Positions 1 through 64,000 of a stretch of 64,000 bases of DNA are shown here, in pieces. The notes below the pieces were generated by a model. The model saw only the letters and a list, made by a program, of their open reading frames with translations. It searched no databases and was not told the DNA's origin. The stretch lies in contig QHNJ01000006.1 of the NCBI GenBank assembly GCA_003218395.1, positions 20,543 to 84,542 on the forward strand. Reading direction: 5' to 3'. Position numbers and translations under genes: made by a program. Origin of the DNA: Verrucomicrobiota bacterium (lineage in GTDB: Bacteria > Verrucomicrobiota > Verrucomicrobiia > Chthoniobacterales > UBA10450). The first letter of the stretch is position 1. Each line of letters begins with the position of its first letter.

Positions 1-1329
1 CTCGTTGGCAAGATTACGCCGAAGAGCGAGACCGAATTGGCGCCGGAAGAACGCCTGCTCCGCGCCATTTTTGGCGAGAAAGCTGCGGACGTGAAAGACA
101 CCTCGCTTACCGTTCCATCTGGCACTTACGGAATCGTGATGGACGTAAAGGTTTCTTCGCGCCGCGAAGTTTCGCGAGAAAAACTCACCCCGGCGGAAAC
201 CAAACGACAGCTCAAAACGATCGGCGAAGAGCATAAACGCAAGAAAGAGGATCTAACGGAGCAGCTGACCGATTCGCTTTCGAATATCCTGCTGGGAGAA
301 AAAATCCCTCTCGATGTTGTAAACGCCGAAACCGGCGAAATCATTATTCCAGCCAATCGTAAGATCACCAAAACACTGTTGCGAAAGCTTGCAAACGTGC
401 ACGATCACATCGAGATCGATCCGAGCCCGATCCGCAATAAGATCCGCGAAATCATTGGTTCTTATGAGCACAAGTTCGCAGAGCTGGAACTCGAACGCGA
501 TCGCGCCACGGACCGCGTGGAGAGCGGCGATGATGTCGATCCGGGGATTATCAAGCAGGTTAAGGTTTATATCGCGAGCAAGCGCAAGTTAAGTGTCGGC
601 GACAAGATGGCTGGTCGCCACGGCAACAAAGGCGTCGTTGCCCGCATCGTGCCTGAAGAAGACATGCCTTTTCTGGCGGACGGAACACCGGTTGAAATTG
701 TCCTTAATCCGCTAGGCGTGCCGAGCCGAATGAACGTCGGGCAGGTCCTGGAAACCCATCTGGGAGTTGCTGCGAAGGCACTCGGATTCAAAGTCGCGAC
801 TCCGGTCTTCGACGGAATCAAGGAGAAAAAAATTCGCGAATATCTCCATGATGCCAAAAAGAAGGAAGGTTTCACCTGGGTGCAGGAAAACGGTAAAGCG
901 CAGCTTTTTGATGGACGCACCGGGGATCCTTTCGATCAAGAAGTGGTGGTTGGCTACATCTATATGATGAAACTGGGCCATTTGGTGGCGGACAAGATTC
1001 ACGCTCGTGCGGTGGGGCCGTACTCGCTCGTCACGCAGCAGCCGCTCGGGGGTAAGGCGCAATACGGCGGACAACGCTTTGGCGAAATGGAGGTCTGGGC
1101 GTTGGAAGCGTACGGAGCCGCCTACACATTGCAGGAGTTGCTCACGGTAAAGTCCGACGACGTGCAGGGACGGACCCGCATCTATGAATCGATCGTCAAG
1201 GGTGACAATTCACTCGAAGCGGGAACACCTGAATCTTTCAACGTGCTCATCAAAGAAATGCAGAGCCTCGGTCTCGACGTGAAGGTCGGTGGCCAGGCAC
1301 CCAGCAGTTTTCTGGAGAACGTCGCATAA
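1..1329 (+). CDS. rpoB: DNA-directed RNA polymerase subunit beta, C-terminal part (5' truncated by window edge)
   Basis: Frame open from base 1; [23 protein letters not shown] and [40 protein letters not shown] are RpoB hallmarks; followed by rpoC. Confidence 0.98.
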
Positions 1330-1360
1330 AATTTAAATCGACAAATTACCTGGATAAATC

Positions 1361-5479
<4,119 letters not shown>

Positions 5480-5551
5480 TTCCTGTAGGCATCTGTGCCT
5501 GGCGCTGCCGAATGGATTGGCGTTTCACAGAAACGCCCTACAGTTCGTCTA

Positions 5552-6094
5552 GTGTCGATCGTAACCAAGACCGGCGATAAGGGTGAAACCTCGCTTATGT
5601 ACGGCCGGCGCGTATTGAAGGCTGATCCGCGCGTCGATGCCTACGGGTATGTCGATGAACTGACTGCAGCCCTCGGTCTCGCCCGATCCATTTCGAACGA
5701 AAAGCTTCTTTCGAGTGAAATCTTCGCCGTGCAAAAAGACTTGATCGTTGTGATGGGTGAGCTGGCAACGACGCCGCAAGATCGAGAACGTTACGTCAAA
5801 GATGGCTTTCACGTCGCCACAGCTGCGATGGTCGACCGGATCACAGCCGTAATTGTCGATCTTGAGAAAGACAAATTTCTCTACCCGAAAGACTGGGTCA
5901 TCCCCGGGGGAACGGCGGTTTCGGCGGCTCTCGATTTCGCCCGCGCAACTTGCCGTCGCGCCGAACGGCGCATCGCCACGTTCATGGCCGATGAAAAAGA
6001 TCTTAACCCGGAGATTCTGCGCTACCTGAATCGCCTTTCCGATTTCTGCTGGGTTCTGGCGCGCTACGCAGAGCGGACATCGCGAGCGAAATGA
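5552..6094 (+). CDS. PduO-type cob(I)alamin adenosyltransferase (GTG start)
   Basis: VSIVTKTGDKGETSLMYGRRVLKADPRVDAYGYVDELTAALGLARS is the PduO/MMAB N-terminal signature; RRAERR near C-term. Confidence 0.93.
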   Translation: MSIVTKTGDKGETSLMYGRRVLKADPRVDAYGYVDELTAALGLARSISNEKLLSSEIFAVQKDLIVVMGELATTPQDRERYVKDGFHVATAAMVDRITAVIVDLEKDKFLYPKDWVIPGGTAVSAALDFARATCRRAERRIATFMADEKDLNPEILRYLNRLSDFCWVLARYAERTSRAK

Positions 6095-6180
6095 CGATTG
6101 ATGGAAATTGAATTTGCCACTCGCCGGGTGCAATAGCATATTCGTCACCCGCCGTGCCCCTGCGCCGGCGTGATTTTTTT

Positions 6181-6912
6181 ATGGCTGAGACAACAGAATT
6201 AGTGCCGGAGCTTCTCGAAGCGGGCGTACATTTTGGGCACCAGACAAAGCGGTGGAACCCGAAAATGAAGCCGTTCATTTTCGAGCAGCGCAACCAGATT
6301 TATATCATCAATCTTGATGAAACAGTGAAGCAGCTTCAGCGTGCCACGGGGTTTCTTCAGGAAGTCACCCGCCGCGGAGGCAAGATCTTGTTCGTGGGCT
6401 GCAAGAGACAGGCGCAGCAAGCGATAAAGGAAGCGGCGCTCGCTTGCGGCCAATTTTACGTCAATCAGAGGTGGCTTGGAGGCACGCTGACTAATCTCTC
6501 GACTATTCGCAAGAGCATTGGTCGATTGAAATACATTGAGCAGATCGAGCGATCGCCGGAATACAAGAAGATGGGCAAACAGGAGTTGGCGGCGCTTAAT
6601 CGCGAGGCCGCGAAGCTCCGGCGCAATCTCGATGGGATACTCGAGATGTCGCAGTTGCCCGACGCCTTGGTGGTAATCGACACAACCCGTGAGCAAAACG
6701 CGGTGAATGAGGCGCGACGTCTCGGGATTCCAGTCGTCGCCATCGTCGACACGAACGCCGATCCTGAGCTGATCGACTATCCAATCGCTGGAAACGATGA
6801 TGCGATTCGCGCTATTCGCGTGATTCTGCAAAAGCTCGTGGACGCCATTGTTTCGGCAAGCAGCGAAGCTCGGATTCGCGAGCAGGTCGAAATGGCGGGT
6901 GTGTCGGCATAA
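6181..6912 (+). CDS. rpsB: 30S ribosomal protein S2
   Basis: LLEAGVHFGHQTKRWNPKMKPFIFEQRNQIYIINLDETV; followed by tsf. Confidence 0.98.
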   Translation: MAETTELVPELLEAGVHFGHQTKRWNPKMKPFIFEQRNQIYIINLDETVKQLQRATGFLQEVTRRGGKILFVGCKRQAQQAIKEAALACGQFYVNQRWLGGTLTNLSTIRKSIGRLKYIEQIERSPEYKKMGKQELAALNREAAKLRRNLDGILEMSQLPDALVVIDTTREQNAVNEARRLGIPVVAIVDTNADPELIDYPIAGNDDAIRAIRVILQKLVDAIVSASSEARIREQVEMAGVSA

Positions 6913-7004
6913 AAAGGTTGGAACGCGAAAATCGTTACATCCTAACGGGGGAACATTTAACGATTCAACGCTTTAACGCTTCAACTTTTTAACTTTCCTT
7001 TCCC

Positions 7005-7610
7005 ATGGAAATTGACCCACAACTGGTTAAGCAACTCCGGGAAAAAACCAACGCCGGCTTTATGGATTGCAAGCGCGCTCTTGCAGAGAGCGGCGGTGAA
7101 CTGGAAACAGCAGAAGCAATTTTGCGAATGAAAGGCATCGCCATCGCGGGGAAAAAGGCCTCGCGCCCGGCGAAGGAAGGCATTGTGGCTTCTTATATCC
7201 ACTTGCAGGGGAAAGTCGGAGTGCTCGTGGAAGTGAACTGTGAGACCGACTTTGTGGCAAGGAACGAGAATTTTCGCGAGGTCGTAAAGGACATCACGCT
7301 GCATATCGCTGCCGCGCATCCGCTTTACGTCAGTCGCGCGGATGTTCCGGGCAATCTCATCGAAGCCGAGCGCGAGATCTACAAGGCGCAGCTCAAAGGC
7401 AAACCGGAGAACGTGATGAACAAAATTGTCGAAGGAAAACTCGATAAGTTTTTCAGCACTGTTTGCCTGCTCGAACAGGCTTTCATTAAGAATCCGGACC
7501 AGACGATTGAGGATCTGGTGAAATCGAAGATCGCCGAGCTGGGCGAGAACATCGTTATCCGGCGCTTCACTCGCTATCTCGTTGGCGAACCGGTTCCCGC
7601 CGAGGCATAG
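7005..7610 (+). CDS. tsf: Elongation factor Ts
   Basis: LVKQLREKTNAGFMDCKRALAESGGELETAEAILRMKG and VEVNCETDFVARNENF. Confidence 0.98.
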   Translation: MEIDPQLVKQLREKTNAGFMDCKRALAESGGELETAEAILRMKGIAIAGKKASRPAKEGIVASYIHLQGKVGVLVEVNCETDFVARNENFREVVKDITLHIAAAHPLYVSRADVPGNLIEAEREIYKAQLKGKPENVMNKIVEGKLDKFFSTVCLLEQAFIKNPDQTIEDLVKSKIAELGENIVIRRFTRYLVGEPVPAEA

Positions 7611-7655
7611 ACTGTGTGGCGGCCCCGAAAGCGCTCGGGGCTAAATTCGAAATCA

Positions 7656-9398
7656 ATGGGACTGGCCGAGTACAAAGCGAAGCGCGATTTTCGGAAGACG
7701 GCCGAACCGAAGGGCGGCAAACCTTTGCCAAAAGCAGTGCGGGGTGCGTCTCGCTTTGTCATCCAGAAACATGATGCACGCCGTCTGCATTACGATTTCC
7801 GGCTACAAATGGAAGGCGTCTTGAAATCCTGGGCCGTTCCGAAAGGGCTTCCCTGGAAGAAAGGCGAAAAACATCTGGCAGTAGAAGTCGAAGATCATCC
7901 GATCGAATACGAAGAATTCGAGGGCGTCATTCCCGAAGGAAACTACGGCGGCGGCACGGTGATGGTTTGGGACCGCGGCACTTATTATGTTTACGGAGAG
8001 CAGCCCACGAAATCGTTTCAGGAAGGCAAATTGCATCTCGTCCTTGGTGGCAAAAAAGCCAAAGGCGAATGGACACTCGTGCGCATCCGCGGCGCTGACC
8101 AGAAGAGTCAGTGGCTAATCTTGAAAACTGGAGCAGACGCCAAACCAATTTCCAAAAAACTCGAAGATCAATCGGTCAAGACCGGGCGGACGATGAAACA
8201 AATCGCGCAAGATCGCGATGCCGAATGGGAATCCAATCGCGAGGAAAAAGATGCGAGTGCGACTTCAAAGTTCAAAGCGCGCATCAGAACGGCGAATAAA
8301 AAAAAAGAGGCAGGCCGCAATAAACAAACCGATTCCGGGGTAGGGCGCGACCGCCGGGCGCGCCGAGGAATTATCCCTGAGAACATTCGCGGCGCGCCCG
8401 GCGGTCGCGCCCTACCAGATTTGCCCTCTGCCAAAGCCCGCTTCATCGATCCAACGAAGCCGCGGTTGGTGAAGGACCCGCCCGCCGCGGGAGATTGGAT
8501 TTACGAACTCAAGTTCGACGGAATCCGGCTGATCGTGGTCAAGACCGACAAGAAAGTTTCGCTGTTGTCGCGAAATAAGAATGAATTGGCCGGGCGTTTC
8601 CCGGAAATTGTCGAGGCGGTAAGGAATTTGCCATCGCGCGAATGCGTGATTGACGGCGAAGTGGTCGCGCTCGATGACGAAGGCCGCTCATCGTTTCAAC
8701 TGTTGCAAGCGCGCGAGATGGAAGGACGGAAATTGCCCGTTTATTTCTATGCATTTGACCTGCTTCAGCTCGACGGCAAAACCTTGATCGGGCTGTCATT
8801 GGAGGCGCGGAAAAATGTTCTCGAAAACCTCTGCGCGGACGCAGGCGATCCAATCCGTTACTCGGGCGCGATTGGGGAAGAGGCGAAACCATTGCTCAAA
8901 GAAGTGAAGCGTCGCGGTCTCGAGGGAATTATTGGCAAACAGCGCAACTCGGTTTACGAACCGGGGCGTAGAAGCGGCGCATGGATTAAGCTCAAATGCG
9001 TAAACGAGCAGGAATTCGTCATTGGTGGATACACGCCGCCCCAGGGATCGCGCAAACATTTCGGCGCGATTCTGGTTGGTTATTACAAGAACAAGAAACT
9101 GGTTTTCGCCGGCAAAGTCGGCACCGGCTTCACTGCAAAATCGCTTGCAACTTTACAGAGGAAATTTCAGCAACAAGAAAGGGAGAGTTGTCTGTTTGTC
9201 GATCTGCCATCGAAACAAAACGGGCAATGGGTGCAAGCCATCACGCCCTTCATGATGGGCAAAATGCATTGGGTAAACCCGGTTTTCGTTTGCGAGATTA
9301 AGTTCGCCGAGTGGACCCGCGATAATAAATTGCGTGCGCCGGTTTTTGTCGGATTGCGCGAAGATAAAAAAGCCAGCGAAGTCGTTCGGGAAGTATAA
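7656..9398 (+). CDS. ligD: LigD-type ATP-dependent DNA ligase with N-terminal 3'-phosphoesterase domain, no polymerase domain
   Basis: PE domain FVIQKHDARRLHYDFRLQMEGVLKSWAVPKG...DHPIEYEEFEGVIPEGNYGGGTV; ligase motif YELKFDGIRL and C-terminal OB fold. Confidence 0.93.
   Translation: MGLAEYKAKRDFRKTAEPKGGKPLPKAVRGASRFVIQKHDARRLHYDFRLQMEGVLKSWAVPKGLPWKKGEKHLAVEVEDHPIEYEEFEGVIPEGNYGGGTVMVWDRGTYYVYGEQPTKSFQEGKLHLVLGGKKAKGEWTLVRIRGADQKSQWLILKTGADAKPISKKLEDQSVKTGRTMKQIAQDRDAEWESNREEKDASATSKFKARIRTANKKKEAGRNKQTDSGVGRDRRARRGIIPENIRGAPGGRALPDLPSAKARFIDPTKPRLVKDPPAAGDWIYELKFDGIRLIVVKTDKKVSLLSRNKNELAGRFPEIVEAVRNLPSRECVIDGEVVALDDEGRSSFQLLQAREMEGRKLPVYFYAFDLLQLDGKTLIGLSLEARKNVLENLCADAGDPIRYSGAIGEEAKPLLKEVKRRGLEGIIGKQRNSVYEPGRRSGAWIKLKCVNEQEFVIGGYTPPQGSRKHFGAILVGYYKNKKLVFAGKVGTGFTAKSLATLQRKFQQQERESCLFVDLPSKQNGQWVQAITPFMMGKMHWVNPVFVCEIKFAEWTRDNKLRAPVFVGLREDKKASEVVREV
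8339..8416. repeat. Perfect palindromic element (arms of at least 26 bp, GGTAGGGCGCGACCGCCGGGCGCGCC) inside ligD
   Basis: Left arm 8339-8364 is the exact reverse complement of 8391-8416; 26-nt spacer; total 78 nt, in frame. Confidence 0.97.
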
Positions 9399-9447
9399 AT
9401 TCGGGATTGCACTTGTTCGCGTGGTCAGCCGCAAATATGGTGGCGTG

Positions 9448-9735
9448 ATGAAAGTGATAGTCATCGTCATGCCGAAGGCCGCGGTGCTCGATCCGCAAGG
9501 TAACGCTGTGCGCGATGCGATGCGGCATCTGGGAATGCCGGAGGTGCGCAGCGTCAGGATCGGCAAATACATGGAGATCGATGTCGATGGACAAAATGGC
9601 GACCTTGAGGCGCGATTGCGCGGGCTCTGCCGCGATTTGCTGTCGAATCCAGTGATCGAAGATTACGAGTTACAGAGGTCATCCGCCTCCGCCAAGGCTA
9701 CGGCGCGACAGAGGGAAATCAGTAAAGAGAAATGA
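9448..9735 (+). CDS. purS: Phosphoribosylformylglycinamidine synthase subunit PurS
   Basis: MKVIVIVMPKAAVLDPQGNAVRDAMRHLG...ISNPVIEDYEL-like C-terminus; purQ nearby. Confidence 0.93.
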   Translation: MKVIVIVMPKAAVLDPQGNAVRDAMRHLGMPEVRSVRIGKYMEIDVDGQNGDLEARLRGLCRDLLSNPVIEDYELQRSSASAKATARQREISKEK

Positions 9736-9914
9736 AAGCGCTGCGATATTTTTTCTGTGTAGTGCTGCCGCCGCTCGCGGTACTCATGACGGGCCGCATC
9801 GCCAGTTTCTTTCTCAGTATCATTTTGACTTTGCTCGGCTGGATTCCAGGAGTCATTCACGCGTGCCTGGTGGTGAATGATTATCACGCTGAGCAGCGCG
9901 CCGCCGCGCGTTAG
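9732..9914 (+). CDS. YqaE/Pmp3 (UPF0057) family small membrane protein
   Basis: 60 aa, two TM helices; FFCVVLPPLAVLMTGR...LSIILTLLGWIPGVIHACLVV. Confidence 0.9.
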   Translation: MKALRYFFCVVLPPLAVLMTGRIASFFLSIILTLLGWIPGVIHACLVVNDYHAEQRAAAR

Positions 9915-9921
9915 ATCGACA

Positions 9922-10659
9922 ATGATGAAATTCGCTGTCATCCAGTTTCCCGGTTCAAATTGTGATCAGGATTGCGTCGCCGGGATCAATGATCTCGACG
10001 GCCTGCGTGCGGAATACGTCTGGCACAAGGCAACGTCGCTTGACGATTTTGACGCCATCGTGCTGCCGGGTGGATTCGCGTATGGCGATTATCTGCGTTG
10101 TGGCGCCATCGCGCGTTTTTCGCCAATCATGCAAGCGGTAGTTAGCGATGCGCGCGCCGGCAAGCTCGTGCTCGGTACGTGCAACGGGTTCCAGGTTCTC
10201 TGCGAAGCCGGTCTCTTGCCCGGTGCGCTCGTGCGGAACCGTTCGCTGCGCTTCGTGTGTGACATGGTGACGACGCGCGTGGAAGTGGACGATTCGCCGT
10301 TCACGCATGGCTTCCCGAAAGGGACGCTTCTCCACATGCCTGTTGCGCATGGCGAAGGTTGCTTCTTCGCGGACGCAGAAACCTTGCGAGACCTCAACGC
10401 CTATCGACAAGTGATTTTGCGCTACGCGGACAGCCAAGGCCGGATTGTTCCCGAAGCGAATCCGAACGGTTCGATTGAAAACATCGCCGGCATCTGCAAT
10501 CGCGAACGAAATGTCTTTGGGTTGATGCCTCACCCTGATCGCGCCTCAGATGCGCGACTCGGCAGCCTGGATGGCGCGAGGATTTTCCGGTCGATGATGC
10601 AAACGGTCAGCGCAAGTCGCGCGACGACCTCATCGGATCGCGTAAAGCAGGTCGCGTGA
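9922..10659 (+). CDS. purQ: Phosphoribosylformylglycinamidine synthase subunit PurQ
   Basis: [67 protein letters not shown]. Confidence 0.97.
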
Positions 10660-11306
10660 GCCTTTTCATTACCGGGACAGATACCGGTGTAGGCAAAACG
10701 CACACCGCGGTCCAACTATTGCGTCTATTGCGCGCCGCGGGAGCCAGCTGCGCCGGAATGAAACCGATCTGTTGCGGAGATCGTCGAGACGCAGAGCTTC
10801 TGCTCGCGGCCAGCAGTGACGGCCTAGCGATCAACGAAATTAATCCAGTCTGGCTGAAGACGCCGGCAGCGCCGATTGTGGGCAGCCTTACCGAGGAGGT
10901 GGACATCGATATCGAGCGTATCCTCGCTGCTTTTCACACTGTTCAGAGTCGGGTTGAGCATGTGCTGGTCGAAGGAGTGGGCGGCTGGATGGTGCCGATT
11001 CGTCCCGACTATTTCATGAGCGATTTGGCCGTCGAAATGAAATTGCCGATCTTGGTGGTGGCGCAGAACCGGCTCGGTTGTCTCAATCACGCGGCGCTCA
11101 CCGTGCGATGCGTTGTAGCCCACAAGCTGCGTTGCGTCGGTGTCGCCTTAAGTGACGCTCTCCCAACGCGCGATATCGCGGCTCTGACCAATGCCGATAT
11201 TCTCAAGAAAATTCTCAACGTTCCATTGTTTGCCGGATTAGGTGAAAATCTGATGGAACTGCCGGCTGACTGGCGAGTTATGATTGATTCGACAAGCGAG
11301 ATCTAG
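10656..11306 (+). CDS. bioD: Dethiobiotin synthetase (GTG start, overlaps purQ stop)
   Basis: LFITGTDTGVGKTHTAVQLLRLLRAAG...VEGVGGWMVPI. Confidence 0.94.
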   Translation: MSLFITGTDTGVGKTHTAVQLLRLLRAAGASCAGMKPICCGDRRDAELLLAASSDGLAINEINPVWLKTPAAPIVGSLTEEVDIDIERILAAFHTVQSRVEHVLVEGVGGWMVPIRPDYFMSDLAVEMKLPILVVAQNRLGCLNHAALTVRCVVAHKLRCVGVALSDALPTRDIAALTNADILKKILNVPLFAGLGENLMELPADWRVMIDSTSEI

Positions 11307-11454
11307 CGTGTCGGCTCGATACAGGACTGTAAAGAAACTGAACACGACCGACAGTTACTCCGCCGGTTTTGCTTCGGAAAACAGGATGGCATCGCGATTG
11401 CTAAGTTTAACGTAATAAACCCTTGCTCCTATGCTCTTACAAAAAACCTTACAT

Positions 11455-11907
11455 ATGAGTCAGCCGGCGGCAGAGTGCAAAGCCCGACTAGCCAGTATCC
11501 AATCATATCGGCGGCAGTTCCTTATGGTGACAAGGGCAACCGTGACTTCATCGAAAACGGTCGATTTCAGCTTTCGCGGCCCGCTTGGTTTTGAGGCTCA
11601 CACAGTCCTTCTGTCGGTCGAGAGTGACTCGCCAGATCAGTATGCGTTCGAGTCCGTGGGCGGCAATATTAACCTTGTGGGAATCGTTGATTTCGCCGAG
11701 ATTCGGCGAACCTGCACGGAGGTCACGCTTGCGGTTCACTATGAGATCAAGAACAAGCTGGTTGCCTGGCTGGATCGGCGCTTGAATTTTGTCGACAGTT
11801 TTGTGACTGCCGAGCTGCGTAGCATCCGAGCGCACTTCGAAGGCATTGCGGCGAGCTACCTCGAGCATGCGCCGGTGTTGCCCGTGCTCCAAACGGCTGG
11901 AGCCTAA
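11455..11907 (+). CDS. Hypothetical protein, SRPBCC-like polyketide cyclase/dehydrase fold suspected
   Basis: Single ORF of about 150 aa; beta-rich pattern only. Confidence 0.5.
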   Translation: MSQPAAECKARLASIQSYRRQFLMVTRATVTSSKTVDFSFRGPLGFEAHTVLLSVESDSPDQYAFESVGGNINLVGIVDFAEIRRTCTEVTLAVHYEIKNKLVAWLDRRLNFVDSFVTAELRSIRAHFEGIAASYLEHAPVLPVLQTAGA

Positions 11908-12127
11908 GAAAACGAAATTCGAAAGAGCCACCAAGCCAACGCTTGGATGGCTCTTTGCCGTACGCGGGCTATTGGAACTGGTCCCAAGAATTGCTCGGAA
12001 GGTGGATCGGGCGCTCCGTCGCGCGATGTTAAGAATGGCGCCTAGGTGCATTATTTGGCGTCAAGGTCGCCGCGATGACGACTGCTCGATCCACGAATCG
12101 CACCCCTGGTTATTTTCGAGACCGCTT

Positions 12128-13303
12128 CTAGCCAATTCGCACTGCGTGCTTTTTGTCGAGGCGAAGAACTTGGCCGGGCTCAAGCCTGATTGTTCCCCTA
12201 GGATCGCGAAGCTTCACGCCATCGAGCTCCACGCTTCCCTGTTTGATCAACCGCGAGGCCTCGCTGCGCGATTTTTGCAGGTTGAACGCTTGCCGATAAA
12301 CGTTCGAAACGAGCGTGACGGCTTCAAGTTTCTCCAGCGTGGTCGCGGAAAACAGCGGCAGGTTGGCATGTTCCAGATCGCGCTTGCTAAAACGCGTGTT
12401 CCATTCATCGAGTGTTTTTTGGGCGAGAGCAGCCGAATGGTAGGTCTGCACGATTTCGCGGGCAAGTTGCTTTTTCGCGTCGAGCGGATGCGCACCGGCT
12501 GCCGGCAAACGGCCAAGTAGTAATGGGTAATAGCGTGCCATCAACTCGTCCGAGACGCTCATCAGCTTCCCGAACATGTCTGCAGCGGACTCGTTGATCG
12601 CGACAAGATTGCCGAGGCTTTTACTCATTTTCTTGGAGCCATCCAAGCCCTCAAGAATCGGAAGGAGAAAAACGACTTGCTGTGGCAGACCTTCCTCTTT
12701 TTGGAAGTCGCGCCCTATCAAAATGTTAAAAAGTTGATCTGTCCCGCCGAGCTCGACATCAGCTTTCACCATCACCGAATCCCAACCTTGCATGATTGGA
12801 TACTGAATTTCGTGCGCACGGATGGCTTGTTGGTTGTCAATCCGAGCTCGGAAATCTTCGCGCTGCAACATTTGTTGTAACGTCACACGGCCGTTTAGGC
12901 GAATGACATCTTCGAACGACATCCCTCGAAACCAGTCACCATTGCAAACGGTCTCCGTCCGCGCCGGATTAAGAATCTTGAATGCCTGCTCACGGTAGGT
13001 CGCTGCATTTGCCATCACTTCCTTATGCGTCAATTGCGGCCGGGTGGCGGATCGACCACTGGGATCGCCAATCATTCCAGTGAAATCACCGATGATGAGA
13101 ATGGCTTGGTGACCCAGGTCTTGAAACTGCCTCAGCTTTCGCAGGACGATACTGTGGCCAAGATGAATGTCTGAAGTAGTTGGATCGACCCCGAGTTTTA
13201 CCCGCAGCGGCCGACCGAGCGCGAGTTTCTCGCGCAATTCAATCTCGCTGATGATCTGCGCGGCGCCTTGTTTTAGAAACGCGAGCGCTTCATCCGGTTG
13301 CAT
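12128..13303 (-). CDS. tyrS: Tyrosyl-tRNA synthetase
   Basis: LRVKLGVDPTTSDIHLGHSIVLRKLRQFQDLGHQAILIIGDFT; KMSKSLGN motif; S4-like C-terminus. Confidence 0.96.
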   Translation of the reverse strand: MQPDEALAFLKQGAAQIISEIELREKLALGRPLRVKLGVDPTTSDIHLGHSIVLRKLRQFQDLGHQAILIIGDFTGMIGDPSGRSATRPQLTHKEVMANAATYREQAFKILNPARTETVCNGDWFRGMSFEDVIRLNGRVTLQQMLQREDFRARIDNQQAIRAHEIQYPIMQGWDSVMVKADVELGGTDQLFNILIGRDFQKEEGLPQQVVFLLPILEGLDGSKKMSKSLGNLVAINESAADMFGKLMSVSDELMARYYPLLLGRLPAAGAHPLDAKKQLAREIVQTYHSAALAQKTLDEWNTRFSKRDLEHANLPLFSATTLEKLEAVTLVSNVYRQAFNLQKSRSEASRLIKQGSVELDGVKLRDPRGTIRLEPGQVLRLDKKHAVRIG

Positions 13304-13337
13304 GATCAAATACAGAATAGCGCACCAGGCTGGCGCG

Positions 13338-13922
13338 CTACTTGTTTTTGTTCAGCAACTCGCGGACCTGCTCGATCGTTAACGGTGGATTCTGCCTGTT
13401 GAGCGCCTTTTGACTCTTGCCCTGATCAAGGAAGGCCCGATTCCCTGCGTAAGAACGGCTGGCAACCTTTTTGTCAGATTGAGGGGCATCACGGACATCA
13501 CGTGCAGTGCGAGTTGCATAAGCAGGTCGAGAATCTCCAACTGCTTGCTGCGACGAAATCCCAGATGCGCTGCGCGTGCCGTGGAAAGATTGAGAATTGA
13601 ATTGTCGCGCCGAAAAGTCGCGTGTTCCGGAAAAGCTTTTCGAATTGGATTTTTCCTGGAGGTAAAATGTGCCAACGGTTGCCTTTTTATTTATGGATGC
13701 CCCATCGGCAATGAATTTTTTGTTCTGCGCGTTATTCCGCAGCGCCGTGTCCGGCCTGAGCAAGCGATCGACGAGCTTGCTTTCTTGATCCTGAGCGCGG
13801 ACGCAAGCGAGAGCAAATAAAACCAACAAACCGGCCGCAAGGGATTTTGCCACGACACCTACGCTGCCGAAATAACGTCTCGTTTGTAAAGCAAATTGTC
13901 TTTTCTCTCTACAACCCAGCAA
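13338..13922 (-). CDS. Hypothetical secreted low-complexity protein
   Basis: ORF with hydrophobic N-terminal segment and Ser/Arg/Gln-rich body. Confidence 0.4.
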
Positions 13923-14010
13923 TCAGCGCGTGATGCGAGTGTCGTCTTCGGTTCAGCCGAGGATCGGCTTTTTATTGTTTTCAGTAGCTTACTCGGCAAA
14001 TAATGGGCAC

Positions 14011-14223
14011 ATGTCTGATCATATTTACAAAAAAATTGAGCTGGTTGGTTCCTCGCCGGACGGATTTGAGCAGGCGGTAAAAAATGCGCTTGTACGCGCC
14101 GAGAAGACAGTACGCAACATGCGCTGGTTCGAGGTGGCGGAGACCCGCGGATACATCGAGAACGGCAAGATTGGTCATTGGCAGGTGACACTGAAGATTG
14201 GCTTTACGCTGGAAGACGCGTGA
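14011..14223 (+). CDS. Dodecin family flavin-binding protein
   Basis: [69 protein letters not shown]. Confidence 0.93.
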
Positions 14224-14246
14224 GAAACGTCAGGAGAGTAAAATCG

Positions 14247-14465
14247 TTAAACGACGATAAGGAGGCGAAAGAGGCCGCCCAGAATTCGGCCAACCGGCAA
14301 TCGATTCAGAATGTAGCCAACTACAAGCGCGCACAGCAGAGACTCTGCTGGTTTTTCGCGCACGTAATCCTCAGTCTCGCTAAGAACCGTCTCGAACTGT
14401 TCTTTCGCCCAATGCAACCCGCGTTCCGGGAACTCGGCCAACACTTCAGCAGATGAATGATCCAT
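14247..14465 (-). CDS. ElaB/YqjD/DUF883-like small membrane-anchored protein
   Basis: Amphipathic helix then VREKPAESLLCALVVGYILNRLPVGRILGGLFRL, typical ElaB-like C-terminal TM. Confidence 0.6.
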   Translation of the reverse strand: MDHSSAEVLAEFPERGLHWAKEQFETVLSETEDYVREKPAESLLCALVVGYILNRLPVGRILGGLFRLLIVV

Positions 14466-14514
14466 GTCGCTTAATGATTCGGATTCTGATCGTTCCTTGC
14501 GCGCATAGATCTTG

Positions 14515-15432
14515 TCAACGCAAAGTCAGCCAAATCGAGCTTGCGCCGGTGCCCGGTGGAAAATCGGGTAGGGGAGGCTGTCGATGAAACGTGGCAGCGC
14601 GCCGTGCAGTCTTGAGGCCATAGCGGGCCATTACTTCCAGCGCATGCTCTCGTAGCGTCGAGCAATTTGTAGAGAGAAGGAGGTGGCTGTCGCGTGGCGC
14701 CAGATCGAGGGCATCAAGGAGCAATTTCCCAAAATCATTTTCAACGTGAAACGCCTTTCCTCCCGGTGACCGCGAAAAGGTCGGGGGATCGAGAATGATT
14801 GCATCGAATTTCTCTCCCTGGCGCGCAAGTCGGGGCAACACCGCCATCACGTCGTCTGCGATGAAGCGATGATCCACGGTTGGCAGACTATTGAGCGCAA
14901 AATTCTCTCGACCTCGCGCCAGAGATTTCTTGGAGAGATCGACATTGCAAGTGGTCGCTCCCACACAAGCGGCGCTAACAGAAAAGGAGCAGGTATAGGC
15001 AAAACAGTTCAGAAGCCGCTTTGGCGCAATGTGACGCACGTGGCGCCGGTTTTCTCTTTGGTCGACAAAAAACCCCACGGAATACCCCGCCCCGAAGTCG
15101 ACCCCAAACTTGAGATGTCGCTCGGTCGCGATTGTCCGCAAATTCTCGGCTGGATCGCCAAATATGAGACGCGCAGATTCGCGCTCTTCGTTTTTGCGAG
15201 GGACGAACCGGGCGAAAATGCGTCCAAACTCAAACCGGACACTGATCGCCCACGACTGTAATTCCCGGATCAAACGTTCGCGGCCCGGAACTCTCTTGAA
15301 CGAGATGAGGACGTCCCGCCCGAAACGTTCCACCCAACCGTCCTCAATCGTGCACAGCCGATGCGCATCCGTTCCCTCCGCCTGGAAATCACGAAGCAAA
15401 CCTGCGTCGATCCACTTAGATTCGGTTCTCAT
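14515..15432 (-). CDS. Class I SAM-dependent (RlmI-like) methyltransferase
   Basis: GVDFGAGYSVGFFVDQRENRRHVR...LLNCFAYTCSFSVSAACVGA...DAIILDPPTFSRSPGGKAF. Confidence 0.87.
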   Translation of the reverse strand: MRTESKWIDAGLLRDFQAEGTDAHRLCTIEDGWVERFGRDVLISFKRVPGRERLIRELQSWAISVRFEFGRIFARFVPRKNEERESARLIFGDPAENLRTIATERHLKFGVDFGAGYSVGFFVDQRENRRHVRHIAPKRLLNCFAYTCSFSVSAACVGATTCNVDLSKKSLARGRENFALNSLPTVDHRFIADDVMAVLPRLARQGEKFDAIILDPPTFSRSPGGKAFHVENDFGKLLLDALDLAPRDSHLLLSTNCSTLREHALEVMARYGLKTARRAATFHRQPPLPDFPPGTGASSIWLTLR

Positions 15433-15564
15433 CGGTCGCGGTGACCTTTAATGACGTACTTGTAAAATCGGCATTGCGCAACGGATGGGTTGCCGCTCAG
15501 TCGGGGCGTCGCTACACTCCCGCATCGTAAGGCGTCGTTGCGCACCCAACACGACTGCTGACCT

Positions 15565-16404
15565 ATGCAACACGTTACCGTTCGCGTTCCGGCAAGCACC
15601 TCCAATCTCGGCCCCGGCTTTGATTGTCTCGGTGTCGCGCTGCGCATCTATAACGACGTCACCGTGACTAGAAGCATAAAATCTCGGCCGCATACTGTTG
15701 TCGGCCAGGCAGCAGATTTGTTCTTTCATCATACTCGGCGCGCGCCTTTTTCATTTTCCGTATCAATCACAGGCAATGTTCCTCCTTCACGCGGTTTAGG
15801 GAGCAGCGTCACGCTGCGACTGGGCGTCTTGCACGCTTTGAATGCTCTAACTGGCAATCTCGTTGAGCCCCTGTCGATCTTTCAACTATGCGCCCGGTTG
15901 GAAGGACATCCTGACAACGCCGCGCCGGCAGTTTTTGGCGGGTTCACTGTTGTGCGGGGCCAGACTGTCCAGCGCTTCGACGTTTCAGGGCTGTTATCTT
16001 TCGTTCTTTTGATTCCAGATTTCGAAATTAAAACATCTAGGGCGAGACGGATTTTGCCGCCACGAATTGTGCGTGCCGCTGCCGTGGAAAATTGTGCAAA
16101 TGCATGTGCGATTACAGCCGCGTTCGCGTCGGGCAATTATCGTAATTTGCGCGGCGCTTTCGCGGATCATCTGCATCAGCCGTACCGGAAAAATCTGATT
16201 CCGTTCCTCCCGCGCGTGATCGCCACCGCGGAAAAAGCCGGCGCGCTCGGCGCCTTCCTCAGCGGCAGCGGGTCGACCATCTGCGCGATCACGTTGCAAG
16301 ATCGAAACAAAGTGGCCGCTGCCATGAAGCGCTCCGCGGGATCGACGTCTTTTCGAACGATCGTTACGACTGCCGATAACAACGGCGCCCAGATCAAAAC
16401 GTAA
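15565..16404 (+). CDS. thrB: Homoserine kinase
   Basis: VTVRVPASTSNLGPGFDCLGVALRIYN; PPSRGLGSSVTLRLG; GAFLSGSGSTICAI (GHMP kinase). Confidence 0.92.
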   Translation: MQHVTVRVPASTSNLGPGFDCLGVALRIYNDVTVTRSIKSRPHTVVGQAADLFFHHTRRAPFSFSVSITGNVPPSRGLGSSVTLRLGVLHALNALTGNLVEPLSIFQLCARLEGHPDNAAPAVFGGFTVVRGQTVQRFDVSGLLSFVLLIPDFEIKTSRARRILPPRIVRAAAVENCANACAITAAFASGNYRNLRGAFADHLHQPYRKNLIPFLPRVIATAEKAGALGAFLSGSGSTICAITLQDRNKVAAAMKRSAGSTSFRTIVTTADNNGAQIKT

Positions 16405-16421
16405 AACGTCAGAACATCCCC

Positions 16422-17612
16422 ATGGGCCGTCGCCTTGAAAATTTAGAGCAGTTTGGTATCGACGTTGTGCTGGAGCGCCGCCGCGGGATTCGCGCCACCG
16501 CGTTGCGTGCAATCCTCTATGCGTTGTCGTTTGTTTACGAACGTCTTGTTCAGCTTCGTCTCTACTTTTACAGAAAAAGAATTTTCCGCGAGCGGGCGCT
16601 TGGTTGTCTCGTCATAAGTGTGGGCAACCTCACCGTTGGGGGCACGGGCAAGACGCCAATCGTCGAGAAATTTGCGCGCGCCTTACAAGCCGGTGGACGA
16701 AAGGTTGCTATTTTGAGCCGTGGCTACAAAAGCGTTCCGCGAAAACGAAGTTGGCTGGATCGGCTACGCGGAAACATTGTCGACCCACCAAGGATCGTGT
16801 CCGACGGCAAAACCCTGCTGCTCGATTCACGTACTGCGGGTGACGAACCTTACATGTTGGCGCACAATCTGAAAGACGTGGTCGTGCTCGTGGATAAAGA
16901 TCGCGTAAAGAGCGGTCTCTTTGCCATCGACAAATGGAAAGTTGACACACTCTTGCTTGACGATGGCTTGCAATATCTGCATCTCAAACATCGCCTGGAT
17001 ATCGTGCTGGTGGATCGACAAGCACCCTTTGGCAATGAATTCCTGCTCCCCCGCGGCACACTGCGCGAGGCTCCACGAAATCTGCGGCGCGCGAGCTATA
17101 TCTTTATCACTAAAAATACGGGAGAGTCTAATGGGGCGCTCATCCGACGCATCCGGCGTTATAATCGCACTGCCGAGATCATCGAGTGCGCGCATAAGCC
17201 GCTCTATCTTCAGAATGTTTTCACCGGCGAACGCTTGGCGCTCTATCGCTTGCGCGACACGTTTATCGGCTCGATTTGCGGCATCGCCGCGCCCGAAAGC
17301 TTCGAAGGCGCTTTAAGAAAACTCGGAGCGCATCTCGATCTTGCAAAAAGCTACATTGACCATCATTACTATACCGAGGCCGAGCTAACGACCTTCATCA
17401 ATCGTTGTATTCGGCGCGATCTGGCGATGATCGTTACGACGGAAAAGGACGCTGTGCGCATGCCCCATTTGCCGGAAGCGGACGTGAAGGTGCCGATTTG
17501 TTTTCTGCGTGTCGAAATCGAAATCCTGAGCGGTCATGAGAGCTGGGAGCATTGTGTCGCCCGCATTTGCAAACCGCAGCCCATGCTATCCCCCGAGCGC
17601 TTCTTCGCCTGA
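16422..17612 (+). CDS. lpxK: Tetraacyldisaccharide 4'-kinase
   Basis: [60 protein letters not shown]. Confidence 0.95.
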
Positions 17613-17614
17613 TT

Positions 17615-17651
17615 TGTCATTCCGAGCGAAGCCGAGAAATTTCTCACTCTT
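17615..17651. repeat. TGTCATTCCGAGCG(G/A)AG(T/C)CGAG(G/A)AAT(C/T)TCTCA intergenic repeat, copy 1
   Basis: Aligns with 61914-61950 with only a few substitutions over 37 nt. Confidence 0.85.
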
Positions 17652-17758
17652 GCCAGTTATTACTCGGTCACCGATAAGCACCGATGGAAAACAGATCGGA
17701 AAAAATCGGATTTTATGGGTGAAAATCTGTGTGACTCTGTGGCTAAGAAATTCCAACC

Positions 17759-18676
17759 ATGCCGAATAAGGCCGAACTAATCGTTGAGGACCGCAAGATT
17801 CAGGTGTCGAATCTGGACAAGGTGCTTTATCCGAAAGTCGGATTCACCAAAGGGCACGTGATCGATTACTACATTCAGGTCGGGCCGGTGCTCTTGCCGC
17901 ATCTGAAAGATCGACCGCTCACCATGAAGCGCTATCCCGATGGCGTCGAAGGGGAGTTTTTCTACGAAAAGAATTGCCCGTCGCACCGGCCGAAATGGGT
18001 GCAAACCGCCAAGGTTTGGAGCGAAAGCAACAATCGCATGATGAATTATTGTCTCGTACAGGATTTGGCCACACTAGTTTGGGCGGCGAACCTCGCCGAT
18101 CTCGAGCTGCACACGTCGCTCTCACGAAAAAACAACATCGGACGCCCGACGATGATGGTGTTCGATCTCGATCCAGGCGCGCCGGCCGATATTGTCCAAT
18201 GCTGCCAGGTCGGCCTTTGGCTGCGGGATTTGCTTGCGCGTATGAAATTAAAGAGCTTGGCGAAAACGAGCGGCTCAAAAGGTCTGCAGGTTTATGTGCC
18301 ACTGAACACGTCGGTGACGTACGATCAGACCAAGGATTTGTCGCGCGCGCTCGCTCAGCATCTGGAAGGCGAGCACGCCGATCTTGTCACGTCGAACATG
18401 TCCAAAGCGGTGCGTAAAGGAAAAGTCTTCGTCGATTGGAGCCAGAACGACGAACACAAGACCACCATCTGCGTCTATTCGCTTCGCGCCAGGCAAGAGC
18501 CGACCGTTTCAACGCCGGTCACTTGGGAAGAAGTTGAGCACTGCCTGAAAAACAAGAAAGCCGAGGCCTTGAAATTCCGCTCCGATAAAGTAATCGCCCG
18601 TATTGAGAAACTCGACGACTCATTTGAACCAGTCGAGAAACTCAAACAAAGATTGCCGAGGAAACAGAAGCTGTAA
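17759..18676 (+). CDS. LigD-type primase/polymerase (PolDom), stand-alone
   Basis: VSNLDKVLYPKVGFTKGHVIDYYIQVGPVLLPHLKDRPLTMKRYPDGVEGEFFYEKNCP; MVFDLDPGA; KVFVDWSQN. Confidence 0.95.
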   Translation: MPNKAELIVEDRKIQVSNLDKVLYPKVGFTKGHVIDYYIQVGPVLLPHLKDRPLTMKRYPDGVEGEFFYEKNCPSHRPKWVQTAKVWSESNNRMMNYCLVQDLATLVWAANLADLELHTSLSRKNNIGRPTMMVFDLDPGAPADIVQCCQVGLWLRDLLARMKLKSLAKTSGSKGLQVYVPLNTSVTYDQTKDLSRALAQHLEGEHADLVTSNMSKAVRKGKVFVDWSQNDEHKTTICVYSLRARQEPTVSTPVTWEEVEHCLKNKKAEALKFRSDKVIARIEKLDDSFEPVEKLKQRLPRKQKL

Positions 18677-18917
18677 AGATGGCCAGCCTGTTATGAAGTG
18701 TATTTGTTGCGTAGCGCTTCTCGTGTTCGCTGCTTTCTCGCTGCTTGGAGCACAGCATTGTGAGTCGTTCCGCGACTCACGCGGGCGTAGCTCAATCGAC
18801 TTCGCCCCGCTGCGGTTATAACGATGTGTGCTCACGCGATTTTCAATTGTGCGTGATGCTCACGCTAGGCTATCCACTAAGTGTCCAAACAATCGCGTAT
18901 TTCGTTACAAACGCAGA

Positions 18918-19157
18918 ATGGCAAAATATAAGGAGGGGAAGCACAAAGGATTCAGCCGCTATCTGATCGCTCAGCGCGCAGTCCGAACCTTGTCGAGCGA
19001 AAAGTTCGCGGATTTCAAGCATACGCCCGCTCGCAGCAAGGCACTGTTGCGGATCACTCCGAATCGCCGAGTCTCTTTGAACTTAAATGGCGCGTCCCAC
19101 TCGGAGTGGTTGAAGAAAGTGCAGACTCAATATCCTATGGAACTGTTCTCAAGTTAG
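18918..19157 (+). CDS. Small hypothetical protein
   Basis: MAKYKEGKHKGFSRYLIAQRAVRTL... short ORF; no family recognised. Confidence 0.3.
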   Translation: MAKYKEGKHKGFSRYLIAQRAVRTLSSEKFADFKHTPARSKALLRITPNRRVSLNLNGASHSEWLKKVQTQYPMELFSS

Positions 19158-19361
19158 AGCATAAGAATCAAAGCGAACCTGGTTCAGACCTGCTGGCCGC
19201 GATTAACATCGCGCTTCAGCTCAAAGATGAAAGCTTGTCGCTCTACGTATTTGATGTTGTGAAAGACTTGAGGGATGTCGCCAAAACCAAAGCACTCGCT
19301 AAGCATTGACTGCAGTGCATCAGAAACCAGAACGCGTGATCCCTATGTCCCCTGATGAGAT

Positions 19362-19862
19362 ATGCGCAAAGTGAATCTCAAAGAGATCCCGGAGCAGGAG
19401 CGAAAGTCGCCAAAGGGAAAGTTTGGCCGGGCATCGAAGAATATCTCGATTGCACTCGGGCGTGAACCGGAGTCGCTGGATCTGGCAAAGCGGCATCCAT
19501 TCGATCTTGCGCTGGTGCGGATTCCGAGAGGTAAATCGCTTTGTCCGTATCATGCACACGCGGCTGAGTCGGAGCTTTACCTCGTTGTCTCCGGTCGTGG
19601 AAGCGTTCGTGACAAAGATGGATCGACAATCGTGACTGCAGGCGATGCGTTTTTCTTCCAACCAGGGGAAGCACACCAGCTCATCAACGCAGGCGATGAA
19701 GATTTTGTTTATTACGTGATCGCTGATAATCCGCGCAGCGGCGGGGCAACCGGTGATTCCTGTTACTATCCCGACAGCGGCAAATGGGCAGTCGTCAACG
19801 AGAGATTTGAAGAAGTGATCGTGAAGGGGAATGAAACTGATTATTTCGATGGCGAAGAGTAA
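19362..19862 (+). CDS. Cupin domain protein (paralog 1)
   Basis: CPYHAHAAESELYLVVSGRGSVRDKDGSTIVTAGDAFFFQPGEAHQLINAGDEDFVYYVIADN. Confidence 0.92.
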   Translation: MRKVNLKEIPEQERKSPKGKFGRASKNISIALGREPESLDLAKRHPFDLALVRIPRGKSLCPYHAHAAESELYLVVSGRGSVRDKDGSTIVTAGDAFFFQPGEAHQLINAGDEDFVYYVIADNPRSGGATGDSCYYPDSGKWAVVNERFEEVIVKGNETDYFDGEE

Positions 19863-19943
19863 CTTTTGTTTCTATACAGGCAGCCGTGTCGGCTGCGCCC
19901 CGGAGACTACGGGCGACACGCCCGCCGCTACAGCGAATCCGAA

Positions 19944-20432
19944 ATGCGTAAAGTAAACATCAAAGACATCAAAGAAGAGTCATGGCAATCGCCACGTGGA
20001 AAATATGCTGTCTCGTTCAAGGGAATCTCTGAAGCGCTCGGACGCGATCCGAACTCTCTCGATTTGTCCAAACGTCACCCATTCGATCTGGAATGGAATC
20101 GCGTGCCGCCTGGCAAGCATAATTTCCCGTACCACGCGCACTCCGCGCAATGGGAGCTTTACTTGGTCTTTTCCGGCAAAGGAAGCGTTCGTCACAAAGA
20201 TGGCACGACTGAGGTTGTGCCTGGCGACGCGTTCATTTTCGGGCCTGACGAACCACATCAACTGAGCAACTCTAGCCAGGAAGACTTCATCTATTATGTG
20301 ATCGCGGATAATCCGATCGGCGAATCGGCTTACTACCCGGACAGCGGGAAGTGGAAAGTGAACAAGTCATCAGCTGCGGATCGCGTCGTCGTAAAGCGTA
20401 AGGAAACTGATTATTTCGACGGCGAAGAATAG
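19944..20432 (+). CDS. Cupin domain protein (paralog 2 of the preceding ORF)
   Basis: MRKVNIKDIKEESWQSPRGKYAVSFKGISEALGRDPNSLDLSKRHPFDLEWNRVP aligns along its length with ORF 19362. Confidence 0.92.
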   Translation: MRKVNIKDIKEESWQSPRGKYAVSFKGISEALGRDPNSLDLSKRHPFDLEWNRVPPGKHNFPYHAHSAQWELYLVFSGKGSVRHKDGTTEVVPGDAFIFGPDEPHQLSNSSQEDFIYYVIADNPIGESAYYPDSGKWKVNKSSAADRVVVKRKETDYFDGEE

Positions 20433-20440
20433 AAGGAATC

Positions 20441-20827
20441 ATGAACCCGAACAAAGCTGCGCAGGAGTTTCCGTACAAAACTTGCCTCAACATTCTGTGC
20501 GGGCCGCTTGAATTAATCGATGTGCAGAAATTGACCGATGCCTGCACGGACAAGTGGTACAACCAGACGCTTTGCAAGGTAAACGATTCTGTCGTTAGGC
20601 TGGCGGTGATTCAGGGCGAATATCACTGGCACGAACACAAAGACATCGATGAATTCTTTTTCGTTCTCGACGGACATTTCCTGATCGATCTCGAAGATCG
20701 CGTAGTCGATCTCGCGCCGAAGCAGGGCTTCGTCGTGACCAAAGGTGTGCGCCATCGCACACGCGCGCCTGAACGAACGGTGATTTTGATGGTCGAGCGC
20801 GCCGACATTGTTCCGACCGGTGACTAA
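20441..20827 (+). CDS. Cupin domain protein, divergent
   Basis: EYHWHEHKDIDEFFFVLDGHFLIDLEDRVVDLAPKQGFVVTKGVRHRTRAPERTVILMVE. Confidence 0.88.
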   Translation: MNPNKAAQEFPYKTCLNILCGPLELIDVQKLTDACTDKWYNQTLCKVNDSVVRLAVIQGEYHWHEHKDIDEFFFVLDGHFLIDLEDRVVDLAPKQGFVVTKGVRHRTRAPERTVILMVERADIVPTGD

Positions 20828-20843
20828 ACGCGCCGAGAGGCAG

Positions 20844-21302
20844 GTGAAAATAATTTCCGGCGGACAAACAGGCGTGGATCGCGCAGCTCTCGACGTTGCA
20901 CTGAAAAATGGAATCGACTGTGGTGGGTGGTGTCCGGCTGGGCGCCTCGATGAAGTTGGCCGAATTCCGGATCGCTATCCGGTCAGGGAATTGGAACATG
21001 GCGGATTCACTGAGCGCACGTTACAAAACGTAAAAGACTCCGATGGAACCGTCATTATTTACTCCGCCAAATTGAGCGGTGGCACTGAACAAACGGTTCG
21101 CTTCTGCGTTGAACAACAGCAGCCGCATCAATTGATCGACGCGTCAAAGATTTCCGCCGAAAAATCTGCGAGGTCGATTGCCGACCTTGTCCGCAAGCAC
21201 AAGATCGACATGCTCAATGTGGCCGGCCCGCGCCAAAGCGAATGGCCGGAGGGATATGATTATGCATTTCGCGCGCTCGTGACCTTCCTGACGAACTTGT
21301 AG
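20844..21302 (+). CDS. YpsA/SLOG-like 'putative molybdenum carrier' family protein (GTG start)
   Basis: VKIISGGQTGVDRAALDVALKNGIDCGGWCPAGRLDEVGRIPDRYP; SGGTEQTVRFC; LNVAGPRQSEWP. Confidence 0.88.
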   Translation: MKIISGGQTGVDRAALDVALKNGIDCGGWCPAGRLDEVGRIPDRYPVRELEHGGFTERTLQNVKDSDGTVIIYSAKLSGGTEQTVRFCVEQQQPHQLIDASKISAEKSARSIADLVRKHKIDMLNVAGPRQSEWPEGYDYAFRALVTFLTNL

Positions 21303-21360
21303 GGCGTTTGTGTCAAATGCCGAACTAGAGGCAGCGCTTGGCGCAAGCGCCTCCACAACT

Positions 21361-22650
21361 TCACTCGTAGCGCAGCGCTTTAACCGGATCGAGGCGTGCC
21401 GCAAAGTAAGCGGGAATCAAAGCGGCCAGTGAGCAGATAAAAAATGCGCTGATGCAGATGATGGCAACATCTCTCGGGATAACTTCCGCTGGGATCGCCG
21501 AAAACTGATAGACCTCGCGCGGAAAAATCTCGATGTGCAGTGTCGATGCAAGCCAATGGCTGAATTGGTTGCGGTAGCGGATCAACGTCATCCCGAGCGC
21601 AAGCCCCGTAAGAGTGCCGAAGAGGCCGACGACTGTTCCCTGGCCAAGAAAGACCCAGATGATTTGCGCAATGTTGGCGCCGAGCGCTTTCATGATTCCG
21701 ATCTCGCGCCGCTTTTGCACTGTCACTGTGATCAGCGTGCTCATGATTCCGAATGCCGCGACGACCACGATGAAGAACAAGAGGAAAAACATCACCGTGC
21801 GCTCGAGCCGCACCGCTTCGAAAAACTGATGATTCATGTCGATCCAGGTCTGCGCGTATTCGGGAGGCTCGAGAAATTGTTGGATCCCTTGTTTTACCCG
21901 CTCGGCATTGTACGGATTGTCTGTCCTTACTGTAATGCCGTGCAACGCGTCACCCAGGCCGTATAACTCTTGGCCGACGTAAATCGGCACGAGAAGAAAT
22001 TCAGAGTCGTGCAGATAGTGACCGGTTTCAAAAATACCGGTAACCGTCAGTTCCTTCGGCAGGATCACATCGCGCAACTCGTCCACTGCTTTTTTTCCCT
22101 CGCCTTTCGCGTTCTCGAGTTTTTTGATGGAATCGAGAATCTGGCCGAGATTGCCCGGCGAATAGACCGTCAGTTTGTCACCGACGTGAATCTCCAATTT
22201 ACGCGCGAGCTCAACGCCAAGTACGGTCGAGTCGCCTTCCAGATCGAGCTTGCCGTATTTGATGAACTTTGTCAGGGGAATGACCCTTTCTTCCTGCGCG
22301 GGATCAACGCCGCGAATCAGCGGAGCGAGCCGCCGGTTTTGAAATTCCACGATCACCGGCCCCTGGATGTAGGGAGCCGTCGCGACGACGCCCTCCGTAT
22401 TGTCGATTTTCGCTTTGAGCGTTCGCCAGTCGCGCAAGACGTCTTCTGTGCTCACGAGAATGTGCGCATCGAAATCGATCACTTTCTGGCGCAGCTCGCG
22501 GTCGAACCCGGTCATGACCGAAATCACGAGAATCAGCACCGTCACGCCGAGCATCACACCGAGCACAGAAATCAATGTGATGATGGAGAGAAATGTCCGC
22601 TTCGGTTTCAAGTACCGTAGCGCCAGAAAAAGACTAAACGGCAGTTTCAA
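21361..22650 (-). CDS. LolC/LolE-type lipoprotein-releasing ABC transporter permease (TTG start suggested)
   Basis: LPFSLFLALRYLKPKRTFLSIITLISVLGVMLGVTVLILVISVMTGFDRELRQKVIDFDAHI; C-terminal FtsX-like TM region. Confidence 0.92.
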   Translation of the reverse strand: MKLPFSLFLALRYLKPKRTFLSIITLISVLGVMLGVTVLILVISVMTGFDRELRQKVIDFDAHILVSTEDVLRDWRTLKAKIDNTEGVVATAPYIQGPVIVEFQNRRLAPLIRGVDPAQEERVIPLTKFIKYGKLDLEGDSTVLGVELARKLEIHVGDKLTVYSPGNLGQILDSIKKLENAKGEGKKAVDELRDVILPKELTVTGIFETGHYLHDSEFLLVPIYVGQELYGLGDALHGITVRTDNPYNAERVKQGIQQFLEPPEYAQTWIDMNHQFFEAVRLERTVMFFLLFFIVVVAAFGIMSTLITVTVQKRREIGIMKALGANIAQIIWVFLGQGTVVGLFGTLTGLALGMTLIRYRNQFSHWLASTLHIEIFPREVYQFSAIPAEVIPRDVAIICISAFFICSLAALIPAYFAARLDPVKALRYE

Positions 22651-22700
22651 TTCGGCGACAACCTGAGCGCGATTCAATCCTTTTTCCAGAAGGAATAGGT

Positions 22701-22803
22701 GTAGCGGCGGTCTCTGACCGTCGCTTGCCTTCGATGAGGATGAGCAATGCCCGATGGGCGTGTCGTTAGAAAACAAGTGCGACAGTCAGCGACTGCCGCT
22801 ACA
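22701..22803. repeat. GTAGCGGC...GCCGCTAC inverted repeat
   Basis: GTAGCGGCGGTCTCTGACCGTCGC vs reverse complement of GCGACAGTCAGCGACTGCCGCTAC, 21/24 identical. Confidence 0.85.
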
Positions 22804-22806
22804 AAA

Positions 22807-23202
22807 TCAGCTCTTCAGCGCGTGGGCTTTTAGTTCTTCCAGCGTGACGAACTCGAGCGCGGAGGAATGAGTCGCTTCAAGATCGACGGGGGCTGCGCGA
22901 TTGTGGTCGAGCGCTGCCTTCCAGCGCGTGACGCACACACACCATTTGTCGCCCGGGTTCAGCCCGGGAAATCCCCATTCCGGGCGTGGCGTGACCAGAT
23001 CGTTCCCGTCGAGCACGGAAAAATCGAGAAATTCCTCAGTGACTTTTACGCAAACCGTGTGCAGCCCAACATCTTCTGGCCCGGTGCGACAAAATCCGTC
23101 GCGATAGAATCCGGTCATCGGATCTCGACAACAGCATCTAAGTTCACTCCCGAGAACATTTGTGGGCACGAGAGGAAGGTAGCGAACGATTCGCCCTTTC
23201 AA
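22807..23202 (-). CDS. DUF2237 family protein
   Basis: NVLGSELRCCCRDPMTGFYRDGFCRTGPEDVGLHTVCVKVTEEFLDFS...GDKWCVCVTRWKAAL. Confidence 0.92.
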   Translation of the reverse strand: MKGRIVRYLPLVPTNVLGSELRCCCRDPMTGFYRDGFCRTGPEDVGLHTVCVKVTEEFLDFSVLDGNDLVTPRPEWGFPGLNPGDKWCVCVTRWKAALDHNRAAPVDLEATHSSALEFVTLEELKAHALKS

Positions 23203-23316
23203 TCAAAATCTCAGTCGGTGATTCGTCGAAAAGTTAAAATGTTGGAGCGAGCAAGCAAAGCCGAAGGTGGATTGTATTGAAGCGGTTCGCTATTCTTCTT
23301 TTCGGGATCGAATTCA

Positions 23317-23862
23317 ATGAACCATGAGCTTCCGAGGACGCATACTGCCATTGCTTATTGGCTCACTCCGGCTGACCCGGCGCATACCTTCTTTGAAAAC
23401 ATGATTTGTGATCTTGCGCGGCAGTATGACGCGCCCGTTTTCGAGCCGCACGTTACAATACACGTCGGATCAAATCATGCGGAAGCCGCCGAAAAAGCAA
23501 CCTCGCAAGCCGCGTTTGTTTGCGAGCCGATCGAGTTGAAACTCCTTGATGTGGGTCACTCGGGCGAATTTACCAAAACCCTTTTCGTCCAACTTGCGCT
23601 GAACAAACAATTGCGGCGACTGAATAAAATCATTCGTAGTGATGTGCAAAATTCATCCGATTACCAGCTCAAACCGCACCTAAGCTTGCTCTACAAGAAG
23701 ATGCCCATTCTGGAACGGCGTCGCTTGGCGCTGTCAATCCAGTTGCCGTTTTCGGAAGTAATTTTCGACTCAATTAAAGCTGTCCGCTGCGCTTTGCCCA
23801 CGCGTAACCGCGCCGACGTGGAGGCTTGGCGCGGTATCGCGACGAAATCGTTGCGCAGGTAA
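23317..23862 (+). CDS. 2H phosphoesterase / cyclic phosphodiesterase-like protein
   Basis: IAYWLTPADPAHTFFENMI...FEPHVTIHVGS and LKPHLSLLYKKM: two H-x-T/S motifs. Confidence 0.85.
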   Translation: MNHELPRTHTAIAYWLTPADPAHTFFENMICDLARQYDAPVFEPHVTIHVGSNHAEAAEKATSQAAFVCEPIELKLLDVGHSGEFTKTLFVQLALNKQLRRLNKIIRSDVQNSSDYQLKPHLSLLYKKMPILERRRLALSIQLPFSEVIFDSIKAVRCALPTRNRADVEAWRGIATKSLRR

Positions 23863-23980
23863 CTATTTGATCGCGCGGGTTCGGCGCGGCAGGAAGCGGA
23901 ACGACTGCAGCCGCCTCTCTATGAAACGCGTGGCGCGTGTTCCAAAACACCTCAGCGCCGTTCTTCGCACAGCGGAGCGG

Positions 23981-25855
23981 CTACAACAAAGGCGGAGTTG
24001 ATGTCGAACTTGGAGTCGAGGTTGGGGTCGGAGTCGGCTCGGCAGGCGCGGGTGAAACTGGCGGCGATGAAGTTGCGGAAGCGGTGGCGAGTTTGGTTCT
24101 GGCTTCGTCGAGGAGTTTTTTTTCTTCTAAGTAAATTTTCGAATCGTCAGTTGTCTCAATGTACTCCCTTGCAGCGTCGGTTTGGTTTGCCTCGAGCAGC
24201 AAGAGCGCCACGTAAACAGCAGCGTGCGGATCGTGTAATTGATCGGTTGGCAATTTTTGTATAGTCTCCAGGCCCTCGGCGCTGCGGCCAAGACGAGAGA
24301 GGGAAAACGCGTAAGTCACGGCGCAATTGAGTTCGCTCGGCGCGCGGTCGTAGGCCTCTTTGGCAAGATCGTACGACTGTTTTGTATTTTGGTCGATGTT
24401 GAGGCCAAGTCGTGCGAGATCTGCGGTGATTGGTGCCTCGTTGGGGGAGCTTTCGTGCAGGCGCTGGAGAATGTCATAGAGTTTTTCGAGATTGTTGTTT
24501 GCGCGATAAAGGCGGCGAAGCGCGTCGAATGCCTCGCGCCGCATCGGCGGATTCTTCGCTACGCGCAGCCAAAGTTGTTCGGATTCTTTCTCGAGGTTCC
24601 ATTTCGAAGCGAGGCGTGCCAAATCAAGGTCGCGCTTCGGTTGTTCGTTCGTCGCTTCTTCAGCGGAGCGCCAAAGCGTCTCGAATTCCGTGTCGGCCGC
24701 GTTTTGGTGTGATCGTCGAACCGCGATTGCCTGATATGCAAGGCGCAGGTATTCAGATTCCCCCCATGCTCCGACGTGCGCCCAGCGTTTCAGGCGCGAC
24801 CAATTTCTTACGTTTGCATATGCATCTGCAACTGCGATGGAAGCGGGCGGAGAACCAAGTTTGTCTGGTGATAGCTTATCGATCCACTTTACAACGTCAG
24901 CGGCGAGTCCGTTTTCGTTCATCCAGTTCATAAGCGATGCCAGGTCCGACGGATTGCGCACAGCAAATGGCTTCACTCTTTCCAGCAAAAGACGAAACTT
25001 CTTCTCATCGAGCTTTCGATAAAAGTTCAGGCAGAGAAGGTAATCGCCGAATGTGACCTCCTGCGACATTTGGAGCTGTTGCGCGAAGTTATCCCCCGCA
25101 GTCGAGTCATTGCGTGCCACAGCGTCATTAAGCAACGCGCGCAACGCGCCACTGCGGAAGGGAGCGAGTTTGCTGAGTCGATCGAGCGTGTCACGTGCTC
25201 TTGCGCTCCTTTGCGGATCGCTGGACTGGATTTGCAGTGCCGCGAGATTGAACTGGTACAGATCGTTCCCAGGCTCTTTTTTAACGGCGGCAGCGAATTG
25301 CTCTTCCTGCTCGGCGAAATTTCCTTCCGCGCGGGCCAGCCAACCTGCAACCACGTGAAAAGCGGCTCTGTCACGATCGCTGGGGGTAACTTGGTCGAGC
25401 GCTTTTCGCGCGAGATCGAGCTTTCCAAAGCGCAAGGCCGCTGAGGCCAGATTAAGTTGACTGTCTGGATCCTTTGGAAGCAATCGAGTGATTTGTGCGC
25501 GCCACGAGACGGCTTCCTCAAGGTTTTGCTTTTCCGATGCTTCCGCCAGAATGTAATACGCCGGTAGAGAGTCAGGATCCAGCCTCACGACCTCTCGTGC
25601 AGTCTCCGCTGCTTCGTTAAATTTTTCCTCCTGCAGCATCGAGGCTGCCAGACGCAGCAGACGGTTTTGGCGCCAGTCCCTATACAGTTTTGAGCTGTGA
25701 CTAAGGAAAGCAACGCCCAGGAGAATAGCCACTACGAATGCAGCAACTAAAAGGGCGAGACGGGTCGGCCAGAGTTGTCGCTGAAAGAAGGACCCAAGAG
25801 CGGGAAATATCTGGCCAGTTCTTCCGTGCCCGGCGTCTTTGATTTTTTCCGCCAT
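23981..25855 (-). CDS. TPR-repeat protein with N-terminal TM and Pro/Thr/Ser-rich tail
   Basis: AASMLQEEKFNEAAETAREVVRLDPDSLPAYYILAEASEKQ; several TPRs; PAPAEPTPTPTSTPSSTSTPP tail. Confidence 0.8.
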   Translation of the reverse strand: MAEKIKDAGHGRTGQIFPALGSFFQRQLWPTRLALLVAAFVVAILLGVAFLSHSSKLYRDWRQNRLLRLAASMLQEEKFNEAAETAREVVRLDPDSLPAYYILAEASEKQNLEEAVSWRAQITRLLPKDPDSQLNLASAALRFGKLDLARKALDQVTPSDRDRAAFHVVAGWLARAEGNFAEQEEQFAAAVKKEPGNDLYQFNLAALQIQSSDPQRSARARDTLDRLSKLAPFRSGALRALLNDAVARNDSTAGDNFAQQLQMSQEVTFGDYLLCLNFYRKLDEKKFRLLLERVKPFAVRNPSDLASLMNWMNENGLAADVVKWIDKLSPDKLGSPPASIAVADAYANVRNWSRLKRWAHVGAWGESEYLRLAYQAIAVRRSHQNAADTEFETLWRSAEEATNEQPKRDLDLARLASKWNLEKESEQLWLRVAKNPPMRREAFDALRRLYRANNNLEKLYDILQRLHESSPNEAPITADLARLGLNIDQNTKQSYDLAKEAYDRAPSELNCAVTYAFSLSRLGRSAEGLETIQKLPTDQLHDPHAAVYVALLLLEANQTDAAREYIETTDDSKIYLEEKKLLDEARTKLATASATSSPPVSPAPAEPTPTPTSTPSSTSTPPLL

Positions 25856-25929
25856 TTTCGTGTCCTATCTCGTGGCGCGCGGCAAGAATTATGACTCCGC
25901 ACGGGCCGAATCGCCCAACTGCAGGCTTT

Positions 25930-27354
25930 TTAAGGTTGTGTCGCCGCCTCGGATTTTTCGACCACAGAAAGATCCTCGATCGATTCCGCAACCTCCTCCC
26001 TCAAACGACGTCCCCAGACGTATCGCCCCAGCAAAACCTTGATGGTTGCTGTCAACGGCACGGCCAGGAGGGGGCCGAGCACTCCGCCGATGATGAGGCC
26101 CCAGACAAAGATCGACACGATCACTGTCATTGGATGCAAGCCGACATAATTTCCAACAATACGCGGGGCGTAGAAGATACCTTCGAGATTTTGTATCACG
26201 ATGAAAATCAGCGTTACACCAATCGGGTGCAGCCAATCACCCCATTGAAAAGCGGCAATAAGAACGGCTGGCACCCAGCAAACGATTATCCCGATGTACG
26301 GGACCATCGTAAGGATGACGACGAGCAGACCAATCAGGGGCGCAAAATTGAGCCCGATAAGCGTTAGAGCGGTACCGATGAGGATGCCATCCACCAAACA
26401 AACAAGCAGCTGTCCCCGAAAATAAGCGGTGATGTACTTATTGATCTCTGACAATGCTTCCGCGACTTCGTCCTTAAGGGGTGACGCGCGCAGCGGCAGG
26501 TAATCTTTCCATCTCTGCTCGATGCGCGGCTTTTCGGTTAGCAAGAAAAACAAATAGATCGGAACCAGAATAAGGCTGAGCAAAAACCCTGTTACCCCGA
26601 GGAATCCACCGATGCTTTTCTTCAAAATTCCCCAGAACTTTTCCGTCAACGTCGGAAGCGCCCGCTGGATATTTGGAATTTGTTTTTCTACGTAAGCTTG
26701 GATGCGTTGGCGTTCGGCAGTCGAAAGCTTGGATGGACTAGGCGCTATTGTTTCACTCGGTGACGCGAACGCCTGCGGCGCGGGTGGCGAAGCAGGCACA
26801 TTCCCGGTTGGTTGCGGATGAGGAGAAGGAGAGGCAGGGCCGATCAGCCAGTTTGTGAAACTCGTCGATGCTGACTTTCCGTGTACTCCGCCAAATAACC
26901 CGAACGTTTGGTCGAATCGATAGATAAGATCGACGATGCGATCGCGTGCTTTTTCTGTGTACGCAGGAACTTCCTTGGCGAAATTTGCGCTTTGGATTGA
27001 GATGGTTGGGACGAGCCAGGCAACCAATCCGCCCAATGCAAAAAAGGCAATCGCGAAGAGAAGAGCGACCGCTTTGGTGCGACTGAGCGTTCCTCTAGAC
27101 ACTTTCGTCACCAGCGGATCGAGGAGATAAGTAAGAATCATCGCGATGGCGACCGGAATCAAGATTGGCTGAAGAAAGCTGATGATATTGGCACCGGTCC
27201 AGATCACGGCGCCGACGATTATGATAAGGAGGACAACAAAGAAAGCGGTCAGGGCCGCCCACATCGTTTTGCGCTGCCAGGATGTCGGATAATCCCTCAT
27301 GTGCACAGGCAGACGCCCCTCTAGTTTTGTAGAAGAGCCGCGCTCGCTCGACAT
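25930..27354 (-). CDS. AI-2E (PerM-like) family transporter
   Basis: LQPILIPVAIAMILTYLLDPLVTKVSR; LIPTISIQ; GVLGPLLAVPLTATIKVLL; multiple TM. Confidence 0.92.
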   Translation of the reverse strand: MSSERGSSTKLEGRLPVHMRDYPTSWQRKTMWAALTAFFVVLLIIIVGAVIWTGANIISFLQPILIPVAIAMILTYLLDPLVTKVSRGTLSRTKAVALLFAIAFFALGGLVAWLVPTISIQSANFAKEVPAYTEKARDRIVDLIYRFDQTFGLFGGVHGKSASTSFTNWLIGPASPSPHPQPTGNVPASPPAPQAFASPSETIAPSPSKLSTAERQRIQAYVEKQIPNIQRALPTLTEKFWGILKKSIGGFLGVTGFLLSLILVPIYLFFLLTEKPRIEQRWKDYLPLRASPLKDEVAEALSEINKYITAYFRGQLLVCLVDGILIGTALTLIGLNFAPLIGLLVVILTMVPYIGIIVCWVPAVLIAAFQWGDWLHPIGVTLIFIVIQNLEGIFYAPRIVGNYVGLHPMTVIVSIFVWGLIIGGVLGPLLAVPLTATIKVLLGRYVWGRRLREEVAESIEDLSVVEKSEAATQP

Positions 27355-27359
27355 TTTAA

Positions 27360-29204
27360 TCACTGGGTGGGATTCGTCTTTGCTGGCGACCCTTTGGTGA
27401 TCGTCGCCTTGGTACTCTCGATCTTCTCTGCGAGCTTCTTGTTTTTCGGATCGAGCGCCAGCGCTTTTTGCCATGCTTCCAATGCCTCTGGCACGCGATC
27501 CAAGTTCAAGTAAGTGTCGCCAATGTGTTCGAACACAACCGGGTCTTCACGGCCCATGCTTTTCGCAGCGCGAAGCAGATCGGCCAGGGCTTGATCGAAT
27601 TGCCCCTTCCGGAACTCGGCCCAGCCGAGGCTGTCGAGGTAAGAGCCGTTGTTGGGTTCAATCTCTAGCGCGCGTTTGATCATCTCCTCGGCTTCGTCCA
27701 GTTGCATGTTGTGATCTGCCCACATATAACCAAGGTAGTTGTACGCTTCCGCCGCGTTTGCTGGATCGAGTGCAATTGATTTGCGAAGCAAGTCCGCCGC
27801 TTTTTCATACAAACCTGCCTGTTCGGCCGTTGCGCCATAGTTAAAATAGAATTTAGCGTTTACGATTTCATTGTCCTGATCGGCTTGCGCTTCGTGAAGG
27901 GCTTCCTCAAAGGTCGCTACCGCTTGCTGGGTTTGTTTCGCCTCGCGCTGAGCAATCGCTAGATAGTAAACGATCTCTGGCGCGCCGGGGAACCGGCGAC
28001 GGACTTCTGCCAGCATTTTCACTGCGCGCTCCGGATCTTTGAGAGGGCCAAGCAGCAGCTCCGCCAAGCGCAAATATGTGCCAGCATGATTGGGATTAAT
28101 CAGCAGGCTTTGCTCGTAGTTTGCGGCTACTTTTGCAAACTTGGCTTTAGCTTCGTCAAGACGGTTTGCGCGCTGAAGCGATCGTGCTTCATCGTCCAGC
28201 ACCTGCGCAAGCAAATCATACGGCTGATATTTTTCCGGATGCTGTTTGATAATTTGCTCGAGCATCTCGACTGCTTTTCCACGCTGATTCGTCAAAATGA
28301 AACCAGTCGCCAGTTTTTCCCGCGCGTTGGCGTCATCTGGTTGTAGTTCCAGCACGCGAAGATAAAGCGGGATCGCCTCCTTGAGTTGTTGTGACGACGC
28401 GTAGTAATCCGCTATGTCTTTGAGGGCCGCAGGATCGTCGTTGGCGTGTTCCGCTGCTTTTTTGAAAATTTCGTTGACCCGTTTCAATTCATCCGATTTC
28501 GGCAATGAGTCAGGTTTGAAAAGAATGGCTGCGTAAAGTTTCCCCAGTCGAGTCCAGAAATTCGCGTCATCGCTCCGAACTTTTGCGGCGCGATCCAAAA
28601 CGTCGAGCGCCTTTTTTTCTTCTCCCGCCGCAAACTCGATTTCGACGAGACGCTGGTAAGCCGCTATATCGCGCGGATTGAGCGCGATGGCGCGATTGGC
28701 ATAATCGATAGCCTGATCCATTTTCTTGAGATACTTCGCATAGATAAAGGCCAACTGGCGGTAGGGCTCGGCATCGTTCGGATTTGCCTTGATCGCATCC
28801 TTTAAAATGTCAATCGCCTGCGGGAAATCCTCCTGCTGTATCAGCAAAGCCGCCACGCGTGACGCGAGTTCAGATTGGCCGGGATCGACGTTGAGCACTT
28901 TGCGATACGCCTCCAGGGCTTGATCCATCTCGCCGTTTTCCTCGAACGTCATTCCTTCGATAAAATGCGCCAGCGCCCCGGCTTTGCGTTCGTTCTCCGG
29001 ACGCAAACCCAGGTCGGCGGGCGGCTTGAGATTGAATGAATCATCTTGACGTCCGATTTGTTTTATTCCGGCAGGTGCAGGTCTGATCGGTGGAGCCAAA
29101 GTGCGCGGAGTTTTGGCGATTCCGGTGTTTGTGGACGCGAAAATAACGAGCGCGAAAACGAAACCCCACGGCGCCGAAACGCCGTGTCTTACCTGCTCCC
29201 TCAT
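27360..29204 (-). CDS. Tetratricopeptide repeat protein (secreted/periplasmic)
   Basis: Signal-like N-terminus; more than 10 TPR units. Confidence 0.88.
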   Translation of the reverse strand: MREQVRHGVSAPWGFVFALVIFASTNTGIAKTPRTLAPPIRPAPAGIKQIGRQDDSFNLKPPADLGLRPENERKAGALAHFIEGMTFEENGEMDQALEAYRKVLNVDPGQSELASRVAALLIQQEDFPQAIDILKDAIKANPNDAEPYRQLAFIYAKYLKKMDQAIDYANRAIALNPRDIAAYQRLVEIEFAAGEEKKALDVLDRAAKVRSDDANFWTRLGKLYAAILFKPDSLPKSDELKRVNEIFKKAAEHANDDPAALKDIADYYASSQQLKEAIPLYLRVLELQPDDANAREKLATGFILTNQRGKAVEMLEQIIKQHPEKYQPYDLLAQVLDDEARSLQRANRLDEAKAKFAKVAANYEQSLLINPNHAGTYLRLAELLLGPLKDPERAVKMLAEVRRRFPGAPEIVYYLAIAQREAKQTQQAVATFEEALHEAQADQDNEIVNAKFYFNYGATAEQAGLYEKAADLLRKSIALDPANAAEAYNYLGYMWADHNMQLDEAEEMIKRALEIEPNNGSYLDSLGWAEFRKGQFDQALADLLRAAKSMGREDPVVFEHIGDTYLNLDRVPEALEAWQKALALDPKNKKLAEKIESTKATITKGSPAKTNPTQ

Positions 29205-29527
29205 ACTTCCGATTCTAGCTTTTGGCGCCATCCTCCGCAAACCAGCGCACGCGAGCCCAAACGAATCAGGGGTGGCAACAGGTTATGCTTTGTAGCGGAG
29301 GCGCTTCTTATGGCGACTTTGCCTCATGCGCTTGCGGCGCTTGTGCTTTGCAATTTTCGCTTTGCGTCTTTTCTTGAGCGAGCCCATTCAGATTTTCAGA
29401 TTCGCGAGCCGCGATTCAACCATCTAATCCGCCGCATTGCAACTGAGTTCTTTGCTAGCTCAACATCAAGCGGATTGGGCCGGAGCCGCTGGCGGCGTTG
29501 TCTGGTTAGCCTTTAGCGACACACGAC

Positions 29528-29971
29528 TCAAACACAATACTGCACGACGGAATTTTCGAGTCCCGAGAGACCAGGCTGTGTGTCAAGCCTGAGTTCAATG
29601 CGCTTCATCACGGGTAATGTCGCGTCCACCCACTGCTGAGGCGGCGGTTCGAACATCCGAATGAGGGTCTGTGAGTACTCGACGCGATTGCGATAATCCA
29701 CTTGGAACTGGAGAACTCCATCGACATCTGGATCGCCGCTGTAGAAGAAAGTGTGAACTACTGTCGGGGACTGGACACCGCCGAGCGTGATAGGTTTGCC
29801 ACCCTCTGTTTGTTGATATCGCACTTCATGCACTCTGGCGACCCGGTGCATGATTGAGCGAACCTTGGCTGGATCAGGCATAAAACCGACCTTCGCGCGG
29901 CGACTCACGCCGTATATCGCGTCACACGCTGCTAAGAACGTGAGCAATACAATTGCGAGTGGAACGCTCAT
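29528..29971 (-). CDS. Hypothetical lipoprotein
   Basis: MSVPLAIVLLTFLAACDAIYG lipobox-like N-terminus; start overlaps the stop of the upstream M28 gene (ATGA). Confidence 0.6.
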   Translation of the reverse strand: MSVPLAIVLLTFLAACDAIYGVSRRAKVGFMPDPAKVRSIMHRVARVHEVRYQQTEGGKPITLGGVQSPTVVHTFFYSGDPDVDGVLQFQVDYRNRVEYSQTLIRMFEPPPQQWVDATLPVMKRIELRLDTQPGLSGLENSVVQYCV

Positions 29972-31669
29972 CGGTCTATAGGGACTACTTTTTGAACATT
30001 ACAATCTCGTTTCACCTTGAATTCGGCGCCCGGTTTCCATTCTGGAAATTTGTCACCATTTGCGACTTGGTAGCCGATCTCGAATAGAAGTTGAATATCC
30101 TGGACCACGCCGGAGAGATCCCAGCTTGGATCAATTTCGTCCGAAACCCGATCGTAATGATGCGCGGTGTAATCGTCTTTCTTTTGTTGTCCGAAATCGA
30201 CCGGCTTGCCGATGAAATCCTTGCCGCCGGCAGTATAAAGCGCGGGCAGGCCGCGCTTCGAGAATTCAGAATGATCGGCCCGATAAGAACCGCCTTTTTC
30301 CGGCTGGCTGTTCGGTGTCATCACCCGTCCGTTCCGTTTCGCAGTTGCGGCCAGCAGATCGTCGAGCGTTGAATTATTATCGCTCAGGTTTTCGATGTCG
30401 CGCGTTTTGCCCCATGGATTCACGGTGTCAATGTTGATGTCGGCCAAAGTTTTCTCCAGCGGGTAAAGCGGATGTTCTGCGTAGAATTTCGCGACGAGAA
30501 GCCCGGCCTCTTCGGCGGTTGTTGCCATAAACAAGTCCGAGCATTTCGTCGGCGGATTTACTTTTGTAAACGCTGCTGCGAGCTGGATAAGAGAGGCGAC
30601 ACCGGACGCGTTATCGATTGCGCCATTAAAAATCTGATCGCCTTGCAATTCGGGATTACACCCGAGATGGTCCCAGTGCGCTGTGTAGATGACGTATTCA
30701 TCCTGCAATTTCGGATCGCTCCCGTCGAGTTTGCCGATGACGTTGTGCGATTTAAATGCGCGAAGCTGTTGTTTGATGTCGATGTTGTCTTTGGCATTCA
30801 ATGTCACCGGCCGGAACTCTTTTGTGATCGCCGACTTCTTCAGCGCGTCAAAATCCTGGCCGCAATCGGCCAGCAATTTCTTCGCGGCATCGAGTGTGAT
30901 CCAGGAGCGCGCCTCGACCGCGTCCATGTTTTTGTTTGGCGCATCTATCTAATAATTCTCTTTGGCCCAGCTTGTTTTCACGACTGAATAGGGATAGCCG
31001 GCCGGTCCAGTCTCGTGAATGATCACGGCGGTCGCAGCGCCTTTTTGTGCGGCAATTTCGTATTTGTAAATTCAGCGCCCGTAATGAGTCATCGCCTTTC
31101 CCTTAAACATTTTGTCGTCGAGCTTTGACGGATCGTTCGGATCGGGAATTAGCGGATCGCCGATCAGCATCAGCAACGTCTTGCCGTGCAAATCGACATC
31201 TTTGTAATCGTCCCACCCGTAATCGGGCGCGACGATACCGTATCCAACAAAGACCACGTCTGAATCAGTGATCTTGATCTCTGGTTGGAGACGCGCCGAT
31301 GACGTAATGAAATCATCGGGATATTTTCAGCTCAGTGGTTTTGTCGCCAATCGTAAATGACATTCGCGGCTCGCTCTTGATCCCAGCCAGAGGGACTTCC
31401 TGGATGTAAGTCCCGTCTGGATTTCCCGGCTTCAACCCAGTCTGTTTGAACTGATCAGTGATGTACTTGACGGACAGCTCCTCGCCTTTTGTTCCCGGCG
31501 CGCGGCCTTCGAATTGATCCGACGCGAGAATCTTGATGTGCGCAAGCAACCCGTCCGGCGTGATCGCCTCTAACGCCGGCTGCAGACGTAATGCCAATTG
31601 ATCGACCGCCAGGCACGACATCGCACCGGTGAGAAGGATTCCAACGAAAAGGCGAAACGCGTTTTTCAT
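29968..31669 (-). pseudogene. M28 family metallo-aminopeptidase, disrupted
   Basis: Fragments 31669-31313, 31257-31072 and 30927-29968 read as one M28 protein once a +1 frameshift near 31324-31327 and stops at 31072-31074 (TGA) and 30949-30951 (TAG) are ignored. Confidence 0.85.
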
Positions 31670-31736
31670 ATATCGGCCCTCATGAAGCCAAGTACGCGTG
31701 TGATGAACTCACGACGATCAGCGAGATACTCGATGG

Positions 31737-32445
31737 TCACAAATGGCCGATGTTTGCTCGTGATGCGCCGGAGCGCTCGAAAAGGAATTGGACGCGGGGA
31801 TTAGTGGGAGACGGGAAAGTCGTCTCATCAAAATCTGTGCACGCGACTAACCGCGTTAAACCGACTAACTCTGCCATTGAAATCATTTGGGCCGGCGAGA
31901 ATAACTGCCATTCGAACTGTTCCTGACCACCATCCGGGTAATCGAGGTGCACGAAGAGCCGGTCGCCTCCTACACGTTTGGCCTCTCAAACTGCTCCGCT
32001 AGGTACCTTGAACTCGCGCTCGCCCTGATGAGCGGCAAAAAACGCCGGGCTCCACAAATCGAGAATGATACGACCGCCTTCACGCAGTCCAGCTGCAAGC
32101 CGTCCAAGCACGTCCCGATTTGTTGTCGGATCGAAATAGCCGAAGCTCTGAGACATGATGATAGCGACATCGAACGCGCTGGATTCCGGTCGGTAGTCGC
32201 GAATATCCCTGTTCACGTAGCTTGGGCCGCCAGCTAGCGCGCGAGCTTTCGCGATGGCATTACGATCGCGGTCGATGCCGATCCCCGAGTAGCCGCGGCC
32301 AGAAAGAGCCCGACCGTGTCGTCCCATGCCGCAACACACATCTACAAGTTTGCAGAAATGTGCCAAGGGAGCGCAACGGCAGACGAACGCTGTCTCTTGC
32401 GTCGTGCGAGCCTCGCCAATACCGATGTGGAAGAACTAAAACCAC
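31737..32445 (-). pseudogene. Class I SAM-dependent methyltransferase, interrupted by in-frame TGA at 31986-31988
   Basis: LVDVCCGMGRHGRALSGRGYSGIGIDRD...GGRIILDLWSPAFFAA, stop, then same-frame EAKRVGGDRLFVHLDYPDGGQEQFEWQLFSPAQM; N-terminus also lacks a clear start. Confidence 0.75.
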
Positions 32446-32509
32446 CGACGAGAGTAGGCATTCGGCTCTGCTCGCATAAATTGAGAAGTGGCAGTGGGCC
32501 TAAGCTTGG

Positions 32510-32938
32510 TCAGATTTTTTTCTCAAGCTGGATAAACCAGTCAAACGTCGCAGAATGCGTGTGTGCACCGGATTCGTCGTATATCTCTACTGTAATTGGA
32601 ATGATCGAACGGCCTTTCGACGAAAGCTCTACGTCGAGCCGAGCGAGACATGCAGGCGCGGCACTCGCGGTGGACATGATGCTGCCATTTGCGGGCTTAC
32701 GGAATTTCGTTTCCACGCGGCGCACGGTCGGGATAACGCTATCAGAGGAACCGAAATGTCTGAGCAAAAACTCACCGCTGGATGCCTCAGCGAGCGTGAG
32801 TTGAGTGCCCGCATGAGCTGTGCCGAGATGATTGAGATAGAGACTGCCTGATGGCAGTTCCAGTAGATGCGCAGAGTCGCCGGCGGGGCGAATGCCAAGA
32901 AGGCTATTAAAGGGCAATTCAGTGACCGTGATTTTCAC
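32510..32938 (-). CDS. Hotdog-fold (DUF4442/thioesterase-like) protein, GTG start
   Basis: LPFNSLLGIRPAGDSAHLLELPSGSLYLNHLGTAHAGTQLTLAEASSGEFLL. Confidence 0.6.
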   Translation of the reverse strand: MKITVTELPFNSLLGIRPAGDSAHLLELPSGSLYLNHLGTAHAGTQLTLAEASSGEFLLRHFGSSDSVIPTVRRVETKFRKPANGSIMSTASAAPACLARLDVELSSKGRSIIPITVEIYDESGAHTHSATFDWFIQLEKKI

Positions 32939-32944
32939 ACCATG

Positions 32945-33343
32945 CTATGGCTCAATTGGAGTAGGCGTGAGACTGGCTCGAATCTTTTCCAATATCTCAT
33001 CCCTGTCCATGCCGGTAATTGGCGTCTGAAACGTTTGCCGTGCCCAATCCATCAGTCGCGGGCCCGAAACCTCGGTATCATGCGAATGAGCAGCAAAATA
33101 TTTGGCCGTTAGCCATTCCGTTCGCGGAAAAAGGTGAAAGTGAACAACGCGTGTCTGCTCGGAGAACATAGTGCAATAAACCCGCTGTGGTCGAACGACC
33201 GCTTGGATTGCAGCCGTGGTGACTGCGAACGTCGGCCCGAGCGATGCGAGAGCTGCGGGATTCATCTGCGACAGCGACTCGACAGAATCTCTTGGCATCA
33301 CAATCAAATAGCCCGGGATAGAGCAAGTGCTGCACGCTTCCAC
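32945..33343 (-). CDS. HIT family protein
   Basis: CSTCSIPGYLIVMPRDSVESLSQM...QTRVVHFHLFPRTEWL (HxH motif). Confidence 0.75.
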   Translation of the reverse strand: MEACSTCSIPGYLIVMPRDSVESLSQMNPAALASLGPTFAVTTAAIQAVVRPQRVYCTMFSEQTRVVHFHLFPRTEWLTAKYFAAHSHDTEVSGPRLMDWARQTFQTPITGMDRDEILEKIRASLTPTPIEP

Positions 33344-33523
33344 GGTAAAGTGCTAATTAGCGAGAACTGATAATTGTTGGCACGCCTGCGGGTGAGAAGA
33401 TGTCATGCAGTCGTAATGTTAGATTTGAGCGCGACAAAACAGAAGAAAGCCTAGCCAAGGATTGACACAGATTTTCACAGATAGGCAGATGGATTCTGAA
33501 TCTGTGTCGTCTTTAGCGAACTT

Positions 33524-35561
33524 TTAGCGGCTTTCCTGCGAGGGCCCGGCGGACCCTTTCTTTTTCTCCTCTGGTCCGATGCCGATCTTTTTCAGGAATG
33601 GTTGGATCGATTGTTTCCGGCCGAGGAATTTTTCGATCGAGACGTTGACATCGCGCGAATCGCCCGGCTCGTAAATTTCGCGACGCAATCGCAAACCGGC
33701 TTGCTTGTCGAGGTAACCATTCTTCGCTTTCTCAAAGACGGTGGCCATATCGGCGGCTATCGCGTCGGCCCAAGCATAGCCGTAATACCCGGCATCGTAT
33801 CCATTCAAGTGACCAAAATAGGAAACGAACGTCGTGCTAGGATCGATTGGCAGAAAAACCTTTTCCAGAATCGGATTCGAAATCGCCACGCAGTCGTAAG
33901 TGTCATTTTCCGGGTGCTGCTCGTGCAGCGCGAGATCGAGCGACGCGAATGCGAACTGGCGTCGATAGAAAACACCCGCGTTGGCGAGCTTGGCGTCATT
34001 CATTTTTTTAATGATCTCCGCCGGAATTTTTTTCGACGGATCGTGGTAATCTGCCGCAAAAGTGTCGAGCACCTTTTTGTCCCAAACCCAGTTTTGCAGC
34101 ATCTGCGACGGCGCTTCGACAAAGTCACCGGGAACATGAGTCCCGACGAAGCGGCCATACTTCGCGCGGGTAACGATCGAATGCAAAGCGTGACCAAATT
34201 CGTGAAACAATGTTTCCACGTCGGTATGTGTCAGCAAAGATGGCTTGTCCGCAGTCGCTGGCGGGAAATTGCAGAGCAAGGCCACTGTTGGCCGCTGATA
34301 TTTTCCATCCGGCAACAGTTTGCCACTGATGATATCGAACTGTGCAAAGTGGTTGAACTTGCCTTCGCGCGGAAACATATCGAGATAAAACATGCCGAGC
34401 GGCTCACCGGTTGCGGAATCGGTTACGAGATAAAGCTGAAGATCATCGATCCACTTGTAAGGCGCAGTGATCTTTTCAAACTTCAGGCCGAAAATGCTCT
34501 GATAAATATTGAACATCCCGTCGAGCACTTTTTGGAACGGGAAGTACGCACGCAGGGCTTCCTTATCGACGGCGTATTTTTGCTTATTCCGCTGGTTACT
34601 GTAGTAGCGCCAGTCCCATACCTCGATCTTTGCGTTGGGATCATTCGTATCGGCGGCTTTCAACTTTTGTAATTCCGCGACTTCGCTGTCGAATTTCGGC
34701 TGAATTCCTGCAACCAAATCGTTAATATATTTTTCGGCATTCGCCCCGGTCTTAGCCATTTTGACCTCGGTTTGGAAATCATCCCACGATTTATAACCCA
34801 GTCGCAAAGCGATCTTGTTGCGAAGCGCAAGCATTTGATTGAGAACGGATACGTTTACGTCTTTAGCGAGCGTTTCCCGAATCACGTAAAGTTGCTTGCG
34901 CGTTGCTTCGCTCTTCGCGTTTTCCTCTACAGTATTAAATTGCCAAGTAACATTTGCCATTACGGTGCAGGCATCGTCTCCGGTCTTGATGCGAGGCGAG
35001 GCGAAGAAACTGTCAGGCAGGCCATCCAAATCGGCCTTTGTGAACATGACTGGAGCGCTTGCCTTAACAATATTCGTGTCGAAATCCGTTCCTAATTTGG
35101 ATAGCTCCTTGCGAAGCTGTTCGACTTCCTTGCGCTGATCTGCAGGCAAATCCAAACCCGCGCGCCGATAATCGCGGAACGTTTCGCTGAGCAGCTTTTC
35201 GTCTTCGCCGGAGAGCTTCGGATGCGTGTCCGCGAAAGCTTTGATCGCCTTGTAAACGTCTTCGCGATAATCAATCCCGACCGCCCATTCTTGAAAAGCC
35301 TTTACCGCGTTCTACGGTACTCTTAAAGGTCACCTTGCCCAAATCCTGGGCTCCAATTTGGTCGAGCGCCTTGTTCGCTTTCGCGATCGCTTCCTTCATG
35401 GCGGACTCGACTGCTTGCGGCGTTTGCTCCCAGTCGGGGATCGTGAACACGGCGTTCGCTTTCGCAGCCGCAACGCGAAAATCATCGACCGATTTTGATT
35501 CGGCGGCGGAGAAATCGACAACCATGGTGGAGAGCAAAATCGACAACCACAAGTTTTTCAT
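33524..35561 (-). pseudogene. M3 family oligoendopeptidase, frameshifted near 35303-35312
   Basis: N-terminal ORF from ATG 35561 ends ...KVTFKSTVERGKGFSRMGGRD*; shifted frame gives VKAFQEWAVGIDYREDVYKAIKAFADTHPKL continuous with ORF 35155-33524 containing HEFGHALH. Confidence 0.8.
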
Positions 35562-35642
35562 TTGGAAAGGTTTGATTGATGGAGAGAGCGAACATTGTGT
35601 AGAAGGTTTCTTCGGTAAAGCGAAAACACGCCATCCGCCGCC

Positions 35643-36215
35643 ATGATTGAAAAGTTTTTCCTCGCTTTTATTCCGATCTTTGTCGCGATTGATCCGATTG
35701 GACTCGTGGCAGTGTTCATGGGACTCGGGACGAACGCCTCGGGTGAACATCGAAAACAACAGGCATTTCTCGGAATCTTTACCGCCTTTTGCGTGGCTAT
35801 CGGCTTTATTTTTCTTGGGAAAATTATTTTTGCCGCGCTTGGGATTACGGTTGCCGATTTTCAAGTTGCTGGTGGTCTGATTCTACTGGGTCTCGCGGGA
35901 CGTGAATTGCTCGGTCTTGGGGCGCAAGATCGCGCCGGCAGCGACGAGTTCGGCGTCGTTCCGCTCGGCATGCCGCTGATCGCGGGGCCAGCGCTGCTGA
36001 CCGCGCTGCTGATTTTGGTGGATACGGTCGGCCTCGTCTTTACGCTTATCTCGCTGCTGGTAAACCTCGCGCTGGTCGCGATCGCGTTTTGTAATGCCGA
36101 CCTGTTTACGCGCTGGATGGGTAGACAGGGTTTACGCGGTGTCTCGAAAATAATCGCGCTTCTTCTTGCCGCGATTGCCATCAGCCTGATCCGACGTGGC
36201 TGGCACGCCGTTTGA
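35643..36215 (+). CDS. MarC family integral membrane protein
   Basis: FLAFIPIFVAIDPIGLVAVFMGLG; GGLILLGLAG; PLGMPLIAGPALLTALLILVDTVG. Confidence 0.92.
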   Translation: MIEKFFLAFIPIFVAIDPIGLVAVFMGLGTNASGEHRKQQAFLGIFTAFCVAIGFIFLGKIIFAALGITVADFQVAGGLILLGLAGRELLGLGAQDRAGSDEFGVVPLGMPLIAGPALLTALLILVDTVGLVFTLISLLVNLALVAIAFCNADLFTRWMGRQGLRGVSKIIALLLAAIAISLIRRGWHAV

Positions 36216-36255
36216 CCGGCGCGAACGCCGCTTCGACGTCACTTAAACTTTGACC

Positions 36256-36711
36256 TTATAAAGATTCTAAACGCCCGCCGGTGGGAGGATGCCGTCGTGA
36301 TTGCGGCCAAAATTCAACTAGCTCTGCGCTTTTATCACCAGCCTTATAGCGTGCATTTAACTCAACCTCAATTGCCTTGATCTCGTCCTGCTGCGGAAGC
36401 GGTTGCCCGTGATAGATGTACGCGGGTACACCATTGCGGTCCTGGGTTTGGGTAACCATTCCGTAGAGTTCGAGGCGACGCTGCTGCAATTGGGCCGTTG
36501 TCCAACTCCGGTATATGGGGCTTCGATAGCCCCACACTTCCGCGGAGGTGGAATAACGGGAGTAGGTGTAACCGGTCGTCACCGCCGGGGGCGAAGGCTG
36601 TTCTGCGCAGGCGATGAGGCTGGCGGCAAATGCTGCTACAAATAATTGTTTCATACGCTGGAGCTTGTAATCTGACCTATTGAACCACAGAAATTGCTCG
36701 CAGTCGCGCAT
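36256..36711 (-). CDS. Hypothetical lipoprotein
   Basis: MKQLFVAAFAASLIACAEQPSPPA internal lipobox-like start. Confidence 0.5.
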   Translation of the reverse strand: MRDCEQFLWFNRSDYKLQRMKQLFVAAFAASLIACAEQPSPPAVTTGYTYSRYSTSAEVWGYRSPIYRSWTTAQLQQRRLELYGMVTQTQDRNGVPAYIYHGQPLPQQDEIKAIEVELNARYKAGDKSAELVEFWPQSRRHPPTGGRLESL

Positions 36712-36854
36712 TTATTTTGCCGTTCGGTAACAATGTTGTAACTATGCCGCAAGCTAAATCCAAACAGGAGGCCAGACCCGATTCAGAGTAGCAAACTGAC
36801 AATCTAACTCGGGTCGTTGACACGCTGGCACACCTCGTTACTATCCTCGCTCCT

Positions 36855-38144
36855 ATGAGATTTCCTCTCCCGCTCACAGCGAAAATCGCGGCTTATATGA
36901 TCGGCCATAAATTGCGTGGCACGAAGAGGTTCGCCACGGTCCTTCAACTCGAGCCGTTGCACACATGCAACCTGACGTGCACTGGTTGCGGGCGGATTCG
37001 TGAATACTCCACATCGCTTAAAGACATGATGAGCTTGGAGGATTGCCTCGCCGCGGCGCAAGAGTGCGACGCGCCTATGATCTCAATCTGCGGGGGCGAG
37101 CCGCTCATCTACCCGCATATCGAAGCTTTGGTGAAAGGGTTGCTCGAGCAGAAGCGGATCGTTTACATCTGCACAAATGCCATGTTCATGCGCAAGAAAA
37201 TGCGCGAGTGGCTTGCATCACGATTCTCGATTCAACGGGAGTTTGCCGAAGGAAAAATCGTGGCGTTGCTTGGGGCAGGTCTAATCACCGAGAAAGACGC
37301 AGTCGAAATTCGAAAAGGTCCAAAGGATGCGGCCAAGCCAACGATCGGACCGACAGGTTGGATGTACTGGAACGTGCACCTCGATGGCCTCGAGCGTACG
37401 CATGATCTCATTGTGGAGCGCGAAGGCGTGTTCAAGGAATGCATCCTTGCAATCAAAATGGCAAAGCTGCTCGGCTACCAAGTCGCGACCAATACGACGA
37501 TCTACAAGGAAACCGATATGGAGGAGATCGAGCAGATGTTCGATTATCTTTCTGATCTCGGCGTGGATGGCCACACGATTACTCCTGGATACGATTACGA
37601 CGCCGCGAAGAAGGACATGATCAAGCGGCTCAATTTGCACCCGGAAAACTTCTTCCTAACCCGAGCGATGACGGTCCAGAAGTTCCGAAAAATCGAGGAA
37701 TGGATGAATCGGTACACGTTTTTTGGAACACCGGTCTATTTTGAATTTCTGGCGGGCAAGCGCGACCTCACCTGTTCAGCCTGGGCGATCCCGACGCGAA
37801 ATATTCGCGGATGGAAGGGGCCATGCTACCTCATGACCGACGCGCACTACTCAAGCTATGCGGAATTGCTCGAAAAAACCCAGTGGGACCGATACGGCGT
37901 AGTTAATGGAGTCGCACGCGACAGTCGCTGCGAAAATTGCATGGTGCACTGCGGCTATGAACCGACTGCAACGTTGGGTCTGCAAGCACGGCGCGGCGAT
38001 ACCTGGAAAACCGTCAAATTCAATTTCGGCCCGAAACCGAAGCCCACCGGTCGTGGCAGCGAAGTTCTCGCCTTTAACGGGGTGAGTTCTGGAAATGGAC
38101 ACGGCACGGGCAAGCGGGCTGAAGTGGCGGCGCAAGCCTCATAA
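36855..38144 (+). CDS. hpnH: Adenosyl-hopene transferase HpnH (radical SAM)
   Basis: LQLEPLHTCNLTCTGCGRIREYSTSLKDMMSLEDCLAAAQECDAPMISICGGEPLIYPHI; next to shc. Confidence 0.95.
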   Translation: MRFPLPLTAKIAAYMIGHKLRGTKRFATVLQLEPLHTCNLTCTGCGRIREYSTSLKDMMSLEDCLAAAQECDAPMISICGGEPLIYPHIEALVKGLLEQKRIVYICTNAMFMRKKMREWLASRFSIQREFAEGKIVALLGAGLITEKDAVEIRKGPKDAAKPTIGPTGWMYWNVHLDGLERTHDLIVEREGVFKECILAIKMAKLLGYQVATNTTIYKETDMEEIEQMFDYLSDLGVDGHTITPGYDYDAAKKDMIKRLNLHPENFFLTRAMTVQKFRKIEEWMNRYTFFGTPVYFEFLAGKRDLTCSAWAIPTRNIRGWKGPCYLMTDAHYSSYAELLEKTQWDRYGVVNGVARDSRCENCMVHCGYEPTATLGLQARRGDTWKTVKFNFGPKPKPTGRGSEVLAFNGVSSGNGHGTGKRAEVAAQAS

Positions 38145-38146
38145 GG

Positions 38147-40147
38147 ATGTTGAAATCGTCGAAAGACTTGATCGCGTTGCCGAGCGCGCCACCAGAGATA
38201 TTGGAATCTTATTCGGCGGCAGACGAGGAGATTTCGCAGACAATCACGCGCGCTCAAGAGAATCTATTACGCCAACAAAAGGCGGATGGCCATTGGTGCG
38301 GCGAGCTGATTGTCGATAGCACACTTTGCTCCGATTACATCCTTTTCATGCATTGGTGCGGGGACGTTGGTGCGCAATTGCAGCGGCGTTGCGTCCGTCA
38401 CATTCTAAAACGCCAACTGTCGGATGGCGGGTGGAATATTTATCACGGCGGTCCGAGCGAGATTAATGCTTCGGCGAAAGCATATTTTGCGCTTAAGCTT
38501 TCGGGCTGTTCGGTGGACGCGCCCTTTATGCAGGAGGCGCGCGCCAATATCATGCGCCGGGGTGGGATTCCGCAGATGAACACGTTCAGCAAGCTTTATC
38601 TTGCGCTAATGGGCCAGTTTCCTTGGAAATATTTGCCGGCCATCCCTGTGGAAATGGTGCTCCTGCCAAGTTGGGCACCGTTTCACATTTACAAAATGTC
38701 GTCGTGGAGTCGCGCGATGCTCATGCCGCTGGCGATCATCAGCCATTTCAAGCCCACTCGCATTTTACCTGGCGAAAAGCAATTGCATGAACTCTACCCG
38801 CTCGGTACCGAGCAAAGCGATTTGCGTCTGCCCCGCAGTGAATCCTTCTGGACGTGGCGCAATTTCTTTCTGCGACTCGACGATGTTTTGAAGTTTCTGC
38901 AGCCGCTTCGGATTCGCCCGCTGCGGCGACGTGCGCTCGAAGAAGCCGAGCGCTGGATGCTCGAGCGCATTGGTGAGGGCAGCGATGGCCTCGCGGCGGT
39001 GTTTCCGGCGATGCTGAATTGTTTGATCGCGTTGCGTGCGCTGGGCTATTCGAAAACGAATCCGATTTACGCCAAGGCCGAAAAAGATTTTGCCGGGCTG
39101 TTCATAGACGATCCCGAGGATTTTCGTATACAACCCTGTCTCTCGCCTGTCTGGGACACTGCAATCAATATTATCTCGCTGGCAGAATCTGGTGTTTCCG
39201 CAGAACACCCCGCGCTGCAAAAAGCCGCCGAATGGCTCGTTAATAAGGAGGTGCAAATCCGCGGTGATTGGGCAGTAAATAATTCGCACCCCAAGGCGAG
39301 CGGGTGGGCATTCGAGTACAATAATATTTATTATCCCGACACTGACGACACGGCTATGGTGCTGATGGCGTTGCGGCTTGTACAGCCGAAAGATCGACGA
39401 TCACTCGATGAAGTCTTTCACCGTGCACTCGACTGGCAAATGAGCTTCCAATGTAAAGATGGCGGCTGGGCTGCGTTTGACAAAAACGTGACGACACCGT
39501 GGCTCGAAGACATGCCGTTCGCCGATCACAATGCAATTCTCGATCCAACCTGCAGCGACCTGACTGCGCGCACGCTCGAGCTGCTGGGGTACATTGGTTT
39601 TGATTCCGGCGCCAGGAGTGTCCGCGACGCAATCCGATACTTGATCGATACGCAAGACCATGACGGGTCGTGGTATGGTCGCTGGGGCGTCAATTACATT
39701 TATGGCACCTGGCAAGTGCTGCGGGGCCTGCGCGCGATCGGCCAGGATATGACGCAGGACTGGATATTGCGCGGCCGCGACTGGCTGGAGAGCTGTCAAA
39801 ACAACGACGGCGGCTGGGGTGAGACCTGCGGCACTTACGAAAATCCGTCAACCAAAGGCATTGGCGAGAGCACCGCATCACAAACAGCGTGGGCAATCAT
39901 GGGTATTTGCGCGTGCGGCGATCTCGACCGACGGAGTATTCAGCGAGGTCTACGTTTCCTGGTTGGCTCGCAAAAACCCGATGGCTCATGGGATGAAGAT
40001 CAAATTACCGGGACCGGATTTCCGCGCACGTTCTATTTGAAATACGACATGTATCGCCAGAATTTTCCGCTGCTCGCGCTTGCGACATATGTGAATTATC
40101 GCAGTGGTCTCGGACATCGCCCGAGTTTTTATCCCTGCGACCGGTAG
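38147..40147 (+). CDS. shc: Squalene-hopene cyclase
   Basis: DTDDTAMVLMAL (DxDD), many QW motifs (e.g. DGSWYGRWGVNYIYGTW, NNDGGWGETC). Confidence 0.97.
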   Translation: MLKSSKDLIALPSAPPEILESYSAADEEISQTITRAQENLLRQQKADGHWCGELIVDSTLCSDYILFMHWCGDVGAQLQRRCVRHILKRQLSDGGWNIYHGGPSEINASAKAYFALKLSGCSVDAPFMQEARANIMRRGGIPQMNTFSKLYLALMGQFPWKYLPAIPVEMVLLPSWAPFHIYKMSSWSRAMLMPLAIISHFKPTRILPGEKQLHELYPLGTEQSDLRLPRSESFWTWRNFFLRLDDVLKFLQPLRIRPLRRRALEEAERWMLERIGEGSDGLAAVFPAMLNCLIALRALGYSKTNPIYAKAEKDFAGLFIDDPEDFRIQPCLSPVWDTAINIISLAESGVSAEHPALQKAAEWLVNKEVQIRGDWAVNNSHPKASGWAFEYNNIYYPDTDDTAMVLMALRLVQPKDRRSLDEVFHRALDWQMSFQCKDGGWAAFDKNVTTPWLEDMPFADHNAILDPTCSDLTARTLELLGYIGFDSGARSVRDAIRYLIDTQDHDGSWYGRWGVNYIYGTWQVLRGLRAIGQDMTQDWILRGRDWLESCQNNDGGWGETCGTYENPSTKGIGESTASQTAWAIMGICACGDLDRRSIQRGLRFLVGSQKPDGSWDEDQITGTGFPRTFYLKYDMYRQNFPLLALATYVNYRSGLGHRPSFYPCDR

Positions 40148-40168
40148 GGCGCGACCGCCGGGCGCGCC
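40143..40168. repeat. Third copy of the 26-mer GGTAGGGCGCGACCGCCGGGCGCGCC (one arm only)
   Basis: Identical to ligD left arm 8339-8364; contains the TAG stop of shc (40145-40147). Confidence 0.96.
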
Positions 40169-40224
40169 AGGCACGGAAAAATAAGTCCTGTTCTTGGGTT
40201 TAATCCGATCTAAGAGTACTATCT

Positions 40225-40827
40225 ATGGCTTACGAATTACCAAAATTACCCTACGCTTACGATGCTCTGGAGCCGCATATTGATGCACGAACGATGGAGA
40301 TTCATCACACTAAGCATCATCAGGCCTACATCACCAACGTCAATAACGCGATCAAAGGCAAAGCCGATCTGGAAAATAAATCGGTCGAAGATTTGATCAG
40401 TAATTTAAGCGCTGTTCCGGAAGATATTCGCACTGTGGTGCGAAATAACGGCGGTGGACACGCCAACCATTCCTTCTTCTGGAAGATCATGGATCCGAAC
40501 GCAGGCGGCGAGCCGAAAGGCAAGCTTGCCGATGACATCAAATCCGCCTTCGGCAGCTTCGACGACTTCAAAGAGAAATTTGCAGCCGCCGGGGTGGGCC
40601 GTTTCGGCAGCGGCTGGGCGTGGCTCATCAAGAACAAGAGTGGAAAGCTCGAAATCATTTCCACGCCGAATCAGGACAGCCCGCTCATGGATGGCAACAA
40701 GCCAGTCCTTGGCGTCGATGTTTGGGAGCATGCGTATTATCTGAAGTACCAGAACCGTCGGCCTGACTACATAAAGGCTTGGTGGAACGTGGTGAACTGG
40801 GACGCGGTCGCCAAAAATTATAGCTAG
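40225..40827 (+). CDS. Superoxide dismutase (Fe/Mn)
   Basis: [68 protein letters not shown]. Confidence 0.97.
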
Positions 40828-40847
40828 CGCTCGATCATAGCTTCTTA

Positions 40848-40915
40848 CTGTAGCGGCGGTCTGTGACCACCGGTAAACTTGTACCTGGTTCGGCGGCCAC
40901 AGACCGCCGCTACAG
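40848..40915. repeat. CTGTAGCGGCGGTCTGTGACC...GGCCACAGACCGCCGCTACAG inverted repeat
   Basis: Left 40848-40872 vs reverse complement of 40891-40915, 23/25 identical; between sod and dapL. Confidence 0.95.
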
Positions 40916-40921
40916 AGGAAA

Positions 40922-42157
40922 ATGGCGTATCTAAACGAAAATTATCTCAAGCTTCAAGCTGGGTATCTTTTTCCGGAAATCGCGCGTCGCGTCCGCGAAT
41001 TTTGCGAGGCGAATCCGAACGCGGCGAAAAGATTGATCCGTTGCGGCATTGGTGACGTAACCGAGCCGCTGCCGCGCGCCGCTGTCAAAGCGATGAAGCA
41101 TGCGGTCGATGAGCTGGGAAAACGCGAAACCTTTCGCGGGTACGGTCCCGAGCAAGGTTACGAATTTCTAAGATCGACAATTGCGCAAAACGATTATCGG
41201 GACCGCAACGTCGAGATCGCGGATGATGAGATCTTTGTCTCTGACGGATCGAAATGTGATTGCGGATATATTCTCGATATTCTTGGGGACCAAAACAAAG
41301 TCGCGGTCCCCGATCCGGTCTATCCGGTCTATGTCGACACGAACGTGATGGCGGGCCACAGCGGCCGGGCGAAAGGAGATGGCAGCTACGAAGGCATTCT
41401 TTATTTGCCGTGCACCATCAAGAACGGATTTGTTCCCGAACCGCCAAAAGAACATGTCGATCTTGTTTATCTTTGTTTTCCCAATAACCCTACCGGAGCG
41501 GTTGCATCTCGCGAACAACTTTCACGGTGGGTCGAGTACGCGCAGGAACACGAGGCATTGCTGGTTTTTGACGCTGCTTATGAAGCGTATATTGCGCAGC
41601 CGAATATTCCGCATTCGATTTTCGAGATTCCTGGCGCGCGCGAGTGCGCAGTGGAATTACGCAGTTTTTCCAAGAACGGCGGTTTCACCGGGGTACGCTG
41701 CGGATTTACTGTCATGCCAAATTCGTTACTCGCGCGAACAGAGAGCGGGCGACGAATGCCTCTCCACCAACTTTGGCATCGGCGCTGGAGTACAAAGGCG
41801 AACAGCGTGAGTTATCCCGTGCAACGTGGTGCGGAGGCTCTTTACACATCACACGGCCGAGAGCAGGTTCGCGCTCTCATTGACCATTACAGGGGGAATG
41901 CAAGAATTCTCAGCGAAGCTGTGGCAAAAACCGGCATGATGGTTTTCGGCGGAGTAGATGCCCCTTACATCTGGGTGAAAACGCGGGATGGCCTGACGAG
42001 CTGGCAAATGTTCGATCGCATGCTGCGCGACTTAAGCGTGGTCATCACGCCCGGCAGCGGTTTTGGCGCACAGGGAGAAGGGTACTTTCGCATTTCTGCT
42101 TTCAATAGTCGGCAGAACGCTGAGGAGGTAGCGCAGCGTTTGAAAAGCTTCGCTTAA
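40922..42157 (+). CDS. dapL: LL-diaminopimelate aminotransferase
   Basis: 411 aa; [71 protein letters not shown]. Confidence 0.96.
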
Positions 42158-42254
42158 TACGGACATCGCTGCTGCCGCCTTGTTCGCCGTCACCGCGAAT
42201 CCTCCCTTGTCGGCGGTGCCCAGGCGCGTAACGTTCGGGTTTTGAAAAATCCGC

Positions 42255-42737
42255 GTGTCCGGTCCGCAACAAAATTTACAGCAACTTTATCGCTTTTGTT
42301 TTTTGATGCTGGGCGACGCGCGCAAAGCACAGGAAATCTTTCAGACAACTTTGCGCGAGGCGGCCTTGCGTGCCGCTCATGGGGAACTGCCCAAGGAGCC
42401 ATTTTGGCTTTTCCGCGATGCGCGCTGGCGTTGCTTGGAAGCAAGCGAAACTGACTTGCAGGCCGAGCCTCTAGAAATCGACGAGCATGACATAGTTCCG
42501 GAAGCTCCATCGCAAATTGAGCAGCTTGAGCCCGCTCAGCTGGCGATTTGGATCTCAAGCGCGCCGGACCCTCAGCGGACTGCCCTTACACTTTTTTATC
42601 TCGATGAGTTCGATTACCGAGAAATTCTCGATTTGGCGGAACTCAAGCTAAGCGAGCTTTCACGGCTGCTGGCGGTGGGACGGCGACAATTTCAAGCCTG
42701 GCTGGATGCCATGCTTCCTAAAAAGCCGAACGTATGA
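42255..42737 (+). CDS. ECF-type sigma factor-like protein (GTG start)
   Basis: C-terminal PDPQRTALTLFYLDEFDYREILDLAELKLSELSRLLAVGRRQFQ resembles sigma region 4; N-terminal region 2 weak. Confidence 0.65.
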   Translation: MSGPQQNLQQLYRFCFLMLGDARKAQEIFQTTLREAALRAAHGELPKEPFWLFRDARWRCLEASETDLQAEPLEIDEHDIVPEAPSQIEQLEPAQLAIWISSAPDPQRTALTLFYLDEFDYREILDLAELKLSELSRLLAVGRRQFQAWLDAMLPKKPNV

Positions 42738-43507
42738 AAACGCCGCACTTATCCCGCAGGATACGGGCTCTTGCTAACTGCGCGCCGATCACCGAGGAAC
42801 AGATGCGCGACCGATCCATGCGCTCGGCGGTTTTCCGTGCACGCACCTCCGATGAATTTGCAAATCAACAGAGCTTCGATCAAGCGGTGGCCGGCCTAGT
42901 TCGCAGCATTCCCATTCCGCCAGATATTGCCGAATGGTTTTCCGCCAAAGACTTAGTCTCGCCTTCCAAATGGACGTGGAAAAAAACTGTGCGCAACCCA
43001 GCCGTCCTCGCGATCGGGATCGCTCTTGTGGTAATCGCCGGGGTGCTGGTCTTCCAGTTCGTTGCACGACTGAATGATTTTCCGGGATCGGCAACCGCAC
43101 GGAAATTATTGACGATTGCCGCCTCGACACGATCGGTTCTCCTCGATCCGGTGAGTGCTGATGCTGGGACCTTGAGTGATTTGTTTTTCATGAAACATGG
43201 GCTGGAACATTACGACGTGCCGGCCGAGTTCGCGGATTTTCGGACAATCGGCTGCCGCGTTTTCGAAGACGATCAGTCGCAACGCGTCGCCCAAATCTGG
43301 GTGGCCGAGAAACGCATCCAGTTCTTTCTTTTTCCAGCGGAGAGGGATGTCAAGACGGGCGCAGTGTTGAGGTTTCCCGGCTGGCGGTACGTTCATCAAG
43401 AAGGCTGGGTTGCCGCGGTCACAGAGCACAACGGAGTGTGCTTCATGGCCGCGCTCCCTGGCCGTGAAAAAGACCTTGCCCCGTACATTTCGAAGACGAA
43501 ACAGTAG
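42734..43507 (+). CDS. Single-TM protein, candidate anti-sigma factor
   Basis: 4-nt overlap with the sigma-like ORF; cytosolic N-terminus, TM AVLAIGIALVVIAGVLVFQFVA, extracytoplasmic C-terminus. Confidence 0.55.
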   Translation: MKTPHLSRRIRALANCAPITEEQMRDRSMRSAVFRARTSDEFANQQSFDQAVAGLVRSIPIPPDIAEWFSAKDLVSPSKWTWKKTVRNPAVLAIGIALVVIAGVLVFQFVARLNDFPGSATARKLLTIAASTRSVLLDPVSADAGTLSDLFFMKHGLEHYDVPAEFADFRTIGCRVFEDDQSQRVAQIWVAEKRIQFFLFPAERDVKTGAVLRFPGWRYVHQEGWVAAVTEHNGVCFMAALPGREKDLAPYISKTKQ

Positions 43508-43564
43508 GTTGGAATCCGTTGACATGTCCCGACGCGGCATTGAATCTTTTCGCCGCAATTTGAT

Positions 43565-43636
43565 GCCAGGGTAGCTCAGCGGTAGAGCAGGGGACTCATA
43601 AGCCCTTGGTCGGGAGTTCGATTCTCCCCCCTGGTA
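43565..43636 (+). tRNA. tRNA-Met (anticodon CAT), no encoded CCA
   Basis: Acceptor GCCAGGG/CCCTGGT, D arm GCTCAGCGGTAGAGC, anticodon loop CTCATAA, T arm GGGAGTTCGATTCTCCC. Confidence 0.93.
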
Positions 43637-43733
43637 TTCCATTTTGGATTTTCGATTTCAGATTCTAGATTGTAGGCCGTCAGATAACGGCAATTTGATT
43701 AATGCCGACAGGGCGAGCCAGCAAAACGTCTTT

Positions 43734-43812
43734 AGACAGGATTCATGACATTGTTTGGTTTATCAGGGCTAGTTTTCCTTCAAACCTGTGAGAAATCCTG
43801 TTAATCCTGTCT
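43734..43812. repeat. AGACAGGATT...AATCCTGTCT intergenic inverted repeat
   Basis: 10-bp perfect arms at 43734-43743 and 43803-43812. Confidence 0.75.
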
Positions 43813-43825
43813 GAAGCGGCCATCG

Positions 43826-45346
43826 ATGGGTGATTTCTTCGAAGAGCTTTTCGCGCGCGGGAATTCTTATTGGCTGACGCGCTTCATCATTCTGCGGCTG
43901 CTCGGTTCTGTTTATGCAATCGCATTTTTGATAGCAGCGCAGCAGTTGGTGCCGCTCATCGGCGAGCACGGATTAACTCCGGCGAATCATTTTCTTACCA
44001 GCATCCAAACGCAGCTTGGCTCGCGAATGGCCGGAATGTTCAATATCCCGACGCTGTTCTGGTTCGGCATCTCGGACAACGCACTGTCGATCTTCGCCTG
44101 GATTGGATTGGGTTTGTCGCTGATTGTTCTCGGGGGTTACGCGAATGCGATCATTCTCACGGTTCTCTGGGCGATGTACATGTCGATCGTCCACATCGGG
44201 CAAATCTGGTATGGGTACGGTTGGGAGATCCAACTGCTGGAAACCGGGTTTTTGTCGATCTTTCTGTGTCCTTTGCTCGACGGCCGCCCGTTTCCCAAAT
44301 GCCGGCCGCCAATCTTCGTTTTCTGGCTTTTTCGCTGGCTCGGTTTTCGGATCATGATTGGCGCGGGTCTAATCAAACTGCGCGGCGACACTTGCTGGCG
44401 CGATCTAACTTGTCTTTACTATCATTACGAAACACAGCCCATCCCGAATCCTATCAGTCGCTATCTGCATTTCGCGCCGGCTTGGTTTCACAAATTCGGA
44501 GTGGCCTGGAACCATTTCGTCGAATTGATCGTGCCGTGGTTCTCGTTCGGCCCGCGCACTGCGCGGCACATCGCAGGGATCTTGTTGGTCAGTTTTCAAA
44601 TGGTTCTGATCATTAGCGGCAACCTATCGTTTTTGAACTACGTCACCATCATTCCGTTCCTCGCCTGCTTCGACGACACGTTCCTTCGCCGCCTTTTGCC
44701 GAAGGCGCTGGTGAAGTGCGCGGAGAAGGCTGCGCAGGAATCGGAACCGTCGCGCATCAACAACACGGTCGCGATCGCATTGTCGATCCTGGTTGTCTAT
44801 CTGAGCATTGCGCCGGTCCTCAACCTGGTGTCCGGGCGGCAACTGATGAATTACTCCTATGATCCGCTTGATCTCGTAAATACGTACGGCGCATTTGGCA
44901 CCGTCGGCCGCGAACGTCCCGAAATTATTTTTGAAGGAACGAATGACGCATTGATCACGGGGGACACCAATTGGAAGGAATATGAGTTTAAAGCAAAGCC
45001 GGGTGATCCAAACCGTCGCCCGCCGTTCGTCGCGCCGTATCAACCGCGGATCGACTGGCAAATCTGGTTCGCAGCCATGGCGTCACCGGCCGAATACCCT
45101 TGGACACTGCATTTCGTCTGGAAACTCCTCCACAATGATCCCGGTACGCTCTCCCTCCTCGCCAATAGTCCGTTTCCAAGCACGCCGCCTAGGTATATTC
45201 GCGCACGCCTTTATCGTTACCAGTTCGCACCGTTGCGCGACAAAGCATGGTGGAGACGTGAACCAATCGGTGAATGGTTGCCCGCTCTCTCGATTGACGA
45301 CACAGAGTTTCGCCGTTTGCTCGGGGCGATGGATTGGTTGGATTAA
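43826..45346 (+). CDS. Lipase maturation factor (LMF1)-like membrane protein
   Basis: GYGWEIQLLETGFLSIFLCP; IMIGAGLIKLRGDTCWRDLTCLYYHYETQPIPNPISRYLHFAPAWFHKFGVAWNHFVELIVPW. Confidence 0.92.
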   Translation: MGDFFEELFARGNSYWLTRFIILRLLGSVYAIAFLIAAQQLVPLIGEHGLTPANHFLTSIQTQLGSRMAGMFNIPTLFWFGISDNALSIFAWIGLGLSLIVLGGYANAIILTVLWAMYMSIVHIGQIWYGYGWEIQLLETGFLSIFLCPLLDGRPFPKCRPPIFVFWLFRWLGFRIMIGAGLIKLRGDTCWRDLTCLYYHYETQPIPNPISRYLHFAPAWFHKFGVAWNHFVELIVPWFSFGPRTARHIAGILLVSFQMVLIISGNLSFLNYVTIIPFLACFDDTFLRRLLPKALVKCAEKAAQESEPSRINNTVAIALSILVVYLSIAPVLNLVSGRQLMNYSYDPLDLVNTYGAFGTVGRERPEIIFEGTNDALITGDTNWKEYEFKAKPGDPNRRPPFVAPYQPRIDWQIWFAAMASPAEYPWTLHFVWKLLHNDPGTLSLLANSPFPSTPPRYIRARLYRYQFAPLRDKAWWRREPIGEWLPALSIDDTEFRRLLGAMDWLD

Positions 45347-45376
45347 AGTCGACAATGACAAACAAGGCGGCTGCCC

Positions 45377-46195
45377 GTGAAGAAGTCTGTTCCAGTGATC
45401 AGTGCGAATTTCTTACAACGGATAGCCCAACCAGCGTCGCGTTTTCATCCTGATTACCTGGCTTATCGGGATCGGGAAATTACTTGGGCTGAGTTGGTCG
45501 CGCGGCTGCCGCACGTTGCCATGATCGGCGACAGCGTTTGCACGAACGTTTATATCTCCTCGCTCCTGAGCACGTTTTGGCGCGCGCGCACTTGTCGTGG
45601 TAATAACTGGTTTCTCGACACCAATCCATCGCCCGCGAGCATTCGAAGCGTCTCGAAGAGGCTGGAGGACTTCACCCCGTTTGTTGCTATGGAATACGCC
45701 GGCATCGGCGCGCTCGTCGATCACGGAGAAGAGCGGCAGAATTTTTTTCCCAGCGAACTGGAGCAGCCGGAGAGTCGTTTGCAGCGACAAAGCCGGCATC
45801 TTCGGGAAAATTTTGCACGACAGATGCGGCGGCTGATTTCATGCGCGCGCATGCAGCCTCACCGTGTTGCAATCGTGGTCTATGGTCTCGTGAATTTCGA
45901 GGCGTACTTCAAAGGGCGCGAAATCGCAGAGCGCCTGCGAGCGGAAGACGCGGCCCGTTATCCGCATCTGGAAACCACTTACAAATATTTCACTTCTTTC
46001 CGGCCAATCTACCGCCCCAATCTGATTCGTCTTGCACTGATGGTGAATGAGGAATTGCGCGCAATGGTGAGCGAGTTGAATCACGAATTTGGGGGAGACG
46101 TGAAGTTGCAGGTGCGATATTCGGATGCCTTAGCGACAGCCGATCTGAGCCGCGTCGAATTGCTTCACGCAATTCCGTCGGAGTCTCGAAGCTAA
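45377..46195 (+). CDS. SGNH/GDSL-hydrolase-like protein
   Basis: VAMIGDSVCTNVYISSLLSTFWRARTCRGNNWF contains GDS motif; otherwise unrecognised. Confidence 0.5.
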   Translation: MKKSVPVISANFLQRIAQPASRFHPDYLAYRDREITWAELVARLPHVAMIGDSVCTNVYISSLLSTFWRARTCRGNNWFLDTNPSPASIRSVSKRLEDFTPFVAMEYAGIGALVDHGEERQNFFPSELEQPESRLQRQSRHLRENFARQMRRLISCARMQPHRVAIVVYGLVNFEAYFKGREIAERLRAEDAARYPHLETTYKYFTSFRPIYRPNLIRLALMVNEELRAMVSELNHEFGGDVKLQVRYSDALATADLSRVELLHAIPSESRS

Positions 46196-46209
46196 GCACA
46201 AGATCGACA

Positions 46210-47265
46210 TTACAATCTGCGCTCTTCTAGTTGCGCAATTGTCTCGCGAATCATGCGGTAGCCGAAATGGCCCTGGCGGACTCGCAGCAATTCCGATCCG
46301 CGCCATTTTTGCTGGATCGCCTCGATATGTTCGGGTCGCGCGATTAAATCGAATTCGCCTGCGACGAACAGAACCCGAACAGGATCGCATAGCGGTTGAT
46401 TGTGCATCGGTGAGCTTAAATGAAAATGCCGCGCGACGAGAGATGGATCGATATTTGCCCGACGCAGTTCGCGCCGCATGAAACGGGCCGCTGGGCTCTC
46501 CCAGATCGCGTGCTCAACGTTTACGATCGGCGCCATTAACGCGACGAAACGAAAATCCCGCTCAACCGTGGCGAGAAGCGCGCCGATCCATCCGCCATAA
46601 CTGGTGCCGAGCACGCCGAACTGTTGGCAGCCGCGTTCGCGCAATATTGCCATCAGTTGCCGCAACTCGATTACCCCCTGACGCAACCCTTCCGCGTTGC
46701 GGATGAGATCGGCAGTGACCGCGAGCTCGCCATTCCAGTAGCCGCGCGGGACACGTGAATAGTGATACGGGAGGTGCACGAAGCATGCATTCCAACCGAG
46801 TTCGTTAAAGCGCGCAGCATAACGACGATACCCGATGTGGCTTGCCGACATGAGCGCGTGCAACATGAGGACTGTCGGTGCTTCCCAGCCTCGCGCGCAT
46901 GGGAAAAAATCGGCACGTGCGGTATTGTTAGCGGGAAAATTTGTATTGATTGGGCTGGGCCATGTGATTGTGACCCCAGGCCTTTCGCCGACTGGAGCGG
47001 CAATTTCAGCGTCATTTGGCACCGCATAAAAATTCTCGGCGGTGAGCTTCTCGCACGCTGTCACGTAGTGCTCCATTTCCCCACGACTGCGCGCGTGCAG
47101 ATGATGACGCGACTGAAGCAGATTTATCGACGCGCACATAAGTAAATCGACACCGCTCGCGGCAACACGCTGCATCCCGTGTCGTTCGGCTTCACTACGA
47201 AAGACGGGAAGATCACGAAGCGGAACAGAGGCGTGGTTGACGATATGGCGCGATTTCTTAAGCAT
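46210..47265 (-). CDS. Alpha/beta hydrolase (in-frame continuous with plsC remnant upstream)
   Basis: GVLGTSYGGWIGALLATVERDFRFVALMAPIVNVEH (G-x-S-x-G); VRVLFVAGEFDLIARPEHI; RQGHFGYRM. Confidence 0.8.
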   Translation of the reverse strand: MLKKSRHIVNHASVPLRDLPVFRSEAERHGMQRVAASGVDLLMCASINLLQSRHHLHARSRGEMEHYVTACEKLTAENFYAVPNDAEIAAPVGERPGVTITWPSPINTNFPANNTARADFFPCARGWEAPTVLMLHALMSASHIGYRRYAARFNELGWNACFVHLPYHYSRVPRGYWNGELAVTADLIRNAEGLRQGVIELRQLMAILRERGCQQFGVLGTSYGGWIGALLATVERDFRFVALMAPIVNVEHAIWESPAARFMRRELRRANIDPSLVARHFHLSSPMHNQPLCDPVRVLFVAGEFDLIARPEHIEAIQQKWRGSELLRVRQGHFGYRMIRETIAQLEERRL

Positions 47266-47872
47266 TCGCTCTCTTGGTGGATGTGGAAGATCGTCCGGTG
47301 TGAGCGAAAACTTTTCGTGCAACTCAGCGTACAGAAGTTTGAACGCGGCGGCCAATTCGCGCTCGATGCATGCGCGCGCGGTAGATTTTTCCAGATCGGG
47401 AAAATGTTTGATCGGATTGCCGAAGGCGATCCAAATGGGCGTGCGCCGCAGTGGCAACCAGCGTTCCTTTGAGTAGAGACGATCGCTGCCGACGATCACG
47501 CACGTTACGGATGCCGCCTTCTGGGAAGAGACCAACGATCCGCCCGTTCTTCAGCCGCTCAATCGCGCTGCGGATAGTCGCGCGATCGGCACGATTTCGA
47601 TCCGCCGGAAACGCATCAACAGCGCGCAAGAGAAATCCCAGCAACGGAAGGGGAAAGAATTCCGCCATTGCCATCCAATCGATCTTGCGCGGCACCACCG
47701 ACGAAATAATAAACGGATCGAAGTGGCTGATGTGATTTGCCGCCAGCAAAAATCCACCGTTGTGATTTGCATTTTTACCCCGCACAACGTGGACGCGCGC
47801 AACGCATCCAAACAGCAACTTCATCGAGATCGCGGCAACATAATTAGCAGCTGAATGAAACAGCGAGCGCAT
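47266..47872 (-). pseudogene. plsC: 1-acyl-sn-glycerol-3-phosphate acyltransferase (PlsC) with internal frameshifting deletion
   Basis: LLAANHISHFDPFIIS...VGLFPEGGIR in one frame, then VTCVIVGSDRLYSKERWLPLRRTPIWIAFGNPI in another, junction near 47500-47520. Confidence 0.75.
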
Positions 47873-48037
47873 CGAATGAGTTGATCTCCCTCGGGGGGCG
47901 CTAAGAAAGCACCGTTATTCGAGGTTGGTTCGGCGTTGAAGTTTCGACGCGGACAACCTCAGAAATGTTGTTGCACGTGATATGTAGGCGAAGGTCCGAG
48001 ACCGAGTCGCAGGTCATTTTCTCGACACCGGATCCTG

Positions 48038-48535
48038 TCATGTGCGGTTCCTTCTACGAGTTTCCGGTTTCGCGCGCTCGATTTCTGTGCTGATAGCTTC
48101 ATAATCCAGTTTTTCTACCGTCGTCTGCTGATTTCGAATCCGAAGGAGCCAAAGAAACGTGTTTGCATTATCCGGAGCATCAAGCAGGAGACATTTTGTA
48201 GAATTGCGATTCCAGACCGCCTTGATATAGCGGGGTAAAGGTGAATGGCGGAAAAAAACTTGCCCGTCTGATTCGCGAGAAAGAGTAATGATGCACGGCC
48301 CGCGCTCCGACCTCTCGTCGCAGCGCCAGTTTACTTTCCATCTATCATCTGGCGATGGACGAGTAGCATTAGCCAGCATCTCGTGAAGTCGCGACTGCGC
48401 GGGAAGAGCCAACGCAAGCGACGCTGCCACGAATGCTATTATTCCAAAGCGAGTTCCTTGCACCTCTTTAGATCGAGTTTGCCTGAAGCAAGAACGGGAA
48501 TTGCCCCGACGCGCTGGACGTGTTTGGGAATCCAC
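48038..48535 (-). CDS. Hypothetical protein
   Basis: ORF 165 aa, start uncertain, overlaps aas 3' end; internal signal-like segment. Confidence 0.35.
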   Translation of the reverse strand: MDSQTRPARRGNSRSCFRQTRSKEVQGTRFGIIAFVAASLALALPAQSRLHEMLANATRPSPDDRWKVNWRCDERSERGPCIITLSRESDGQVFFRHSPLPRYIKAVWNRNSTKCLLLDAPDNANTFLWLLRIRNQQTTVEKLDYEAISTEIERAKPETRRRNRT

Positions 48536-50634
48536 AAGTTTGGCACACCGGCATCATGAAGTTTTTTGCGCAACTGGGCAAGATCGACATCTACCGCACT
48601 GAGCAGCACGAGCGCTTCGCCTTTGGCTTTGTCTTGCACTCCCACAATGGCGACCATGCGTTCATCTTTTCCGGAGAGATCGAGCAAGTCGACGATCTTA
48701 TGTTCGATCACTTCGTGTGGCACCATTTCCCCGCCGATTTTTGAGAAGCGAGAGAGACGTCCTTCGATGTAAAGAAATCCGTCCTCATCGAACCGGCCGA
48801 GGTCGCCGGTTTTGAGCCAGCCATCTTGAAGCACATCGGCTGTGCGTTCTGGATCGCGCAGATAACCTTCAAATATGTTTACTCCACGGAGCCAAAGCAT
48901 TCCGCTTTCGTGCAACGAAAGTTTGCGGTTCGTCTCTGGTTCGCGAATTTCCGCGGCGATTCCGGGGGCCATTTTTCCCACGGAACCCAAACGACTCGAC
49001 GGTTGTACCTGTTCGCCCTGCTTGGTCGGTCGCGGCTCGGGTAGATTTACGCTCACAACCGGCGAAGTTTCGGTGAGCCCGTAGCCTTCAAACACTCTCT
49101 GGTTGAAGCGTTCCTCGAAATTTTTCGCGAGATCGAGGGGAAGCTTTTCCGCGCCGGTGATGACGAGACGCAAACTGCGGAGCTTGTCCGGGTCGACTTT
49201 TCGCAAATAACCGCGCAAAAAAGTGGGTGTCGCCAGCAGAAGCGTCAGTTTATGTCGTTCGATCAACGCTGCATTCTTTGTTGCTTCCAACGGATTTGGA
49301 TAAGTAACAATGGGCACGCCTTCGATAAGCGGATACCAAAGCGTGACGGTCGATCCGAACGTGTGGAAAAACGGCAGGGATGCGAGAATGGCGTCCTCTT
49401 TCTTCGCGTCGAGCAACTGTCGGAACTGCGAGACGTTTCCGACAATGTTGCGGTGGCTCATCACGACTCCTTTTGGGTCGCCGGTGCTTCCACTCGTAAA
49501 AAGCAAGAGCGCTTCTATGTGACCGCCTGCTTTTGGAATTTGCAAAAGCCACCAAAGCAAACGCGCCGGAACGAGGATCGACATGATCCACCATAAAATG
49601 ATTTGGCGTTTCATTCGCGGCATCAGTTCGTCCAGCTTGAGAACCCGTTCCGGCCACGGAAAACCTTTGAGGCGTTCCATGAATTGCGTGGCCGAAATTG
49701 CGACCCGCAAATTGGCGCGCCTGCAGCAAGATTCATTGGCCGCTCGTCCGATTGTAAAATTAAGATTGACTGGAACTTTGTCTGCCAGTGTCACTGCCAG
49801 ATTCGCCAGCATCGATCCTTTGCTCGCAGGCAGGACAATGGCAATTCGCTCGCCGGGAAATTCCTTTCGAAGATAACGGCTCAATGCCGCGGCGGCGCCG
49901 AGCAATTTCGACCGGGTCAAGAGGCTGTGATCGAGTCCATCGACGACGGCAGTCGCGAAGGGTCTTTTCTTCAATCCGAGAATGCACAGCTCAGCAAGAT
50001 GTCGATCTAACGATGGCCGCCGGCTGAAACAAAATTCGCCGAGCTTGAGCAACTCTTCGCGCACGGTCGCGATATCGGCAGCATTCGCTTCGAGCGGCTT
50101 ACCGAACGCAATTGTAACAGGATACGGGATGCGCTTCGGGAACTTCGTGAAAAATTTTCCGCCTTGGAATGAGAAAATTGAGCCCCAGAGCTGGTCGAGC
50201 CAGACCGGGACGACCGTCGCATTGACGTGGCGTGCAATTAACTCGTAACCACGCCGCAGCCGCAATAACGTTCCGGTGCGTTCAAGCTGGCCTTCGGGAA
50301 AAAGACAGACGATCTCACCCTCGGCGATTTTTTCCGTCGCGGCGCGAATGGCGGAATGCGAATGCCGCGTATCGATCGGGATGCATTGCACCAGCCGCAA
50401 AAACGGATGCAGGAGAGGCTTGCGATAAAATTCCTCGTCGATGATGTACCGAATTGGACGCGGGCAAGTGAGTTGCAAGACGATGGCATCAACCCAGCTA
50501 ATGTGGTTGGGCAAAAGAAGAAATCCGCCTTCCGGCAGATTGTTGATTCCCAGCGCAGTGACCCGATAAAAGCAACGCACCAGCGCGCGGCCGAAGAAAT
50601 AGAGCGCGCGTTCAGCGGCGGACATGGAAGCCAT
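48439..50634 (-). CDS. Bifunctional acyltransferase / acyl-ACP (AMP-dependent) synthetase, Aas-like
   Basis: N-term PlsC domain LLLPNHISWVDAIVLQ...FPEGQLERTG; C-term AMP-binding LLFTSGSTGDPKGVVMSHRNI. Confidence 0.93.
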   Translation of the reverse strand: MASMSAAERALYFFGRALVRCFYRVTALGINNLPEGGFLLLPNHISWVDAIVLQLTCPRPIRYIIDEEFYRKPLLHPFLRLVQCIPIDTRHSHSAIRAATEKIAEGEIVCLFPEGQLERTGTLLRLRRGYELIARHVNATVVPVWLDQLWGSIFSFQGGKFFTKFPKRIPYPVTIAFGKPLEANAADIATVREELLKLGEFCFSRRPSLDRHLAELCILGLKKRPFATAVVDGLDHSLLTRSKLLGAAAALSRYLRKEFPGERIAIVLPASKGSMLANLAVTLADKVPVNLNFTIGRAANESCCRRANLRVAISATQFMERLKGFPWPERVLKLDELMPRMKRQIILWWIMSILVPARLLWWLLQIPKAGGHIEALLLFTSGSTGDPKGVVMSHRNIVGNVSQFRQLLDAKKEDAILASLPFFHTFGSTVTLWYPLIEGVPIVTYPNPLEATKNAALIERHKLTLLLATPTFLRGYLRKVDPDKLRSLRLVITGAEKLPLDLAKNFEERFNQRVFEGYGLTETSPVVSVNLPEPRPTKQGEQVQPSSRLGSVGKMAPGIAAEIREPETNRKLSLHESGMLWLRGVNIFEGYLRDPERTADVLQDGWLKTGDLGRFDEDGFLYIEGRLSRFSKIGGEMVPHEVIEHKIVDLLDLSGKDERMVAIVGVQDKAKGEALVLLSAVDVDLAQLRKKLHDAGVPNLWIPKHVQRVGAIPVLASGKLDLKRCKELALE

Positions 50635-50696
50635 CGTTTATCATTTACAATTAACGCGTGGCCATCTGCAATCGGCAACTGGCGGTGGAAGGTGGC

Positions 50697-51947
50697 ATGA
50701 AGAAATCCATTAGCGGCGCGAACGGTGCGCTGTTGCTTCTGCTCGGGATCAATTTGCTTAATTACATCGATCGGCAAATTCTGGCCGCGCTCGAGCCTGA
50801 TATTCGCGCGAGTTTTTTCGCAACTGGCGACGTAAACGCCATGACGAAGACCGGTCTGCTCGGTGACGCGTTTTTCGTAACTTACATGATCAGCGCACCG
50901 ATTCTCGGCTTGCTCGCCGATCGGTTCTCGCGATGGATGATCGTCGGTTCTGCTGTGATCTTGTGGAGCGTGGCCAGCGGCGGCTCCGGTTTGGCGGCAA
51001 CGTTCGCTGTTCTGTTTGCGACTCGAATTTGCGTTGGAATTGGCGAAGGCGGCTACGGCCCGGCTGCACCGACAATCTTATCCGATCTTTTCCCGATTGA
51101 AACTCGCGGCCGGGTCATGGCGATTTTTTGCGCGGCCATTCCAGTCGGCAGCGCGCTGGGCTATGTCATCGGTGGCTTGATCGGTGCTCACCTCGGCTGG
51201 CGCTGGGCATTCTATCTCGTGGCGCCGCCGGGTTTGCTGCTGGGCCTGCTGTGTTTCTGGCAACGCGATCCGCGCGTTACCGCACATCACCTGGTGCAAG
51301 AATCGCCGCGTCGCAGCCTTAGGGATTACCTGAGACTCTTCCGCACACGCTCTTATCTCATCAATTGCATCGCGCAAACATTAATGACTTTTGTAACTGG
51401 TGGGTTGGGGTACTGGGTATCGGCTTACCTCGCTTATCGAAATCAAAGCCCGGCCTTGAGCAGAACGATCTTCGGACTAATCACTGTAGTCGCTGGTTTG
51501 ACCTCGACGCTTCTGGGCGGCATCGTTGCGGATAAGTTGCGTTCGCGTTTCGCTGGTTCCTATTTCTGGGTCTCGGGAATCGGCATGCTAATCGCATGTC
51601 CAATTTTCATTGCGACCCTTTACATTCCGTTTCCCGCGGCATGGATCGCGATGTTCTTCGCGATCTTTTTCTTGTTCTTGAACACAGGTCCCTCAAACAC
51701 GGCGCTGGCTAACGTCTCGCTGCCAGCCGTGCGCGCCACGGCATTTGCCCTAAACATTTTCGTCATCCACGCATTAGGCGACGTGCAAGCATTCTGGCTG
51801 CTTGGTTACATCGGCGGTCATACGAGCATGCATGTAGCGTTCCTGTTTGTGTCCGGAATAATTTTCCTCTCCGGCCTGGCTTGGCTCATTGGTGCGAAAT
51901 ATCTTCCTGCAGACACGGCTGCAGTAGAAACTGCCGGGATCAACTGA
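50697..51947 (+). CDS. MFS transporter (spinster-like)
   Basis: NLLNYIDRQILAALEPDIRASF; LADRFSRW; RICVGIGEGGYGPAAPTILSDLFPIETRGR; 12 TM pattern. Confidence 0.92.
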   Translation: MKKSISGANGALLLLLGINLLNYIDRQILAALEPDIRASFFATGDVNAMTKTGLLGDAFFVTYMISAPILGLLADRFSRWMIVGSAVILWSVASGGSGLAATFAVLFATRICVGIGEGGYGPAAPTILSDLFPIETRGRVMAIFCAAIPVGSALGYVIGGLIGAHLGWRWAFYLVAPPGLLLGLLCFWQRDPRVTAHHLVQESPRRSLRDYLRLFRTRSYLINCIAQTLMTFVTGGLGYWVSAYLAYRNQSPALSRTIFGLITVVAGLTSTLLGGIVADKLRSRFAGSYFWVSGIGMLIACPIFIATLYIPFPAAWIAMFFAIFFLFLNTGPSNTALANVSLPAVRATAFALNIFVIHALGDVQAFWLLGYIGGHTSMHVAFLFVSGIIFLSGLAWLIGAKYLPADTAAVETAGIN

Positions 51948-51967
51948 ACGCGCATCTGATCTGGGTA

Positions 51968-52750
51968 ATGCTTATGTCAATCTTTTGCTACCTATCGATC
52001 AGCTCGCTGATGCTGCTTGGAACTATCGCATACGGCGATGGAGTTCCGGAGGATTGTACCCAACTCATCTTCGGCATCGCACCGACGTGGAATTCAATCC
52101 GCGGAGAGCTGCGTTTATTTGAGCGATCGGGCAACGGGGATTGGACGCTCGTGGCTGGACCTTTCCCGGTCCTGTTTGGCAAGAATGGAGTTGCTTGGGG
52201 AACGGGCCGCGCTGGACAGAACGAGCCGGGACTCCGAAAGCAAGAACGCGACGGACGAGCGCCCTCGGGAGTTTTTGAAATCGGCGAGATTTTCGGATAC
52301 GACTCAAAGTTGCCTCCCGGAGCCGACTACCCGTATCACCAAGTAACCGAAGCAGACGTGTGGAGCGATGACCCGCGGTCGCCGAATTACAATCGCCATA
52401 TTGTAATTGATCCCAAGAATCCTCCGGACAATTACACGCACGAAAAAATGCGCTCGGGTGATTTTGCGTATCATTGGCTCATCGAGATCCGACACAACTC
52501 CGATCCGCCGATACCCGGCGCAGGCAGCGCGATTTTTTTTCATATTCGGCGCGGTGTTAATCGGCCGACCACGGGCTGTACGACGATGGCAAAGCCAGAT
52601 CTCGTGAAGTTGATCACATGGTTGCGAGCCAGGCGCCATCCTTGTTATGCACTATTGCCCGCTATCGAATACGAAAAAAAATGGGGTCCCTGGCACCTGC
52701 CTTCTCCAGAAACGTTACGCGTCGGGAGTTCCTCGTCGTCGACTCATTGA
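51968..52750 (+). CDS. L,D-transpeptidase (YkuD/ErfK) family protein
   Basis: FFHIRRGVNRPTTGCTTM catalytic motif; signal-like N-terminus. Confidence 0.85.
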   Translation: MLMSIFCYLSISSLMLLGTIAYGDGVPEDCTQLIFGIAPTWNSIRGELRLFERSGNGDWTLVAGPFPVLFGKNGVAWGTGRAGQNEPGLRKQERDGRAPSGVFEIGEIFGYDSKLPPGADYPYHQVTEADVWSDDPRSPNYNRHIVIDPKNPPDNYTHEKMRSGDFAYHWLIEIRHNSDPPIPGAGSAIFFHIRRGVNRPTTGCTTMAKPDLVKLITWLRARRHPCYALLPAIEYEKKWGPWHLPSPETLRVGSSSSSTH

Positions 52751-52791
52751 TTCCTGGGATTGTTTAGTTAGGTTCTCGTTAACTCATTCTC

Positions 52792-53031
52792 ATGCGAAGG
52801 CGCTCTAACCCTGAGTCGGAAGCGAACATCCGCCGCATCGACACGAAAGCTCGTGCGAAGAAGCAAACGCATGGCTTTCAGGTCCATTTTCTTCGCGGCA
52901 GTGAAGTCGTGACAAAGATGTTTAGCGACAGCATCTACGGAGGAAAGGAGGCAGCAAGACGTGCCGCGCGGAAATTCAAGCGCGAGGTCATCCGCCGTTT
53001 GCCGCAGCGGAGATTTGTTGGTTTCAAGTGA
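52792..53031 (+). CDS. Small basic protein with AP2-like fold signature
   Basis: THGFQVHFLRGSEVVTKMFSDSIYGGKEAARRAARKFKREV. Confidence 0.6.
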   Translation: MRRRSNPESEANIRRIDTKARAKKQTHGFQVHFLRGSEVVTKMFSDSIYGGKEAARRAARKFKREVIRRLPQRRFVGFK

Positions 53032-54382
53032 AGGTATCGCAGTTAGCGGGCTTATTTTTGCGATAGACCTTCCAGCATTCTAAGAACCCGGGCGCGAAAT
53101 CTTCCGGTCGCGTCGTGACCCAACCGTCGACAACAGCCGGAGGAAAAAAAGCACCGGTCTCAATTTCACTTCGGTTCGGCGTAGGATTGCCGCGAATCTC
53201 TCCTCCATAAAGCCAGATAAACTCCTGGTCAGTGCGTTCTGAGGCAGGAAGCTTTGAAATCCCTTTAAGAGGAACGTTTACGCCTAACTCCTCTTTCAAC
53301 TCGCGTCGCGCCGCTTCGTCATAGCTTTCCCGGGCCCCTACATGGCCAGCAGCGCTCGAGTCCCACTTCAGAGGATGTCGATCTTTCCCACGCGAACGTT
53401 GCTGTAAATAAACTTCATCTGCTTGGCTGAAAATCAGGATGTGGACGGCACGATGGCGCAAGTTATTCCCATGCACATCGGAACGCTGAGCATATCGTAA
53501 AATTCGATCGTTCTTATCGACAATTGGGAAGAGTTCATTTTTCATCGCTGTTGTCTCTGAGTACACAGGTGGCGCGACATAATTCGCCAAACCAATCCAT
53601 TGAAGCAGCGAGAGCTCTTCCGCTCGAGCTTTGGGATCGAAGCCTAGAGTCGAAGCGGCACGATGCCAATTCGTAACATGCACCCGGAGCAATTTTCTTA
53701 ACTGTTTTCTTCTCTGAGAAAAGCCGTATCGAATCAATTTCGCAAGCAGCTCATCATCGCGCGCAGGTAACTCAAACGGATCGCGAGGCAAGATTCGCAC
53801 CAGCGCGGAATCGACATCGGGTTTTGGAAAGAAAACTGTTGCTGGAATTGTACGCAGATATTGCACGCAATGCTGCAACTGCACGCGCAACGTTAGAAAG
53901 CCGTAATCATGCGTGGACGGCATAGCTGACAGGCGTAGTGCCATCTCATTTTGTAACATGCACAACCACAGTGAGATGGGACTCGGATACGTAAGGAACT
54001 TCAAAAGCAACGCACTTGAGACGTTGTAGGGAAGGTTACCGAGTAGTTTCACCCGACGATGCGAAAAGAGAACACGCCCATCGAACTTCAGCGCGTCCGT
54101 GTTCATCACTTCGAGTCGTGGATGACCGAGGCGTTCGCGCAAAAAATTAGCAAGGCGCGTGTCCTTCTCGATCGCCAGAACTCGCGCGCCTTTCTCAAGC
54201 ATCAGCTTGGTTAGCGCACCTAGCCCAGGTCCGATCTCTACCACATAATCGTCCGCAGTTAACTCCGCTTGATTGACAATCCAGCGTGCAAGATTTTGGT
54301 CGTGCAGAAAATTTTGTCCGAGAGTCTTGACCGGTAAAACCTGTATTTCTCGGAGCGTTGCCCTGATCTCTGAGAGCTTCAT
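53024..54382 (-). CDS. rsmA: RsmA (KsgA) 16S rRNA dimethyltransferase fused to C-terminal Nudix hydrolase
   Basis: LGQNFLHDQNLARWIVNQAELTADDYVVEIGPGLGALT; KLLGNLPYNVSS; then GHVGARESYDEAARRELKEELGV (complete Nudix box) in the same ORF. Confidence 0.92.
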   Translation of the reverse strand: MKLSEIRATLREIQVLPVKTLGQNFLHDQNLARWIVNQAELTADDYVVEIGPGLGALTKLMLEKGARVLAIEKDTRLANFLRERLGHPRLEVMNTDALKFDGRVLFSHRRVKLLGNLPYNVSSALLLKFLTYPSPISLWLCMLQNEMALRLSAMPSTHDYGFLTLRVQLQHCVQYLRTIPATVFFPKPDVDSALVRILPRDPFELPARDDELLAKLIRYGFSQRRKQLRKLLRVHVTNWHRAASTLGFDPKARAEELSLLQWIGLANYVAPPVYSETTAMKNELFPIVDKNDRILRYAQRSDVHGNNLRHRAVHILIFSQADEVYLQQRSRGKDRHPLKWDSSAAGHVGARESYDEAARRELKEELGVNVPLKGISKLPASERTDQEFIWLYGGEIRGNPTPNRSEIETGAFFPPAVVDGWVTTRPEDFAPGFLECWKVYRKNKPANCDTFT

Positions 54383-54521
54383 ACAAAGATCGTCAAACCG
54401 CTCTGGAGAGCACAGAAATTCGCGCTTTTGTTCACAAAATCCTGTGAACAAAATACGGCGGTAGGCGGAAGCTTATTCACAAGTTATTCAATACCTACTC
54501 CAAAACCAGAAGACGCAGGGA

Positions 54522-55712
54522 CTATTTCTCACGAGAGCGCGCTTTGTTTGCCGACTCCGCGCCCGGCAGAGCAAGACGCGCCCGCTTTTTGCGACTGGTC
54601 AGATACGTTCGACGCGCATCCTTTAACGAAACGCCGTCAATAAAAAATACGGTCGCGGCACGGCCAATCGCGTACGTTCCTGATCCCGCCACCAGTCCGC
54701 AGACGACATTTCCCCAACCGGGAAAGAATTTCAGGAGCGCGCGAGTGCCTTCACGCAGAAACATCGCTGCGCCGACGTTCGCACCAAGAGCGCCGATGAA
54801 TTCCGTCGCGGCGCGCAAGCTGCGTTCACGCCCGCTTACATACATGATTCCGGAAATCATCGTGAGCTGCAAACTTGTTAAGATCGGCAGATCGGCGAGC
54901 GGGATTGGTTGTGCGCCGATCGCTGCACAGATGGCAGTCGTGGATTTCACCAAAAGCTGCGCGACTTCGTGCTGGGCTTCGCGATTTCGCGATATCCTGA
55001 TCATTTCCATTCGCGCTTCGTTCGGCAACTCTCGCGCCAGGATCGACATGAGTCGTTGGGCCTGTGCATCAGGCAGTTCCAAGTGTTGATCAGGACCTGC
55101 GGCAACCAATCGCAACGTCTCCAAAAAAGGTTCGAGCCCAGCAGCATTTGATCGAGACGCTGGTCGCAGCCGAACTATAGCGAGATTGGTTTGATTGGGC
55201 CCGGCTACCTCTCCCACCCGCGGAATGATAAACCGAATTACCTTCGTGCTGGTCTCCGATGTCTTGTTCCACGAAAAATTCTTGGTTGAATCATCCAGGT
55301 CACGTTTCCCGGGTTCCTGTGTAATTCCCTCGTCGCTGAGAAAAAAAACAATATCAGCAGGTTGATATTTGAGTTCGTCTTGGAGCTGAATGGCAGTCGA
55401 ACCATCAGCGCCTCGGGCGTCGAGGATCGATATCGTTCCGCGCTCAGTGAAGCTGACATCGAACCAACGGTAAACGCCGACAGCGGCGTCGTCCGTTTGG
55501 ATGAGGTCCGCCGGACCAAACAGCGCACAGACAGTTTTCCCTACGGGAATTTTAGATGAGCCGGCAAAAAGAAAACGCGGTGGGCGCTGCTGGAGGAATA
55601 GTTGCTTGAGTGGGGTAAGCTCGTTGAGGATCGCTTTTCGAATTCTGAAGGGCAACTTGCCCGCGAGACGTTCAAGCCGCTCGACAATCTGGAGAAGTGA
55701 TGGCGGATTCAC
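54522..55712 (-). CDS. DUF697-containing GTPase-like protein
   Basis: PRFLFAGSSKIPVGKTVCALFG; SILDARG; C-terminal LTSLQLTMISGIMYVSGRERSLRAATEFIGALGANVG typical of DUF697. Confidence 0.75.
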   Translation of the reverse strand: MNPPSLLQIVERLERLAGKLPFRIRKAILNELTPLKQLFLQQRPPRFLFAGSSKIPVGKTVCALFGPADLIQTDDAAVGVYRWFDVSFTERGTISILDARGADGSTAIQLQDELKYQPADIVFFLSDEGITQEPGKRDLDDSTKNFSWNKTSETSTKVIRFIIPRVGEVAGPNQTNLAIVRLRPASRSNAAGLEPFLETLRLVAAGPDQHLELPDAQAQRLMSILARELPNEARMEMIRISRNREAQHEVAQLLVKSTTAICAAIGAQPIPLADLPILTSLQLTMISGIMYVSGRERSLRAATEFIGALGANVGAAMFLREGTRALLKFFPGWGNVVCGLVAGSGTYAIGRAATVFFIDGVSLKDARRTYLTSRKKRARLALPGAESANKARSREK

Positions 55713-55862
55713 GAGCGTATTGGTCTTTGGAGTTCGGAGTTCGAATTCAGCCGCAGGAACCCTTCAGCGATAGAAAATGCATTGTCGAAGTCGAATGTTC
55801 CGCCATATAGAGAATTCGTGCTTTCAATTTAATCCGAAAATTCAAATTCTTCCTTCTTTTCC

Positions 55863-57848
55863 ATGAGTCTAAATATCGAAATTCTCTCTCGGGCGGCGAA
55901 CGAAGCACGCGGTTTGTGCATGGATGCCGTGCAGGCGTCGCAATCGGGACACCTCGGGCTTCCGCTCGGCTGCGCAGAAATCGGCGCGGTGCTCTACGGC
56001 TATGCGCTGAAATACAATCCGGACGAGCCGCGCTGGATCAATCGCGACCATTTCGTTCTCTCCGGCGGACACGGCAGCATGTTTCTCTATGCCTGGCTGC
56101 ACATAAGCGGCTATGATTTGCCGATGTCGGAAATCAAACGGTTCCGGCAGTTGCATTCCAAAACGCCGGGACACCCTGAATTTGGCGACACGCCCGGAGT
56201 GGAATGCACCACGGGACCTCTTGGGCAGGGAGTCGGCAATGCTGTTGGGATTGCTGCGGCCTCGAAAATGGCGGCGGCCCGCTTCAACACCGGTGAGCAC
56301 ACGATTTTTGATCATCACGTCTTCTGTTTGTGCAGTGACGGCGACATGCAGGAAGGCGTCGCTTCCGAGACATGTGCGCTCGCTGGTCATTGGGGCCTCG
56401 ATAATTTGATCCTGATTTACGATTCCAACGGCGTTACGCTCGATGCGCCGGCGAAAGCAACCCAGAGCGAAGACACTGGCCAACGCCTTCGAGCCTACGG
56501 GTTCGACGTTCAGGAAATCGACGGCGAGGACATGCAACAGTTTCTCGATGCGTTGAACATCGCCAAGGAACGTGACAACGGGAAACCGCAATTCATCATC
56601 GCGCATACGCTCATCGGCAAGGGCGTCCCGGAAGTCGAAGGGACGTACAAGGCGCATGGAGAAGCGGGCGCGAAATACGTTGATGCAGCGCGCAAAGCGC
56701 TGGGATTGCCTGATGAGCATTATTTCGTCTCGCAGGAGGTTTACGATTACTTTGCGGGCCACAAAAAGCAGCTCCTCGCTGATTACGAGCGCTGGGAAAA
56801 AATTTACAACGAGTGGCGCAAGAAGAACCCTGGCCTGGCAAAAATGCTTGATGACGGGATGGAGAGGGAAGTGCCGACCGATCTCTTGTCCAAGATCCCC
56901 GAGTTTCCGACGGACGCGAAACTGGCTACTCGAAAAGCCGGCGGCGAAGTATTGCAACCGATCGCGCAAGCAATGCCGCTGCTCATGAGCGGCAGCGCCG
57001 ATCTGCATGGGTCGACAATGAACTACATCCAGGACGGCGGCGATTTCACGCGCGACAATCCCGGTGGCCGCAACATGCGGTTTGGCATTCGCGAGCACGG
57101 AATGTGCGCGATTCTCAACGGCATCTCGTATCACGGCCTATTCCGCGCATCTGGCGCAACGTTTACGGTTTTCACTGATTATTGCCGCGCTTCCATTCGG
57201 CTGGGCGCGCTGGCGAAGCTCCCCAATATCTACATTTTTACCCACGACTCGATCGGCGTCGGCGAAGACGGTCCGACGCATCAACCGGTGGAGACGGTGA
57301 GCTCGGTTCGCTTGATGCCCAACATCGACGTGATTCGTCCGGCCGATCCGGAAGAAACCGCCGGCGCATTTGTCGCGGCGATGCAACGAACCGATGGGCC
57401 AACATTTCTTGCGCTCACGCGCCAGACCGTTCCGATATTGAACGATATCGATCCAAAATTGCGCCGCGAAGGAGTCGCGCGCGGCGGTTACATCGCGCAA
57501 AAAGAGAAAGGCAAACTCGATCTAATCATCATGTCGTGTGGGAGCGAATTACAGCATGCGCTTGCCGCAGCCAAAGAATTCGGCGACGGCGTGCGCGTCG
57601 TTTCGATGCCGTGCTTCGAGCGTTTCAATCGCGAATCTTCGGGGTATCGCGAGGAGATTCTCCCAAATTCATGCCGCCGTCGCGTCGCAGTCGAAGCCGG
57701 GGTGACTGAAATTTGGTACCAATATGTCGGTCTCGATGGCAAGGTGGTCGGGCTGCATGAATTTGGACTGAGTGCGCCCGGCCCTGAAGTGATGAAAGAG
57801 CGCGGCATCGACGCCCAACACGTTATCGCCGCGGCGAAATCGCTCTAG
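55863..57848 (+). CDS. tkt: Transketolase
   Basis: [45 protein letters not shown]-like [31 protein letters not shown]. Confidence 0.97.
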
Positions 57849-59344
57849 AAAGCTTCCTCCGACTCAGCCGCATCTTCCGCGCGATCTTCAAAACGCGTGA
57901 AGTCCTTTAGGAAAGTAAGTTTGACTTGGCCGATCGGACCATTTCTCTGTTTGGCAATAATTAGTTCAGCCTTGCCTTCCAGCTCTGTTCTTTCCTCATC
58001 TGAATCCGCGTAATATTCCTCCCGAACAAGCAAACCGACAAGATCCGCATCCTGCTCGATTGAACCTGATTCTCGCAAATCCGCCAGCCGGGGAACTCCT
58101 TTACCGCTGCCTGTTCGGATCTCCGGATTGCGATTCAACTGCGCCACAACAATGATCGGTATCTTTAGTTCTTTGGCCAAACCTTTTAGCCCCGCTGAAA
58201 TTTCCGAGATTTCCAACTGCCGATTGTCCTGGGCACGGCGAGATGTCGACCTTAGCAGCTGCAAGTAATCCACAATGATGAGTCGCACATCATGCTGCGC
58301 TTTAAGCCGACGCGCCTTCGCGCGCAATTCGAGAATCGTGAGACCGGCCGTGTCATCGATGAAGATTTTCGCTTCGGCCAGTTTCGAAGCTGCGTGCGTC
58401 AGTTTTGGAAAGTCGGCTTCCGCAAGAAATCCATCTCGCGTTTTAGCTAGGTTGACGCGAGCTCGTGAACAAAGCATGCGCTGGACAAGCTGTTGTGCGC
58501 TCATCTCTAAGCTGAAAATTGCCACCGGAAGCTTCACCTCGATGGCAGCATGCTCAGCGATGTTCATTGCCAGCGCTGTTTTCCCCATGCTCGGCCGAGC
58601 TGCGATCACAATCATCTCTGAGGAGTGTAAACCGCTTGTCAGCTTGTCGAGATCGCGAAAGCCGGTCGACACTCCTGTAATTGCGCCTTTGTTTTCAAAG
58701 AGCTTCTCGATTGATTCAAGAGTGCTCATAACTTGCTGTTTCATCGAGAGCATCTCGCCTTTGAAACGGTCTTCGCCGACGGCGAAGATTCTCTGTTCTA
58801 CTTCGTCGAGAAGATTGTTCACCTCGTCCTGTTCCTCGTAGGCGCGCCGAACACTCTCTGTAGCGGCAGTGATGATTTCGCGGAGAATGTATTTGTCGCG
58901 AACGATGTCGAGGTAGTACTGCACATTCGCCGCCGTTGGAACGAATGTGAACAGGCTGGTGACGAATGCGGCGCCGCCCACGCTCTCGAGCAAATTCCGG
59001 TCACGCAAAACTTGCGTGAAGGTGATCAGATCGATCGCCTGCCCCGCGTTCCAAAGATCAACAAGGACGTTGTAAATGGTTTGGTGCGCCGGGACATAAA
59101 AGTATTCTTCGTTAATTTTCTCGACGCACTCCGCGATTGCTTCACGCGGTGAGATGAGCATCGAGCCGAGGACGCCTTGCTCTGCTTCCACGCTGTGCGG
59201 CGGGGAGCGGTGAATATCCTGCGCAGAACCTGTTGGCGAATTGGGAAAAACTCTTTCGCCGTTTTCGGTCGCCGAACCTCGGCCAGCGCCATTACCCGCT
59301 GTCTTACGAGGTCTCCCAGGCTGAGAGCCTTGAGAACTCGGCAT
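57845..59344 (-). CDS. dnaB: Replicative DNA helicase DnaB
   Basis: [63 protein letters not shown]. Confidence 0.97.
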
Positions 59345-59911
59345 TTATTTGTTTTCTTTTTTTTCTTCTTTTTTTCTTCTGAAAAATCGATGTTTTCTCT
59401 TCTCAGGTTCCCCGGCCGCAGCGCTCACATCTTCCGCCCGGCGGTCGCGTGGCTCGTCTGCAGATTTCACCTGAAAAACAAATTGTGCGGTCACATCGTG
59501 GTGCAGCTTGATCGCGACCTCGTGCTCGCCCGTATCTTTGATCGGGCGCTCCAGAATGATTTTGTGTCGATCAATCTCGGTGCCGAGCTCATTTTTGAGC
59601 CGGTTTACGATGTCCTGGGCGGTGACTGATCCGAAAGCTTTGCCGGTCTCACCCGTTTCGAGCGTGAAGATGATCCGTGCTTTTCCGATTCGACGTGCCA
59701 ATTCCTCGGCCTCATTCAGCTCCCGCGCTTCACGTTCGGCGCGTTTTGCTTTCAGCGTATCGAGCTGCCGCAGACTTGCCGGCGTAACTTCGTGCGCTTT
59801 GCCGCGCGGCAGTAAATAATTGCGCGCGTAACCGCGCCGCACCTTTACTACGTCGGCTTCCGCGCCTAGGCCGCGAACGTTCTCGGTTAAAATGATTTCA
59901 GTCAAAGGCAT
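59345..59911 (-). CDS. rplI: 50S ribosomal protein L9, extended Lys/Glu-rich C-terminus
   Basis: EIILTENVRGLGAEADVVKVRRGYARNYLLPRGKAHEVT. Confidence 0.95.
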   Translation of the reverse strand: MPLTEIILTENVRGLGAEADVVKVRRGYARNYLLPRGKAHEVTPASLRQLDTLKAKRAEREARELNEAEELARRIGKARIIFTLETGETGKAFGSVTAQDIVNRLKNELGTEIDRHKIILERPIKDTGEHEVAIKLHHDVTAQFVFQVKSADEPRDRRAEDVSAAAGEPEKRKHRFFRRKKEEKKENK

Positions 59912-60073
59912 TTGGTGATGGTTATCCGGGGAAAATTTTCTGTGTGATAGAAGCGGAGGGGAAGCCGAGTATAGGATCCGACTGCGCGCTGTCAACTCGC
60001 GAATTTTTTTGGGCCAAATTGCAACAAAATAGAATTATTTTGAGTTCTCATTCACACCCTTTGGCGTTCATTA

Positions 60074-60127
60074 ACACCGGCTTTGCAGGATAGCGTTGGT
60101 TTGGCACCCCTCTTTGAAAGCCGGTGT
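60074..60127. terminator. Inverted repeat at 3' end of cfa, possible terminator
   Basis: ACACCGGCTTT (60074-60084) / AAAGCCGGTGT (60117-60127), perfect 11-bp arms, 32-nt loop; no strong U tract. Confidence 0.4.
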
Positions 60128-61455
60128 CAATCAAAGCAAGAGCGATTTCGCGCGCACCAATCGTCGCGCGTGAGAGGCAACTTGATTTCGCCGGACGGAT
60201 CCAATTTTGCAAGCAGCGTTTGGTAAACGGCTATGTGGCCACTTCGAAATCCGTGAGCCGAGCCTGCAATATAGAGACGCCATACGCGATATATCGGTTC
60301 ATGGACGAAGCGGAGTGCTTCATCATGGTGCGCTTCCAATCTGCGCAGCCAATGGCGTAGCGTGAGCGCATAATGTTCGCGCAGATTTTCCACATCCCGG
60401 ATTTCAAAACCTGATGACTCCGCCGCACGGAGCATGATGGGCAGGGGCGGAATATCGCCGTCAGGAAAAACATATTGCTCGATGAATGAGCCGTCGCGGT
60501 TGCCTGGTCGCGCGACGATATCTTCGGCGATTGCCTGATTAAGAAAAACGCCGCCCGGCTTGAGCGCCCGATGCGCAGCTGCGAAGTAATCCGGCAGTCG
60601 CTCGCGTCCGACGTGCTCTGCCATTCCAATGCTCACAATCGCGTCGTAAAATTCGCGGGTCATCGCGATCTGCCGGTAGTCGCGCAGACTAATCTTCGCC
60701 ATGTTTTCCAATCCAGCTTCGGCGATCCGCGAGCGCGCCCATTCCGCCTGCGGCTCGCTTAAGGTGATTCCCTCGGCGCGGGCGCCGAAATGTTTTGCCG
60801 CGTGAATGACGAGGCCGCCCCAGCCACAGCCAATGTCCAGCAGACGCTGCCCAGGTCCGAGACGCAATTTGCGGCAGATGTAATCAAGCTTTTGCTCCTG
60901 AGCTGCGTCGAGGTTGTCGCTCGGCGAGCGGAAATACGCACACGAATAAACCATTCGCCGATCCAGCCAGAGCCGGTAAAAATCATTCGAAACATCGTAG
61001 TGGAACGTGAGCGCGCGACGATCACGATCCGGTGAGTGACGTTTACCATGAATTCGTGGCAACAGTTGCCTCGCGGCACGTCGCATTGCCGATCTTCCGT
61101 CCCATGCTGGAAGCGCAATCAGCAGACCACGGAGCTTTAGCTTTTTCTTCCAATCATCGAGGCGCCCGAGCAAGAAATCGCCGATTTCAAATGCCGCCTC
61201 GATATCACCTTCGACGTCGAAGTCGTCGTGCAAATACGCTTCGGCCAAACCGACTTCCGTCCCAGGCAAGAGCATTCGTCCAAGCGTGCCGGGATGTCCT
61301 AGCACGAGCGTCGCATCACGTGGCCGCTCGTCCGGCCACATTGTTCCGTCCCAGAGGCGCACGCCCATCTTCTCAAGCGAACAGCCGGCGAAAATCTCCC
61401 TTAGAATATTGCGCGTTTTCTCCTCGACTGTTTCCTCTGACGAGGTCGCGTGCAT
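60127..61455 (-). CDS. cfa: Cyclopropane-fatty-acyl-phospholipid synthase
   Basis: HYDVSNDFYRLWLDRRMVYSCAYF; LDIGCGWGGLVIHAAKHFGARAEGITLSEPQ; SIGMAEHVG. Confidence 0.95.
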   Translation of the reverse strand: MHATSSEETVEEKTRNILREIFAGCSLEKMGVRLWDGTMWPDERPRDATLVLGHPGTLGRMLLPGTEVGLAEAYLHDDFDVEGDIEAAFEIGDFLLGRLDDWKKKLKLRGLLIALPAWDGRSAMRRAARQLLPRIHGKRHSPDRDRRALTFHYDVSNDFYRLWLDRRMVYSCAYFRSPSDNLDAAQEQKLDYICRKLRLGPGQRLLDIGCGWGGLVIHAAKHFGARAEGITLSEPQAEWARSRIAEAGLENMAKISLRDYRQIAMTREFYDAIVSIGMAEHVGRERLPDYFAAAHRALKPGGVFLNQAIAEDIVARPGNRDGSFIEQYVFPDGDIPPLPIMLRAAESSGFEIRDVENLREHYALTLRHWLRRLEAHHDEALRFVHEPIYRVWRLYIAGSAHGFRSGHIAVYQTLLAKLDPSGEIKLPLTRDDWCARNRSCFD

Positions 61456-61476
61456 CGCGTCATGCGGAATACGAAC

Positions 61477-61869
61477 TCACATCATGCCGAGCTTCATCCG
61501 ACCTGCTTCGCTGATCATATTTTGATTCCAGGGCGGATCCCACACAAGCTGCACATCGGCTTCATCCACGCCGTCGATGGATAGAATCTTACTCTGTGCA
61601 TCGTGTGCGATTGCCGGCCCCATCCCGCAGCCCGGGGCCGTCAAGGTCATCTTTACTTCTACTCGCGTGCCGCCGTCATCTTTCTTGATCAACCGGCAAT
61701 CATAAACGAGACCAAGATCGACAATGTTTACCGGGATTTCGGGGTCGTAGCATTGGCGAAGCTGGTTCCAGACATCGTCTTCTGAAACCGCACCGTTTGT
61801 CGTGCTCGCTGGCTTTTGAGCGGTCTGTGGCTGCGTTTCTGTCCGCTCGGAATCTGGATCGCCTCGCAA
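61477..61869 (-). CDS. MIP18/SufT-like (DUF59) iron-sulfur assembly protein
   Basis: CYDPEIPVNIVDLGLVYDCRL...MTLTAPGCGMGPAIAHDAQSKI...VQLVWDPPWNQNMISEAGRMKLGMM. Confidence 0.92.
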   Translation of the reverse strand: MRGDPDSERTETQPQTAQKPASTTNGAVSEDDVWNQLRQCYDPEIPVNIVDLGLVYDCRLIKKDDGGTRVEVKMTLTAPGCGMGPAIAHDAQSKILSIDGVDEADVQLVWDPPWNQNMISEAGRMKLGMM

Positions 61870-61913
61870 TTGCGGCTCAATGTGAATTCAGTGTTCTCGT
61901 ACATAACGTTTTA

Positions 61914-61950
61914 TGTCATTCCGAGCGGAGTCGAGGAATCTCTCATTCTT
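61914..61950. repeat. TGTCATTCCGAGCGGAGTCGAGGAATCTCTCATTCTT intergenic repeat, copy 2
   Basis: Aligns with 17615-17651. Confidence 0.85.
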
Positions 61951-62032
61951 GATTCGGCCACTTCGCTCGCCGTTCGAAACGGTGCCAAATGTATTATGCC
62001 ACAGATTTACACAAATTAAACACGGATCGATC

Positions 62033-63190
62033 TCAATACACATCGCGCTTATAGCGTTTATCGCTCTTTAGTTTTTCGACGTATTCGTTCGCTTCTTCGG
62101 GGCTTTTGCCACCTTGTCCCTGCACGATCTTGCGCAGCGTCGCATCGACATCCTTGGCCATCCGACGCGCGTCGCCGCACACAAAAAAGTACGCTCCTTC
62201 CGCGTCGAGCCATTTCCAAATCTCGGCGGCGTTTTCCAGCATCTTGTGCTGAACATAGATTTTCTGGGGCTGATCGCGTGACCACGCGCAATCGAGTCGT
62301 GTGAGAATCCCCTCTTTCTTGAACGCCTCGAACTCGTCACCGTAAGCGAAATCGCATTTCTCATGTTGCGATCCAAAGAAGAGCCAGTTTTTCCCTTTCG
62401 CCCCCATCGCTTTCCGTTCCTGCAGATACGCGCGAAACGGCGCCACTCCGGTTCCAGGACCCACCATGATGATTGGAATGTCTGAGTCCTCCGGCAAATG
62501 AAAATGCTTCGCAATGCTGGGGAAAACCGGCACGGGTGCGTCATCAGCGCGTTCTGCAAGAAAAGATGAGCAAACCCCTTTGCGAAGCCGACCGTGACTC
62601 TCATAGCGGACCACGTCCACGATAAAGTGCACCTGATCCGGGTACGCCTTCAGACTGGAGGCCACTGAATAAAGGCGCGGCTGCAATTTCGTGAGCAGTC
62701 CGACAAATTCTTCCGGCGCGAACCGGGCGGAGGGATGTTCCGAGAGGAAATCGATTATTTCCATGCCCCAAAGGTAAGTCTCGAGATCGTGTTTGCGGTT
62801 TGGCGCGAGAAGGTAGCTCAACGTCGGCGCAGCTGAAGCTCGCTCGGCAATGGCCCTCAAAAACTTGGGCGTTGGCTGTGTGATGCTATGATCGCGCAGC
62901 AATGCTTCGCGCAATCTCGTTGGTTCCCCTTTTGGTCGCGGGACTTTTTCATCGCCGGTTGCGCCGAGCGCGTGAATGATCTCATCGACCAGTTGCGGGT
63001 CGTTGGCTGCATAGACGGCCAGTGAATCGCCCACCTCAAAGCTCAAGCCCCAGCCGGTCAGATCGAGTTCGAAATGGCGCGTATCCTTCGCGGACTCGGG
63101 GCCGCTCAAGCAGCGATTGACCAGGAGTTTGGCGGGAAACGGATTCGCCCGTGAATATGGTGGAGCGGAAACGGTAGCTTCAGCATGCAT
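62033..63190 (-). CDS. CysJ-like flavoprotein reductase (FAD/NADP domains, no flavodoxin domain)
   Basis: RHFELDLTGWGLSFEVGDSLAVYA; QPRLYSVASSLKAYPDQVHFIVDVV; IIMVGPGTGVAPFRAYLQER; ends RYKRDVY. Confidence 0.92.
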   Translation of the reverse strand: MHAEATVSAPPYSRANPFPAKLLVNRCLSGPESAKDTRHFELDLTGWGLSFEVGDSLAVYAANDPQLVDEIIHALGATGDEKVPRPKGEPTRLREALLRDHSITQPTPKFLRAIAERASAAPTLSYLLAPNRKHDLETYLWGMEIIDFLSEHPSARFAPEEFVGLLTKLQPRLYSVASSLKAYPDQVHFIVDVVRYESHGRLRKGVCSSFLAERADDAPVPVFPSIAKHFHLPEDSDIPIIMVGPGTGVAPFRAYLQERKAMGAKGKNWLFFGSQHEKCDFAYGDEFEAFKKEGILTRLDCAWSRDQPQKIYVQHKMLENAAEIWKWLDAEGAYFFVCGDARRMAKDVDATLRKIVQGQGGKSPEEANEYVEKLKSDKRYKRDVY

Positions 63191-63240
63191 AAAGCAAACT
63201 AGCGTCATCCGTCAGACACGCCAAATGACGCCAAAACTTG

Positions 63241-63329
63241 AGACACGAATTTCACGAATTCACACCAAATTGATCCAACGGTTGGCTGAAGCCTTATGAA
63301 ATTCGTGACAATTCGTGTAATTCGTGTCT
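63241..63329. repeat. AGACACGAATT...AATTCGTGTCT intergenic inverted repeat
   Basis: 11-bp perfect arms 63241-63251 and 63319-63329 plus internal CACGAATT/AATTCGTG repeats. Confidence 0.8.
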
Positions 63330-63354
63330 TCGCAAGTTTATTTCGCCAGCCGAA

Positions 63355-63585
63355 TTACCCGTCATTTCCGATTGCGAGCGTCGGGCAAACATCCATGGCG
63401 TGCTGAGCGGCGTCCATTTCCTCCGGCGTTTCCGGTTGTTTAAAGAAATGAACGCCAGTCTCGTCGCGGTTGTACGTCAAAAGATTCGGCGCCTCCTCCA
63501 GACAAAGACGGCACAAAGCGCAGCTCGTGTCCACGTACCACTGTCCCGGCGCGTTTTCGGGCTGTTTGCTCAGTTTGTCCGCCAT
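63355..63585 (-). CDS. Ferredoxin
   Basis: VDTSCALCRLCLEEAPNLLTYN...MDVCPTLAI Cys pattern. Confidence 0.88.
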   Translation of the reverse strand: MADKLSKQPENAPGQWYVDTSCALCRLCLEEAPNLLTYNRDETGVHFFKQPETPEEMDAAQHAMDVCPTLAIGNDG

Positions 63586-63787
63586 GTTTTGAAATAAACG
63601 CATGACCGATAGCGAAGCAAAATCTCTTCGATTTGCTTCCTGGGCATAGACGCCCGCTTTTGGCCAACAAACCCGCCGCGATTTTATTCTGTCACCTCAA
63701 AAGTACGCGCAATCGAGCTGGAAACGTTCCACACGTTTACCCAAGTCCCCTGAGCCCCTTCGGGAGAAGCGCGCAACCAACCGCCGC

Positions 63788-64000
63788 CTACCTTTGATTA
63801 TTGATGACCATTTGTGGTGCAGGTTTGTTCGTTTCAAGTCCGCCGCGGGACGGACTCGCTGCGGCGAGCTGTGCGCTCACCTTCTGGATTTGCGATGCCT
63901 GCTCTTTCAGGTTTGCGGTGAGAGCCTGAATTTCCTTCTGCTGTTGCACTACCGTCGCTTCCAACTTTTGCACGTTGCGGTGCTCCTTAAGAAACTCATT
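63788..64000 (-). CDS. C-terminal fragment of a coiled-coil / S74 (endosialidase chaperone)-type surface protein, truncated by window edge
   Basis: Frame open to base 64000: NEFLKEHRNVQKLEATVVQQQKEIQALTANLKEQASQIQKVSAQLAAA. Confidence 0.55.
   Translation of the reverse strand, partial: NEFLKEHRNVQKLEATVVQQQKEIQALTANLKEQASQIQKVSAQLAAASPSRGGLETNKPAPQMVINNQR

Follow-up and report, generated by a model that had tools for sequence, protein, structure and literature searches.

Late in assembly of the 30S subunit, RsmA (KsgA) dimethylates a pair of adjacent adenosines close to the 3' end of 16S rRNA. Few RNA modification enzymes are as widely conserved as this one; the reason cells keep it is still debated. 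In E. coli its gene lies in an operon, ksgA-apaG-apaH. The locus described here resembles that operon in linking an RsmA gene to a polyphosphate hydrolase gene; it differs in that ApaH is not a Nudix enzyme and the E. coli genes are unfused.

For the other half of the protein, the closest solved structures, in sequence and in fold, are YfcD (PDB 2fkb) and DR_0079 (PDB 2o5f/1q27); both are stand-alone proteins, and most of the metal-binding His and Glu residues invariant in the fusion are missing from them. Type 1 IPP isomerases (TIGR02150; PDB 1hx3, 3hyq) share the scaffold and an aligned set of His, His, His and Glu, but the fusion has Ala where they have the catalytic Cys, together with a full REx2EE Nudix box. 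The plant enzyme NUDX3, which may have a similar motif, is a possible functional analogue in the hydrolysis of IPP and DMAPP, but it is not joined to an rRNA methyltransferase. NUDX3 is a Nudix enzyme that hydrolyses IPP, DMAPP, GPP and FPP (PMC11062433). A search of open-access papers on KsgA and Nudix proteins found none that describes a fusion of the two, although domain databases of the InterPro type may already list the architecture.

The fusion gene and its domains

The window, which is the whole stretch of 64,000 nucleotides analysed, carries such a fusion on its minus strand at 53024..54382. As the sequence-only reading had it, this is one uninterrupted open reading frame, running from an ATG at 54382 to a stop at 53024-53026 and encoding 452 aa with no internal stop. 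A TTG at 54451, upstream of the ATG, would give a 475-aa reading; the start proposed by that reading is nevertheless right, because Met1 (54382) is kept almost without exception across 58 aligned homologues. The RsmA/KsgA 16S rRNA adenine dimethyltransferase domain occupies 53579..54331 (minus strand; residues about 18-268) and is identified by TIGR00755, PF00398, Foldseek and its motifs. An inter-domain linker of some 13 residues follows (53540..53578, minus strand; residues 269-281), short, of fairly constant length and fast-evolving; then comes a Nudix hydrolase domain (PF00293) of the IPP-isomerase/YfcD/DR_0079 type (53063..53539, minus strand; residues about 282-440). In Pfam terms, the protein has RrnaAD (PF00398) at 182 bits over residues 20-269 and NUDIX (PF00293) at 60 bits over residues 309-418. 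The RsmA half also passes the equivalog cut-off of TIGR00755, with 233 bits against 171. Fusion of a complete RsmA to a complete Nudix domain is thus confirmed as real, and the sequence-only reading was right to call it unusual.

The gene is the sole strong RsmA match of its genome (draft assembly, 2.95 Mb, 335 contigs); the remaining RrnaAD matches are partial, at 22-37 bits, and PF00293 domains number only three. Like described RsmA/KsgA proteins (TIGR00755; PDB 7o5h, 6ift), the N-terminal half is a full-length, single-copy domain with all the motifs (GQNFL, ExGPG, NLPY, FxPxP, RRKQL) and the KsgA fold (Foldseek matches to 1qyr, 7o5h and 6ift, TMt 0.84-0.91). These motifs, including the SAM-binding and catalytic ExGPG, NLPY and FxPxP, are invariant or nearly so in 118 fused sequences, and this half probably methylates A1518 and A1519 of 16S rRNA. 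The complete C-terminal Nudix domain sets it apart: none of the PDB RsmA chains matched has one. An AlphaFold model of the whole protein (pLDDT 93.8, about 61 in the linker; pTM 0.89) suggests that the two domains sit in a defined mutual arrangement.

The Nudix box GHVGARESYDEAARRELKEELGV (53279..53347, minus strand; residues 346-368, with R360, E361, E364 and E365) is where the sequence-only reading quoted it, and matches the pattern Gx5Ex7REUxEExGU completely. Its REx2EE core is present in 118/118 fused sequences and in 39/39 of a mixed set of fused and stand-alone members; at the position of the first Glu, 100 of the 118 have E and 10 have D. The domain has the Nudix fold by Foldseek (TMt 0.85-0.91 to 2fkb_A and 2o5f_B). 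A profile built from the 39 fused and stand-alone members was used for a PDB search; by sequence and fold together, YfcD (2fkb) and DR_0079 (2o5f) come nearest, followed by the IPP isomerases. Four invariant residues, H304, H310, H347 and E387, align with the His, His, His and Glu that act as metal ligands in E. coli IPP isomerase; in this alignment YfcD and DR_0079 are without most of them. The isoprenoid leaning that the sequence-only reading gave to this half has therefore held up.

This half is still not a type 1 IPP isomerase, an identity rejected on two counts: the position of the catalytic Cys (345, equivalent to E. coli Cys67) is A in 113, S in 4 and G in 1 of the 118 sequences, and the TIGR02150 score of 44.9 bits is below the cut-off of 105.8. 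The YfcD equivalog NF011922 likewise falls short, at 68.4 against 152. Because the Cys is replaced by Ala and the Nudix box is intact, unlike the degenerate one of isomerases, the domain should hydrolyse a diphosphate and not isomerise it. Apparently, then, it is a metal-dependent, catalytically competent hydrolase built on the IPP isomerase scaffold.

Distribution of the fusion

The sequence-only reading had itself named two ways in which the fusion might be illusory: a stop codon lost in assembly, or separate translation of the Nudix half from an internal start at MKNELFPIVD. Neither can now be given more than the slightest credence. An assembly-caused stop loss is excluded because the same architecture occurs in 171 loci from many assemblies; these usable fused frames make up the aligned set and reduce to the 118 distinct sequences. 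As to the internal start, MKNEL does stand at a plausible place in the window, but a Met lies within the linker in only 24/118 sequences, and the linker region is nearly constant in length (29 residues between positions 262 and 290 in 83/118); independent initiation is therefore no conserved feature, and is unlikely as the normal mode.

Complete or nearly complete copies of the fusion occur throughout the source genus and order; practically all of the order has it, as do two other families of the class (f15, f18). A scan of contigs from named records, of which the best 80 matches are all from Verrucomicrobiota, gave the fusion in at least 80 loci, some clipped by contig ends. The family is open to experiment, because among its members are the cultured Chthoniobacter flavus Ellin428 and, going by the names on draft-genome records, Prosthecobacter debontii and Akkermansia muciniphila. 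Two reduced genomes of 0.9 Mb, G043 and G052, which to judge by their size and order are probably those of nematode symbionts, have it as well. Each of these two has just two Nudix domains, that of the fusion, with its Nudix box intact, and one that looks RppH-like by eye.

Some genomes of the order gave no match to the fusion. No separate RsmA was found in the seven of these checked with PF00398, which may reflect true loss or missing contigs; nor, with these seven followed up, was a split gene seen anywhere inside the fused clade. In G037 and G047 (family f2 of the same order; drafts 94-95% complete) there is no fusion, and RrnaAD matches are weak and partial: RsmA and the Nudix domain seem to have gone together, unless the gene is absent from the draft assemblies. 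With both seemingly lost, the pair would be dispensable there, barring such assembly gaps.

Two longer open frames were considered and set aside. An 883-aa frame in G135 might have been a second fusion; no Pfam family matches its N-terminal part, which looks like a spurious extension preceding a Nudix gene with a Met start of its own. A 1433-aa frame in G248 is merely an open frame running upstream of an ordinary RsmA-Nudix protein, overlapped by a ClpB-like gene on the opposite strand.

Probable route from gene pair to fusion

A relative of the fusion's Nudix domain is present in 133 of the 139 class genomes searched, nearly always in one copy; where a family lacks the fusion, this domain has a gene of its own. 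Both this gene and ksgA were located in 74 unfused class genomes. In 16 of the 74, from 15 families, the Nudix gene comes after ksgA, on the same strand and no more than 600 bases away; the reverse order was never seen among the 74. The two genes lie apart in the other 58, so coupling is not required. The stop of ksgA and the start of the Nudix gene overlap as ATGA, an arrangement typical of translational coupling, in four of the 16 pairs (L181, L214, L221, L224), and in further pairs the Nudix start falls within some 30 bases of the ksgA stop. Beyond the class, the Nudix relatives found were all more distant, and among the pairs compared (by eye, from position tables) none adjoined ksgA.

An extra open frame separates the two genes in two of the 16 pairs, L191 and L208. 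That of L191 (3861-4424, genome G371) is a 187-aa frame starting MIEIYVSTDVEADG; it has an ATGA overlap with the ksgA stop and looks 3'-5' exonuclease-like by eye.

In a tree of Nudix domains (73 rows) and in one of RsmA domains (49 rows), the fused sequences form a single clade, with support of 99/98 in each. Unfused adjacency appears in at least four separate places in the trees and needs several changes; because the trees are unrooted, gain of adjacency is indistinguishable from loss. The fusion most likely arose from a translationally coupled pair, because ksgA lies next to the Nudix gene in 16/74 genomes, four of them with the ATGA overlap. The simplest account would be that the two genes formed a coupled pair long ago and fused a single time, in an ancestor shared by two related groups of the class; some other families would have kept the pair unfused, and in other lineages the genes would have separated.

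Proposed function of the fusion and alternative explanations

Selection has treated the two halves alike. Median dN/dS, from non-overlapping pairs of close relatives, is 0.119 for RsmA (36 pairs), 0.116 for Nudix (35 pairs) and 0.28 for the linker (29 pairs); both halves are under equal purifying selection and, to judge by their sequences, look active. The explanation we consider probable is that the protein is an ancient bifunctional enzyme, RsmA plus Nudix hydrolase, with a single origin from the coupled ksgA-nudix pair. Its N-terminal half would dimethylate 16S rRNA late in 30S assembly; its C-terminal half would split a small diphosphate compound, most plausibly a prenyl diphosphate (of the IPP/DMAPP type) or a nucleotide. 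Fusion would then fix the two activities at one-to-one stoichiometry and set the hydrolase beside the assembling subunit. The sequence-only reading had gone further, to a coupling of rRNA methylation with nucleotide housecleaning or sensing. Functional association of RsmA with the Nudix domain is supported, by the neighbourhood in unfused relatives, the one ancient fusion, the invariant active sites and the equal selection; the housecleaning or sensing half of the proposal goes beyond what these observations show, and co-expression alone could explain the fusion.

That last thought leads to a serious rival, which may well be true though we incline against it: that there is no functional coupling, two adjacent co-transcribed genes having been joined by neutral loss of a stop, with the Nudix half an unrelated housekeeping enzyme and the fusion persisting only since both activities are useful in every cell. 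Many unfused relatives live with the two genes far apart, and gene pairs with an ATGA overlap are natural starting points for such an event. On the other side stand the same gene order in those 16 unfused genomes, from 15 families and at least four places in the trees, the lack of any observed split gene in the fused clade, and the nearly constant linker length. A different challenge would make the Nudix domain a non-catalytic module that binds RNA or protein and assists RsmA in docking to the 30S subunit. A Nudix domain fixed on a ribosome assembly factor would fit such a role, as would the overall arrangement of the model, predicted with confidence, and the Nudix clan does include members that are non-enzymatic (PMC5389931). 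This we judge improbable, given that all catalytic and metal residues are invariant in the fused sequences and that stand-alone orthologues exist away from ksgA. Hardly more favoured is the proposal that the Nudix half senses or destroys a metabolite, a prenyl diphosphate or an alarmone, and gates RsmA action or release of the 30S subunit, which we think unlikely; if true, ribosome maturation in Verrucomicrobiae would be tied directly to the level of a metabolite through one polypeptide.

If the bifunctional enzyme is accepted, its substrate is the next question, and the probabilities given to the two classes overlap with that of the enzyme itself because they specify it and do not compete with it. 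One tentative answer is a prenyl-diphosphate hydrolase, converting IPP and DMAPP to monophosphates and so tying ribosome maturation to isoprenoid supply. It draws on the metal ligands shared with the IPP isomerases, on the rank of these as next best PDB matches, on the NUDX3 precedent, and on the presence of IspH in 16/16 genomes checked, those of 0.9 Mb included, which therefore should make IPP. Against it, the closest PDB entries are YfcD, for which no substrate was found, and DR_0079, the nearest characterised relative, which prefers cytosine nucleotides (PMC5389931). The kinship with DR_0079 speaks instead for the equally tentative alternative, a nucleotide or dinucleotide hydrolase acting on oxidised or cytosine nucleotides, Ap4A-like alarmones or capped RNA. 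RsmA might then be joined to nucleotide housecleaning, in parallel with the ksgA-apaG-apaH operon; the DNA glycosylase activity against oxidative damage reported for E. coli KsgA (PMC10091538) would suit a MutT-like partner. This alternative has to contend with the retention of IPP-isomerase-type ligands, with the lack of any identified base-recognition pocket, and with MutT-type proteins being far weaker matches in the PDB profile search. The two classes are about level; a nucleotide is no likelier than a prenyl diphosphate, because the IPP isomerase ligands are kept here and mostly missing from DR_0079. For the bifunctional enzyme as a whole, a lineage in which RsmA has long been joined to a metabolite-cleaving enzyme would offer a concrete handle on the physiological links of RsmA, and whether ribosome building is linked to a metabolite merits testing.

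Gene neighbourhood

Within the fused clade no partner gene was found in common beyond close relatives. Upstream of the fusion gene in the window, in the same orientation and across a gap of about 140 bases, lies a gene for a 396-aa protein (54522..55712, minus strand) with a weak DUF697 match, below the Pfam cut-off; it is common to only 4 of the 41 loci compared, and is a possible operon partner in close relatives only. Genes for a radical-SAM protein and a class-III aminotransferase lie upstream of the unfused ksgA-nudix pairs of three families (L181, L191, L192); considered as a functional clue, they have no evident link to the pair. Elsewhere in the window, 48439-50634 (minus strand) encodes a 731-aa protein in which an acyltransferase domain is followed by an AMP-binding (acyl-CoA/ACP synthetase-like) domain.
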